Virus record (IMG/VR): IMGVR_UViG_3300022208_000010 | Coordinates: 1 to 40,887 of that record | Reading direction: 5' to 3' (one strand) | Length of the DNA stretch: 40,887 nucleotides | Source: a virus | In this document: positions 1 to 40,887 of the stretch, one piece after another | Numbering within the stretch: position 1 is the first letter of the stretch | Layout: every line of letters begins with the position of its first letter | The notes under the pieces: generated by a model | The model's input: the letters and a program-made list of their open reading frames with translations, nothing else | Databases searched by the model: none | Told to the model about the DNA's origin: nothing | Program-made: the position numbers and the translations under genes

Positions 1-13
1 ATTGAACGTTACC
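1..13. repeat. Terminal direct repeat (circular junction)
   Basis: The first 13 bases, ATTGAACGTTACC, are identical to the last 13 (40875-40887). Joining the ends puts the replication initiator gene directly before the small terminase gene with an AT-rich promoter region between them, which is sensible. I infer a circular or circularly permuted genome of about 40,874 bp. The overlap is short, so chance is not fully excluded. Confidence 0.7.
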
Positions 14-33
14 TTTTAAAAAATTGGAGTTTT

Positions 34-810
34 TTACAGTACCTTTTCGTTTTTTTCAATTCTTTTCTTCTCTGCCAGCCATTCGGTTAATTCTGACGTA
101 GATTTTTGATCGGGAAAAGATTGTGAATCGGAAGAGCTGTGATTTTTTTGTTCATATTCCTTTTCTATTTCTATTTCCTCTTCAAATTCTAATTCATATT
201 TATATTCAGCCGATGGTTCCCCCAACCATTCCCCCAACCCTTCCCCTATAACACGGCGTTCAGGCGTGAGTATTTCAGTAATAAATTGTTTCATGGTAAA
301 AACTTGGTGCGGTTTGTCTTTTGAAGCTGGAAGTCCTTTTTCTTTGGCTCTCTTCCTTGAATTTCTGTTTTGGCTGTCTATAGTGGCGTTTATTCCAGCC
401 TCAACCTTTATCACGAAATCTTCCACCCATGGCTCCGCTTCCTGACTGTAATTGGATATGATAAAAACAATTTGTTCCCGGGGTGAGCTCTTCATAATAT
501 CGAAAGCCTTTAAGCACATATTCGGATTCAATTGATTATTTTTTATGAAATTCTTTAATGCCAGCCAGTGTCCAGAAAATAGAATTTTCCTGTCTTCCTG
601 TAATTTTTGGATTCCCCACCTGACTGTCTTTTCTTCCAATCCTGTATAGTTCATCAATTTGTTAATCGATATTTGATAACACCCAGCAAGGTTATTATGG
701 GGATTCAATATCATTGTTAAATAAAGGAGCCTGACCTCTGGGGCCAGGCCCTCAACATACGGATCTTCAAAGAAAAAAGTGTTAAAATACCGCTTGTTTG
801 ATTGTGACAT
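34..810 (-). CDS. Phage replication initiator-like winged-helix protein
   Basis: This 258-aa protein resembles phage replisome organizers and replication initiators. The N-terminal 100 residues have the usual layout: a short strand with RYFNTFFFEDPYVEGL, a helix (EVRLLYLTMILNP) and a winged helix-turn-helix around residues 45-80 (ISINKLMNYTGLEEKTVRWG), closing with the typical wing W-LALKNFIKNNQ. The rest is low-complexity and charged, with an acidic stretch near 205-220, and may contact host helicase-loading proteins. Start: ATG preceded by GAGAGG ten bases upstream. No helicase or loader gene follows, so the phage probably recruits host helicase. The next gene in the same direction, across the circular junction, is the small terminase. 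The family call comes from sequence pattern, and a non-replicative DNA-binding role is possible. Confidence 0.6.
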   Translation of the reverse strand: MSQSNKRYFNTFFFEDPYVEGLAPEVRLLYLTMILNPHNNLAGCYQISINKLMNYTGLEEKTVRWGIQKLQEDRKILFSGHWLALKNFIKNNQLNPNMCLKAFDIMKSSPREQIVFIISNYSQEAEPWVEDFVIKVEAGINATIDSQNRNSRKRAKEKGLPASKDKPHQVFTMKQFITEILTPERRVIGEGLGEWLGEPSAEYKYELEFEEEIEIEKEYEQKNHSSSDSQSFPDQKSTSELTEWLAEKKRIEKNEKVL

Positions 811-882
811 ATTCTTTTAGCCTCTCATCTTTCCAGGGTTCGTCAGCTCCCTTTGTCTTTATAGCCTGTAAGTTATTTTAAA

Positions 883-1266
883 TTAGTATTCATTCATGGA
901 ATTTATTTGATTCTGACTCACATAAACAACCATTTTCCAATTAACCGGAGCTTCATATAAATTGTCTTTATATTTTTCAAATTCCATTCTGCCGCCGTCG
1001 CACCAGTCAATTATTGCATTGTAAACAATGCCTGTGTAATCGGCATCGGTAAGCAGATCAGAAACTATTAAAATTGCCTTTGACTGTTCGTTTATTTCGT
1101 AAACAATCATCTGGTGATTTTCTCCCCACTGTTCGACAGCTTCGGCCTTTATCGCTTCATAAACATCTGGATATTTTTCGCGTAATCCCTGAGCTTGGTT
1201 ATTCAGCGATAAAGCTGAAATAAAAACCGGTAACAGAAACAAAATAATCAGTGTAATTCTTTTCAT
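883..1266 (-). CDS. Exported protein, unknown function
   Basis: This 127-aa protein starts with a clear signal peptide: MKR, then the hydrophobic core ITLIILFLLPVFIS, and a likely cleavage site after ALS. The mature part is acidic and carries one Cys (IIDWCDGG), suggesting a small periplasmic or surface protein. I chose the ATG at 1266 because GGAGGA lies four bases upstream; the longer frame from 1278 has no ribosome-binding site. It sits just upstream of the replication initiator gene on the minus strand, 17 bases past the end of the methyltransferase relic by its ATG side. I recognise no family. An accessory envelope or lysogenic-conversion role would be a guess. Confidence 0.6.
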   Translation of the reverse strand: MKRITLIILFLLPVFISALSLNNQAQGLREKYPDVYEAIKAEAVEQWGENHQMIVYEINEQSKAILIVSDLLTDADYTGIVYNAIIDWCDGGRMEFEKYKDNLYEAPVNWKMVVYVSQNQINSMNEY

Positions 1267-1304
1267 TGAATCCTCCATAAAATATTATTTATAGCCAACA
1301 GCTA

Positions 1305-1633
1305 TTAAAATTCAAAAAGCATTTGTTTTGTATCTTGAATATACCTTTCCTGGCCTTCATCAAAGTTCATTTTATCCAGCTCAGATCCAAACCAATCAAT
1401 ACCTAATTCATAACAAGCCACAGCGTCGGTAAACGTCCCCAAAAATGGGATTAAGCAAATATCCCCCGGACGCGCGGTTGTTTCAATTAGCTTCTTAATC
1501 AGCAGTAACGGCTTTACAGTTTCGCGGAACTTTTTTCCTTAATAACGGAAGAATTTTCCGCAGCTTTATTTATCCAATTTCTTACTGCTCTTTCTGTTTT
1601 CCCTGTAAAATTCGCCAATTCTTTAACTGTCAT
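1305..1633 (-). pseudogene. DNA methyltransferase relic (HTH plus C-terminal fragment, frameshifted)
   Basis: Two frames together look like the remains of a DNA methyltransferase. The first frame starts at 1633 and encodes 39 aa with a helix-turn-helix look (MTVKELANFTGKTERAVRNW), stopping at 1514. The second, in the -1 frame, runs to 1305 and reads ETVKPLLLIKKLIETTARPG, then PFLGTFTDAVACYELGIDW and SELD. That is the TxKP plus motif I (FxGxG-like) end of beta-class N4/N6 methyltransferases. The catalytic D/N-PP-Y/F motif is absent and the glycines of motif I are degraded. One extra A in the A6 run near 1528 would fuse the frames into 111 aa. Even then it would lack catalysis, so internal deletion plus frameshift is the best reading; a sequencing slip in the A-run is possible. 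Confidence 0.65.
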
Positions 1634-1634
1634 G

Positions 1635-2183
1635 TCAAAATAACTCCATTTGCTCGCCGGCTTCCGGCAACTCCCAATTTTCAAACGGGTCCACATCTGG
1701 AATAACCAGAATCTCTTCTTTTTCTATTACTGTGTCGGAAACATCAATAGGCTGCGCCCATACATCAGTCCAATGCAGATAATCGGAAACGTCCTTGTAT
1801 TTCTTCGATTCTCTCAGTTTTTCCCAGATTTTCCGTTTTATACCGTTAAAACCGAATGAAAAATGAACATCTTTGACAATCCCACAGGTCCCGACATTTT
1901 CAACGGAAGCCATATATTTTAAAGCCCATTCCCGTTTATGTTCGATTACCGAAACCATAAACCACACAGAATCATTGACTTTAACATAAAAGTCATAAAG
2001 CTGCGGATTCATAGGAACGGAATGGTTAATAACGGGCCTGTCTTTAATAAACGGACATTCTGAGCAAAACCCGGAAGAATAAAACTTAACCAGCAAACAC
2101 TTTGAACCGGATCTGGCCAGTCCCCAGTGTTCGCAGTCCATACATTGAACCGGTTTTTCCATGGATTCGGCATTAAACATCAC
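1635..2183 (-). CDS. Cys-motif phage protein, unknown function
   Basis: This protein is about 182 aa. Its N-terminus carries a Cys cluster, CMDCEHWG, then C-LLVKFYSSGFCSECPF, of the kind that binds zinc or an Fe-S cluster. A mixed alpha/beta middle with many aromatics follows (VNDSVWFMVSVIEHKREWAL), and the C-terminus is acidic. It starts at a GTG/ATG pair overlapping the stop of the small membrane protein gene upstream, so the two are probably translationally coupled. Its own stop is one base from the ATG of the methyltransferase relic, suggesting all once formed one operon. I recognise no characterised family. Confidence 0.6.
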   Translation of the reverse strand: MMFNAESMEKPVQCMDCEHWGLARSGSKCLLVKFYSSGFCSECPFIKDRPVINHSVPMNPQLYDFYVKVNDSVWFMVSVIEHKREWALKYMASVENVGTCGIVKDVHFSFGFNGIKRKIWEKLRESKKYKDVSDYLHWTDVWAQPIDVSDTVIEKEEILVIPDVDPFENWELPEAGEQMELF

Positions 2184-2320
2184 GAAACAACCGAAACAAT
2201 GGCTTTAAAAACGCCAATCAGAAAGCCCGAAACGAAAACCAACAACAATAAGCCAAATAAAACCCCGGGAATCACCGAAGTCATTAAAACATCACAGAGT
2301 TTATCAATATCAAGCTTCAC
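2180..2320 (-). CDS. Small single-span membrane protein
   Basis: This 46-aa protein has one long hydrophobic segment, roughly residues 14-42 (SVIPGVLFGLLLLVFVSGFL), after a short charged N-terminus (VKLDIDKLCD). I place the start at a GTG at 2320 because AAGGAG lies eight bases upstream; the frame can be extended to 2365 but then lies within the preceding gene. It overlaps its neighbours on both sides by a few bases. Such small phage membrane proteins can be holin-like, superinfection-exclusion or unknown; nothing decides here. Confidence 0.5.
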   Translation of the reverse strand: MKLDIDKLCDVLMTSVIPGVLFGLLLLVFVSGFLIGVFKAIVSVVS

Positions 2321-2495
2321 TGCCGCGGCTCCTTTCTTCTCTTTCAGCCTTCTGCGCCAACTCAAGAAAAAAAGCTGACATTGAAAGCCTGGGGTAAAAT
2401 CTTTCCTTATACTCCAATATGGCCCGGTCCTGGGCGGAAGCTTTAGAAAGTTTTATCTGTACCCATTTGATTTTATTATCTCGTCTTAAACCCAT
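2310..2495 (-). CDS. Small ribbon-helix-helix-like DNA-binding protein
   Basis: This 61-aa protein fits the ribbon-helix-helix pattern: a basic start (MGLRRDNK), a strand (IKWVQIKLS), helix A (SAQDRAILEYKERF), the turn PRLSMS, and helix B (AFFLELAQKAEREE). Ribbon-helix-helix proteins dimerise and place the strand pair in the DNA major groove. GAGAGG lies seven bases before the ATG. It is the first gene of the leftward group starting from the divergent intergenic region 2496-2637 and could repress itself or the opposing 2638 gene. The fold call is from pattern only. Confidence 0.5.
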   Translation of the reverse strand: MGLRRDNKIKWVQIKLSKASAQDRAILEYKERFYPRLSMSAFFLELAQKAEREERSRGSEA

Positions 2496-2515
2496 TTGTT
2501 TACCTCTCTGACCAT

Positions 2516-2545
2516 AGTATTAAGCCACAACAAACAAGTTGTCAA
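2516..2545 (-). promoter_or_regulatory. Leftward promoter for the 2495 gene group
   Basis: On the minus strand, TTGACA (2545-2540) is followed after 18 bases by AATACT (2521-2516). A short inverted repeat, GTTGtCAAC (2538-2546), overlaps the -35 box and could be an operator. The -10 box is weak. Confidence 0.45.
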
Positions 2546-2602
2546 CAATTATTACTAAATTATTTTTTAATTAAATATATATTACTGAATAATACATTTG
2601 CA

Positions 2603-2631
2603 TTGATTTATTTTAAAAGTGGAATTATTAT
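2603..2631 (+). promoter_or_regulatory. Promoter giving a probable leaderless mRNA
   Basis: TTGATT (2603-2608), a 17-base spacer and TATTAT (2626-2631) make a good sigma70-type promoter. The ATG of the next gene begins exactly seven bases after the -10 box, where transcription should start. There is no Shine-Dalgarno sequence. Confidence 0.6.
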
Positions 2632-2637
2632 AGCTTT

Positions 2638-2976
2638 ATGGAAGAAAAGAAGAAAATAAGCCGCTCAGACTTTATAAAAGAGCTGGAAGCCTGCTATTTG
2701 TGGAAGAGAGAAGACGGAAAAACATTTTCCATATCTCAGGAAAAAGTTTTTATTGACCTTGCCATGCTGCACGGCGCCGAAATGGTAATAGAAAATTGGA
2801 TGATCTTTCAGGAGCATTTCAAGGGACAGCACCCGCACGCTTTCGTGGAATGGTTCGAAGCTGTCAAACCTTATGAAAATGACGATATGAACGCACTTCC
2901 AGAGCGTAATCATGAATTTGATAAAATGCCCTGGAAGCGAAAAGCGGAAATTTACAACAATATTGACATTCACTGA
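2638..2976 (+). CDS. Hypothetical phage protein on the opposite strand of the lysis region
   Basis: This 112-aa protein is mainly helical and charged (MEEKKKISRSDFIKELEACY), with aromatic-rich middle and end (ENWMIFQEHFKG, HPHAFVEWFEAVKPY, MPWKRKAEIYNN). I recognise no family. It is the only plus-strand gene between 34 and 5335, has its own promoter, and its likely transcript begins at the ATG. Its end overlaps the stop of the convergent lipoprotein gene by 7 bases. A separately transcribed gene pointing against a lysis operon is typical of genes expressed in the lysogen, so a role in lysogeny or host conversion is plausible but unproven. Confidence 0.6.
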   Translation: MEEKKKISRSDFIKELEACYLWKREDGKTFSISQEKVFIDLAMLHGAEMVIENWMIFQEHFKGQHPHAFVEWFEAVKPYENDDMNALPERNHEFDKMPWKRKAEIYNNIDIH

Positions 2977-3272
2977 CTAGGATATGGATCCGGTATTCTT
3001 TTTAAGATCTCTTCCGCCAACCTGTTTCTTTCTGCTTCATCAATTTCGCCAACAATCCACAGCATATCAACAATATATAGCTCTAAACGCGCCGAATAGA
3101 TACCCAGCGCCACCATATTCGAAACAGCGGCTTTGTAAGAGTCAGAGCCTTCCAATCGCTCCAAAACAGGCTTTTCAGGCATAGGATCAAATTGATAGCT
3201 TGAAACCTCTGGACAGCTTTTACAGCCAGCCACAGCCAATATAACAAATAATAGAAAATAAACCCTTTTCAT
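2970..3272 (-). CDS. Small lipoprotein, possible outer-membrane spanin
   Basis: This 100-aa protein has a lipoprotein signal: MKRVYFLLFVILAVAGC, with lipobox AVAGC giving Cys17 as the lipidated residue. The mature part begins with a second Cys and a Pro-rich stretch (FDPMPEKPVLERL), then helices. Size, lipobox and position at the end of the lysis genes fit an o-spanin (Rz1 role: fusing the outer membrane with an inner-membrane partner). GGAGGA lies three bases before the ATG. A terminator precedes it, so its level may be set apart from the genes upstream. It could equally be an unrelated lipoprotein. Confidence 0.5.
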   Translation of the reverse strand: MKRVYFLLFVILAVAGCKSCPEVSSYQFDPMPEKPVLERLEGSDSYKAAVSNMVALGIYSARLELYIVDMLWIVGEIDEAERNRLAEEILKRIPDPYPSQ

Positions 3273-3285
3273 ACATCCTCCGAAT

Positions 3286-3318
3286 AAAAAACCGCCCCGG
3301 AAGAATTACCGGCGGCGG
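3286..3318 (-). terminator. Intrinsic terminator inside the lysis cassette
   Basis: On the minus strand a GC-rich stem (CCGCCGCCGG / CCGGGGCGG, 8-base loop TAATTCTT) is followed by TTTTTT. It lies after the 3344-3667 gene and just before the ribosome-binding site of the lipoprotein gene. Confidence 0.8.
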
Positions 3319-3343
3319 CTGAATACAAATAGCTCAAACCTGG

Positions 3344-3667
3344 CTAATGTCGGCCGGACTTAATCCGGCGTAACCTCACATTTTTACACTGATCAAACAT
3401 AACGTGATTATGGTTATTATCACTCGGACCAGTCAAAGAAAAATCAGAAAATTCCAAAAGGGGAATGATTTTTTTCCAATCATCCGGCATAATCGCCAAA
3501 CTTTCGAACAGAACCGCCGTAACAGGTTTCTGCCCTACTTCCTCCCCACTATTGAAAATACTGATTGCTGAAAATTCCCCCACGGTGTTACCCAGGGGCT
3601 GGCCTGCATATAGCGGAATCGCCAAAGCTACAAGCAGAACCATGCAAAATAACCTAGCACCTTTCAT
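3344..3667 (-). CDS. Exported protein in the lysis cassette
   Basis: This 107-aa protein has an N-terminal signal peptide (MKGARLFCMVLLVALAIPLYAG, cleavage likely after YAG). The mature part (GNTVGEFSAISIFNSGEEVG) is unlike any family I know and ends in a basic tail (VRLRRIKSGRH). AGGAGA lies six bases before the ATG. It sits between the i-spanin-like and lipoprotein genes, where its export would fit a role in envelope disruption or in protecting the envelope; this is inferred from position only. Confidence 0.55.
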   Translation of the reverse strand: MKGARLFCMVLLVALAIPLYAGQPLGNTVGEFSAISIFNSGEEVGQKPVTAVLFESLAIMPDDWKKIIPLLEFSDFSLTGPSDNNHNHVMFDQCKNVRLRRIKSGRH

Positions 3668-3697
3668 ATTGGTCTCCTGTAAATAAGTAATTAAAGC

Positions 3698-3976
3698 CTA
3701 AAGCCCATTATTAAACATGTCAATGAAAGAATTCGCCACTTCCGTCACACCATCGTCCCCAGTTGCCTGGTCAATGGTTTCCATTATCTTCTGTTCCTTC
3801 TGGGTGATATGGTCTTCGCTGACTCTGTGAATTTTCAGCTTTTCGACATTAACTTCAAACATTTGAATTTTCTGTTCTGCCGCTTTCGCCCTCTTTGCAG
3901 TAGATGATAGCCGTTTAATTAAAATTCCACAAATTGAAACCAGAATGGCAACAGCCGCGATTAAGTAACCGGTCAT
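3698..3976 (-). CDS. i-spanin-like inner-membrane coiled-coil protein
   Basis: This 92-aa protein has an N-terminal transmembrane segment (TGYLIAAVAILVSICGILI, residues 2-20) followed by a charged, coiled-coil-like region (STAKRAKAAEQKIQMFEVNV) and a short C-terminal helix. This is the layout of i-spanins (Rz): anchored in the inner membrane and spanning the periplasm to meet a lipoprotein partner. Its ATG overlaps the stop of the holin-like gene by four bases (ATGA). The likely partner is the lipoprotein at 2970-3272, although a further gene and a terminator lie between them, which is unusual for Rz/Rz1. Confidence 0.5.
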   Translation of the reverse strand: MTGYLIAAVAILVSICGILIKRLSSTAKRAKAAEQKIQMFEVNVEKLKIHRVSEDHITQKEQKIMETIDQATGDDGVTEVANSFIDMFNNGL

Positions 3977-4398
3977 CGTGTTGATCCTGCTGATAATGGG
4001 ATCCCGTCTTTTGGCTCAACCCGGGAAGCTATTTTGTTTCCTTCAAGCCCAGCCATTACCAGTCCTATAATCAACATCGTACCGGATCCGAAAGCGGAAA
4101 TGGCCATAACAGCCTGAACATTATTGACTTCCTTCTGATATAGTCCCAGAACGAACAAAACAGCCATACAAACGAACGAAATAATATAACGGTACATTTT
4201 AATCGATTTCCATTCTCCGGCCGGTTTCGCTGTGGAATCTTTAATCATGGCGGCCAGATCCACGCCCAGAAAAGCGTTTACGCTCAAAGCGTATGTTCCG
4301 GCCATCATGTCCACAACCGAAGCATCAGAAACAAAAATCATAACGGCAGCCATTAAAGCCGTCGCCAATAAAATCAAAACAACTTTCAGAATTTTCAT
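3973..4398 (-). CDS. Holin-like three-span membrane protein
   Basis: This 141-aa protein has three hydrophobic segments: ILKVVLILLATALMAAVMIF (about 3-22), MYRYIISFVCMAVLFVLGLY (about 67-86) and AISAFGSGTMLIIGLVMAGL (about 98-117), with a hydrophilic tail. Position next to the amidase gene suggests a holin that permeabilises the inner membrane and releases the endolysin. I start at the ATG at 4398, with GAGGTGA just upstream; the longer frame runs into the amidase gene. The length is above that of most class I holins, so another lysis membrane protein is possible. Confidence 0.55.
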   Translation of the reverse strand: MKILKVVLILLATALMAAVMIFVSDASVVDMMAGTYALSVNAFLGVDLAAMIKDSTAKPAGEWKSIKMYRYIISFVCMAVLFVLGLYQKEVNNVQAVMAISAFGSGTMLIIGLVMAGLEGNKIASRVEPKDGIPLSAGSTR

Positions 4399-4405
4399 AT
4401 TCACC

Positions 4406-4927
4406 TCACAAATAATTTTCAACCATTCCCCGGAATTCCTTCCAGAGAGTTGGATTTTCCACAAAAGCCTTGGGACAATGTTTGTAATCTTCGCCGCAAA
4501 TCATTGAATGGGTCCAAAATCCATCAATCCCCAAACGGAAAAAAGCCAACATTTCGGCGGCCAACTTTGCGGCGGTTTTCATCGTTTCAACAGAATAACC
4601 GCCATCATCAAAATCATGAAGTATACAGATCCCTATTGTGCAATTATTCGGGCTGTTCAAATGCGGTGTTTCTTTTGTATGCCGCCAGCTCGGGCAATAA
4701 TCGCCAAAAAAGCGGATGGCTTCCTGCGTATATTTCGGAGCTCCACAATGGACACATCGATAATTTGTTGATCTGCCATAATTGACTTCGTTTCTTCTGA
4801 CAAATCGATGATACATATGGTCAGTTTCAGAAACCATCCAGTCTTTTAGCGCTTTTATGCTGTCTTTAACCACACCAGCGTCCCAGTGTACCACAACCGC
4901 CTTAATTTCCTGCAGTCTTCGTTCCAT
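4406..4927 (-). CDS. Endolysin, T7-lysozyme-like N-acetylmuramoyl-L-alanine amidase
   Basis: This 173-aa protein fits the zinc amidase (amidase_2) fold that cuts the amide bond between N-acetylmuramic acid and L-alanine in peptidoglycan. Likely zinc ligands are His14 in the first strand (VVVHWDAG), His140 (FWTHSMICG) and Cys151 (YKHCPKAF), the same His/His/Cys set as T7 lysozyme. The central strand reads TIGICILHDFDDGG. Unusual is a Cys-containing insertion at about 56-80 (YRCVHCGAPKY...DYCPSW), in the region where the substrate loop normally lies. There is no signal peptide, so release needs the holin encoded immediately downstream. The coiled-coil membrane gene ends three bases before it. 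Confidence 0.75.
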   Translation of the reverse strand: MERRLQEIKAVVVHWDAGVVKDSIKALKDWMVSETDHMYHRFVRRNEVNYGRSTNYRCVHCGAPKYTQEAIRFFGDYCPSWRHTKETPHLNSPNNCTIGICILHDFDDGGYSVETMKTAAKLAAEMLAFFRLGIDGFWTHSMICGEDYKHCPKAFVENPTLWKEFRGMVENYL

Positions 4928-4930
4928 ACC

Positions 4931-5335
4931 TTATCCCCCTGCAAAGATCCAGACCATACCACCGACAACGGCAATCAAAATAATGATAGACGGCATCCAT
5001 GCTGTCAGTCTGTCATTGGCGTTATGTCTCCTGTCCTGCTCACGATTCAAAAGATCGGAAACAGCCCCCTCAAGGCGCAGGATTCTGTCTTCCGCCTCTT
5101 TTATTCTGTTCCCCTGGCGTTCTCTGTGAGATTCACAAGTGTCCTTTTCGACATAAGTCTGAATCTCTGATTTTATCAGTTCATGATTGCCTTTAATCCG
5201 TCCCGATAACTCCGCTAAAGATTTTTTTGTCTCCCCTTCAAAAGATGTTAGCCTCTCTGTAAGCACTGAGAGATTTTCATTCATGCGGTCCACCTTATCG
5301 AGCAATGTCTTTTCAAAATCCGTCATTTCGGCCAT
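4931..5335 (-). CDS. Coiled-coil protein with C-terminal membrane anchor (XhlA-like)
   Basis: This 134-aa protein has a long coiled coil (LDKVDRMNENLSVLTERLTS, then IKEAEDRILRLEGAVSDLLN) ending in a transmembrane segment (MPSIIILIAVVGGMVWIF). The layout matches XhlA-type lysis accessory proteins, which anchor to the membrane and assist holin and amidase. I start at the ATG at 5335 with AGGGGA upstream; the frame extends to 5368 without a site. It is the first gene of the leftward lysis group and is read from the divergent control region 5336-5434. A tail-associated role is less likely given its place. Confidence 0.6.
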   Translation of the reverse strand: MAEMTDFEKTLLDKVDRMNENLSVLTERLTSFEGETKKSLAELSGRIKGNHELIKSEIQTYVEKDTCESHRERQGNRIKEAEDRILRLEGAVSDLLNREQDRRHNANDRLTAWMPSIIILIAVVGGMVWIFAGG

Positions 5336-5350
5336 GTGTTCCCCTGCTTT

Positions 5351-5389
5351 ATAATAATCTATTATCACATCAACATCAATTTTTTACAA
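5351..5389 (-). promoter_or_regulatory. Leftward promoter(s) of the lysis cassette
   Basis: On the minus strand two overlapping sigma70-like promoters can be read: TTGTAA-17-GATAAT (5389-5361) and TTGATG-17-TATTAT (5379-5351). They lie between the divergent 5335 and 5435 genes and may share control with the rightward promoter. Confidence 0.5.
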
Positions 5390-5397
5390 TCTTTCAT

Positions 5398-5433
5398 TTG
5401 ACATAGAACCGCAACTGCATTACACTGCATTAT
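5398..5433 (+). promoter_or_regulatory. Rightward early promoter with tandem 10-bp operator
   Basis: TTGACA (5398-5403), 17 bases, TACACT (5421-5426). A 10-bp tandem repeat, ACTGCATTAC then ACTGCATTAT (5414-5433), covers the -10 box and the start site. A 10-bp period is what ribbon-helix-helix dimers use. The start codon at 5435 is only about two bases past the expected transcription start. Confidence 0.65.
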
Positions 5434-5434
5434 T

Positions 5435-5602
5435 ATGGATAAAAGAACAGAACTATCTTTAAATCTTCCCATGGATAAGGAAGAGAAAGAGCACATCAAC
5501 GCTGTATACAGAAAAAACAGCATCAACAAAACGGCGCGGGTCCTGGAATTGATCCGGGCCGATGTGAAAAAGATGGAAGGAACGGAAGAGGCCGGGGCGT
5601 GA
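5435..5602 (+). CDS. Small ribbon-helix-helix regulator, first gene of the early operon
   Basis: This 55-aa protein fits the ribbon-helix-helix fold: strand (TELSLNLPM), helix A (DKEEKEHINAVYRKN), turn SINKT, helix B (ARVLELIRADVKKMEG). The upstream 10-bp tandem repeat over its promoter suggests autoregulation, as with Arc, CopG or MetJ. No ribosome-binding site precedes the ATG, and the promoter position implies an almost leaderless mRNA, as in lambda cI from PRM. It overlaps the next gene by four bases (GTGA), so the pair is coupled. It could be an antitoxin-type partner of that gene or a control protein for the whole early operon. Confidence 0.6.
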   Translation: MDKRTELSLNLPMDKEEKEHINAVYRKNSINKTARVLELIRADVKKMEGTEEAGA

Positions 5603-5904
5603 TCTGCTTTATTTCGGATCACGCTTATTCCAGAGCAAAGGAACGGTTCGGGATCGGGAAAAAATCTTTATTCCGTTTGTTCCAGAAGGCGCAGCGCTTC
5701 GGGATCGGACCGAAAGACACAACCGGAAACCTTCATAAATACATGATTGGCGAAGTCTTTAAGTCCGGCATTCCGAAAAATGTAAAAATTTATGGTGAAT
5801 TCGTTTTTATTTACGACAACGAATGTTTAATAACGGTTTTTATTATTCCGCGCAATATCAGAAAAGCGGCGAACATACAGGCGAAAAAAAGGAGAAATCA
5901 TTGA
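5599..5904 (+). CDS. Small toxin-like conserved phage protein
   Basis: This 101-aa basic protein starts with GTG at 5599. It shows the pattern H-x-xxRAKERFGI near the start (ISDHAYSRAKERFGIGKKSL), a central HKYMIGEVF, and a final strand pair KIYGEFVFIYDNECLITVFI. I know this shape from small uncharacterised phage proteins that look distantly like RelE/DUF4258 folds. Coupled to an upstream ribbon-helix-helix gene, it resembles a toxin-antitoxin pair, but no nuclease residue can be assigned. It ends by overlapping the TTG start of the exonuclease gene (TTGA). Confidence 0.5.
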   Translation: MICFISDHAYSRAKERFGIGKKSLFRLFQKAQRFGIGPKDTTGNLHKYMIGEVFKSGIPKNVKIYGEFVFIYDNECLITVFIIPRNIRKAANIQAKKRRNH

Positions 5905-6458
5905 AACAGGAAATTTTAATACTGGACATTGAAACAACAGGGTTCCAGAACAACGGCGGCAGTATCGTTGAAATAGGTATTGTATCTCTCAACCTCGAAA
6001 CGGGAGAGATAAAAGAAATATTCGACTCTCTTCTCAAAGAAGATATTTTCACAGAAAAACACCGGAAACATCCATACGGTTGGATATTCCAGAATTCTGA
6101 TCTGACATTTGAAGAAATAGAAAAAGCCCCACTCGCTTTTGATGTTTTTTCCAAAGTTCAGGAAATATTGAATTCCTATCCTCTGGGATGCACAGCCTAT
6201 AATAATAAATTCGACTTCGGGTTTCTGGAAAGCCGCGGCCTGAAAATAAAAAAACTTCCCTGTCCCATGATTCTATCAACACCGATCTGTAAGCTTCCCG
6301 GGAGATACGGTAGCTACAAATGGCCAAACGTGGAAGAGGCTTTCAGTCACTTTTTTCCTGAAAGCAAATATGATGAAAAACACCGCGGACTGGACGACGC
6401 CAAACATGAAGCCATGATTGTTTACAGGCTTTATCAGGATGGAATATTTAAAATTTAA
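5901..6458 (+). CDS. DnaQ-like 3'-5' exonuclease
   Basis: This 185-aa protein belongs to the DEDDh exonuclease family (DNA polymerase III epsilon, RNase T). ExoI is seen in ILDIETTGF (Asp9, Glu11), ExoII in YNNKFDFGFLE, and ExoIII in HRGLDDAKHEAM, where the His and Asp complete the two-metal site. I start at TTG 5901 because AAAGGAG lies just upstream; the frame extends to 5823 but then overlaps the previous gene. No polymerase gene is present, so it likely proofreads with, or trims DNA for, the host replisome, and it lies next to a clamp-like gene. An RNase role is possible. Confidence 0.85.
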   Translation: MKQEILILDIETTGFQNNGGSIVEIGIVSLNLETGEIKEIFDSLLKEDIFTEKHRKHPYGWIFQNSDLTFEEIEKAPLAFDVFSKVQEILNSYPLGCTAYNNKFDFGFLESRGLKIKKLPCPMILSTPICKLPGRYGSYKWPNVEEAFSHFFPESKYDEKHRGLDDAKHEAMIVYRLYQDGIFKI

Positions 6459-6503
6459 TCTGCAAAAAGGCAAAATATTTATATTGCAGAATTAGGAGAA
6501 ACT

Positions 6504-7118
6504 ATGAAAAAAGAAAAATTACTGAAACACGGAAAATTCATTGAAGTTATTGGCAGCTCTGCAGCCGATATTGGCTTTCTGGCTGCGGCTGTCTGCACAG
6601 ACGAAACCAGATATTTTATGAATTTCGTTTATTGCGACGAAAACAAACTGATCGCCACCGATGGTCGGCGTATGCACATTGTTGAATTGTCAGAAAGCCA
6701 GATTGAAATATTCGGGTTTGAAATCGGTCATTTTTATCGCGTTCTAAAAATTACAAAATCTCGGGTCTGGCTGGCGGATCTTCCCAAAGAAAAAAACGGA
6801 ATCGGAGAATTCCCAAACTGGAAGAGAATTCTTGATCAGGCGGCCGAAAAAAAGAAAATCGCCAAATTTGAAAACAGCAATTCAATGCTCGGGTTTTCTC
6901 AAAACATAAAGCCTGTTCTCGATAATCTCCCGGAAAAAGCGCCAACGGACTATAATCCGAATCCGACAAAATATTCCTTGAATATTGCTTATTTAAAGCC
7001 GCTTCCAGTCGGTCGGCCGTTCAATGTTTATGTCAATGAAAACAACATGGCTATTTTCGAATCTGAACCGCTTACAGCGCTTTTGATGTTGACAGAATGT
7101 CCGAATTATTTTTCATAA
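6504..7118 (+). CDS. Sliding-clamp-like (DnaN-fold) phage protein
   Basis: This 204-aa protein has the signature I associate with phage beta-clamp-like domains: MNFVYCDENKLIATDGRRMH (about 39-58), HFYRVLKITKS, and EFPNWKRIL. In DnaN each domain has a strand with an ATDGHRL motif like the one here. It is about half the length of bacterial DnaN (around 366 aa). AGGAG lies seven bases before the ATG. It follows the DnaQ-like exonuclease gene, and together they suggest host replisome parts being replaced or modified. No catalytic residues are expected in a clamp. Confidence 0.55.
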   Translation: MKKEKLLKHGKFIEVIGSSAADIGFLAAAVCTDETRYFMNFVYCDENKLIATDGRRMHIVELSESQIEIFGFEIGHFYRVLKITKSRVWLADLPKEKNGIGEFPNWKRILDQAAEKKKIAKFENSNSMLGFSQNIKPVLDNLPEKAPTDYNPNPTKYSLNIAYLKPLPVGRPFNVYVNENNMAIFESEPLTALLMLTECPNYFS

Positions 7119-7157
7119 TCTCCTGACTATAACACTAATTATAGGAAGGAGGCGAAT

Positions 7158-8021
7158 TTGTACATAAATACAGACAGGAAAATAAAATACAGCGAATCTG
7201 CGGAAATGGTCGAACAGATCAATAACATAGAAGATTCGTATAAAAGAATTTGTCTGACATGGACGTCATGGCTGGAAAAAAATAACCTCGGAATTTCCCT
7301 GTTTTCTTTCAATCGCTATTATCAGTTTCTTATGGCTGAACACAAGGCGCCCAGCACTATCAACATGAATCTGGTTATGATGCGGAGTAGAATACTTTTC
7401 CTCTTTGACCAGGTGAATAACGAAATAGATAAGCGGGCCACCCTGGAATACAAAATGAAGCTACTGAAACCGCCATCCATGCCGGTCAAGGCTGTTCATC
7501 AGGAAAAGATTTTTTCAAAAAAAGAGATTACGGACCTGATCTGTCTGTCCGGTAAGCGGGCGTCGTTGATCATAGAATTTCTGTACACGACAGCCTGCCG
7601 GCGCGGTGAGCTCTGCGGCATCTTGTTAAAAGATTGTTCGGAAAAGCGGCACCATATCGAAATTACCTTGTATGGTAAGCGGAACAAGCTCCGGACCGTC
7701 ATGATTTCAAAAGAAAATTATCGGAAGATATTAAATGTCTTTTCCGGTAAGAAATTCCTTTTCGAAACAGGAACCGGCGAACAATACACGGGAAAGGCGA
7801 TCTGGTCGATAGTCTCAGAGGCCTCACAGGCGCATATAAAACGCCACATGTCGCCCCACATGCTCCGTCATACCAGATTAACCCACTTGTACCAGGAAAC
7901 GGGCGATATGAAGGCCGTCAGCCTTTTCGCCGGTCACTCCTCGATTAAAACAAGCCTTGATTATTATGTACACCATGGCTTTGATAAAAAAACGCTGCTC
8001 GGCAGCTTGGGGGATCAGTGA
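7158..8021 (+). CDS. Tyrosine recombinase / integrase
   Basis: This 287-aa protein has an N-terminal SAM-like core-binding domain (about 20-105) and a C-terminal catalytic domain. Catalytic residues can be read: Arg148 (TACRRGEL), the H-x-x-R pair His234/Arg237 (SPHMLRHTR), His260 (FAGHSSIKTS) and Tyr269 (LDYYVHHG). The size and the close match to XerC/D-type spacing fit a small phage integrase or a resolvase of genome dimers. It starts at TTG 7158 with GGAAGGAGG five bases upstream. It overlaps the nuclease gene by GTGA. I see no excisionase or clear attP next to it. Confidence 0.9.
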   Translation: MYINTDRKIKYSESAEMVEQINNIEDSYKRICLTWTSWLEKNNLGISLFSFNRYYQFLMAEHKAPSTINMNLVMMRSRILFLFDQVNNEIDKRATLEYKMKLLKPPSMPVKAVHQEKIFSKKEITDLICLSGKRASLIIEFLYTTACRRGELCGILLKDCSEKRHHIEITLYGKRNKLRTVMISKENYRKILNVFSGKKFLFETGTGEQYTGKAIWSIVSEASQAHIKRHMSPHMLRHTRLTHLYQETGDMKAVSLFAGHSSIKTSLDYYVHHGFDKKTLLGSLGDQ

Positions 8022-8482
8022 AAAAGAAAGATAAAAAAACGCATAATGAATTATGCAAGCAGGGAAAGCGATGGCTTGAAAAAACGATCGGTGCAAGGTT
8101 AGCCATATCTGAAATGGTCTGTTTAAATAAATTCGGAGAAATTCCAGACGTTATTGGTTGGAAATCAGGTTATTCAATTTTGATAGAATGCAAAACGTCA
8201 AAATCAGACTTTAGGGCGGATTTTAAAAAGACGTTCCGCCAAATACCTGAACAAGGAATGGGGACTTTTAGAATTTATCTTTGTCCTGACAATATTATAA
8301 AACCAGAAGATTTACCAGTTGGGTGGGGACTTCTTTATTATCATCCAGAAAGAAAAAATTTAAAACGGATTGTTTGTTTTTCTGGAAATATCTTAATGCC
8401 GGCAGGAAACATGGATTATTTTAAAGCCAATTTTGAAAGCGAAAAAAATTTATTGTTGTCTTTTATTTCTAGGAAAAAATAA
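8018..8482 (+). CDS. PD-(D/E)XK nuclease-like protein
   Basis: This 154-aa protein has the PD-(D/E)XK core: Asp44 (EIPDVIGWKSG), Glu57 and Lys59 (ILIECKTSKSDF). The TSKSDFRAD-K extension is typical of the MmcB-like group of phage and bacterial proteins. It probably binds or cuts DNA in repair or recombination. It starts with GTG overlapping the integrase stop (GTGA) and is followed at once by an ATG gene. Codon use is more AT-rich than in the integrase. Its substrate cannot be deduced. Confidence 0.75.
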   Translation: MKKKDKKTHNELCKQGKRWLEKTIGARLAISEMVCLNKFGEIPDVIGWKSGYSILIECKTSKSDFRADFKKTFRQIPEQGMGTFRIYLCPDNIIKPEDLPVGWGLLYYHPERKNLKRIVCFSGNILMPAGNMDYFKANFESEKNLLLSFISRKK

Positions 8483-8880
8483 TGAATAAAAATTCCACCG
8501 ATTACAGTTTCCTCAATAAATGCTCAAAAGAAGAATTGATATTTTTCATAAAACAAGCCGGATGGTTCCGACAGACCTTTTACTATACCGACGTTTTAAG
8601 CCGACGCTGGAAAATAAAATCCGATCAATTGGCGGCAAAACAGAAAAGGCATCACGAAAATTTCAAATCTCTCGATCTGGAATATCGGGGTCGGCTGGCT
8701 GGAAAATTCAATAACGAATCGGATATTAAAAAAAAGCTTTCCATTCTGGAAGAAATGGAGGGTTACGAAAAGAAATTTAACCAATGGGTTGAAGCCGGGA
8801 AAAGGCTTCGACGGGAAGAAAAGAAAGTTGACAAACTTTATGCGGAGTTAAACAGAGAATATGATAAAAGACAAAATTGA
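8482..8880 (+). CDS. Charged coiled-coil phage protein
   Basis: This 132-aa protein is rich in Lys and Glu, with a long predicted helix after residue 55 (KKKLSILEEMEGYEKKFNQW, EEKKVDKLYAELNREYDKRQ). No family recognised. It begins at the last base of the nuclease stop region and overlaps the next gene by 20 bases, so it is part of the coupled early operon. Confidence 0.6.
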   Translation: MNKNSTDYSFLNKCSKEELIFFIKQAGWFRQTFYYTDVLSRRWKIKSDQLAAKQKRHHENFKSLDLEYRGRLAGKFNNESDIKKKLSILEEMEGYEKKFNQWVEAGKRLRREEKKVDKLYAELNREYDKRQN

Positions 8881-9205
8881 AAAAATCGGCATAACCGATG
8901 AACAGGCCGCGAAAATCTGGGAAGTCTGGGCCGGAGAATGGCACCATCATGACGGCGAATTTGATCAAGTTTGGTTGGGATATTATGAACTGACCTATAA
9001 AACAGAAGTCGAAATATCAAAACTCAAAAAGTTTATCAAGATTTTCCGAGATTCTGGGATGGCTTATCATTCACCCACAGTAAACTGCGAAGGCGAACCG
9101 AACGGATCGGGAACGTTTTTACATGAAAGATACCAGGATCTTTCCTGGGGACAAATAAAGGAGCTGTTGAACAATGCTGAAATCAAAAACGATAAAACGC
9201 GGTAA
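8861..9205 (+). CDS. Hypothetical early phage protein
   Basis: This 114-aa acidic protein begins with a helix (IEKIGITDEQAAKIWEVWAG) and contains HHHDGEFDQVW, a His-rich turn that might bind metal. No known family. It overlaps genes on both sides (20 and 32 bases), as is usual in this tightly packed early operon. Confidence 0.55.
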   Translation: MIKDKIEKIGITDEQAAKIWEVWAGEWHHHDGEFDQVWLGYYELTYKTEVEISKLKKFIKIFRDSGMAYHSPTVNCEGEPNGSGTFLHERYQDLSWGQIKELLNNAEIKNDKTR

Positions 9206-9428
9206 AAATTATCAATACATATGGCCTTTCACAGTGGACAAAATCAAACTAAAAAAAGTTGATGTTCAAATCTTCCTTATCGCTAATGGGAAGAAATATC
9301 GATTCAATGGCGCCTGCCGGTCCGGTCTGCCCCTGGAAAATATCTGGAAACAAAATCCTTCCATCCCGGGAACCAGAATCAATGTCGGTCCCCTATTTGA
9401 TTTATGCAAATCCTGGGGGTGGATATAA
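9174..9428 (+). CDS. Small basic phage protein
   Basis: This 84-aa basic protein starts at an ATG with AAGGAG ten bases upstream. It shows strand-rich sequence (KKVDVQIFLIANGKKYRFNG) and ends in a Cys/Trp-containing helix (FDLCKSWGWI). I recognise no family. Its stop overlaps the ATG of the MazG-like gene (TAATG). Confidence 0.5.
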   Translation: MLKSKTIKRGKNYQYIWPFTVDKIKLKKVDVQIFLIANGKKYRFNGACRSGLPLENIWKQNPSIPGTRINVGPLFDLCKSWGWI

Positions 9429-9961
9429 TGGCCGAAATCGTCAACCCCTGGACACTGGAACAAATCAAAGCCGATCCCTCTTTAAAAAGATTCATGAATA
9501 AAGTCCGGATCTGGTCCAACGAATGGAATCTTTGGTGGGGGAAAAATTCCAACGGATACACCGATAACAAACTACACGCTCAAATTTACACCATAGAAGA
9601 CGCCTTGAAAAAAAGCGGACATTGCGGACCGGAAAAAGGAATCGTTTATTATCCTGTTCACGCCATAGACGATCCGGAAGGCTTCGAAAAGCTCGGAAAG
9701 GTATACGCCGAAGTCAAAGCCGAAAGAATCCGTCAAGACGAATTATGGGGCGTTCAGGACCATCACCCGGTTGAATGGCTGTCCATACTTGGGGAAGAAT
9801 TCGGAGAAGTTAGCAAAGCCGTATGTGAAGCCCATTTCAAAGGTTATGAATCGACCGGTAACTGGGACAATTACAGAACAGAATTGATTCAAGTCGCTGC
9901 TGTCGCTGTTTCCATGGTAGAATGCCTTGACAGAAACAGAGACAAGGGAGAGTCAAAATAA
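9428..9961 (+). CDS. MazG-like NTP pyrophosphohydrolase domain protein
   Basis: This 177-aa protein carries a MazG-like all-alpha NTP-PPase half at the C-terminus (about 93-170): ERIRQDELWG, the metal-binding EExxE (Glu123, Glu124, Glu127 in ILGEEFGEVSK), and a later YRTELIQVAAVAV helix. Such enzymes cut NTPs to NMP and pyrophosphate and can adjust nucleotide pools. The N-terminal 80 residues (WTLEQIKADPSLK, WNLWWGKN) look like an added helical domain I do not know. I start at the ATG at 9428, which overlaps the previous stop and has GGGGGTGGA upstream. Confidence 0.7.
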   Translation: MAEIVNPWTLEQIKADPSLKRFMNKVRIWSNEWNLWWGKNSNGYTDNKLHAQIYTIEDALKKSGHCGPEKGIVYYPVHAIDDPEGFEKLGKVYAEVKAERIRQDELWGVQDHHPVEWLSILGEEFGEVSKAVCEAHFKGYESTGNWDNYRTELIQVAAVAVSMVECLDRNRDKGESK

Positions 9962-10128
9962 TGCCGAAATGTATCAGCTATATCGAGAAAACAGGGAAAT
10001 GCAACAGTTCAAAAGGATCATGCCCGAACAAAAGCCGAAACCTGGTCTGTAAATCCAAAGGGGAAATTCAATCCGGCCACCTGGAAAATAAAGAATTCAT
10101 TATTCACTCATCTATGGGTGATTTTTAA
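9961..10128 (+). CDS. Small Cys-rich protein, possible zinc knuckle
   Basis: This 55-aa protein (MPKCISYIEKTGKCNSSKGS and onward) has four cysteines at 4, 14, 21 and 30, a spacing that could bind one zinc ion. The ATG overlaps the stop of the MazG-like gene (TAATG), which supports translation. No family is recognised. Confidence 0.5.
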   Translation: MPKCISYIEKTGKCNSSKGSCPNKSRNLVCKSKGEIQSGHLENKEFIIHSSMGDF

Positions 10129-10140
10129 AAGGAGGCATCA

Positions 10141-10557
10141 TTGAAAAGAAAAGTTTATATTTCCGGTCCCATGACCGGAATAGAACAGTTGAACAGGCCG
10201 GCGTTTGAAGAGGCGGAGATTATTATTGAAAGCGAAGGAGATATTCCTATCAATCCTTTTAAGCTGACAGACAATATCCGGTTTCCATTCGGAGCGGACG
10301 ACAGACAGATCTATTTTGAGTTTATGAAAATTGATATCAGAGGCCTCATGGACTGCGACGCCATTTATTTGCTTCCAGGCTGGAACCATTCCAAAGGCGC
10401 CTGCATGGAGCTTGTAACGGCCCATTTTTTCGGACTGAAAATCATTCGTTCTGGAAGCGATTCCGCCGAAAGATTGGACAGTTTTATGATGGCGGCTCAG
10501 GAATTGATAAAACATTCTAACAGAATTGAAGCGGAAGGAGAAAAAGTTCCCGTATAA
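10141..10557 (+). CDS. DUF4406 protein (nucleoside deoxyribosyltransferase-like)
   Basis: This 138-aa protein matches the DUF4406 pattern: KVYISGPMTG at the start, NRPAFEEAE, NPF, then MKIDIRGLMDCDAIYLLPGW and SKGACMELVTAHFFG. The fold is that of nucleoside 2-deoxyribosyltransferases, and these phage proteins are thought to act on nucleosides, though few have been tested. It starts at TTG 10141 with AAAGGAGG just upstream. Together with the MazG-like gene it suggests nucleotide-pool control in the early operon. Confidence 0.8.
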   Translation: MKRKVYISGPMTGIEQLNRPAFEEAEIIIESEGDIPINPFKLTDNIRFPFGADDRQIYFEFMKIDIRGLMDCDAIYLLPGWNHSKGACMELVTAHFFGLKIIRSGSDSAERLDSFMMAAQELIKHSNRIEAEGEKVPV

Positions 10558-10566
10558 GAGGTGAAA

Positions 10567-10598
10567 CCAAAAAAAAGCCCCGGACAGGCAACCGGGGC
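10567..10598 (-). terminator. Minus-strand terminator upstream of a lipoprotein gene
   Basis: Read on the minus strand, GCCCCGG - TTGCCTGT - CCGGGGC is followed by nine T. No minus-strand gene lies here, so it probably stops late leftward transcripts that read past 12043. On the plus strand the same hairpin precedes the AAAGGAG of the 10619 gene. Confidence 0.7.
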
Positions 10599-10618
10599 GG
10601 AAAGGAGAAACTTTTACC

Positions 10619-11338
10619 ATGCGGTATAGTAAAAGTATCACTGTAGCCTTATTATACGCTATAATGAACGTATTAACAAGCTGTGCGGTGCCAGTCAGCC
10701 CCGCAACAAACGAAATCACAGCGGCGCCGGAAGATCCGGTACCGGAAGAGGTAAAACAAATGACAATTCAACCATTTAAAGAGTATCAGGCCTACGCCGT
10801 AGCAGAATCGGGATCCATCTTTGGCCTGATCGGAAAAACCAGAGAACAGATCATTGTAAAAGATGATCAGGACCAGATTTTAAAACCGGAAAAATTTTCC
10901 AAATCCGGCGACACCGTTTATTTTTCTGTCAAAACGATGGAACAGGGCGCAGCCATCCCGGACACCGATCCGGTTCAGTATGAAGCTGTCGAAAAGACAT
11001 ATTACTTTTCCCAAACGGGCGGCGCAGTTACCGAACTGGAAGTGGCTGACTTTCCGGCCGTTCCCGAATCTTCCCGCGTTGAAATGGGAATTTCTCCATT
11101 TTCCATCGTCAGCGGAAAATATGGCGATACTGATATTTCGACCGTTTCCCAGGAAATAAACGAAACATCAAAACCGAAAAAAGCTTTTTTGATTGTTGAT
11201 GGCTATTTTTCAACCACAGAAGGGCTCTGGTTTTCCGTTTCGGAAGGAATCAAAGGCGCTGAAAAAGGCCTGTATTTCTGGGCTATTGAATCAGGCGGTC
11301 CTGTTAACATTTCTGAATATGGAAGAATCTGGAATTAA
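10619..11338 (+). CDS. Lipoprotein, unknown function
   Basis: This 239-aa protein has a lipoprotein signal (SITVALLYAIMNVLTSC; lipobox LTSC, Cys at about 22). The mature part begins with a Pro/Glu-rich linker (APEDPVPEEVKQM) and continues as strand-rich sequence with repeated Y/F-containing turns (VYFSVKTMEQG, TYYFSQTGG, GLWFSVSEG, GLYFWAIESGG). Such a beta-rich shape suits a surface protein. A hairpin lies before its AAAGGAG, and a UUCG-loop terminator follows the stop. It may be a conversion (moron-type) gene that alters the host surface; I recognise no family. Confidence 0.6.
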   Translation: MRYSKSITVALLYAIMNVLTSCAVPVSPATNEITAAPEDPVPEEVKQMTIQPFKEYQAYAVAESGSIFGLIGKTREQIIVKDDQDQILKPEKFSKSGDTVYFSVKTMEQGAAIPDTDPVQYEAVEKTYYFSQTGGAVTELEVADFPAVPESSRVEMGISPFSIVSGKYGDTDISTVSQEINETSKPKKAFLIVDGYFSTTEGLWFSVSEGIKGAEKGLYFWAIESGGPVNISEYGRIWN

Positions 11339-11340
11339 AA

Positions 11341-11362
11341 AGGAGGCTTCGGCCTCTTTTTT
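11341..11362 (+). terminator. Intrinsic terminator after the lipoprotein gene
   Basis: GAGGC-TTCG-GCCTC hairpin extended by A/T pairs and followed by TTTTTT. It ends the early operon and insulates the moron promoter that starts two bases later. Confidence 0.85.
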
Positions 11363-11363
11363 G

Positions 11364-11393
11364 TTGACGAACAATAATACATGTATTATTGTT
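11364..11393 (+). promoter_or_regulatory. Moron promoter overlapped by a 24-bp perfect palindrome
   Basis: TTGACG (11364-11369), 17 bases, TATTGT (11387-11392). Positions 11370-11393 form a perfect 24-bp palindrome centred on ACATGT, with core AATACATGTATT (11376-11387). The same core lies in the promoter at 32857, and a near match lies at 35474. Confidence 0.7.
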
Positions 11394-11409
11394 AATTTTG
11401 GAGGCTCTT

Positions 11410-12021
11410 ATGAAATATTTATCTATGTTTATTTTCACCTTTTTAGTTTCGTGTTCATTCAATCATCCCGATACTGTTAATTTATATTTTTGTGGAGGAC
11501 AATCCAATGCTAATGATATATGGTATGAAACAATAAAGGAAAATATTCTTAAAGTAGATCCAACAGCGATGGTAATATGGAATAATCATCCAGGCAAATC
11601 AATTTCATATTGGTGGGATGAATATATCGGCGTAAACTATGAAGAAGATTATGATGTTATTAAATCATCAATAGCCGGATTAAATTACGATTTTAAAGGT
11701 GTTTTCTGGTATCAAGGAGAGTCTGACTGGCCTTATCCTAATGAATATAAAAAACGTTTTTACGGTTTGTTTAATGAATTAGAAAAAGATCTAAACGATG
11801 GCGATTATTATATTTTTATGAACATCGTATATAACGATTCAACCGCCTTTAATGAAATAAGAAATGTTCAGATAGACATAATAAATAATGCTTCTGGCAT
11901 CTTTGGATACGATACAAAAGACTATCCTAGACTATCACCGACAACATCACACATGCCTGACTGGTGTTATGTCGAAATAGGGGAAAATACGGCTAATATT
12001 GCTATAGAAATTTTATATTAA
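11410..12021 (+). CDS. SGNH hydrolase lipoprotein, sialate O-acetylesterase-like (moron)
   Basis: This 203-aa protein has a lipobox (FLVSC, Cys15) and the block pattern of the SASA/CE6 esterase group of SGNH hydrolases: GGQSN with nucleophile Ser32, the block WYQGESDW (about 100-107), and a C-terminal His181 (PTTSHMPDW) as catalytic base. Such enzymes remove O-acetyl groups from sugars such as sialic acid, xylan or envelope glycans. GGAG lies before the ATG. Base use is clearly more AT-rich than in its neighbours, and it has its own promoter, operator and terminators, which marks a moron. Outer-membrane anchoring suggests it edits the host surface, perhaps changing receptors. Confidence 0.7.
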   Translation: MKYLSMFIFTFLVSCSFNHPDTVNLYFCGGQSNANDIWYETIKENILKVDPTAMVIWNNHPGKSISYWWDEYIGVNYEEDYDVIKSSIAGLNYDFKGVFWYQGESDWPYPNEYKKRFYGLFNELEKDLNDGDYYIFMNIVYNDSTAFNEIRNVQIDIINNASGIFGYDTKDYPRLSPTTSHMPDWCYVEIGENTANIAIEILY

Positions 12022-12045
12022 AGGGGGCACTAGGCCCCTTTTTTA
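12021..12045 (+). terminator. Terminator between convergent moron and tail fibre genes
   Basis: AAGGGGGC-ACTA-GGCCCCTT followed by a T-run overlapping the stop codon of the convergent tail fibre gene. It works well on the plus strand; on the minus strand the T-run is weak. Confidence 0.8.
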
Positions 12046-13086
12046 TGCCGCTTTCATAATAATTAAATACCTGATTCCAGTGACAATGTTCGCCATTCTC
12101 GTCTCGTCGGGGTCAGTTTTAGCTGTGTTCGGAGATACCGAATCGGCAGAATTAAAACTGAGCCTGTCGGAAGGGTAGCTCGATGGTCCATTTTGCATTG
12201 AAGCAATAGAGCTCCCGACTGACCCAGTATATGTGAACACGCCTAAATCTGTTAGATAAGTGGTTGTATCACCCTCTCTTCGTCTAAAATCATACCGACC
12301 GGTAATTTGCTGCATAGCATCCTCCTGAACCTCAGCCATAGTATCAGCTTTCCCTCCAGAACTCTGCGCCCTGGTCGTTCTCCCGCCCATATCAATCAAC
12401 GTCCTGGTCCCGAGCACATCCGGAGCAATCAAATCCAAATTAAAATACTCCGAACCGCCGCCAACGTCAAAAATGGTTTCAAGCGTCGTGTCCCCAGTCA
12501 CAACCGTCCCGTCCAGCGCCACCCGGTAAAACTCATAAAAATCATCACCGTTCCCGCCCAGCCGGAATTTCCCGAAAAGACAATTCTGTAAATACTTCGC
12601 TCCGGCTCGATCGTTGAGCGGAGACAATCCCCCGCTGACCGGTTCTCCGTTAAAAAATAAATCCATCAGCGTGTCGACATTCGGAATTTTAAACCACAAA
12701 TCAGGATTCAAAAGCGGATCATTCCCCAGGTTTCCGACGTTACTGATATTAATAAACTGAAACCCTTTCCACATAACCAGATCGGTTATCGTTCCTGGTG
12801 CCGAATAAGTTGTTCCTACCAACCATTCCGAAATTCCGGACACCTTCTTTCCGGCCATTTCTTCAATGGCGTCCCGCATGTCTGAACTGGTTGTTTTTTC
12901 ATCGCTGTCAGAAATTCCGCCCTCTTTCCAGCTTTCCGCCACGGCAATCACAGCATAAGCCGGATCATTGTAAATCTCCTGGTCAACACCGGATCCAGAT
13001 CCGCCCCCCGGGTCATTGATCGCCTGCCCCTGACTGCGGCCTGCAGGCGCTATTGTATTTGTTAAAAAACTATCCGGTCTTTTCAT
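12043..13086 (-). CDS. Tail fibre / tail-tip protein
   Basis: This 347-aa protein is the last of the tail module. The start is low-complexity (PAGRSQGQAINDPGGGSGSG), the middle reads like a fibre shaft with a carbohydrate-binding-like block (ISEWLVGTTYSAPGTITDLV), and the end has a collar-like tip with the conserved finish DETRMANIVTGIRYLIIMK, as in many phage tail fibres. It binds the host surface during adsorption. No separate chaperone gene and no reverse transcriptase with repeats are found near it, so receptor switching by a retroelement is not indicated. Confidence 0.75.
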   Translation of the reverse strand: MKRPDSFLTNTIAPAGRSQGQAINDPGGGSGSGVDQEIYNDPAYAVIAVAESWKEGGISDSDEKTTSSDMRDAIEEMAGKKVSGISEWLVGTTYSAPGTITDLVMWKGFQFINISNVGNLGNDPLLNPDLWFKIPNVDTLMDLFFNGEPVSGGLSPLNDRAGAKYLQNCLFGKFRLGGNGDDFYEFYRVALDGTVVTGDTTLETIFDVGGGSEYFNLDLIAPDVLGTRTLIDMGGRTTRAQSSGGKADTMAEVQEDAMQQITGRYDFRRREGDTTTYLTDLGVFTYTGSVGSSIASMQNGPSSYPSDRLSFNSADSVSPNTAKTDPDETRMANIVTGIRYLIIMKAA

Positions 13087-13100
13087 ACCCTTTTATCTCC

Positions 13101-13868
13101 TTATACGGCCTCAGCCTGGACAATCGCCCAATTTCTCACATGTTTTAATTTTCTCACAATCTTTTTTAAATAATTTAATTCCTCTTCGGAAAGCTGCAAA
13201 AGCTCAGAAGGACCAGCCAGCCGGTCTTCAAAGGGAGATAGAAAAAAAACATATCCCCAGGTGTTCGGATCACTGGAAAGCTGAAAAGGCTTCGGCCTCG
13301 GGTTCGCCGTGTTCGGCTGCAATTCCCCGAACTGCTGCGCCCCAAACTGTAAGGAGCCAAAATTGATATATTGCGGACCGATATTTCCGTTAGGCGAAGA
13401 GGCCACAATAATACCGTCAACAGTTCGCGGGTCAATATAGTTAATCGATCCGCCAAAAGTAATCTGATCAAACTGAAAATTTCCAAACTGCGGAACCAGC
13501 GAAACCGTTCTCGTGTTAATGTGAACATAAAGTGGAAACCCTGCTTTTTGGATCTGTTCCTGCAGCCAATCAGGCCCGCCGTTTCCATCTCTGGCCGCCG
13601 CCTCTATAATCCTGTCAATTCGTTCCGGATCGGAATAACTGATTATACTGTCAACGCCATATTTCTTTTCATAGTCATCCAGTGTCGAAACATCCATATT
13701 GGAATTCGGAACAACAGAATTTTTAACCGTGTCCCTGAAATCGTTCACGCGATCAAATTCCATCGATAAAGCGTCATACAAAGCCTGACCGAAAATGGGA
13801 ATCCCCATAATCAATCCCTGTAAATTGAGGCGTCTTATCGTTCTGGCAACCGCTTGTCTAATATTCAC
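13101..13868 (-). CDS. Baseplate/tail protein, gpI- or Mu gp48-like (DUF2313 type)
   Basis: This 255-aa protein lies between baseplate protein J and the tail fibre, the place of P2 gpI and Mu gp48. The start is basic and helical (RQAVARTIRRLNLQGLIMGI), a mid block reads YEKKYGVDS and DPERIDRIIEAAARDGNGGP, and the end is ELNYLKKIVRKLKHVRNWA. Proteins at this place join the baseplate wedge to fibres. The call rests on order and general pattern. Confidence 0.7.
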   Translation of the reverse strand: MNIRQAVARTIRRLNLQGLIMGIPIFGQALYDALSMEFDRVNDFRDTVKNSVVPNSNMDVSTLDDYEKKYGVDSIISYSDPERIDRIIEAAARDGNGGPDWLQEQIQKAGFPLYVHINTRTVSLVPQFGNFQFDQITFGGSINYIDPRTVDGIIVASSPNGNIGPQYINFGSLQFGAQQFGELQPNTANPRPKPFQLSSDPNTWGYVFFLSPFEDRLAGPSELLQLSEEELNYLKKIVRKLKHVRNWAIVQAEAV

Positions 13869-13869
13869 A

Positions 13870-15009
13870 TCAAACCACCGGCGTGTAAATTATAGAATTG
13901 ACTTTTCCGAAGATCCCGCCGAACAGCTGATAAGAGCTGATAATCAGGCTGTCACTAGTCTGTTTCAAAACAACGTTTGTGACAGTCGCACCGACCGGGT
14001 TGGCGATATCATTGGCAATATTGGAAATTCCACCCTCGGAAATGGTATCTTTCTTAACAGTGTGAACCGCGTCATTATAGGGCTCTTGTGTTTCCACATA
14101 ATCCGTTACAGCCAAATCAATCTGAGATTCCAGCGCCGGCGTGCTGCCCTGAATAAATATCTCGATATCAAAAGAAAACCGTTCTATCGGAAACGTCAGA
14201 ATATCCGGACCGATAGGGTGTCTGGTCCTCAGTCCAGTATCAGGGTCTTTTGTCAAATATTCATAGAGCTCCGACAGCTGGTTTCCTGTCGGAATACCAT
14301 CCGGCTGATTATCAACCTTCCCATAAACCTGAACCTCTCCCGGAGTCGTGGGAGAATCCAGCGGAGAAATCCAGTCAAAATTCGGAGTTTCCAATCCCCA
14401 GGCCTCATAATCCGCCGGAGCTCCACCGGTTCGGCGCTTCTGGTATTCGCTGATCACCCTGGCCCTCAAACTGTCATTTGATTCAGCGTCATCCCCGCTG
14501 GTTGTCGTCGCTGTCACTTCGGCCGTTCCGACCAGATCAGGATCCGGACTGATAATGTCCAGAATCGTTCCGTTCGGTAAATTCCCGGCTTCTCCCGAAG
14601 TCAAAGCCGTCAAAACGACAGACGCCACGCCGCCGCTGATCGCCTCTGTCGTCGTTATTTTATAAACCACATCATTGGAAGATCGGAAAAGCGTTCCCTC
14701 TGGGGGAGAATATCCGTTCGTTCCCGCCACATCGGCTGTCAGAACGGCAAAAGTGGCCGCCAGTCTGTTGATTCCGACCAGAGCGCCCAGAAGTTCCAGA
14801 GCCGCAATATCAGCGGTCTGCGGGAAAATTTGCCGGTAGACCCATAGTATAGCCTGATAAAGAAGAATGAATAGCCCGGCCAGAGCACCTGCCAGAACAT
14901 TATTAAAAGCCTTCGGAAGCGCTGGCGTCGTCTGGTTCAGCTTATTTTCAAGATCTGCCACAATGCGGTCTTTAATTTCCTGTATGGTTGGTATGGTAGG
15001 AATAGCCAC
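13870..15009 (-). CDS. Baseplate wedge protein J
   Basis: This 379-aa protein fits the baseplate J family (P2 gpJ, Mu gp47). Seen are IPTIQEIKDRIVADLENKLN at the start, the helix AFNNVLAGALAGLFILLYQA, the conserved block TSGEAGNLPNGTILDIISPD, and SNDSLRARVISEYQKRRTGG, which is the usual J-family motif after the GDDAES region. It forms the wedge around the hub. Gene order gp46-J-gpI is as in Mu. Its start overlaps the stop of the gp46-like gene. Confidence 0.9.
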   Translation of the reverse strand: MAIPTIPTIQEIKDRIVADLENKLNQTTPALPKAFNNVLAGALAGLFILLYQAILWVYRQIFPQTADIAALELLGALVGINRLAATFAVLTADVAGTNGYSPPEGTLFRSSNDVVYKITTTEAISGGVASVVLTALTSGEAGNLPNGTILDIISPDPDLVGTAEVTATTTSGDDAESNDSLRARVISEYQKRRTGGAPADYEAWGLETPNFDWISPLDSPTTPGEVQVYGKVDNQPDGIPTGNQLSELYEYLTKDPDTGLRTRHPIGPDILTFPIERFSFDIEIFIQGSTPALESQIDLAVTDYVETQEPYNDAVHTVKKDTISEGGISNIANDIANPVGATVTNVVLKQTSDSLIISSYQLFGGIFGKVNSIIYTPVV

Positions 15010-15449
15010 TATACGCTCCTGCTGACGCTCACAGCGCCCTTATTCCAATTGATCTGATACCGAGTCACAACATTCCCCCGGCCGATCTCTATAAGCCAGT
15101 ATAAACCGAATACGGACAAGACGCCACCGCTTACTATTATCTCCTGAGCGATACCGGAATTTTTCAAAAACAAAAGGGCCCTTTCAATGGCGGCTTTTCC
15201 TGTTTTCAATGTATCGTCAGTGACTTTACCGGTTTTTATCACGGACGGGAATTCGGAAATGTATTTTTCTTTCGGATCATTTGTCAGGCTGTTCTGCCAG
15301 AAATCCGGTTCACCGAATACCGACAACATCACGGCTGTGTCAAAACCGTCTGTCATGCAAGGCTGGCCGTTCACATAATTCAGATCCCAGTCAGATTCTT
15401 CATTCAACTCTATAACCAGATCGCCCGTATAAGTCGCGCAGTTTGTCAT
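15009..15449 (-). CDS. Mu gp46-like baseplate protein
   Basis: This 146-aa protein matches the GP46/gpW-like baseplate family: LVIELNEESDWDLNYVNGQP at the start, DGFDTAVMLSVFGEPDFWQN, SEFPSVIKTGKVTDD, and a C-terminal beta half (GLYWLIEIGRG). These proteins join spike and wedge. It overlaps the spike gene and the J gene by a few bases, showing coupling. Confidence 0.8.
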   Translation of the reverse strand: MTNCATYTGDLVIELNEESDWDLNYVNGQPCMTDGFDTAVMLSVFGEPDFWQNSLTNDPKEKYISEFPSVIKTGKVTDDTLKTGKAAIERALLFLKNSGIAQEIIVSGGVLSVFGLYWLIEIGRGNVVTRYQINWNKGAVSVSRSV

Positions 15450-16012
15450 GGATAAACCTCCCCCAGTTCAGGCAGCTTCACAGTATCAACCTTGGCGTCT
15501 GAAATGTCAGCCGTTGAACTCGACCCCGTGACAGTCGGCGGAGACGGCGGCCCTGTCGCCGCGGTCGGGTGCTGGTGTGAATTGTAAGCCGTCACAAAAT
15601 CATTCAAATCCTGTTTCAGTTCATTAAAAGCCGCTTCCAGCTCAGAATAACGGACAGCAAAATCATTCTTCCCGTTAATCTCCTGTGTCCCGTCAGCCCT
15701 TAAAAAAGTACCGGCCTTTTCCTCTCCCTCTTCATCGGTTGAAAAAACCTTTGTTTCCCCAGGGGTTTCAGGAAAAGGAACTTTGTAATTAATCGCCGAT
15801 ATCACCACGTCGATCGAACCGATCCTCAGCCGAACCCCTTTGACCGACTTGGCCGGGTTGGAAAAAATCCCCGGACCTCCGTGAACCTGGGCGGTCTCTC
15901 CGTTTTCAGCCGATCCTTTCAACGTGGCAATAATGGAATCCCCGGAATCATCTCCCGGATAAGAATCCAGCTTTGTACTGGAAATTTCAATCAAATTTCC
16001 TAAAAGCTTCAT
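15446..16012 (-). CDS. Baseplate spike protein, gpV / Mu gp45-like
   Basis: This 188-aa protein begins with an OB-like, strand-rich part (KLLGNLIEISSTKLDSYPG), has QVHGGPGIFSNP, and near the end His146-Gln-His148 followed by Pro (NSHQHPTAAT), the HxH seen in spikes that hold iron at the trimer tip. P2 gpV and Mu gp45 trimers pierce the outer membrane. Position between hub and gp46 agrees. It is close to gp45 in length. Its ATG overlaps the stop of the next gene upstream. Confidence 0.8.
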   Translation of the reverse strand: MKLLGNLIEISSTKLDSYPGDDSGDSIIATLKGSAENGETAQVHGGPGIFSNPAKSVKGVRLRIGSIDVVISAINYKVPFPETPGETKVFSTDEEGEEKAGTFLRADGTQEINGKNDFAVRYSELEAAFNELKQDLNDFVTAYNSHQHPTAATGPPSPPTVTGSSSTADISDAKVDTVKLPELGEVYP

Positions 16013-16332
16013 AGCGGCTCCTCGGTCATTTCAACTGTCTGCCCGGAAAGCTTATGTGTGGAATCATTCAGATATTGAATAAACCCGTTTTTCACAAAAG
16101 AATGGCAGCGCACAGTATACCAACCTTTGATTCTACCGTCTGATCCTTTCACAAAATTCCCTTTTTCGTCCCGTTCGGGATCTTCTGGAATTCGAATCTC
16201 CCGGACCAGAACACTGGGGTGAATGCTGTTATTTTCCATATCGATTTTCCAGCCATCACCTACTGCGTGATTACACTGGCATCCTGGACAATAAAAATAA
16301 GTCAAATCGCCGCGCCGTTCCAGAAATTTCAT
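16009..16332 (-). CDS. Small Cys-motif protein (DUF6527-like) in the baseplate operon
   Basis: This 107-aa protein has a CPGC motif (TYFYCPGCQCNHAVGDGWKI) and IHPSVLVREIRI, a pattern of a phage family annotated as DUF6527 and likely zinc-binding. The C-terminus includes YTVRCHSFVKNGFIQYLNDS. I start at ATG 16332, since the longer frame overlaps the previous gene and lacks a site. It sits between hub and spike genes, yet nothing suggests a structural role. Confidence 0.55.
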   Translation of the reverse strand: MKFLERRGDLTYFYCPGCQCNHAVGDGWKIDMENNSIHPSVLVREIRIPEDPERDEKGNFVKGSDGRIKGWYTVRCHSFVKNGFIQYLNDSTHKLSGQTVEMTEEPL

Positions 16333-16333
16333 A

Positions 16334-16519
16334 CTATTTCCCACTAAACGCTTCTGGTCCCGCTTTAACAAATTCAGGACAAGCCGGACAGGCGGAACAC
16401 ATGGCGATCTCTTCCGAAGTATTTCTGGCGCCAATAATAGCGCCTGAAATTGTCACGCATTGGTGAAACTTTTTACAGGATCCACAGGTCATCCCTATTT
16501 TTTTCTTAATAATTCCCAT
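16334..16519 (-). CDS. Small Cys-rich protein in the baseplate operon
   Basis: This 61-aa protein (MGIIKKKIGMTCGSCKKFHQ and onward) has two CxxC pairs with extra Cys (CGSC, HQC, MCSACPAC), enough for a zinc or iron-sulfur site. I prefer ATG 16519; the frame can be extended to 16579 without any ribosome-binding site. It lies between hub and the DUF6527-like gene. No family recognised. Confidence 0.5.
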   Translation of the reverse strand: MGIIKKKIGMTCGSCKKFHQCVTISGAIIGARNTSEEIAMCSACPACPEFVKAGPEAFSGK

Positions 16520-16588
16520 TTTCCGCTCACTTTCCCAAAAAGATCGAATCCCAACCAAAACAACAACCTTATTCAACATTATACAACC

Positions 16589-17866
16589 TTAATCATCCCA
16601 TGGAAACGATGAAGGAAAATCCAATGTATAAGCCTGCGGTAGAACCATCCCCAGAATGGAAACATTCCCGCCGTTCTCGTCCTTTTCCAGCTTCACACTG
16701 TTTATAATATAATCGGTCTCTTTGTGTATATCGACACTGGGAGCCTTCACTGTCCCCTTCATATTTTCCCGCCAGAGCATCCCCTTTTCATTTCGCCACC
16801 CCGTCGCGGTTATGCTCAAAGGCGCTGCTTTCGCCAGGCTGCCCGCCCGCCTCCACTGCATGGCCGTGTCCAGGTTTCCAGCTTCCAGATCATCGGCAGA
16901 AAACACAAAAGGACGGTACGTATCGATAGAAGGATCTTCCAGGCTGGCCGTCGGCCCTGACGATCCGGCCGATTCCGTAACCGCCTGGAAAACGGAAAAA
17001 CGCTGCGTTCCGTCATAACTGGCCGATATGTGTTCAATAGCCGTCTCCCCTTCTATGAAACGGAAGACAGGCTTTGAATTAACAGCGGCGCGAATAAAAG
17101 CCATCTGTCCCGTATCGCTGGACGTTATCATAAAACCTTTCTGGGCCGCCAGTCCATAAAGAAAATCAAAATCCGTGTCCGTGATTTCCTTTCTCACTTT
17201 CGTGAATTTGTCGCTGTCGCCATCTAAAAAAATCGGTTTCAGATCGTCGCCGTAAGGCTTCATGATCTCTTCGGCAATCTGGGCCAGCGTCTGCCCGTTG
17301 AATTCAAGGGTCGACTTCTGGGCCATACATTCCACAGTTTTCCCCGCCTTCGTTCTGGCTTCCACTGTTTTTAAGGTTTCATCGATGCGGGCCGCCGGGC
17401 TTATCTTGTTCGACTCCCCGGCAATGTAGAGCTCACCGCCAATAAAAAGATCCGCCGGTTTATAGGAAAAAGGTCTGGTCCTCTCTCTTATATCTTTATC
17501 GTCCGGATCATATGGCAGCGTAAAAATAAAACCGTCCGCCACCTTATTGATGTTCCGCTCAATACTGGAAGCCGTCCACCCACGGAAAACCTTTCCGTCA
17601 AGGCGGATAGAAATTTCATCGTCCGTGTTGGCCGGCACCGTTTCGGAAAACTGCTGTTTCACAGGCGGAAGCCACAACCGGTCTCCGGCGTATATATAGG
17701 GAAGCCCTTCCAGAGATATCCCTATATCTTTTCTGGCTTTTGTGAAAATGGCGGCGTTGGCGTCAATAATATCAGCGCTTCGGTCGTATCCATAAGCCCG
17801 CCTGGCAATCTGTCGGATCTGGTCGCCGCGAACAACTAAATAATGGGATCCCGGGGTCGGTTTCAT
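16589..17866 (-). CDS. Baseplate hub protein with N-terminal LysM domain (gpD/gp44-like)
   Basis: This 425-aa protein has a LysM-like start (SHYLVVRGDQIRQIARRAYG ... GDRLWLPP, residues 7-66), then the hub core of the Mu gp44/P2 gpD family: RGWTASSIERNINKVADGF, YIAGESNKISPAARIDETLK, and the domain-2 strand AIEHISASYDGTQRF. P2 and Mu carry these as separate genes (gpX-like LysM and gpD), so here they are fused. It binds spike and tube at the centre of the baseplate. Its start nearly abuts the stop of the circularisation gene. Confidence 0.8.
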   Translation of the reverse strand: MKPTPGSHYLVVRGDQIRQIARRAYGYDRSADIIDANAAIFTKARKDIGISLEGLPYIYAGDRLWLPPVKQQFSETVPANTDDEISIRLDGKVFRGWTASSIERNINKVADGFIFTLPYDPDDKDIRERTRPFSYKPADLFIGGELYIAGESNKISPAARIDETLKTVEARTKAGKTVECMAQKSTLEFNGQTLAQIAEEIMKPYGDDLKPIFLDGDSDKFTKVRKEITDTDFDFLYGLAAQKGFMITSSDTGQMAFIRAAVNSKPVFRFIEGETAIEHISASYDGTQRFSVFQAVTESAGSSGPTASLEDPSIDTYRPFVFSADDLEAGNLDTAMQWRRAGSLAKAAPLSITATGWRNEKGMLWRENMKGTVKAPSVDIHKETDYIINSVKLEKDENGGNVSILGMVLPQAYTLDFPSSFPWDD

Positions 17867-17875
17867 TACAGCCCC

Positions 17876-19156
17876 CTACACATAAGCCACAATTTCACGG
17901 CCGGCCGGAATTTCAATAATTTCCGTATCCTGCAAATTGTTTGTCCGGATAAAAAATTCAATGTCTTCCAGAGCGGAAGACCGGTAATATTTCCATGTCA
18001 AACTGATCGGGTCGCTGTTGGCCGATAATATAGCCGTCTGTTTGGCTTTCAAGTCAAAAGACCGATCAATCAGAATCGCGTTTGTTTTGCCGATAATCAA
18101 AGAAAGATTCAACCAGGTGTCGTGATCCGGCGCATACGTTTTGTCTACGGCGCCGGCCAGGGTCTGATAGATTTCATTATTTTTCTGTTCAATCAAAGCC
18201 GCCGCATCATTGATAAAATCCAGCGCTGCGCCGGCGGTGTCCCTTGTTTCAAAATTGGTAAACAGCGCCGCCTCTGCCGTAGCCGCCGACGCCATGGCGC
18301 CCAGACTCTGAAAGGTTCCCGCCTGGGAAAGCTGAACGGCTCGGTCGCTGTTCGGGTTGAAAAATCCCACAAAGGAATTGACAATAGCTCCGGCCATGGC
18401 GCTGTAGCTCTGAACTTTCGCAATCGTCGACGTCGCAATCTGACCGGGAAGGCGTATCAAATTGTTCACCTGGCTCAATATGGTTAAAGCCGAAGCGCCG
18501 GCCGAAATGGCAGCGTCAATATCATCCTGAATATTTTTAAACTCGTCCTGAATCTCTTCGACGCCCTCCACAATGGGCCCCAGTGTCTCATTGATGATAT
18601 TGGTCACCTCGCGGATCTTCGCCCCGAATTCCGCCAAAGCGCCAGCCACATCCAGATTGATTCCCTCGTTGGCCTCTTCCAATGTGTTTTCCAGATCGCC
18701 GATATCCGCCACAATCTCGCCTTGATCCAGTCCGTCAGCCGTCGGGAAAGCGGCCTGCGGGATCGGCCGAAAAGTCACCGTCACACGGAAAATCCCCGCA
18801 CCGCGGACAAGGTTTTCCGTCTGCTGGAATTCAAAAGGCATAACGGCCAGATCTCCCCAGCGGGGGTGTCTCAGAATCCCGGGATTATCGGCTGAATATC
18901 GCTCCCGAAGGGAAGCATAAAAGGAATTCGCCGCCTCGTCGCCGTCTTCTCCTGTGAAATAGGCTTCAATGGGATACTCTTCCGCCCGGTTTCCCTGATC
19001 CTGGGGAATCGCTTCGTCTGTATTCAGTATTTCGTGATTCGTCGCCTTTTTCCCGCCAACACGGGTCAGGACATCAACTTTAAAAGAAGACTCCACCCCG
19101 GAAGGGGAAGAAAAAGAAGCGGAGCGCAATCGCTCAACCCATGCCGGTACTGCCAT
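17876..19156 (-). CDS. Mu gpN (gp43)-like DNA circularisation / tail protein
   Basis: This 426-aa protein has the N-terminal DNA circularisation domain: AVPAWVERLRSASFSSPSGV, then GNRAEEYPIEAYFTGEDGDE, GILRHPRWGDLAVMP. Mu gpN carries this domain and acts in tail or baseplate assembly. The remainder is helical. Position between tape measure and hub is as in Mu. The name is historical; a role in DNA circularisation is unproven. Confidence 0.8.
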   Translation of the reverse strand: MAVPAWVERLRSASFSSPSGVESSFKVDVLTRVGGKKATNHEILNTDEAIPQDQGNRAEEYPIEAYFTGEDGDEAANSFYASLRERYSADNPGILRHPRWGDLAVMPFEFQQTENLVRGAGIFRVTVTFRPIPQAAFPTADGLDQGEIVADIGDLENTLEEANEGINLDVAGALAEFGAKIREVTNIINETLGPIVEGVEEIQDEFKNIQDDIDAAISAGASALTILSQVNNLIRLPGQIATSTIAKVQSYSAMAGAIVNSFVGFFNPNSDRAVQLSQAGTFQSLGAMASAATAEAALFTNFETRDTAGAALDFINDAAALIEQKNNEIYQTLAGAVDKTYAPDHDTWLNLSLIIGKTNAILIDRSFDLKAKQTAILSANSDPISLTWKYYRSSALEDIEFFIRTNNLQDTEIIEIPAGREIVAYV

Positions 19157-20790
19157 TATTGTTCTCCCAGGTTCAAAGACATCTGCGGCGCTCCACCAGG
19201 CTGGGCCGAAAGCCCGTAACCGGCCGGGGCGTGCAGAAAAACGTCGTTCTGCTGTCTCATCAAAAGTTCTTCCAATCGGCGGCGGTCCTCGACCTGGGCC
19301 TCCTGCTGCGCCGTTATTCGCGGTACAGCCTCTTCAACCCGCTGTTCACTGGCCGCCCGGTCCTCGGCTCTCCGCTGAATGGCTCCAATCACTCCGCCTT
19401 GCATTCCGAATTTTAAAGCTTTGAAAACGGGACCGCTTGTCAGCTCTCCGAATTTTCCGATAGCGGTGGCGATATAACCGACAATCATAGACATTTGTTC
19501 AGCAAAAGCTTTAATCTCTGGAAGGATCTGAATAAACTGTTCTTTAATCTGCGGAAGATTATCCAGTATACGCCCGACAAATTCGTCCAGCTTCACCGCC
19601 ACGGCTCCCAGATCGACGTTTTTAATCATTTCGGTCAACCGGTCCAGTGTCGGTCCGGCCTTTTCCTGGAAGACGCTCACAAAGGTGAAACCCATTTCGG
19701 TCACAGCCGATTTTAAAGCCGCCAGCCGGCCGCCCAGCGATTTTCCGATCGCGCCGGAAAGCTGTTCCGTCGTTCCCGTCGCGCCGCGTAGAGTCTCTTC
19801 CAGTTTGCGGGACTGGTCCACCCCTTCGGTGAGAAGCGGGAGAAAAGCCTTCCAGGCTCTATCCCCGAATATGGTGGCAATCGCCGCGGCTCTCTGCTGC
19901 TCGCCCATGGATTTTGTCGCCGCTTCCAGATCGCCCAGAATATCAATCATATTCCGGAAGTTTCCTTCCTGATCGGTCACAGTAACGCCCAGCTCGGAAA
20001 GCATCCCCAGCGCCTGGTCATTTTTCGCCAGTCGGGACATAGCGGTCGCCATGGCTGTTCCGGCTTCGCTGGCCTTGATACCACTGGAAGCCATCCGTCC
20101 AGCTATCGCCGCGAAGGTTTCAATATCCTGACCGGCAGCCGTAAAGGCCGGTCCACCTTTCACAACCGTTTCAAAAAGCTGCTGTAAATCCGTATTGGTC
20201 GCCACGGAGGTCTTCGCCAGAACATCGGAAACCCGGGAAAGGTTTTCCGTCAGCTTCGCCGTGTCTTCCGTCATCAGGTTGAAAGCACCCAGCGAATCGG
20301 TGGCAATATCGACAGCCGTTGTCAGATCCGTGTCAGCCACGACAGCCAGATCCGTCGTCCCTTTCAATAAAGCCATAGCCTGTCGGGAATTTATCCCGGC
20401 CATAGCGAATTTGTCCAGAGCGCCAGCCGCGTCCACAGCTGAAAACTGTGTATCCCGGCCGACCTCCCTGGCGGTCTGCTGCAATTCCATTAACGTGTCT
20501 TTGAAGTTATCGGCCGTCACATCGACATCGATGAATTTAGCCCCGGCTTTGGTTATGGCTGTTTCCATAGCCACAAATTCTTTTGTCGCCAGAGCCAGAC
20601 CGCCCACAATGGCGGCCCCTCCGACTACGGCGGCGGTTTTCAGTCCTCTTGTTATGCTCGACCCCAAACTTTTAAACGAATTGGTCAGGCTCATGTTTAA
20701 GCCTTTCACATTGTTCGTTGTCCTCTTGTATGGGCCGGTCAAATCGTCAGTCAGTGAAAGTATAGCCTCAAGGCTGAATCGGGAAGCCAT
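19156..20790 (-). CDS. Tail tape measure protein (TP901 type)
   Basis: This 544-aa protein has a TP901-type core (ATKEFVAMETAITKAGAKFI, AREVGRDTQFSAVDAAGALD, AMAGINSRQAMALLKGTTDL), a hydrophobic segment at about 55-75 (TAAVVGGAAIVGGLALATKE) and a helical C-terminus. It sets tail length and may help DNA pass the membrane. The size is small for a myovirus and predicts a short tail, of the order of 80 nm if about 0.15 nm per residue holds. Confidence 0.9.
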   Translation of the reverse strand: MASRFSLEAILSLTDDLTGPYKRTTNNVKGLNMSLTNSFKSLGSSITRGLKTAAVVGGAAIVGGLALATKEFVAMETAITKAGAKFIDVDVTADNFKDTLMELQQTAREVGRDTQFSAVDAAGALDKFAMAGINSRQAMALLKGTTDLAVVADTDLTTAVDIATDSLGAFNLMTEDTAKLTENLSRVSDVLAKTSVATNTDLQQLFETVVKGGPAFTAAGQDIETFAAIAGRMASSGIKASEAGTAMATAMSRLAKNDQALGMLSELGVTVTDQEGNFRNMIDILGDLEAATKSMGEQQRAAAIATIFGDRAWKAFLPLLTEGVDQSRKLEETLRGATGTTEQLSGAIGKSLGGRLAALKSAVTEMGFTFVSVFQEKAGPTLDRLTEMIKNVDLGAVAVKLDEFVGRILDNLPQIKEQFIQILPEIKAFAEQMSMIVGYIATAIGKFGELTSGPVFKALKFGMQGGVIGAIQRRAEDRAASEQRVEEAVPRITAQQEAQVEDRRRLEELLMRQQNDVFLHAPAGYGLSAQPGGAPQMSLNLGEQ

Positions 20791-20793
20791 CTG

Positions 20794-21509
20794 TCAACTT
20801 TCCTCCTGTCGCCGTTCCAATTCTTTATCAATCATCCGGTTAAGCCGCTTGTGCGACGGAACCGGTTTATCACGGCGGATCAAATCCGTCACAATACCGT
20901 CCCGGACAATCCCCCGCTCATGTATTCTATACCAGAACAAAAATTCTTTACTTCGCATTTTCAGCAAATCGAACAAATTCACAGCCCCCTGCATATAGCG
21001 GGCGTATTCGCTGATCATTTCAAAATAAAAACCGTAATCGGGAATCCAGCACAAATCGACACCATTGACTTCAATGGTGCCTACTGTGCTAAAAAACCCA
21101 TTATCACAGCGTTAATCCGCTTCTGGTCCCTTGTCTTCAACTGTAAAACATCACCGGTTGACAAATTGGTGTGTTTCGCCATCATCATCCCGGCGGCGTC
21201 CATCTCTTCATTATCCTTGAATTTCTGCAACGCCTTTTTTTCTTCGAAAGTTGTTTCCCTTATGGTAATCAGCTTTTTCCCGCCAACCGGTTTTAAAAGC
21301 TGATAGGTGAAAACTTCCGTCTCTTCATCAAAAGTCAGCCGTTCTTTTTCTACCACACCGATCAGCTGATCCATAACATCGGAAAACAGATCCCGCTTGG
21401 TGTCCAGTTCCAGAACATCAGCCCACTGGCGAATTTTCTTTTCCGCTTTTTCCCTGGGGCTCAGGTCTTCTTTTTCTTCCGCTTTTTCTTCAACAATGTC
21501 CAGTTCCAT
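20794..21509 (-). CDS. Tail assembly chaperone, long form made by -1 frameshift (E' type)
   Basis: A -1 shift at the TTTTTTA heptamer (21096-21090) joins the 142-aa chaperone frame to the overlapping downstream frame, giving 238 aa. The downstream part continues FSTVGTIEVNGVDLCWIPDY and ends ERRQEES at 20794. The downstream frame alone has only a TTG at 21054 with no ribosome-binding site, while the frame stays open back to the slip site. This is the arrangement of P2 E/E+E' and lambda G/GT. The tape measure gene follows, as it should. The long form is made in small amounts and binds the tape measure protein. Confidence 0.8.
21081..21509 (-). CDS. Tail assembly chaperone, short form (gpE/gp41-like)
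   Basis: This 142-aa protein has a highly charged start (ELDIVEEKAEEKEDLSPREK) and then a core with ETTFEEKKALQKFKDNEEMD and TGDVLQLKTRDQKRINAVIM. The size and position just before the tape measure gene fit P2 E/Mu gp41. It lies after a terminator following the tail tube gene, which should lower its expression relative to sheath and tube. GGAGA lies a few bases before its ATG. Confidence 0.8.
   Translation of the reverse strand: MELDIVEEKAEEKEDLSPREKAEKKIRQWADVLELDTKRDLFSDVMDQLIGVVEKERLTFDEETEVFTYQLLKPVGGKKLITIRETTFEEKKALQKFKDNEEMDAAGMMMAKHTNLSTGDVLQLKTRDQKRINAVIMGFLAQ
21090..21096 (-). other. Programmed -1 frameshift slippery site
   Basis: On the minus strand the frame reads ggT TTT TTA gca, a T TTT TTA heptamer of the X XXY YYZ type. 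P2 uses TTTTTTG at the matching place. Confidence 0.85.
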
Positions 21510-21524
21510 AAAGTTTCTCCTGTT

Positions 21525-21545
21525 TAAAAAAGGGGCCGAAGCCCC
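21525..21545 (-). terminator. Intrinsic terminator between tail tube and tail chaperone genes
   Basis: On the minus strand GGGGC-TTCG-GCCCC is followed by a six-T run. It lies in the middle of the tail operon and should leave only part of the transcripts to read on. Confidence 0.85.
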
Positions 21546-21551
21546 ATAATG

Positions 21552-21929
21552 TTACTGCTCTTCGACGTTCCCGCGAATTTCCAGTGAAACCGTCCCGTTG
21601 TCCAGCTCCAAAGGCCCGTCATTCGCAATTTTCCCTTTCAGGATGTTGAACGTCACGCCGGCTGCGGTCGTAAAATAGCCGTTCTGCGCTTCTCCGGAAG
21701 ACTGGGCGTCAACCAGCGCTTTGAATTCATCATCAGAAACGGAAACAACCTGGTTCACGCCACCCAAAAAAGGATTGCTCTCCCCGTAAATGTCGCCGTC
21801 TCCCGCTATATGCGCGGGACCGCCGCGGCCGGAAAGCATAAACGTGATCTGTTCCCCTTCGGCGGGATGAAGATCAAGACCGGCAAAATTCAATTCACGG
21901 GGGACTCCCCCTCTAATAAACTTGCTCAT
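21552..21929 (-). CDS. Tail tube protein (Mu gpM / P2 FII-like)
   Basis: This 125-aa protein follows the sheath gene, as tube proteins do. Sequence parts are GGVPRELNFAGLDLHPAEGE at the start, GDGDIYGESNPFLGG, and a strand-rich C-terminal half (GPLELDNGTVSLEIRGNVEE). It polymerises into the inner tube. The call is from position, length and beta-rich character. Confidence 0.75.
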   Translation of the reverse strand: MSKFIRGGVPRELNFAGLDLHPAEGEQITFMLSGRGGPAHIAGDGDIYGESNPFLGGVNQVVSVSDDEFKALVDAQSSGEAQNGYFTTAAGVTFNILKGKIANDGPLELDNGTVSLEIRGNVEEQ

Positions 21930-21941
21930 AAATCAATCCCC

Positions 21942-23456
21942 CTAAAACAAGAATTTATACAGTGCCGCCACAATCCGCAGCGCCTTGGCTTCGTCGTCGA
22001 TCATTTCGGCATCGATCCGGCTGTTGTTGGTGGCGTTGATTTCGGCGGAAATAGTCGCTTTCACATCAGCGGGATTTTTTGTCCACCCCTCGGAAGTCCA
22101 GAAATCCACAAGCGCCGAAAGGTCGCTGACAACTTTTTTCGGTTTAATCACATAGGGTTTCGCCGTTATGGCGTCGTCAGAGGTCAGCATGCCGCGGATA
22201 TAGGGTTCATTGTTAAAAACGTTCTCTATATCATAAATCTTCTGCTGGCGCAGACTCACGGAAACGGTGTCAAACCACTCTTCCGTTGACGCTCCGACAG
22301 CATTGGTCCGGTAGCTGGTCGCCAGATCTCCAACCCGCAGCTCACCGGCCACGCTTTTGAAATATCCCATACCGGCGCGGAAAAGGGCGTCGTTTTTCGC
22401 ATAGGACAGATCGCCCACACTGGAATCGTGGGGGATTCCGGTGGAAAGCGTTTTAAAAGGCCGTCCGGGGTCAAACACATTCGACCACATCACAAGCCCC
22501 ATGACGGCGGCCTGCAGCTCCCAGTTGGGAGACAGGGAACGGGCGTCCCACACGGGGCTGATTCCCTCGCTGTTGATGGTAGCCGGAACAGCAAAGGCGC
22601 CGGCGTAATCTTCTTTCACGTACCCCACAAAAGAGTTAAAAGGCCGTTTAATGGAAGGATCTTTCCGAAGGTCCCACGCGGCTTTGTAATAACCCAGATT
22701 CGTCGAATCATTGTAAGGGTTGGAAATACAGGTATAAAACCGATCTCCCAGCTTGTCGGCGCTTTCCGAATCAAAGAAGACATCTTCCGTGTCCGTCGCT
22801 CCGGCTCCGCTGGTAAGGTATCCGCCGCTTCCGGGAAGCGATACAGTCATCCCTTCGGGGTTCTGTGCTTCCTGGGTCTGTCCGCTGGGGTTAAGAGCCA
22901 GCTTGATCTGGTTTCCGTTCAGCCCGGCTGTTTTCGCTGTCAGCGTCACAGTACCGGAAGCATTCACAGCCGTGACCAGTCCGTTCGCGTTTGCCGTAAT
23001 AGCGGTGACAAGAGCATCACCCGCCTCTGTCGGTGTGGCTCCGGAGGCAACAGTAACGGGAATCAAGTCCCCGCCAATACTGAAATACCAGGTTCCGCCG
23101 GAAGTGGTATTGGTGGCGAAAATAATGGTTCCGCTGGCTTTGACGGCCGCGCCCGGTTCGGGAATGGGAACCCACCACATATTGTCGTAAAATCCGCCCA
23201 GGATACCGAAAACCCAGAGCGCCTGTCTGTGCGCTTCGGAACCGAACCCGGCCTTATCGGCCACATCGTCAGCCGTAAAAACCTGAACCGGTTCATAATC
23301 GGTAATTCCGGCAATCTTCGCCTGGTCATACTGCCCGACGATCAAACCGATAGGGGGGAGATTCCCGGCGCTGACGCTTCGGCGGACCCCCTGCAATTCA
23401 ATAAAAACCTGAGACGCCCGACTCGCGGGGTTCACGGTGTTAAAAGCAATCGCCAT
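21942..23456 (-). CDS. Contractile tail sheath protein
   Basis: This 504-aa protein matches the Mu gpL-type sheath: NPASRASQVFIELQGVRRSV at the start, PPIGLIVGQYDQAK, a central region with GDRFYTCISNPYNDSTNLGY and NSFVGYVKEDYAG, and the C-terminal block YIRGMLTSDDAITAKPYVIK ... INATNNSRIDAEMIDDEAK. It makes the contractile outer tail layer and shows that the virion is a myovirus. Confidence 0.9.
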   Translation of the reverse strand: MAIAFNTVNPASRASQVFIELQGVRRSVSAGNLPPIGLIVGQYDQAKIAGITDYEPVQVFTADDVADKAGFGSEAHRQALWVFGILGGFYDNMWWVPIPEPGAAVKASGTIIFATNTTSGGTWYFSIGGDLIPVTVASGATPTEAGDALVTAITANANGLVTAVNASGTVTLTAKTAGLNGNQIKLALNPSGQTQEAQNPEGMTVSLPGSGGYLTSGAGATDTEDVFFDSESADKLGDRFYTCISNPYNDSTNLGYYKAAWDLRKDPSIKRPFNSFVGYVKEDYAGAFAVPATINSEGISPVWDARSLSPNWELQAAVMGLVMWSNVFDPGRPFKTLSTGIPHDSSVGDLSYAKNDALFRAGMGYFKSVAGELRVGDLATSYRTNAVGASTEEWFDTVSVSLRQQKIYDIENVFNNEPYIRGMLTSDDAITAKPYVIKPKKVVSDLSALVDFWTSEGWTKNPADVKATISAEINATNNSRIDAEMIDDEAKALRIVAALYKFLF

Positions 23457-23468
23457 AAAAATTCCCTC

Positions 23469-24101
23469 CTATGGAGACGTATAATCGAATTTCAATGCAA
23501 ACTCCTGCAAAGTCACATTCAACTCTTCTAAATCATTATATACCCTTAAATCGTTAGGAATAAAGGGCATTCTGACCACAAAAGACCATCTGGCCGGCGC
23601 GTACTGCCCGGCGCTCTGTTCATTTTCCTGGTCGTAATAGGTCAGCTGAAAGTTCAAATCTCTGTCTATCAGCTGACCATATTCGGCGATTATTGCCGAA
23701 TAGGCCGGATTCTCTCTGGTAAAACCAAAATCTGAATCATTAAGCCTTGTCAATGCCTCGCGGACCTGAGCCGCCAGAAGATCCACACGCAGCGCCGCCA
23801 GCTCATCAGCCGGCAGAACGTCGCCGCCTTTCCCCAGGGCGTACATATCCACGTTCACGCGTATATTATCAAGAGCGTTCCGGCGGCTGCCTGAGCGTTC
23901 ATCATTCAGATCAACAGTCTGGGTCATGACATTGACCAGAGCCGTGTTCTGCTGCCCCTCAATCCATGGCCGCCAACGGTCCTTCGTCACCTGGAAATTC
24001 CGGCCGGCCGAAACGGCGGCCTCTTCCGCAGCCACGGCCTCAAGAGCCGCGACAACATTGGCTTTCAGATCCGTCCACAAAGGATAAGCAATTCCAGCCA
24101 T
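23469..24101 (-). CDS. Tail completion/terminator-like protein (Mu gp37 position)
   Basis: This 210-aa protein lies just before the sheath gene, the place of Mu gp37 and tail terminators. Features: GIAYPLWTDLKANVVAALEA, VNVDMYALGKGGDVLPADEL, and a strand-rich end (APARWSFVVRMPFIPNDLRV). Role (capping the tube or joining tail to head) is inferred from order. Confidence 0.55.
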   Translation of the reverse strand: MAGIAYPLWTDLKANVVAALEAVAAEEAAVSAGRNFQVTKDRWRPWIEGQQNTALVNVMTQTVDLNDERSGSRRNALDNIRVNVDMYALGKGGDVLPADELAALRVDLLAAQVREALTRLNDSDFGFTRENPAYSAIIAEYGQLIDRDLNFQLTYYDQENEQSAGQYAPARWSFVVRMPFIPNDLRVYNDLEELNVTLQEFALKFDYTSP

Positions 24102-24102
24102 A

Positions 24103-24489
24103 TCAATGCCCGTCCACGATAACGCACATCAAAAGAACGTCGCCGAAAGACCGGTCTGGAATCACGTCTTTCACTTCCGCCGTCACATCCTGACCGGCTC
24201 CATTGGTAAAACCAACAGTCCATCGCTGCAAGCTCTCTTTTCCGTCCCAGACGGTCAAATCGCTTTGGTGAATTTTCACGGCAATCTTCGGAGACGTCGC
24301 CGGAAGGTTTGTTTCGAAATTGATGGCGAAACTGGTGTCGTCGTACAGGCCTTTTATGGTCTGACTTCTCGGAACGGCCGCTCCAGCCGGCGTGTTAAAA
24401 TCCAGATCAACGCTGAAAGATCCCGCGCCCAGAGTCCCGTTAAGAATGTTGTGTGAATCCTGAACAGCCAGGGCGTGAAGATCAATCAT
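24103..24489 (-). CDS. Probable head-tail joining protein
   Basis: This 128-aa protein is beta-rich (GSFSVDLDFNTPAGAAVPRS, NLPATSPKIAVKIHQSDLTV, GDVLLMCVIVDGH), like the joining or terminator proteins that come after capsid genes. Its ATG overlaps the stop of the small upstream gene (ATGA). Family not firmly recognised. Confidence 0.5.
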   Translation of the reverse strand: MIDLHALAVQDSHNILNGTLGAGSFSVDLDFNTPAGAAVPRSQTIKGLYDDTSFAINFETNLPATSPKIAVKIHQSDLTVWDGKESLQRWTVGFTNGAGQDVTAEVKDVIPDRSFGDVLLMCVIVDGH

Positions 24490-24665
24490 TTACCAGCGCT
24501 TTCCTTTTTTTCGGGCGGGTTTTCGCCAATGATTCCGGATTTTTTAAGTTCGTCCAGTTCCTCTTTTTTATACCCTTTCAGGATACTTTCAGGAACAGGG
24601 CGCCCGGAAAATCCTTTAACGACTCGGCCGCCGATTTTACGACTGTAGTCTCTCAGGAAAATCAT
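24486..24665 (-). CDS. Small basic head-region protein
   Basis: This 59-aa protein (MIFLRDYSRKIGGRVVKGFS and onward, ending PPEKKESAGK) is shorter than most ORF cut-offs. It is supported by overlaps with both neighbours at ATGA/TGATG junctions and by the absence of any gap otherwise. It may be a connector accessory. Confidence 0.5.
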   Translation of the reverse strand: MIFLRDYSRKIGGRVVKGFSGRPVPESILKGYKKEELDELKKSGIIGENPPEKKESAGK

Positions 24666-24889
24666 TTATCAGCCGCCTTACCTTTTGAGTCTTTCACTTC
24701 TCTCAGCTTGGCTTTTTTGGCTCTTTTCAGAATCAGTCCCTCTTTGGACTTCTCTTCTTTCTGGCCGTTCAAAGCTGTTTCCAGATCCCCGAAAAGCTCC
24801 GACTCGGGAACCTTGGAACCTTCTTTATAGCTTTTGTGTTTTCCGACGTAAACCTGACCCGGAAGAACAACATAATTTTTTTCAGTCAT
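24662..24889 (-). CDS. Small Lys-rich head-region protein
   Basis: This 75-aa protein starts TEKNYVVLPGQVYVGKHKSY and ends in a Lys-rich tail (KRAKKAKLREVKDSKGKAAD). The position just after the major capsid gene and the size suit a head-completion or decoration accessory. No family is assigned. Confidence 0.5.
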   Translation of the reverse strand: MTEKNYVVLPGQVYVGKHKSYKEGSKVPESELFGDLETALNGQKEEKSKEGLILKRAKKAKLREVKDSKGKAADK

Positions 24890-24909
24890 GTCAATGCTCC
24901 TGTTTGACA

Positions 24910-24927
24910 GGGGCCCGTCAGGGCCCC
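24910..24927 (-). other. GC hairpin after the major capsid gene
   Basis: GGGGCCC-TGAC-GGGCCCC on the minus strand, without a T-run, just after the capsid stop codon. It could slow exonucleases, mark mRNA cleavage or be a weak terminator. Confidence 0.6.
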
Positions 24928-24934
24928 GTTATTC

Positions 24935-26164
24935 CTACCACGCGGGGAGGGTGATTTCCTGAACGAAATAATCGATTCCCTTGGTGTAAAGAGCTTCACA
25001 GAACCAGTAAGCTCTCTGCTCTCTGGCCAGTGTTCTCAGGTCGGGAGTCTGATCCACTTCAACGCGAAGGTCGCTTTTTCTGGCGATCTTCATGTATTCG
25101 TTGTTCGATCTTCCGGCGGGAATAATCGCGTAAGCGGTTCCCTGGGAAACACCGGAATAAGAAACAGTACGGTCTCTCAGCGGAATGTCTTCCCCGTCGT
25201 ACTCGACGACGTTGGAAATTTCCATAAGAGCGGGATACTTCTCTTCGTTGGTGTTCTGCAATCCCCTGGCAACGCGGGCAATGTGCCGGGCGTCGTAAGG
25301 AGCGGCCAGAATATTCACGTCATTGACGTTCAGCTTTCTTCCGGTAACAGGATGTTCCCGGTTCCCCAGATCGTCCAGAGCGTCTTCCAGTGTCAGATAA
25401 AGCAGCTCCTGACGTCCCACGCCGCTTGTGGCGTTGGCCGGTGTCTGCTGCGCTCCGGCATAACTGAAATTCAGAATGGGAGCTATGGCATTGTCGTCCA
25501 GCTTGGCGTTATAGCCAACCATGACGGCATCCATCACGCGCTCGGGGGTAATCGTCTGATCGAAAAGCGCGGCCATCAGATCCCAGGTAAAGCCGGCAGC
25601 ATAAATCACCTGAGTGATGGAATCGTAACCGCCGCCTCTGGTTTCGCCCTGAGCCACGGCGTCGCCGTGTCCGGTGTTCTCCTCAAAAACCACTCCGAAA
25701 GGATTGATTTCCGTGGGGTTCATCGTGCGGGTGAAAGCGGGGTTTGTTACCACGTCATAGAAAAATTCCCGAATGGTCGGCATAGCCGCCTTTCTGACGG
25801 AAATGTCCATCCTGAACGCGTCCCAGAGATTGTCCCAGTCAACGGGAAGGGTGTTCCCGCTCATGAAAACACCGGAAGAAATCCGCTCTCTGGCGGTCAT
25901 CATCTTCCCGTCGCTCCATTTCATGGGAACGTTAAAACCGGCGCCTTCGTTGGGGGCTCCGTATTTTCCCGTAAAAGTCATGCTGCTCAGGTTCCCAATT
26001 TTGTCGCGGTTTCCGAAAGCAGAATTGAACATCTGTTCCTGCGTCATCTTTCCGAAATTGCCGGACAGAACGGGAGAATTAAAACCAACAAGCTCAATGC
26101 GCTTCCCGGTTATGTTTTTTGCCGCCTCGGCGGCCATTTTGTTCTTACTTACAAGCAAGTCCAC
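24935..26164 (-). CDS. Major capsid protein
   Basis: This 409-aa protein follows protease and decoration genes as expected. Parts that fit an HK97-fold capsid are the N-terminal arm (KNKMAAEAAKNITGKRIELV), the central AAGFTWDLMAALFDQTITPE, the ILAAPYDARHIARVARGLQN block, and the C-terminal WFCEALYTKGIDYFVQEITL. The overall type (lambda gpE or Mu gpT) cannot be told apart by eye. It forms the icosahedral shell. Confidence 0.8.
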   Translation of the reverse strand: MDLLVSKNKMAAEAAKNITGKRIELVGFNSPVLSGNFGKMTQEQMFNSAFGNRDKIGNLSSMTFTGKYGAPNEGAGFNVPMKWSDGKMMTARERISSGVFMSGNTLPVDWDNLWDAFRMDISVRKAAMPTIREFFYDVVTNPAFTRTMNPTEINPFGVVFEENTGHGDAVAQGETRGGGYDSITQVIYAAGFTWDLMAALFDQTITPERVMDAVMVGYNAKLDDNAIAPILNFSYAGAQQTPANATSGVGRQELLYLTLEDALDDLGNREHPVTGRKLNVNDVNILAAPYDARHIARVARGLQNTNEEKYPALMEISNVVEYDGEDIPLRDRTVSYSGVSQGTAYAIIPAGRSNNEYMKIARKSDLRVEVDQTPDLRTLAREQRAYWFCEALYTKGIDYFVQEITLPAW

Positions 26165-26174
26165 GTCCTACCTC

Positions 26175-26615
26175 CTACGCCGTTACCAGATCACCGTTCT
26201 GGTAGGGGGGCTTATATTCGATGTAAGCGGGCGTCGCGGCAGGCGCGGCTCCGATCACCTCGGCTTTCACTGTTACAAGACCGGCGGCACCTGTGTCTTT
26301 CCATTCCCCGGGATCACTGTTTGTCTGGGGGAGAAAATAAATCGGGTTTTTACCGGCGGCGAACGTGTCGGCCGCGTCAACCTGATTCATGGAAACATGG
26401 CGGTTCGGGTTCACGTCGATTTTTCCACTGGCGCCGGCGGCAATACCGTCCTGCTCCATAACGTTCCCGATCCATCCGTCAAAAAAGACGGTTTCGCCAA
26501 ACAGGACCGTTCTGGTCGTGCTGTTTGTCACTTCGACAGCCACAGGCTCGCCGAACTGTTTCTTTTCCGTAAAATTATAAGCGTTTACGGGAACCGCGTT
26601 GTCAGTTGCGCCCAT
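26175..26615 (-). CDS. Capsid decoration / DUF2190-like protein
   Basis: This 146-aa protein fits DUF2190-like head decoration proteins: VPVNAYNFTEKKQFGEPVAV, a central GNVMEQDGIAAGASGKIDVN, and PIYFLPQTNSD. It sits between protease and capsid genes, the place of lambda gpD. It probably binds the shell exterior and stiffens the mature head. Confidence 0.65.
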   Translation of the reverse strand: MGATDNAVPVNAYNFTEKKQFGEPVAVEVTNSTTRTVLFGETVFFDGWIGNVMEQDGIAAGASGKIDVNPNRHVSMNQVDAADTFAAGKNPIYFLPQTNSDPGEWKDTGAAGLVTVKAEVIGAAPAATPAYIEYKPPYQNGDLVTA

Positions 26616-26618
26616 GCT

Positions 26619-28019
26619 CTACGCCTCCACGTGAGTGGCGGGTTTATCGTCTCCGCCATCTCCTCCGCCAATATTCCCGGCGCTCTCAAGAGCGGCCATT
26701 CTGGCGGGGTCTCTCATGACCTTCATCATAGCCGCCACCATAAGGGGCTGAACGGCGTCAACATTGGTCCCGTCTTCAATCGCTTTGTCGATCACTTCCA
26801 GAACTTCGGGAATATCTTTGTATTCCTCCTGTTTTTTCATGGACGACAGCGCTTTGACTCTTTCCCGCTCCTTCATAACGCCGTCAGTGACGGATTCGTT
26901 ATAAACCTCGGGGAGTTCTGCCATAAGCTCTTTTTTGTTTTCCACTTTGGTTTCCTCCGTGTGAAATTCCCCCGATGTGGGAACGGGGTTATTACTTCCG
27001 CCCTTTCCGGCGGTAGATTTCATTTCGTTAAACCGGTCCAGATAGCGGCGCAATAAATTGCTCACGCGCTCTTTGTCATCCTCCGGTATGTCGGACTGGG
27101 GAACACGCGCCAGTCCGTTTCTAACAGCGGCAATATTCACAAATTCGCCGTCTCCGTTTTTATAATCCCAGTGCGGGAATTTGTAAGCGCCGAAATCATC
27201 GGCGTTATCTTCATCATACCAGCCGAACCGTTTTGTGTAAGATTCTTTCGGCAGATCGTCGCTGCTTTCCACGTCGACATGCTTTCTCCACCGGCTTTCC
27301 GATGCGGAAGCGTCCCAGGGCTCATCAATCAGCTTGGCGCCCGGCTTGTAATCGGGAACGGCCATCAAAGGAGTCCGCAAACAGGCGGCCGCTCTCTGGA
27401 CGTCAAACCTTTCACCGGATTTCGCTTTCTTCTGATTCGCCGCCATCTTTTTGAATTCTTCTTTTCTGGCTCTCATCAGAGACATGCGGTCACTGTTCCC
27501 CGCGTTGGCGTCGGAAGATTCCAGGAGTCTGTCAGCGAATCCCTCGGAAACAATTTCAGAACCGAAAAACCACGTTTCGGAATCCATCATGTCCGTTATC
27601 GCTTCAACCGATTTTCTGGACCGCTTCGCGTAAACTTCCCGGTACATCTCTGTCACCTTTTTCAAAAAGGAGAAAACCGATTCCATATCGGAATAATCTC
27701 CGGCGGCAAATGTCATGGGGTTGTGAATCATATAACCTGAAATAGCCGAAACGGCCACATCGTCCCAAACAGGGGCGGCCGCTATGGCGGAACCCATACT
27801 CGCCGCAACACCCTTGATTTCAAGATTCATCTTGATCCCCGGATTGTCGGCCTTATGATCCATCAGAATGTTAAAAATATCGGCACCGTTAAAAATGTCG
27901 CCGCCAATGCTGGAAAACCGGACGGTCAGATCTTCGCCTGCCGAACTTCTCAAAGAGTCTCTAACATTATCGGGCCACAGATCCCAACCTATTTCACCAT
28001 GGAATTCCAAAACTTTCAT
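26619..28019 (-). CDS. ClpP-type prohead protease with C-terminal scaffold-like region
   Basis: This 466-aa protein has an N-terminal ClpP/S49-like protease (about 1-170): catalytic Ser74 in KGVAASMGSA and His99 in GYMIHNP, with the helix MYREVYAKRSRKSVEAITDM. The middle (about 235-330) has PKESYTKRFGWYDEDNADDF, IAAVRNGLARVPQSDIPEDD, a domain often joined to such proteases. The C-terminus (about 360-466) is helical and Gly/Asp-rich at the end, like the scaffold in lambda C/Nu3. The probable promoter just upstream gives a transcript starting at the ATG. Confidence 0.85.
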   Translation of the reverse strand: MKVLEFHGEIGWDLWPDNVRDSLRSSAGEDLTVRFSSIGGDIFNGADIFNILMDHKADNPGIKMNLEIKGVAASMGSAIAAAPVWDDVAVSAISGYMIHNPMTFAAGDYSDMESVFSFLKKVTEMYREVYAKRSRKSVEAITDMMDSETWFFGSEIVSEGFADRLLESSDANAGNSDRMSLMRARKEEFKKMAANQKKAKSGERFDVQRAAACLRTPLMAVPDYKPGAKLIDEPWDASASESRWRKHVDVESSDDLPKESYTKRFGWYDEDNADDFGAYKFPHWDYKNGDGEFVNIAAVRNGLARVPQSDIPEDDKERVSNLLRRYLDRFNEMKSTAGKGGSNNPVPTSGEFHTEETKVENKKELMAELPEVYNESVTDGVMKERERVKALSSMKKQEEYKDIPEVLEVIDKAIEDGTNVDAVQPLMVAAMMKVMRDPARMAALESAGNIGGGDGGDDKPATHVEA

Positions 28020-28025
28020 ATTACT

Positions 28026-28053
28026 ATTATCTCCGATTTCTCGTCATTGTCAA
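28026..28053 (-). promoter_or_regulatory. Internal late promoter giving a possibly leaderless protease mRNA
   Basis: On the minus strand TTGACA (28053-28048), 16 bases, GATAAT (28031-28026); the ATG of the protease gene is exactly seven bases past the -10 box. A CGGAG lies about ten bases before that ATG, so read-through mRNA may be translated normally. Confidence 0.55.
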
Positions 28054-28065
28054 GAATCTCTAAAA

Positions 28066-29151
28066 TTAAGGCTCAACAACATGCCCCCTGACCTTCATTC
28101 TCAGCCTGACAACATTTACATTGTCGTGAACCGAAACATAAAAATATTGCTTGCTTCCCGATAATCTGGCAACAACACCATAATTATTCTGTCCGTTAAA
28201 TATTTTTTCCGCTGAAATCCCATATTGTCCTCCGCCGGAGGAGCGGGAAGTATAAACCACATTCTGGGGGCCGCAATAAATTCGGAAATCTCCGTTATCA
28301 CTGACATTGGCAAGGTGAATAACGTTTTCCTCTTCCTGCTGGTCGTTAAGTTCTTTGTAACCGAAATACATCCCGTTAACCAGTTTCGGTTGATCTCCAA
28401 ATAATCCGTCATCGGGATTCGTCGCTGTTATCATCCCGACCGTTATGGCGGTCAAGTCATAAGACAAATTATCAACCGGGGAAAGATCAAATTCGACAGG
28501 AGCGTCAATTGTTGCCCCGGCCAGCTGCTGCATTGCGGCGGACGTCCTTTTCGACGACAAAATAAACTGTGTATCAACATTGAAATCAAGCGACGGCATA
28601 ACGGTAATCTGATTCACGTTAATCGCTATAACTTCTCCCTGAAATAACCGCGGGAGGCTCAATCCGTCATCATATTTTATTTCGATATAATTACCGACGA
28701 CGAACCCATGCCCGGCTTCCAAATCAATACGATGGCTTTCAACATCAACATTCTGAGCTAAGACAACATCCTGGATTTTTTGTGTCAAAAAATATTCAAT
28801 CGGGAAAGAGGTCTGATCTTGTATATAAATATCTCTTGTATTGTCAACTTCCCCGACAAGTATTTTTCCCGAAGTCGGGACAGCTCTGACACTGGCGCAC
28901 AAAACATAAACGTCGACAGCCTCAGAAGATCTTAACTCTTCATCTATCGAGTCCGCAAACAATAAAATAGCCTCAGAGCCTTCAATGTCATCAACAGAAG
29001 AAGGATCGACCGGGGCGGTTTGTCCGGTCAACCTGTAAGTTCTGTAATAATTATTTGTTGCTTCAACCCGATAGAGGAAAAGACGCCTGACAGCTGTTGC
29101 CACCTTAACCCACACTAAGGGGCTAAAGGTTTTCACTTCCGGATTAGCCAT
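28066..29151 (-). CDS. Unknown beta-rich protein between portal and protease
   Basis: This 361-aa protein (starts ANPEVKTFSPLVWVKVATAV; strand-rich throughout, e.g. RIDLEAGHGFVVGNYIEIKY and YFYVSVHDNVNVVRLRMKVR) is not part of the normal portal-protease order. Repeated short strands and Gly/Asn turns suit a virion surface or fibre-like protein. It may be a head-surface accessory. It starts 3 bases before the portal stop region, with GGAG upstream. No family recognised. Confidence 0.55.
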   Translation of the reverse strand: MANPEVKTFSPLVWVKVATAVRRLFLYRVEATNNYYRTYRLTGQTAPVDPSSVDDIEGSEAILLFADSIDEELRSSEAVDVYVLCASVRAVPTSGKILVGEVDNTRDIYIQDQTSFPIEYFLTQKIQDVVLAQNVDVESHRIDLEAGHGFVVGNYIEIKYDDGLSLPRLFQGEVIAINVNQITVMPSLDFNVDTQFILSSKRTSAAMQQLAGATIDAPVEFDLSPVDNLSYDLTAITVGMITATNPDDGLFGDQPKLVNGMYFGYKELNDQQEEENVIHLANVSDNGDFRIYCGPQNVVYTSRSSGGGQYGISAEKIFNGQNNYGVVARLSGSKQYFYVSVHDNVNVVRLRMKVRGHVVEP

Positions 29152-29154
29152 TTT

Positions 29155-30747
29155 TTACTGATCTCCCAGATCAACATCGATTCCTGCAAAAGGAACCTGC
29201 ATTTCGGCCACTATTTCCAGTTCCTGGCGGCAGACTCTTAAATTTTCATCATAATCGCCGCCGCCCCTTTCAGCCGTAATCTGTTTTCCGGTCCGGTATC
29301 CTCTGTTCTGCTCGATCACATGGGCTTTTACGGATTTCAGCGGATCAATGTCCGGGCGCTGGTTCCCGATCCACTTGGCATTGCACCAGGCGTCACGGAT
29401 ATCTTCGTCGATGGTAAACCCGGGTGCGTCAACAACGCCCCTCAGAACTTCGCCCCACAACCACATTTTATAAACCAGCTCGCTGGTCATCGAATGGTTA
29501 AAGCGATATTTTTCTATTTCATACCACGCCAGAATCAGTTCCCCCCGGCTGGCGCTGTAATTGTTGGAAAATTGTTTATCTAAAACGGATATGGGAATCC
29601 CCCTGGAAGAAGAAAGATTCTTTTTCACCTGATCCATAAAGGTCCCGAAATTCACATTCGGGCGCTTCGTGTCGTGTGAATTGATCTTGTATCCACCGGG
29701 CAGAGAATCAACAACCAGACCGCCCTCTGTGTAATCAAGATTTTTCCGGTTGTTTAACCAGTCTTCCGCGCTGATCTTCGTTGTAGATTGATCGCCGCCG
29801 CCGGCGATTCCGTTTGTCAGGCTCGGCATACCGTCGTCGCCTTCCGGCGTTTCCACCCAAACGGCATAAAGGGCATTGACCACCGCCGCCTGCAGTTCCA
29901 GAACTTCATAGTCGCCCAGCTTCATCAACTCGGTCACAATGGAAGCCAGGATCCCGACGCCGCGCCGGTTATCTCCCAGCTTCACATGATTGACAAAAAC
30001 GCGCCCGGATCGCGGGCCTTCCCGCAAAACGCGAACCGTTTTCTGGTAATTATGATCGTAAATGTGATAAGCCACAGCTGCGCCGCTGGGATCATATTCA
30101 ATCCCGTTCTCTTCTGTGTTCCCCTTGGCCACAACAGAACCGGACGGCGTTCTCACGTCTTCCGGCCTTATAATCTGTATAGTCATGGGGTTTTTCTTTG
30201 TCGCCAGGCTGTAGCGGTACAATTCAAAATATTCGCCATTAATCAAAAGGTGATTGAAAATAACCTGTTCCTGCTGGAATCGGTTTAAATCGTTTTCATG
30301 AGAAACCCGCTTTCTCTTCGCCCATAACAGATAACGGCGCTCCACTGTCGTCTGCCAGTCTTTCTTCTGCTCGTCCGTCCAGCTTTCAGCTGCCGGAATC
30401 AAATCATAAAACGGCTGGGATTCCAACATTAACCCATGCCCGACGGTTAAAGTTGAAAAAGTGGACACCATGGATTGAGCGATGGGAGATTCATTGTAAA
30501 CAATGCGGGAATTCCGGCGCGATATGGTGTTATCGTTCCCCGGCATCAAGCCGGCATATTTCCCCTGCTTAATTCCGGTTGAATAAAATTCATCGGCCAG
30601 GTTGTGGGATTTCATAAAAGAATTGATATTCTCGGCCAGTTTTCCCACAACATTCAAGGCGGCCTGTCTGTTCTTTTCTTTCAGCACCATGGCATTGGCC
30701 GCCGACTCCGCCGCACGGGCCCGTCTTCCGCCGTCAAATAAACCCAT
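29155..30747 (-). CDS. Portal protein (lambda gpB type)
   Basis: This 530-aa protein fits the lambda-type portal: RRNSRIVYNESPIAQSMVST, ESWTDEQKKDWQTTVERRYL, a middle with IFNHLLINGEYFELYRYSLA, QIIRPEDVRTPSG, and the stem region SSSRGIPISVLDKQFSNNYS followed by SRGELILAWYEIEKYR. It forms the dodecameric vertex ring through which DNA is packed. The next gene (protease) matches this order. Confidence 0.9.
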   Translation of the reverse strand: MGLFDGGRRARAAESAANAMVLKEKNRQAALNVVGKLAENINSFMKSHNLADEFYSTGIKQGKYAGLMPGNDNTISRRNSRIVYNESPIAQSMVSTFSTLTVGHGLMLESQPFYDLIPAAESWTDEQKKDWQTTVERRYLLWAKRKRVSHENDLNRFQQEQVIFNHLLINGEYFELYRYSLATKKNPMTIQIIRPEDVRTPSGSVVAKGNTEENGIEYDPSGAAVAYHIYDHNYQKTVRVLREGPRSGRVFVNHVKLGDNRRGVGILASIVTELMKLGDYEVLELQAAVVNALYAVWVETPEGDDGMPSLTNGIAGGGDQSTTKISAEDWLNNRKNLDYTEGGLVVDSLPGGYKINSHDTKRPNVNFGTFMDQVKKNLSSSRGIPISVLDKQFSNNYSASRGELILAWYEIEKYRFNHSMTSELVYKMWLWGEVLRGVVDAPGFTIDEDIRDAWCNAKWIGNQRPDIDPLKSVKAHVIEQNRGYRTGKQITAERGGGDYDENLRVCRQELEIVAEMQVPFAGIDVDLGDQ

Positions 30748-31064
30748 TAAAAACCGCCCCTTTCATTTCCGCGAAAATTAACGGAAACAGCACGGGTTCC
30801 GCCACCATTCCCGGACTTGCATTCAAGCGCCTTCATCCAGACAGCCAGAATGCTTTCAATCTTGTCAATTTCGGCGCTCTCGACCTTTTGGCGCCCCTGT
30901 GTTGTATCTTTGTCATAAAGTTTTAATGTAGCTCTTTCTAGCTGATCCATATAAAAATCAACTTTTTCCTGAATCTGTTCGAGAGTATACAACTTGCAAA
31001 TGGTCTGCCAATTAAGAGAACGGCTCATATAAACCATTATGGGTGTAATGTCTCTACCGGTCAA
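30747..31064 (-). CDS. Head-tail connector accessory (gpW/DUF6148-like)
   Basis: This protein of up to 105 aa (ATG at 31028 gives 93 aa) has a helical hairpin YTLEQIQEKVDFYMDQLERA and EIDKIESILAVWMKALECKS, then a Gly/Arg-rich tail. In lambda a small gpW gene lies at this place before the portal. The start is uncertain because no good ribosome-binding site is seen. Its stop overlaps the portal start. Confidence 0.5.
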   Translation of the reverse strand: MTGRDITPIMVYMSRSLNWQTICKLYTLEQIQEKVDFYMDQLERATLKLYDKDTTQGRQKVESAEIDKIESILAVWMKALECKSGNGGGTRAVSVNFRGNERGGF

Positions 31065-31157
31065 GACCGGAAAATTTCATATTTTATCAATTATTTTCCA
31101 ATTTAACCTTGTGAATGCCTGCAAGGCTACAACAATGCAAAGCGAAGAGAGAAAAAG

Positions 31158-31186
31158 TTGACATCATAATAAAAAATGTTTAGCAT
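31158..31186 (+). promoter_or_regulatory. Promoter of the antirepressor transcript
   Basis: TTGACA (31158-31163), 17 bases, TAGCAT (31181-31186). Transcription should begin near 31193, leaving about 130 bases of leader before the antirepressor start codon. Confidence 0.65.
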
Positions 31187-31243
31187 TATTTTAGGCCGTT
31201 GGCCAGCTCATTTCACGGTGAGTAAATAATTCAGGGTAAGAAG

Positions 31244-31325
31244 TCCTCCGTGGCTTCCTTGCCTGTATTGGTTTTCCTGAATGGCCTATACAGGGCGTGA
31301 CAGGGAAGCTTCGGAGGATTTTTTT
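31244..31325 (+). promoter_or_regulatory. Antirepressor leader: terminator hairpin that sequesters the ribosome-binding site
   Basis: The arms 31244-31268 and 31288-31318 pair: TCCTCCG with CGGAGGA, GCTTCC with GGGAAGC, and CCTGTAT with ATACAGG, about 24 pairs with a 6-base bulge and a 19-base loop. The 3' arm holds the Shine-Dalgarno GGAGGA (31313-31318). The hairpin is followed by seven T and then directly by the ATG (31326). It is a terminator and a translation block in one. Confidence 0.75.
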
Positions 31326-32036
31326 ATGAAAGAACTTATTAAAATTGAAAACAGAAACGGTATTGAAACTGTAAACGCCAGAGAATTACACAATTTTCTT
31401 GGTGTTGGTAGAGACTTCTCAAACTGGATCAAAAACAGAATTGAAAAATTTAATTTTATTGAAGGTGAAGATTTTATAACAACGCTCGCCAAAACTGGCG
31501 AACGTCAAAATGTTGTTATGAAAGATTATTACATTACCTTTGACATGGCAAAAGAACTTTCCATGGTCGAAAACAACGACCGCGGCCGGGAGGCACGCCG
31601 TTATTTTATAGAAGTCGAAAAAAGAGCCCGCCAGATTTCAACCCCGAAACTTTCCGATGATGAACTAGTTCTGCAGGCCTTACTCATTCAAAAAGACAAA
31701 ATCACTAGACTGGAAAAGAAAATTGAACAGGACCGTGACAAGGTTCAATTTTTTCACGACGTAACAGGCAGCCGCGACGCCATAGAAATGTCAAAGGTCG
31801 CAAAAATAATTGACTGTGGAATGGGCCGCAACCAGTTAATGGAATTCTTGAGAAAAAACGGGGTCCTCAGAAACAACAACGAACCTTATCAGAAATACGT
31901 CGATCAGCGGTGGTTCAGGGTTATTGAACAAAAATATGAAGCCCAGCCAGGGGAAACAAAAATCAGCATAAAAACACTGGTTTACCAAAAAGGAATTGAC
32001 GGAATTTTAAAACTGATCAACAAAAATAGAATTTAG
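31326..32036 (+). CDS. AntA/KilAC antirepressor
   Basis: This 236-aa protein has an AntA/AntB N-terminal domain (about 5-75: NARELHNFLGVGRDFSNWIK, GEDFITTLAKTGE, KDYYITFDMAKELSM), the conserved REARRYFIEVEKRA linker, a coiled coil (about 122-140) and a KilAC domain (about 145-205: MSKVAKIIDCGMGRNQLMEF, YVDQRWFRVIEQKY). Antirepressors of this group bind phage repressors and trigger lytic growth. The leader hairpin should keep it silent until released. It points against the surrounding late genes, and its stop overlaps the end of the convergent 32033 gene. Own promoter and terminator. Confidence 0.85.
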   Translation: MKELIKIENRNGIETVNARELHNFLGVGRDFSNWIKNRIEKFNFIEGEDFITTLAKTGERQNVVMKDYYITFDMAKELSMVENNDRGREARRYFIEVEKRARQISTPKLSDDELVLQALLIQKDKITRLEKKIEQDRDKVQFFHDVTGSRDAIEMSKVAKIIDCGMGRNQLMEFLRKNGVLRNNNEPYQKYVDQRWFRVIEQKYEAQPGETKISIKTLVYQKGIDGILKLINKNRI

Positions 32037-32803
32037 CGAATATCTCGCAAAGCCTCTTCGGCCTTCCGGTTGAATTTCCGCTTAATCTTATCGGGAGTCA
32101 TATTTTTAACAGCCCTTTTAAAATGGGGCTGTTTTTTTGTTCTGGTCACAGTGGCGTCCAGGTTTCTGATTTTCCGGAAAATACTTCCCACCAGCTTATA
32201 GATTCCCAACAGCTGATCTTTACCAATAAAATAAAATGGTTTTCTCGGGTCTCCAACCATACGGGAATAGCCGCTTTTTTTCTGGCCGTACAAAACGCCG
32301 AATCTCTGGCTGGCGGTCAATCCGTCCCGCCGAGTTCCCAGTTCCCGGCCTCCGACTCTCAGCGTCTGGGTGTCCCCTTTCGTCAACCGATTCGGTCCTG
32401 AAATCGGACGGTCTTCGCTTTTTCCTGTTCTGGCCGTGTTCAGAGGAACGGGAACTTTCCCTTTCGTCTGCGGGTTTCCCCTGTTCGTTGATCCCTCTTC
32501 CAGATCCGCCAGATAATGATCGACGCCGCCCTTCATTTTTCGCACGCCTATAATGGCATTGATTTTTTTTAAAAGCCTGGGCTCTCCGGATTTTCTCGTC
32601 GGGGTCGCTCTGAGAATTTGAACCGATCCCAGCGTGAATTTTGTTTTAATCCGCTGACTTCTCTGTAAACGCCTTTTATAATCGCCTTCCACATCGGCCG
32701 CCGCATCGTTCACAGTTTCAGCCGCAACAATTTGCAGCATATTGGCGCGCTTTCCCAGCTGGTAGATAAATTTTTCTGTTTGTATTTGAAGGCGAATACT
32801 CAT
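32033..32803 (-). CDS. Probable HK97 gp10-like virion morphogenesis protein
   Basis: This 256-aa basic protein starts with a helix (TEKFIYQLGKRANMLQIVAA) and AADVEGDYKRRLQR, and has a long Gly/Arg-rich middle (GEPRLLKKINAIIGVRKMKG, GLTASQRFGVLYGQKKSGYS) of the kind seen in tail-completion or connector proteins (gp10, Mu gpG-like). It lies apart from its expected neighbours, before the gpW-like gene. No ribosome-binding site precedes the ATG, and a weak -10 box eight bases upstream suggests a leaderless mRNA. Function is inferred. Confidence 0.4.
   Translation of the reverse strand: MSIRLQIQTEKFIYQLGKRANMLQIVAAETVNDAAADVEGDYKRRLQRSQRIKTKFTLGSVQILRATPTRKSGEPRLLKKINAIIGVRKMKGGVDHYLADLEEGSTNRGNPQTKGKVPVPLNTARTGKSEDRPISGPNRLTKGDTQTLRVGGRELGTRRDGLTASQRFGVLYGQKKSGYSRMVGDPRKPFYFIGKDQLLGIYKLVGSIFRKIRNLDATVTRTKKQPHFKRAVKNMTPDKIKRKFNRKAEEALRDIR
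32108..32138 (+). terminator. Antirepressor terminator placed inside the convergent gene
   Basis: AACAGCCC - TTTTAAAATG - GGGCTGTT and a T-run on the plus strand, 72 bases past the antirepressor stop and inside the coding part of the minus-strand 32033-32803 gene. Confidence 0.7.
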
Positions 32804-32810
32804 AAATTAA

Positions 32811-32839
32811 ATCATAACATCTTTTTAAAAAAAAATCAC
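32811..32839 (-). promoter_or_regulatory. Weak promoter of the 32803 gene, possibly leaderless
   Basis: On the minus strand GTGATT (32839-32834), 17 bases, TATGAT (32816-32811). The ATG follows eight bases after the -10 box. The -35 box is poor. Confidence 0.35.
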
Positions 32840-32856
32840 TTTCCCTCTTTTTCCCC

Positions 32857-32885
32857 TTGCAATACCAATACATGTATTATATAAT
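32857..32885 (+). promoter_or_regulatory. Strong promoter with palindromic operator in the spacer
   Basis: TTGCAA (32857-32862), 17 bases, perfect TATAAT (32880-32885). The perfect palindrome AATACATGTATT (32867-32878) fills the spacer; it is the core of the 24-bp palindrome at 11370. Confidence 0.75.
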
Positions 32886-32915
32886 CAAATTAGAAGTTAA
32901 AGAAAGGAGAACATT

Positions 32916-33131
32916 ATGGAAAACAATTTTGTAATAGGAAAAACATACGAAACACGGTCAATCTGTGATCATAACTGCAGATTCAAAGCGACGGTTCTGA
33001 AAAAAACGGCCAAAACTGTCACCGTTGAAACAATGGACGGCGTAAAACGCTGTAAAGTCCATGAACACGACGGCGAACAGTTTATTTACTTATTGTGTCA
33101 ATATTCCATGGCTCCCATTATGAGAGCTTAA
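32916..33131 (+). CDS. 71-aa conserved small protein with SICD motif
   Basis: This 71-aa protein reads ENNFVIGKTYETRSICDHNC, KTAKTVTVETMDG, and ends QYSMAPIMRA. The pattern (RSICD, TAKTVT, YSMAPI-RA) belongs to a widespread uncharacterised domain, also found at the ends of some mobile-element proteins. It has a strong own promoter with operator, AAAGGAG nine bases before the ATG, and a terminator. Placed opposite to late genes, it is likely expressed apart from them, perhaps under repressor control. Function unknown. Confidence 0.7.
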   Translation: MENNFVIGKTYETRSICDHNCRFKATVLKKTAKTVTVETMDGVKRCKVHEHDGEQFIYLLCQYSMAPIMRA

Positions 33132-33136
33132 TTTTA

Positions 33137-33231
33137 TTGATAATTTCCGATCATTCGGTTATTATCAATTGTTGTCTGATTGAGAGGCTCAGACACTCAG
33201 CCCCGCCCCAGCCAACCGGCTGGGGTTTTTT
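33137..33231 (+). terminator. Structured 3' end and terminator of the 71-aa gene
   Basis: Two hairpins, TTGATAAT/ATTATCAA (33137-33168) and GTCTGA/TCAGAC (33174-33194), precede a strong terminator CCCCAGCC-AACC-GGCTGGGG with a T-run (33206-33231). Confidence 0.7.
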
Positions 33232-33490
33232 ATTTCTGTATATCCATAAAGTGAACTTGCCACTGACTGAAATTTTCACAGTCATCACAAACGGAATCCG
33301 GATCTCTGTGAAAATTTGAATTCCAGCAAGTGGAACAATTTCTTTCCATGCCGAACGCTTTTAAAATAAGACCGCGAACATCTTCTGCAGCCAGAACCGT
33401 GGCATCTTGATACAGTTCAATCAAAGCGCCTGAATAGATTTTATTTCTCTCTTCCAGGGCATTGATTCTGGTTTTCACCCTTTCGTTCAT
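33230..33490 (-). CDS. Small Cys-cluster phage protein
   Basis: This 86-aa protein starts with a helical part (NERVKTRINALEERNKIYSG) and ends with a zinc-ribbon-like cluster CSTCWNS ... CDDCENFSQW. The stop lies next to the terminator of the opposite gene. Its start overlaps the end of the DUF5662-like gene (ATGA). Likely a small metal-binding protein; function unknown. Confidence 0.6.
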   Translation of the reverse strand: MNERVKTRINALEERNKIYSGALIELYQDATVLAAEDVRGLILKAFGMERNCSTCWNSNFHRDPDSVCDDCENFSQWQVHFMDIQK

Positions 33491-33951
33491 TCAGACATTT
33501 CCTTTCCAAACAAATCAATCGCCGTGTTTCTGAAAACATCGGCCAACTGTTCGGAAAGTCCGAATCTTTCAGTGTTCAGTTCGATGGATCGGAAGATATT
33601 TCCGTCAGCGTGGCGCTCAGTTGCCGCCAGCCAATCACAGAACATTTCCAACACATCAACCAGATTCATACCGCTAACACCCAGCAGGAAGTGTTCAGGA
33701 TGGTGTCTGTTATTCTTGTAATGGTGATCAAGGGCCGGTTTCATGTCTTTCAAAAACTGGTTATATTCTGCGGAGCCATAGGTCGAATTTTTCAGCTTTG
33801 CTGTGAACTCTTCAAAAACATGGAGTTCAGGCTCTTTCAGTTTGGAAGAATCGTGACCAACTTCCCGATAACGGATCTGGCGGCGCATAGCGGCCAGTTT
33901 TTCGCCAACACTTTGAATGTGTTCAATTGTCTTTTCCATGTTCTCAGTCAT
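33487..33951 (-). CDS. DUF5662-like protein with HDxSK motif
   Basis: This 154-aa protein has GHDSSKLKEPEL near residue 33, DHHYKNNRHHPEHF near 75, and DVLEMFCDWLAATERH near 98. The HDxSK plus HHPEH set is a mark of DUF5662, seen often in phages and resembling HD-type metal sites. Such proteins may be phosphohydrolases but none is shown to be. It overlaps both neighbours, in the operon starting at 35495. Confidence 0.65.
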   Translation of the reverse strand: MTENMEKTIEHIQSVGEKLAAMRRQIRYREVGHDSSKLKEPELHVFEEFTAKLKNSTYGSAEYNQFLKDMKPALDHHYKNNRHHPEHFLLGVSGMNLVDVLEMFCDWLAATERHADGNIFRSIELNTERFGLSEQLADVFRNTAIDLFGKEMSE

Positions 33952-34717
33952 TCGTCAGGCCCTCCACAAGTAAGTCAATCTCTTCGATCCGCTCCTGCAT
34001 CCGCTCGATTTTCCTTTCCAGGTTCCTGCGCTCCCGCTCCAAAAATGAAACTTCGTCCATGCCCCTATCCATTTCGTCCTTATTTTTATTCCCGGTTTTC
34101 GGCTCAACAATGGGAACCTTCCCCGAGACGACCGCCTCGTTCCTTTTTTCAGGGTCTGAAATTTTTGTGATCCTTTCGGCAAAATGGCCGCCGGCCTCTT
34201 CTGGAATATCCATGGCATAAACACACATAATTGCCTTGGCCTGACTGTTTTTCAAAGACAGCTTACGGGAAACCAGATCATCAAAATGATGGTGTTTCTT
34301 CTGACATTCATCCAGAAGAGTGATCAAGGCTTTTCCGAATCGTTTCAAAAAAGCCGTGTGTTCCCGGTTCATCCGGATCGCATCGTCCAGAATCTCGCTG
34401 TCATAATCTTTATAGATCCCCTGTGAAATAGCTTCTTTCACAAGATCGTCAAAAATCTTCTGCCATCGCTTCCCGTGTGCGTTTCTGGTATTGGTTTCAT
34501 GGTTCACCGTAAAATCAATATGGTGTGACAGCTCATGGAGCCCCGTATAAATCGCCTGGTTATCCTCCACAAAGTTTTTATTGTGGATGATTATCTCTTT
34601 TTTTTCAGGATGATAAAGGCCGTCAATTTTCTTACTCATCTTTCCGGAAAAAATAACCGTGTAATCGGTGTGATCCGTCAGTCTGTCCAGCGTCTCTTTT
34701 AATTGGTCCTGATTCAT
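33944..34717 (-). CDS. HExxH metallopeptidase-like protein
   Basis: This 257-aa protein has a zinc site: His61-Glu62-Leu-Ser-His65 (TGLHELSHHIDF) with a likely third ligand at His81 (NAHGKRWQKIF), like SprT/M48-type or ImmA-like peptidases. The C-terminal third is a coiled coil (about 222-250: ERERRNLERKIERMQERIEE). Its ATG overlaps the XRE gene by four bases. ImmA-type peptidases encoded beside an XRE repressor cleave it after a signal (ICEBs1 ImmR/ImmA). The pairing suggests such a switch here; a late function (SprT-like) cannot be excluded. Confidence 0.65.
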   Translation of the reverse strand: MNQDQLKETLDRLTDHTDYTVIFSGKMSKKIDGLYHPEKKEIIIHNKNFVEDNQAIYTGLHELSHHIDFTVNHETNTRNAHGKRWQKIFDDLVKEAISQGIYKDYDSEILDDAIRMNREHTAFLKRFGKALITLLDECQKKHHHFDDLVSRKLSLKNSQAKAIMCVYAMDIPEEAGGHFAERITKISDPEKRNEAVVSGKVPIVEPKTGNKNKDEMDRGMDEVSFLERERRNLERKIERMQERIEEIDLLVEGLTND

Positions 34718-34902
34718 TTTTTAGCCTCCGCAATCAAAGACTGTTCAACCCTTTTCAACCTGCGGACATTCCGCTCTTTTATCTGCCGGTGCCCCTGCTC
34801 CCAGCTTCTGACAGCCGGAACGCTCACGTCCATCAAGTCGGCCAGCTGCTCCTGCGTCAATAAATACCGAATTCGAAATTGTCTTATCTCTTCGCCCGTC
34901 AT
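34714..34902 (-). CDS. Small XRE-family (Cro/CI-type) regulator
   Basis: This 62-aa protein is nearly all helix-turn-helix: TGEEIRQFRIRYLLTQEQLA, then DLMDVSVPAVRSWEQGHRQI, the classic XRE recognition helix. It has no dimerisation or peptidase-sensitive domain, so it is more Cro-like than CI-like. It overlaps the peptidase gene downstream (ATGA) and the 35405 gene upstream. It is a candidate binder of the AATACATGTATT sites. Confidence 0.75.
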   Translation of the reverse strand: MTGEEIRQFRIRYLLTQEQLADLMDVSVPAVRSWEQGHRQIKERNVRRLKRVEQSLIAEAKK

Positions 34903-35405
34903 TTCTTTCGCCTTTCCATCATGGCATCAGCCAATTTATAGCAATCTTCCGCGACAAACTGCGGCAGATAGTCGTCGACCTCTCCGTTAACCATCAACGG
35001 CGCCAGCTCTTTCAGCGCCACCATGGCGAATTCGTCCCGCAAATCTTTAGGCTGCGCCGGAGGATCAAAAGGAATATCATCCGATTTATAAACTGGAACA
35101 TAAACCGGCTCAACCGGGAAAATTCTTGTTTTCCCGTCAGGATCGAAAAATTCCGAATGCTCCACAATGCGAACACCGGAACCGAAAACTTTTTCATTCA
35201 GAATTTCAAGATCAATAGCGCTGGGGTCTTTCATTTTTCCCCAGCCATCCAGAAAAGATCCTTTCTGAATCCCGATAATTCCGTCCTTTACAAAATCAGC
35301 CAAAACAACGGCGGCCCTTAATTCTTCAACATTTTCAAATTTTTGAAATACAGCACCCGGCCGGATCAATCCATCCGATCCAATGTCTTTCGTAAATAAT
35401 ACCAT
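34899..35405 (-). CDS. Phage protein with conserved C-terminal RDEFA/ADAMMERR domain
   Basis: This 168-aa protein has an N-terminal part (VLFTKDIGSDGLIRPGAVFQ, then GSFLDGWGKMKDPSAIDLEI) and a C-terminal helix pair (LRDEFAMVALKELAPLMVNG, YKLADAMMERRKK) that ends many small phage proteins of unknown role. I start at ATG 35405 because AAAGGAGA lies just upstream; the frame extends to 35450. First gene of the operon 35405-33230. Confidence 0.55.
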   Translation of the reverse strand: MVLFTKDIGSDGLIRPGAVFQKFENVEELRAAVVLADFVKDGIIGIQKGSFLDGWGKMKDPSAIDLEILNEKVFGSGVRIVEHSEFFDPDGKTRIFPVEPVYVPVYKSDDIPFDPPAQPKDLRDEFAMVALKELAPLMVNGEVDDYLPQFVAEDCYKLADAMMERRKK

Positions 35406-35465
35406 AAGTTTCTCCTTTGGTTTCATGGGATAGAATGGAACTTTTTCCATACCAGCCTTAAATTA

Positions 35466-35495
35466 ATGATAGTATTACTTGTATTATATTGTCAA
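35466..35495 (-). promoter_or_regulatory. Promoter of the XRE/peptidase operon with operator-like site
   Basis: On the minus strand TTGACA (35495-35490), 18 bases, TATCAT (35471-35466). The spacer holds ATTACTTGTATT (plus strand 35474-35485), which matches AATACATGTATT at 10 of 12 positions and starts four bases after the -35 box, as at 32857. Confidence 0.65.
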
Positions 35496-35704
35496 GACTG
35501 TTTTATCTTTTCCAGAATCTTTTTCAACTCTTCGTTATCCGTTCCGGATTCATCCAGAATTTTAAAAAATTCAAAAGCGTAAACATGTAGCCGCTCATAA
35601 AACTTTCTGTCTTCTGTCGGTTCATAAACCTTAATAAAAACATTCAGCTGTCCATCGTCCAATAAGTCGATGGTATAAACATGGGTCGTCTTGTTTTTTG
35701 TCAA
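35492..35704 (-). CDS. Small phage protein downstream of the XRE regulator
   Basis: This protein is about 70 aa (TKNKTTHVYTIDLLDDGQLN, FYERLHVYAFEFFKILDESG, ending ELKKILEKIKQS). I take TTG 35704 as the start because AAGGAGGA precedes it and it overlaps the previous stop by four bases (TTGA); the longer ATG frame has no site. No family. Confidence 0.5.
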   Translation of the reverse strand: MTKNKTTHVYTIDLLDDGQLNVFIKVYEPTEDRKFYERLHVYAFEFFKILDESGTDNEELKKILEKIKQS

Positions 35705-36120
35705 GATTCCTCCTTTTCCACAAGACAAAGGACTGGATTCATCCCCAGGCCGTCCGCCAACTTCTGGACCATTTCAAAACTAATCATTTTATCATCATTC
35801 AAAATCATGGCCGCCGACGTTTGGGAAATCCCGCAACGGCTCGCAAATTCAACCTGAGTCATACCTGACCGTCTGAATTCGTCTTTCACTTCCATATAAA
35901 AATCATTCAGGAATTCAGGGACTTCCACCCTCGATTTTTTTCTGGCTGCTTTGGTTAAAATTAAATCTCGGATCTCGGAAACCTTTTCCGACTCAATAAA
36001 AACACGGCCGTCTTCCGACCGCTCAATATTCGCGCCAACCTGAACAGCCCTATAACGGCATCCCGGCAGGCTTAAACCCAATTCATCGGCCAGATCAGCC
36101 AGAAAAACAATATCACTCAC
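35701..36120 (-). CDS. XRE-type regulator with C-terminal HTH
   Basis: This 139-aa protein has an N-terminal part of unknown type (VSDIVFLADLADELGLSLPG) and a C-terminal helix-turn-helix (about 95-135): RRSGMTQVEFASRCGISQTS, AAMILNDDKMISFEMVQKLA, with a long preceding helix. I start at GTG 36120, which overlaps the stop of the upstream Cys-rich gene (GTGAGTGA); longer frames run through that gene. HTH at the C-terminus is like HigA or MqsA-type regulators and some repressors. Candidate phage repressor. Confidence 0.65.
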   Translation of the reverse strand: MSDIVFLADLADELGLSLPGCRYRAVQVGANIERSEDGRVFIESEKVSEIRDLILTKAARKKSRVEVPEFLNDFYMEVKDEFRRSGMTQVEFASRCGISQTSAAMILNDDKMISFEMVQKLADGLGMNPVLCLVEKEES

Positions 36121-36322
36121 TTTCGTTCTCAGCCTTCCCCAAAATACCGCGACAAAGCGGATCATCACAATAAAGCGCGTCTCTCCGGTATATCGATTTT
36201 CGCCCGCACTTCTTGCACCTGTAAAAAAACATTTCCTGGCATTCCCTCGTTTTACAATCGGAACCCAAACATGGCAATTCGTGAAAAACACTGCAACAAA
36301 TAACCGGCTTTTTATTTTCCAT
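36113..36322 (-). CDS. Small zinc-ribbon-like protein
   Basis: This 69-aa protein has many Cys: ICCSVFHELPCLGSDCKTRE and CKKCGRKS...YCDDPLCRG, which suggests two zinc sites. I start at ATG 36322, overlapping the methyltransferase end by 11 bases; an ATG at 36331 is also possible. Function unknown, perhaps a partner of the methyltransferase. Confidence 0.6.
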   Translation of the reverse strand: MENKKPVICCSVFHELPCLGSDCKTRECQEMFFYRCKKCGRKSIYRRDALYCDDPLCRGILGKAENESE

Positions 36323-37487
36323 ATTTTTCAATTCGTTCCCCTATCCACCGCATAACATTGACAGCCATGGAATTTCCAATAGCTTTATATCTGGGTCCAT
36401 CCGGACAGTCTTCTTCAGATTTTCCGCGCCAGGGAATTTTCGTCCATCCAGTTGGAAATCCCTGTAAACGCTCACACTCTTCCGGTGTTAATCTTCTTAC
36501 TTTATAGTTGTAACAAACCCCTTTATATCCTTTCGTGTCCAGAGTATACGCCGATCCATCGTCATTCCATCCCCTTCCATTTTCTCCTTTTAAAATAGGC
36601 CTGCAATCATCAATAGAAATGACCGCAGTCGGATTTCTGGACATCAAAGCTGGTGAAACATTTTTACTTTTAGCGACTTGCGTTCCACTCATTCTTTCGG
36701 GAAATGCGATCAAATCCGTGGCGTCTTTATAGTCTCGAGTTTTAACAGTTGAGCTAGTTTCACCATTTCCATATTGTCCAAAAGCTTCCATATCGAAAGG
36801 ATGCGATACTGGAATAATCGCCTCAGCTTCTACTCTGTCATTTCCTGTGCGACTGAACGGAGGGCCGACTGTAACACTGGGGGCAACTCTTTCCCCCGCT
36901 TTTCGGCTCGGCGGAGAATACCCGCGCAGGCTTTCGGACTCAAAAAGAATCGCTGCGGCACGTCGCCAGTCTCCAAGATATCCGACAACGAACACACGCC
37001 GTCTTCGCTGGGGGACGGCTCTTCTATGTGATTGAACTCTGACGTACTGAGCGTCAAGAACCCTGTAGGCGAACCCATACCCGAGTTCTGCCAGCATCCC
37101 GAGAAAGGTTCCAAAATCCCCCCCCCCACTGGACGACAGAACACCGGGGACATTTTCCCAGACAATGACACGTGGTCGTAAATGACCCGCAATAGCTCCG
37201 TATGTGAGCATAAGATTCCCGCGTGGGTCTGCAAGACCTCCCCGAAGTCCCGCGACGCTGAACGCCTGGCATGGGCTTCCTCCGACAATAACATCAATTG
37301 CTCCTGGCTCAATATTCCACTCCTTGTATTTTGTAACGTCTCCGTAATTTTTAACATCAGGAAAATGATGATTCAAAACCGCCGCCGGAAATTTTTCTAT
37401 TTCCGCAAAACCGACAGGCTCCCAGCCTAAACTGTGCCATGCTGCCGTGGCCGCCTCTATTCCGCTGAATAACGATAGATATTTCAT
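36312..37487 (-). CDS. C5-cytosine DNA methyltransferase
   Basis: This 391-aa protein shows all main motifs: I (YLSLFSGIEAAT, 3-14), IV with catalytic Cys73 (GGSPCQAFSVAG), VI (WENVPGV, Glu111), VIII (AVPQRRRRVFVVG), IX (RRLTPEECERLQGFP) and X (YKAIGNSMAVNVMRWIG). Between VIII and IX lies a target-recognition region of about 150 residues. It transfers methyl from SAM to C5 of cytosine. No cognate restriction enzyme is seen, so it probably guards phage DNA. Its start overlaps the stop of the adenine methyltransferase gene (ATGA), and they follow the terminase gene. Confidence 0.93.
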   Translation of the reverse strand: MKYLSLFSGIEAATAAWHSLGWEPVGFAEIEKFPAAVLNHHFPDVKNYGDVTKYKEWNIEPGAIDVIVGGSPCQAFSVAGLRGGLADPRGNLMLTYGAIAGHLRPRVIVWENVPGVLSSSGGGDFGTFLGMLAELGYGFAYRVLDAQYVRVQSHRRAVPQRRRRVFVVGYLGDWRRAAAILFESESLRGYSPPSRKAGERVAPSVTVGPPFSRTGNDRVEAEAIIPVSHPFDMEAFGQYGNGETSSTVKTRDYKDATDLIAFPERMSGTQVAKSKNVSPALMSRNPTAVISIDDCRPILKGENGRGWNDDGSAYTLDTKGYKGVCYNYKVRRLTPEECERLQGFPTGWTKIPWRGKSEEDCPDGPRYKAIGNSMAVNVMRWIGERIEKYGK

Positions 37488-38035
37488 AACTTCCTCAAAT
37501 CAAAATAGTGTTCAACAGAACCGCGGCTTTTATGCTCATTATCCCAGACAAACCAGGCGTAAGAATCTGTCCCTCCCGGTTTGAAAGTCCCCTCGCTATT
37601 CAGAAACATTTTCGGAGTCATCAGAAGACGCCCCACATATTCCGGCCGGTCCAGAAATTCCCTGTGAAAGATGTTATACGAAACAACCGACATCGGGAGA
37701 AGGAAAATCACAAATCGCGAAATTTCCAGAGCGTGATTAATAAACTCATTTTTAACAGAAAACGGTGGATTCCCCACGATATAGTCATACCGTTCGGAAT
37801 GTTCCAGAAAATCAACCGGCTTTCCGAAATCGGGGAACAGATCAAATCCTATCACCTGGTTTGACGGGTCAATGCTTTCCAGCTTCCGCCGGATCCGCCC
37901 GTCACCCTCGCAAGGGTCAAGGATATTCTTTCCCCTTTCGTTTTTCAGAATCATGTAAAGCGGAATAATCGCTTTTTCCGGCGTCCGGTATAAATCCGTC
38001 TTCCCGATTTTCCGCGCTGCCTGTGCTATACTCAA
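37484..38035 (-). CDS. N6-adenine-type DNA methyltransferase
   Basis: This 183-aa protein is a small class I SAM methyltransferase: motif I NILDPCEGDGRI (about 37-48) and motif IV YIVGNPPFS (about 85-93), where NPPF is the adenine-methylating signature. The later part includes DSYAWFVWDNEHKSRG. It overlaps the large terminase stop by four bases (ATGA), so it is made with packaging proteins. No partner nuclease is seen. Likely protects phage DNA against host restriction. It is compact and may lack a separate target-recognition domain. Confidence 0.85.
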   Translation of the reverse strand: MSIAQAARKIGKTDLYRTPEKAIIPLYMILKNERGKNILDPCEGDGRIRRKLESIDPSNQVIGFDLFPDFGKPVDFLEHSERYDYIVGNPPFSVKNEFINHALEISRFVIFLLPMSVVSYNIFHREFLDRPEYVGRLLMTPKMFLNSEGTFKPGGTDSYAWFVWDNEHKSRGSVEHYFDLRKL

Positions 38036-40002
38036 CTCTCTTCCTCCTTTCCAAAACTCAGCCAGAACATTTCCCAGTTTTTGGGAATTTCCGCCTTTTT
38101 CCGGTCCCGTCTTTTCTTATTCCACAATTCAAAATACTTAAAATAACGCCAGTATAACCCACCGTAACACTCTTTCACACAGTCCAAAACCTCGTTTCGT
38201 CTCTGGTGCGGGTTGGCGATCAAATAGGTTGAAATCCCTTTCTTGTCCACAGTTTCTATAACATCCTCAGCCGTCAGCTGTTTAAAAAAGTCCTCGTTAT
38301 AGTCTGAATGATAATGGATATATCCGTAGGGATACCGACCGCCGGAAACCGGCTGTTTCTTTTTCAAGTTTCCGTAAATCTCATGTTTAAGCTTCTGGTC
38401 ATCAATGTGAATATACGGGGTTCCAATAGGGGAAGCGAATTCCTTCACAATCTTGTCAATATTCTGTTTTCCTATTGATGGAAAAACACCAGTAATCCCT
38501 CGGCTGTTATACGGGAACCGTCCGCAGAACGCCAAAACAGCCGCATTTTCAAAAGGTGAGTCAATCAAAGCCACCGAAATATTGATACGCACACCGTTCA
38601 TTTTCTCGTAATCTTCCAGAATCACCGCTTCCAGTCGGTTATAGCAATCATCATTTTCATAACCGGTGTTCCCGCGAAGGACACCATAATCCACAATCCA
38701 CGCCTCTTTAAAATCGGAAAAACCAACAATTGCATATTCCAGACGATCCCCCTGGACATCGGCGCCCAAGTGCAGCGTTTTGACTTTTTCGGAAATCTCC
38801 CCGCGCTGCCAGTCTGTTTCCGCCCTGGCCATCAAATAGTGTTCGTCCGGCTTGTCTATCTCCTCTTCGTAAGTCTCCCCCAGCGTATCGTTAACAAACT
38901 CCTGCAGAAGTTTTTGGTCGCCGTTGATCCTTTCCCATTCCAGAACAATATCAATCCATGTCCTGAACCCGTACAAAGCATTGATATGGAAACTGACGAC
39001 ACCTGGGCGATCAGGTTTTTTCGTCGCGATCCATCTGGCGCGGCCTCCGTGCCCCTCTTCTTTCATAAAGTTCACTTTTTCATGACATTTCATGCGGTAG
39101 CCGCATTCCTCATTGGCGCATTCATGCCAGACCGGATCATTCAGAATGTTTCCCTCACTATCGAATTCCAGGGCTATATTTTTATCTTCGTCTTTCTCCC
39201 ATTTTATTTGAGACCATTTCAACGGCTGCAACATCCCGCATTTTGGACATGGAACATTGTAATATTCCATAGTCCCCTCTTTAAAAGCCGGCTCTATGCG
39301 GCTTTTCGCTTTCAACTTCGGAGTGGAAACACGACAGATTTTTTTCAGGTTCCGGTAACTGTCCGCCCTTCTGATCAGCTTCATTGTCGGGTCTCCGCCG
39401 TCCCTCAACGCGTCAGGATATCCGTCCACCTCATCAAGATGCAAAATCCGCCCGGGCAATGACTTTGACTTATTTTCCGAACGGGAACCGGTCGCCCGAA
39501 GAAAAGTCCCTTTAAAGCTTTTCATCAGGTTTTTATCTCCGGTGCTCTTGTTCCCCTTTTTCTCAACCGCCGGCGTGATTAAATCCTGCATATCAGCCGC
39601 TTTAATCATCGGGTCCCAGCGCTGTTCCATATGGTCTTTCGCCAGATCTTCGTCAGCCGTCATGTAATGGATCGGTCCGATCCCATATTCCATACAGTAA
39701 AGCTGGTGATTCATCAAAATCCCGTCTGTACCTCCGGTCTGTGTCGCTTTCATCACATTCACTTCTGTGAACTTCGAAAAATCGGACAGACAATCAGCCG
39801 GCCGCCGCAAATAAGGCGTTCGATAATATCGATAGGGCCCGGAAGTCGCCGAAGTACCACCAGTCAAAATCCGTTTACGCTCTGCAAACTGGGTCACAGA
39901 CTCAACGACGCCCCGCCGCGGGAAAGATAACACCATCCCGAGAATAAACGCAGCCATAGCCTTTTTATGACGCTCCGTAATCAACTTATTCAAAAGTTTC
40001 AT
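38032..40002 (-). CDS. Terminase large subunit (lambda gpA family)
   Basis: This 656-aa protein has the gpA-type layout: deviant Walker A VMKATQTGGTDG (about 84-94), Walker B ILHLDEVDGYP with Asp190-Glu191, a zinc-ribbon insertion CPKC...HECANEEC (252-300), and a nuclease part beginning HLGADVQGDR with Asp415. It powers DNA entry into the head and cuts at the packaging site. It overlaps the small-subunit gene upstream and the adenine methyltransferase downstream. A cos-like or headful mode cannot be told from sequence. Confidence 0.93.
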   Translation of the reverse strand: MKLLNKLITERHKKAMAAFILGMVLSFPRRGVVESVTQFAERKRILTGGTSATSGPYRYYRTPYLRRPADCLSDFSKFTEVNVMKATQTGGTDGILMNHQLYCMEYGIGPIHYMTADEDLAKDHMEQRWDPMIKAADMQDLITPAVEKKGNKSTGDKNLMKSFKGTFLRATGSRSENKSKSLPGRILHLDEVDGYPDALRDGGDPTMKLIRRADSYRNLKKICRVSTPKLKAKSRIEPAFKEGTMEYYNVPCPKCGMLQPLKWSQIKWEKDEDKNIALEFDSEGNILNDPVWHECANEECGYRMKCHEKVNFMKEEGHGGRARWIATKKPDRPGVVSFHINALYGFRTWIDIVLEWERINGDQKLLQEFVNDTLGETYEEEIDKPDEHYLMARAETDWQRGEISEKVKTLHLGADVQGDRLEYAIVGFSDFKEAWIVDYGVLRGNTGYENDDCYNRLEAVILEDYEKMNGVRINISVALIDSPFENAAVLAFCGRFPYNSRGITGVFPSIGKQNIDKIVKEFASPIGTPYIHIDDQKLKHEIYGNLKKKQPVSGGRYPYGYIHYHSDYNEDFFKQLTAEDVIETVDKKGISTYLIANPHQRRNEVLDCVKECYGGLYWRYFKYFELWNKKRRDRKKAEIPKNWEMFWLSFGKEEES

Positions 40003-40381
40003 CCCTTATCATAGTTTCAATTTCCGAAATAGTGGAATTTAAACCATTCTCGATAATATCCGCCAGAAGAATTTCGACATCATGCTCCCTTTCAGGTATT
40101 CCCAACCTGGCCGCGAAGTCGTGAGCCTCCCGCTTTGGTGTATCGACAAAATTTGTTTTGATGGAAAAACTGATTTTCCCCAAAATAGCCTGCACCATCT
40201 TCTTTTCTACAAGATTTCGTAATTTTGTTTCGTTATCAATTTGCAGCTTCCGGATCTCTTCTTGTGTCTTTATCTGTCCCAGGGATTTTTCTTTTCGCTT
40301 TTCCTTGACAGGCTCGGATTTTTCACCGGTTTTTTTGTTCCCGAATCTGGAAGCCAATTGACCCAGAAAGGGATCAGACAC
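39986..40381 (-). CDS. Terminase small subunit part, Nu1 C-terminal-like
   Basis: This 131-aa protein is charged and helical (SLGQIKTQEEIRKLQIDNET, KLRNLVEKKMVQAILGKISF), similar in kind to the C-terminal half of Nu1-like small terminases that binds the large subunit. It has no helix-turn-helix of its own. The gene before it supplies one, so the usual single small subunit may be split. Its stop overlaps the large terminase start. Confidence 0.6.
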   Translation of the reverse strand: MSDPFLGQLASRFGNKKTGEKSEPVKEKRKEKSLGQIKTQEEIRKLQIDNETKLRNLVEKKMVQAILGKISFSIKTNFVDTPKREAHDFAARLGIPEREHDVEILLADIIENGLNSTISEIETMIRDETFE

Positions 40382-40775
40382 TATTCTCCTCGCTTATACG
40401 CCGATAATTCGACAAAATAGCCGCTTTCAATTGGTCGCTTTCATCTTCTGTCAAATCGAACATTTCCTTGACAGAGACCTCAACAGCATCAATCAGGTTA
40501 TTAAAAGCTGTCAAATTTGCTTCATTAGACGTATTATCTTGACGTTTTGTATCTTTCTTCAACCTGTTTTCCTTTACACGCCTGGGATCATCTTTCCCCA
40601 GATAGTCAATCCATTCAGGATTGTCAATATCTATGCCGTGAAATCCTTCTGTTGGATGATAGCAAAAAAAAGAATAAATTGTTTTATCTTCTGCATTTGA
40701 TTTTTTTAAACAGCTTATAGCCTGCCGGGAAACCCCGGCCAGCTTTGCCGCCTCCGAATACCGCACTACCCGCAT
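40374..40775 (-). CDS. Terminase small subunit part, DNA-binding HTH protein
   Basis: This 133-aa protein has an N-terminal helix-turn-helix (YSEAAKLAGVSRQAISCLKK) typical of Nu1-type DNA recognition, a middle that refers to no known fold, and a C-terminal helix (EVSVKEMFDLTEDESDQLKA). AGGAG lies eight bases before the ATG. It heads the late operon and probably binds the packaging site. A general regulator is the alternative. Confidence 0.6.
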   Translation of the reverse strand: MRVVRYSEAAKLAGVSRQAISCLKKSNAEDKTIYSFFCYHPTEGFHGIDIDNPEWIDYLGKDDPRRVKENRLKKDTKRQDNTSNEANLTAFNNLIDAVEVSVKEMFDLTEDESDQLKAAILSNYRRISEENSV

Positions 40776-40792
40776 TGTGATTTCTCCTCATT

Positions 40793-40840
40793 TGTCAAGT
40801 TTAAAGCCATGATTTCACCCTGTCAAGTACCTGTGTCAAG
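40793..40840 (-). repeat. Three CTTGACA repeats upstream of the terminase genes
   Basis: CTTGACA occurs three times on the minus strand (plus-strand TGTCAAG at 40793, 40821, 40834). One serves as a -35 box, one lies near the expected start of transcription. They could be regulator sites, or iterons given the nearby replication gene. Confidence 0.6.
40798..40826 (-). promoter_or_regulatory. Late promoter of the terminase operon
   Basis: On the minus strand TTGACA (40826-40821), 17 bases, TAAACT (40803-40798). The terminase ATG at 40775 follows with an AGGAG site. Confidence 0.65.
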
Positions 40841-40887
40841 TTATGAAAAAATGAACCAGTGCAGAAAATTCGGAATTGAACGTTACC

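Follow-up and report, generated by a model that had tools for sequence, protein, structure and literature searches.

The antirepressor gene ant of this phage is preceded by a leader that probably acts as a brake in cis. It would hold Ant synthesis very low, mainly by occlusion of the Shine-Dalgarno (SD) sequence and plausibly also by attenuation, with a leaky open fraction. The DNA analysed (the window, 40,887 nucleotides) is the whole of virus record IMGVR_UViG_3300022208_000010 and belongs to a temperate, contractile-tailed phage; tail sheath, integrase, terminase and portal were found as markers. Prophage induction is decided by antirepressors, and to our knowledge RNA-level control of antirepressors is known only from a few model phages (P1, P22, Gifsy-1). 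The elements of the ant region are as follows (positions in the window).

31158 to 31186, plus strand: promoter-like site TTGACA-17-TAGCAT, 10/12 in a sigma-70-like consensus scan, predicted start at about 31193
31193 to 31325, plus strand: predicted ant leader of about 133 nt, deduced from the positions of promoter-like site and start codon
31194 to 31223, plus strand: two small leader hairpins (31194-31204 and 31206-31223) in MFE folds, present in both conformations
31234 to 31264, plus strand: hairpin I of the predicted open conformation A, 12 pairs, from growing-transcript and span-limited folds, z -2.6
31270 to 31310, plus strand: hairpin II of the predicted open conformation A, from growing-transcript and span-limited folds, z -4.2
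31238 to 31324, plus strand: long hairpin of the predicted closed conformation B, 34 pairs, the whole SD paired, terminator-like, from MFE folding, d 25.9
31313 to 31318, plus strand: SD sequence GGAGGA, in the 3' arm of the basal stem, read from the sequence
31319 to 31325, plus strand: T7 tract, read from the sequence, terminator-type U-tract and SD-ATG spacer at once
31326 to 32036, plus strand: ant, 236 aa, AntA (PF08346) plus ANT/KilAC (PF03374) antirepressor by Pfam and PHROG
32108 to 32138, plus strand: intrinsic-terminator-like site downstream of ant, d = 17.9, closing the one-gene cassette

The ant product matched the AntA domain with 2.1e-25 and the ANT/KilAC domain with 3.4e-23, both over the Pfam cut-offs, and PHROG 63 (anti-repressor Ant) with 5.6e-44. 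Thus the original prediction, which had called the gene a KilAC antirepressor, was confirmed, with AntA as the accompanying domain. The nearest relatives of ant among phage records were at most 48% identical. As a member of this family Ant would be expected to inactivate the phage repressor, and the HTH proteins encoded at 34714-34902 and 35701-36291 are possible targets. An in-frame ATG at 31281, located in the hairpin loop, was considered as the start codon and dismissed because it is without an SD and the relatives align from 31326.

On the plus strand ant is flanked by leftward genes, with a 4-bp overlap between ant and the end of a tail-like gene. Packaging and head genes run leftward, opposite to ant, and there is no rightward gene upstream of ant that could supply longer transcripts. 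GC content was 0.39 to 0.41 at the ant cassette compared with 0.46 to 0.51 in the greater part of the adjacent head and packaging region. The traits of a moron are found here, i.e. a single gene in opposite orientation with its own promoter-like site and terminator and a deviating base composition. With a promoter-like and a terminator-like site of its own, ant constitutes a moron-like one-gene cassette. Leftward transcription across this cassette would be antisense to ant. Scans with the portal, the neighbouring genes and the terminase did not uncover any phage closely related to this one.

A second plus-strand one-gene cassette is located inside the leftward region at 32857-33231. It comprises a promoter-like site at 32857, a 71-aa ORF at 32916-33131 without a PHROG match and a strong terminator at 33205 (d = 55.1). 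The 12-bp palindrome AATACATGTATT occurs exactly twice, at 11376-11387 and at 32867-32878, and each copy lies within a plus-strand promoter-like site, in its spacer/-10 region. At 11370-11393 the palindrome widens to the perfect 24-bp palindrome AACAATAATACATGTATTATTGTT. Possibly AATACATGTATT is one operator common to two small cassettes.

The promoter-like site of ant consists of TTGACA (31158-31163), a spacer of 17 nt and TAGCAT (31181-31186). At the rate of the window 0.06 sites with 10/12 matches are expected in the 261-nt gap, so that the site is no more than suggestive of a promoter. The sequence reads GGAGGA, T7 and then immediately the ATG at 31326. Here the original prediction was accurate in all its coordinates (TTGACA-17-TAGCAT, GGAGGA, seven T, ATG), and its leader of about 130 bases agrees with the approximately 133 nt predicted by us. 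The ORF list contained no leader ORF of at least 50 codons ending before ant, and none of the short leader ORFs, read by eye, had an SD at normal spacing. The apical stem CTGTAT...ATACAG at 31263-31293 resembles two LexA half-sites with a spacing far too wide for a LexA site; we presume that this is coincidence.

The long hairpin takes up the last 87 nt of the leader, with 34 predicted pairs in four runs. The two basal runs of 13 pairs (31238-31250 with 31312-31324) and 10 pairs (31252-31261 with 31301-31310) are separated by a 1x1 mismatch. Above them a 6-nt bulge is followed by 7 and 4 further pairs. The basal runs sum to 23 pairs, which bears out the hairpin of about 24 pairs proposed originally, and every base of GGAGGA is paired within the run of 13. 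Folding of the leader, suggested at the outset as a check, gave an MFE of -62 kcal/mol for 161 nt with the SD buried in the hairpin. Shuffled sequences had a mean of -40.3 kcal/mol (sd 4.05; z -5.35) and none of 200 was as low; the fold is thus not due to chance. The long hairpin was the most stable of 8160 segments of 90 nt from both strands, despite a local G+C of 0.39. Among 58 gene starts that of ant ranked highest in SD-region pairing (0.90) and lowest in upstream energy, and the predicted pairing probability of the SD was at least 0.997 across 30 to 65 °C. We consider SD occlusion in cis the best-supported step of the mechanism and infer from the folds that it would operate in cells.

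Attenuation by the leader hairpin and the U-tract is plausible as a second component. The d'Aubenton-Carafa score of the 75-nt leader hairpin, a hairpin outside the size range of that score, was d = 25.9, a value between those of two nearby ordinary terminator-like sites (17.9 and 55.1). The termination efficiency is uncertain because the hairpin is longer than the training set of the score and because hairpin I would have to yield while the polymerase is at the U-tract. T-rich spacers between SD and ATG occur elsewhere in the phage without such a hairpin, i.e. T5 at 21942 and 29155 and T7 at 2180, and thus the T7 tract alone is no evidence of a terminator. A terminator on the minus strand was ruled out, since the complement folds but is without a U-tract. 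The original view that the RNA is by default terminated or untranslatable therefore stands in part: the SD is thermodynamically buried and the hairpin with its U-tract is shaped like an intrinsic terminator.

Our folds predict a bistable leader. A pair of local hairpins, which is mutually exclusive with the long hairpin, leaves the SD free. The loop of hairpin I, CUCCGU, holds most of the anti-SD, and hairpin II takes the upper part of the 3' arm while the SD stays free. When folding was followed on the growing transcript, the 5' arm formed hairpin I first. The energy of the whole leader was -44.7 kcal/mol in the open and -62 kcal/mol in the closed conformation, with a predicted barrier from A to B of at most 15.6 kcal/mol. 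As a control for the local fold, base pairs were shuffled inside the same hairpin (n = 2000). A local fold as strong was seen in 13 of these 2000 hairpins (p ~0.007), and the real long hairpin was weaker than the pair-shuffled controls (-47.2 vs a mean of -53.2). A strong local fold together with a weaker long hairpin is suggestive of the pattern of a two-state element. The test of the local fold is no more than suggestive because it was devised after the fold had been seen and was one of several looks.

The partition between the two conformations was modelled by a co-transcriptional Gillespie simulation, which was coarse, used our own simplified energies and had neither shift moves nor polymerase pausing. 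With folding fast relative to transcription the SD stem was formed in 68% (n = 40) and 85% (n = 20) of the molecules in two simulations, in which hairpin I was retained in about 25-33% and 10-15%, respectively. Most of the non-closed molecules in these fast-folding runs were trapped in hairpin I. With slow folding (2000 units per nt) the SD stem was reached in only 36%, and at an intermediate setting, in which the early transcript was ten times faster, 38% of 24 trajectories were closed; in both cases many molecules were in other folds. The claim that something must open the leader for lytic induction is not upheld by these simulations, which predict a minority of open molecules without a trigger. 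Thus a constitutive brake with a leak is possible.

We propose the following course of events. Hairpin I would fold first on the nascent RNA. Upon emergence of the 3' arm most molecules would refold into the long hairpin and bury the SD, and because U7 follows the long hairpin, part of the transcripts should also be released. A minority trapped in hairpins I and II would keep the SD open and give a small dose of Ant. The ratio of open to closed molecules could be shifted by transcription speed, by RNase III cutting of the long duplex, or by a ribosome or trans factor; the leaky brake may be modulated by RNase III cutting, by antisense from the leftward operon or by another factor. The analysis shows the sequence, the identity of the gene, the predicted structures and their excess stability; termination, the kinetic partition and any regulation by the ant leader are inferred. 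A bolder version would place the lysis-lysogeny switch in this one bistable leader: the metastable hairpin pair would let polymerase and ribosome pass, its collapse into one stem would at the same time terminate transcription and hide the SD, and folding kinetics, through transcription speed, RNase III or a trans factor, would set the dose. We regard this version as tentative and rather doubtful.

Several other explanations were weighed. A regulated attenuator or riboswitch-like switch, in which a protein, antisense RNA or ligand acts as specific trigger and on induction keeps the leader open for read-through and translation together, is conceivable though on balance improbable. Such a switch would agree with two mutually exclusive folds of suitable logic, with the terminator form of the leader and with the precedent of Gifsy-1 IsrK, where an RNA acting in trans opens a silent leader upstream of the antirepressor anrP (PMC4825925). 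Yet no Rfam family was present in the window and no aptamer was recognised, a convincing SD-bearing leader ORF was missing, and phage sites paired with the 5' arm, the loop and the 5' leader no better than with shuffled probes. The SD arm alone, which is GA-rich, was slightly above six shuffled controls in pairing with phage sites (-29.6 vs -27.2). A trans-acting complementary RNA from elsewhere in the phage was rejected, with duplexes no better than those of shuffled probes for three of the four leader segments. Antisense control resembling sar, with leftward transcripts or a short minus-strand RNA pairing with the leader and the hairpin being secondary, is unlikely. Indeed ant is antisense to the leftward operon, no leftward terminator was found in 31064-32033, and promoter-like sites on the minus strand lie inside ant at 31482-31453 and 31422-31393 (9/12 each). 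However, sites with 9/12 are common (the minus strand of the window has 109), and antisense control does not account for a hairpin stronger than any other in the genome.

RNase III-controlled leaders are known from lambda N and T7 early RNA, and the near-perfect stem of 13 + 10 + 7 pairs has the size of an RNase III substrate. It appears quite unlikely to us that the SD is freed by cleavage of this stem and that the Ant level tracks RNase III activity. In a timing device of the T4 type, ant would be silenced by the hairpin on longer transcripts, and the mRNA fit for translation would come from a promoter inside the 5' arm. In favour of such a device are the anatomy shared with T4, where the SD also sits at the 3' foot of a long helix (PMC2988022, PMC3014915), and the same layout before other phage genes, e.g. 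GIY-YIG-like (L037) and XRE-like (L047) ORFs. It is very unlikely, because the 5' arm had no promoter in a consensus scan, which covers sigma-70-like sites, because the sole weak promoter match in the hairpin was GTGACA-16/17-TTTTTT (8/12) at 31297, and because a rightward gene upstream to give longer transcripts is absent. Finally, SD-occluding hairpins can act as RNA thermometers and the ant hairpin may be supposed to behave so. Melting on heat shock was discarded as having hardly any probability with an SD still paired at 0.997 at 65 °C.

Among the sequences compared, the long SD-burying leader, in which we see a probable leaky brake in cis, seems peculiar to this phage. AntA-type genes were gathered from viral contigs, annotated phages and bacterial genomes and their start regions were folded; the family sample comprised 119 distinct other ant starts, 79 of them with a recognisable SD. 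The longest SD-holding stem among the 119 had 13 counted pairs vs 23 in our phage by the same count, and thus the family does not conserve a stem of this length. The relatives yielded no homologous leader, the exact 24-mer around the SD had no match in viral contigs, and a distant blastn of the region against phages matched the ant coding sequence only.

RNA-level control of ant genes nevertheless recurs, by differing means. C4 antisense RNA (RF01695) was present in two ant relatives (L009, L088). Strongly structured leaders upstream of the AntA gene in L081 and L094 were C4-like by eye and below the Rfam cut-off for C4; they are possibly divergent C4 relatives. A distant AntA-type gene (L013, ORF 2878-3735) has an SD-burying hairpin of its own at 2700-2878, CCTCCTACAG...CTGTAGGAGG, with a helix of 11 pairs, a 4-nt bulge and 11 further pairs and without a U-tract; a tRNA gene at 2443-2514 lies upstream of it. 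Viral contigs were also scanned for the pattern TCCTCC, 45-75 nt, GGAGGATTTTT, up to 3 nt and ATG. There were 35 matching stretches, several of which precede real-looking ORFs with long stems. Phage ORFs in L037, L047, L036/L057, L043 and L055 are preceded by a long hairpin with the SD at its 3' base, after which a T-run and the ATG follow. Named by eye from their translations, the ORFs include a GIY-YIG endonuclease-like (L037), an XRE regulator-like (L047) and a likely tail sheath ORF (L043).

In T4 the genes e, soc, 49 and I-TevI are well-known cases of SD-sequestering helices (PMC3014915, PMC2988022). Synthesis of T4 lysozyme (e) is cut about 100-fold by such a helix (PMC3014915), and T4 late promoters bypass the 5' arm of the helix (PMC3014915, PMC2988022). 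In these genes and in Aeh1 mobE the SD likewise lies in the 3' arm of a stable helix near the start codon, and ant resembles the T4 genes in being a phage gene that is costly if expressed at the wrong time. Yet the T4 genes are located on long transcripts and the late promoter omits the 5' arm, while the promoter-like site of ant is upstream of the whole hairpin. Furthermore, the ant leader, unlike the T4 leaders, has a U-tract after the stem and an alternative local fold.

The system closest in logic is IsrK/orf45/anrP of Gifsy-1. Its promoter is followed by a leader that contains an intrinsic terminator, and the read-through mRNA, with the antirepressor anrP downstream, is translationally silent; the leader has two alternative folds and a trans-acting short RNA opens it (PMC4825925). 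There the terminator and the trapped ribosome-binding site are separate and control proceeds via the leader ORF orf45 and the short RNA, whereas in the ant leader the terminator-like stem and the trap are fused directly on the ant start and no orf45-like ORF was found. The statement in the original prediction that such an arrangement is not described was too strong, considering that SD-sequestering helices are classical in T4 and that IsrK precedes an antirepressor (PMC3014915, PMC2988022, PMC4825925). Literature searches gave no described ant attenuator beyond IsrK and C4.

In the maturation-gene leader of MS2 a transient local fold keeps the start site open before the stable closed fold forms (PMC6733600). 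This leader differs in belonging to an RNA phage, in being replicase-driven and in having no terminator. The C4 antisense RNA of P1 and P7 (RF01695) likewise lies upstream of an ant gene, whose expression it controls, but it is a separate and conserved RNA; C4 had no match at the gathering cut-off in the window and none with E <= 5 in 30900-32200. P22 sar is a trans-acting antisense transcript controlling the antirepressor, which is thus likewise held down at the RNA level, whereas the element of the ant leader is in cis. In some riboswitch expression platforms one stem serves as terminator and SD trap and blocks both transcription and translation. These share with the ant leader the overlap of trap and terminator-like stem, but the ant leader is without an aptamer or Rfam match.

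What appears to be new is the SD inside the terminator stem with the U-tract as spacer to the ATG, combined with the predicted bistability. Because the same layout is found before other phage genes, what is novel is that an antirepressor carries it and that a second fold is predicted. Precedents exist for each element (T4 e/I-TevI, P1 C4, Gifsy-1 IsrK, riboswitch terminators), and the ant leader is a striking variant of these known RNA brakes. If our reading is true, a two-state leader in cis would be a compact alternative that needs no separate regulatory RNA. SD-burying leaders are thus worth seeking before other antirepressors, of which the one in L013 already has its own SD-occluding hairpin.
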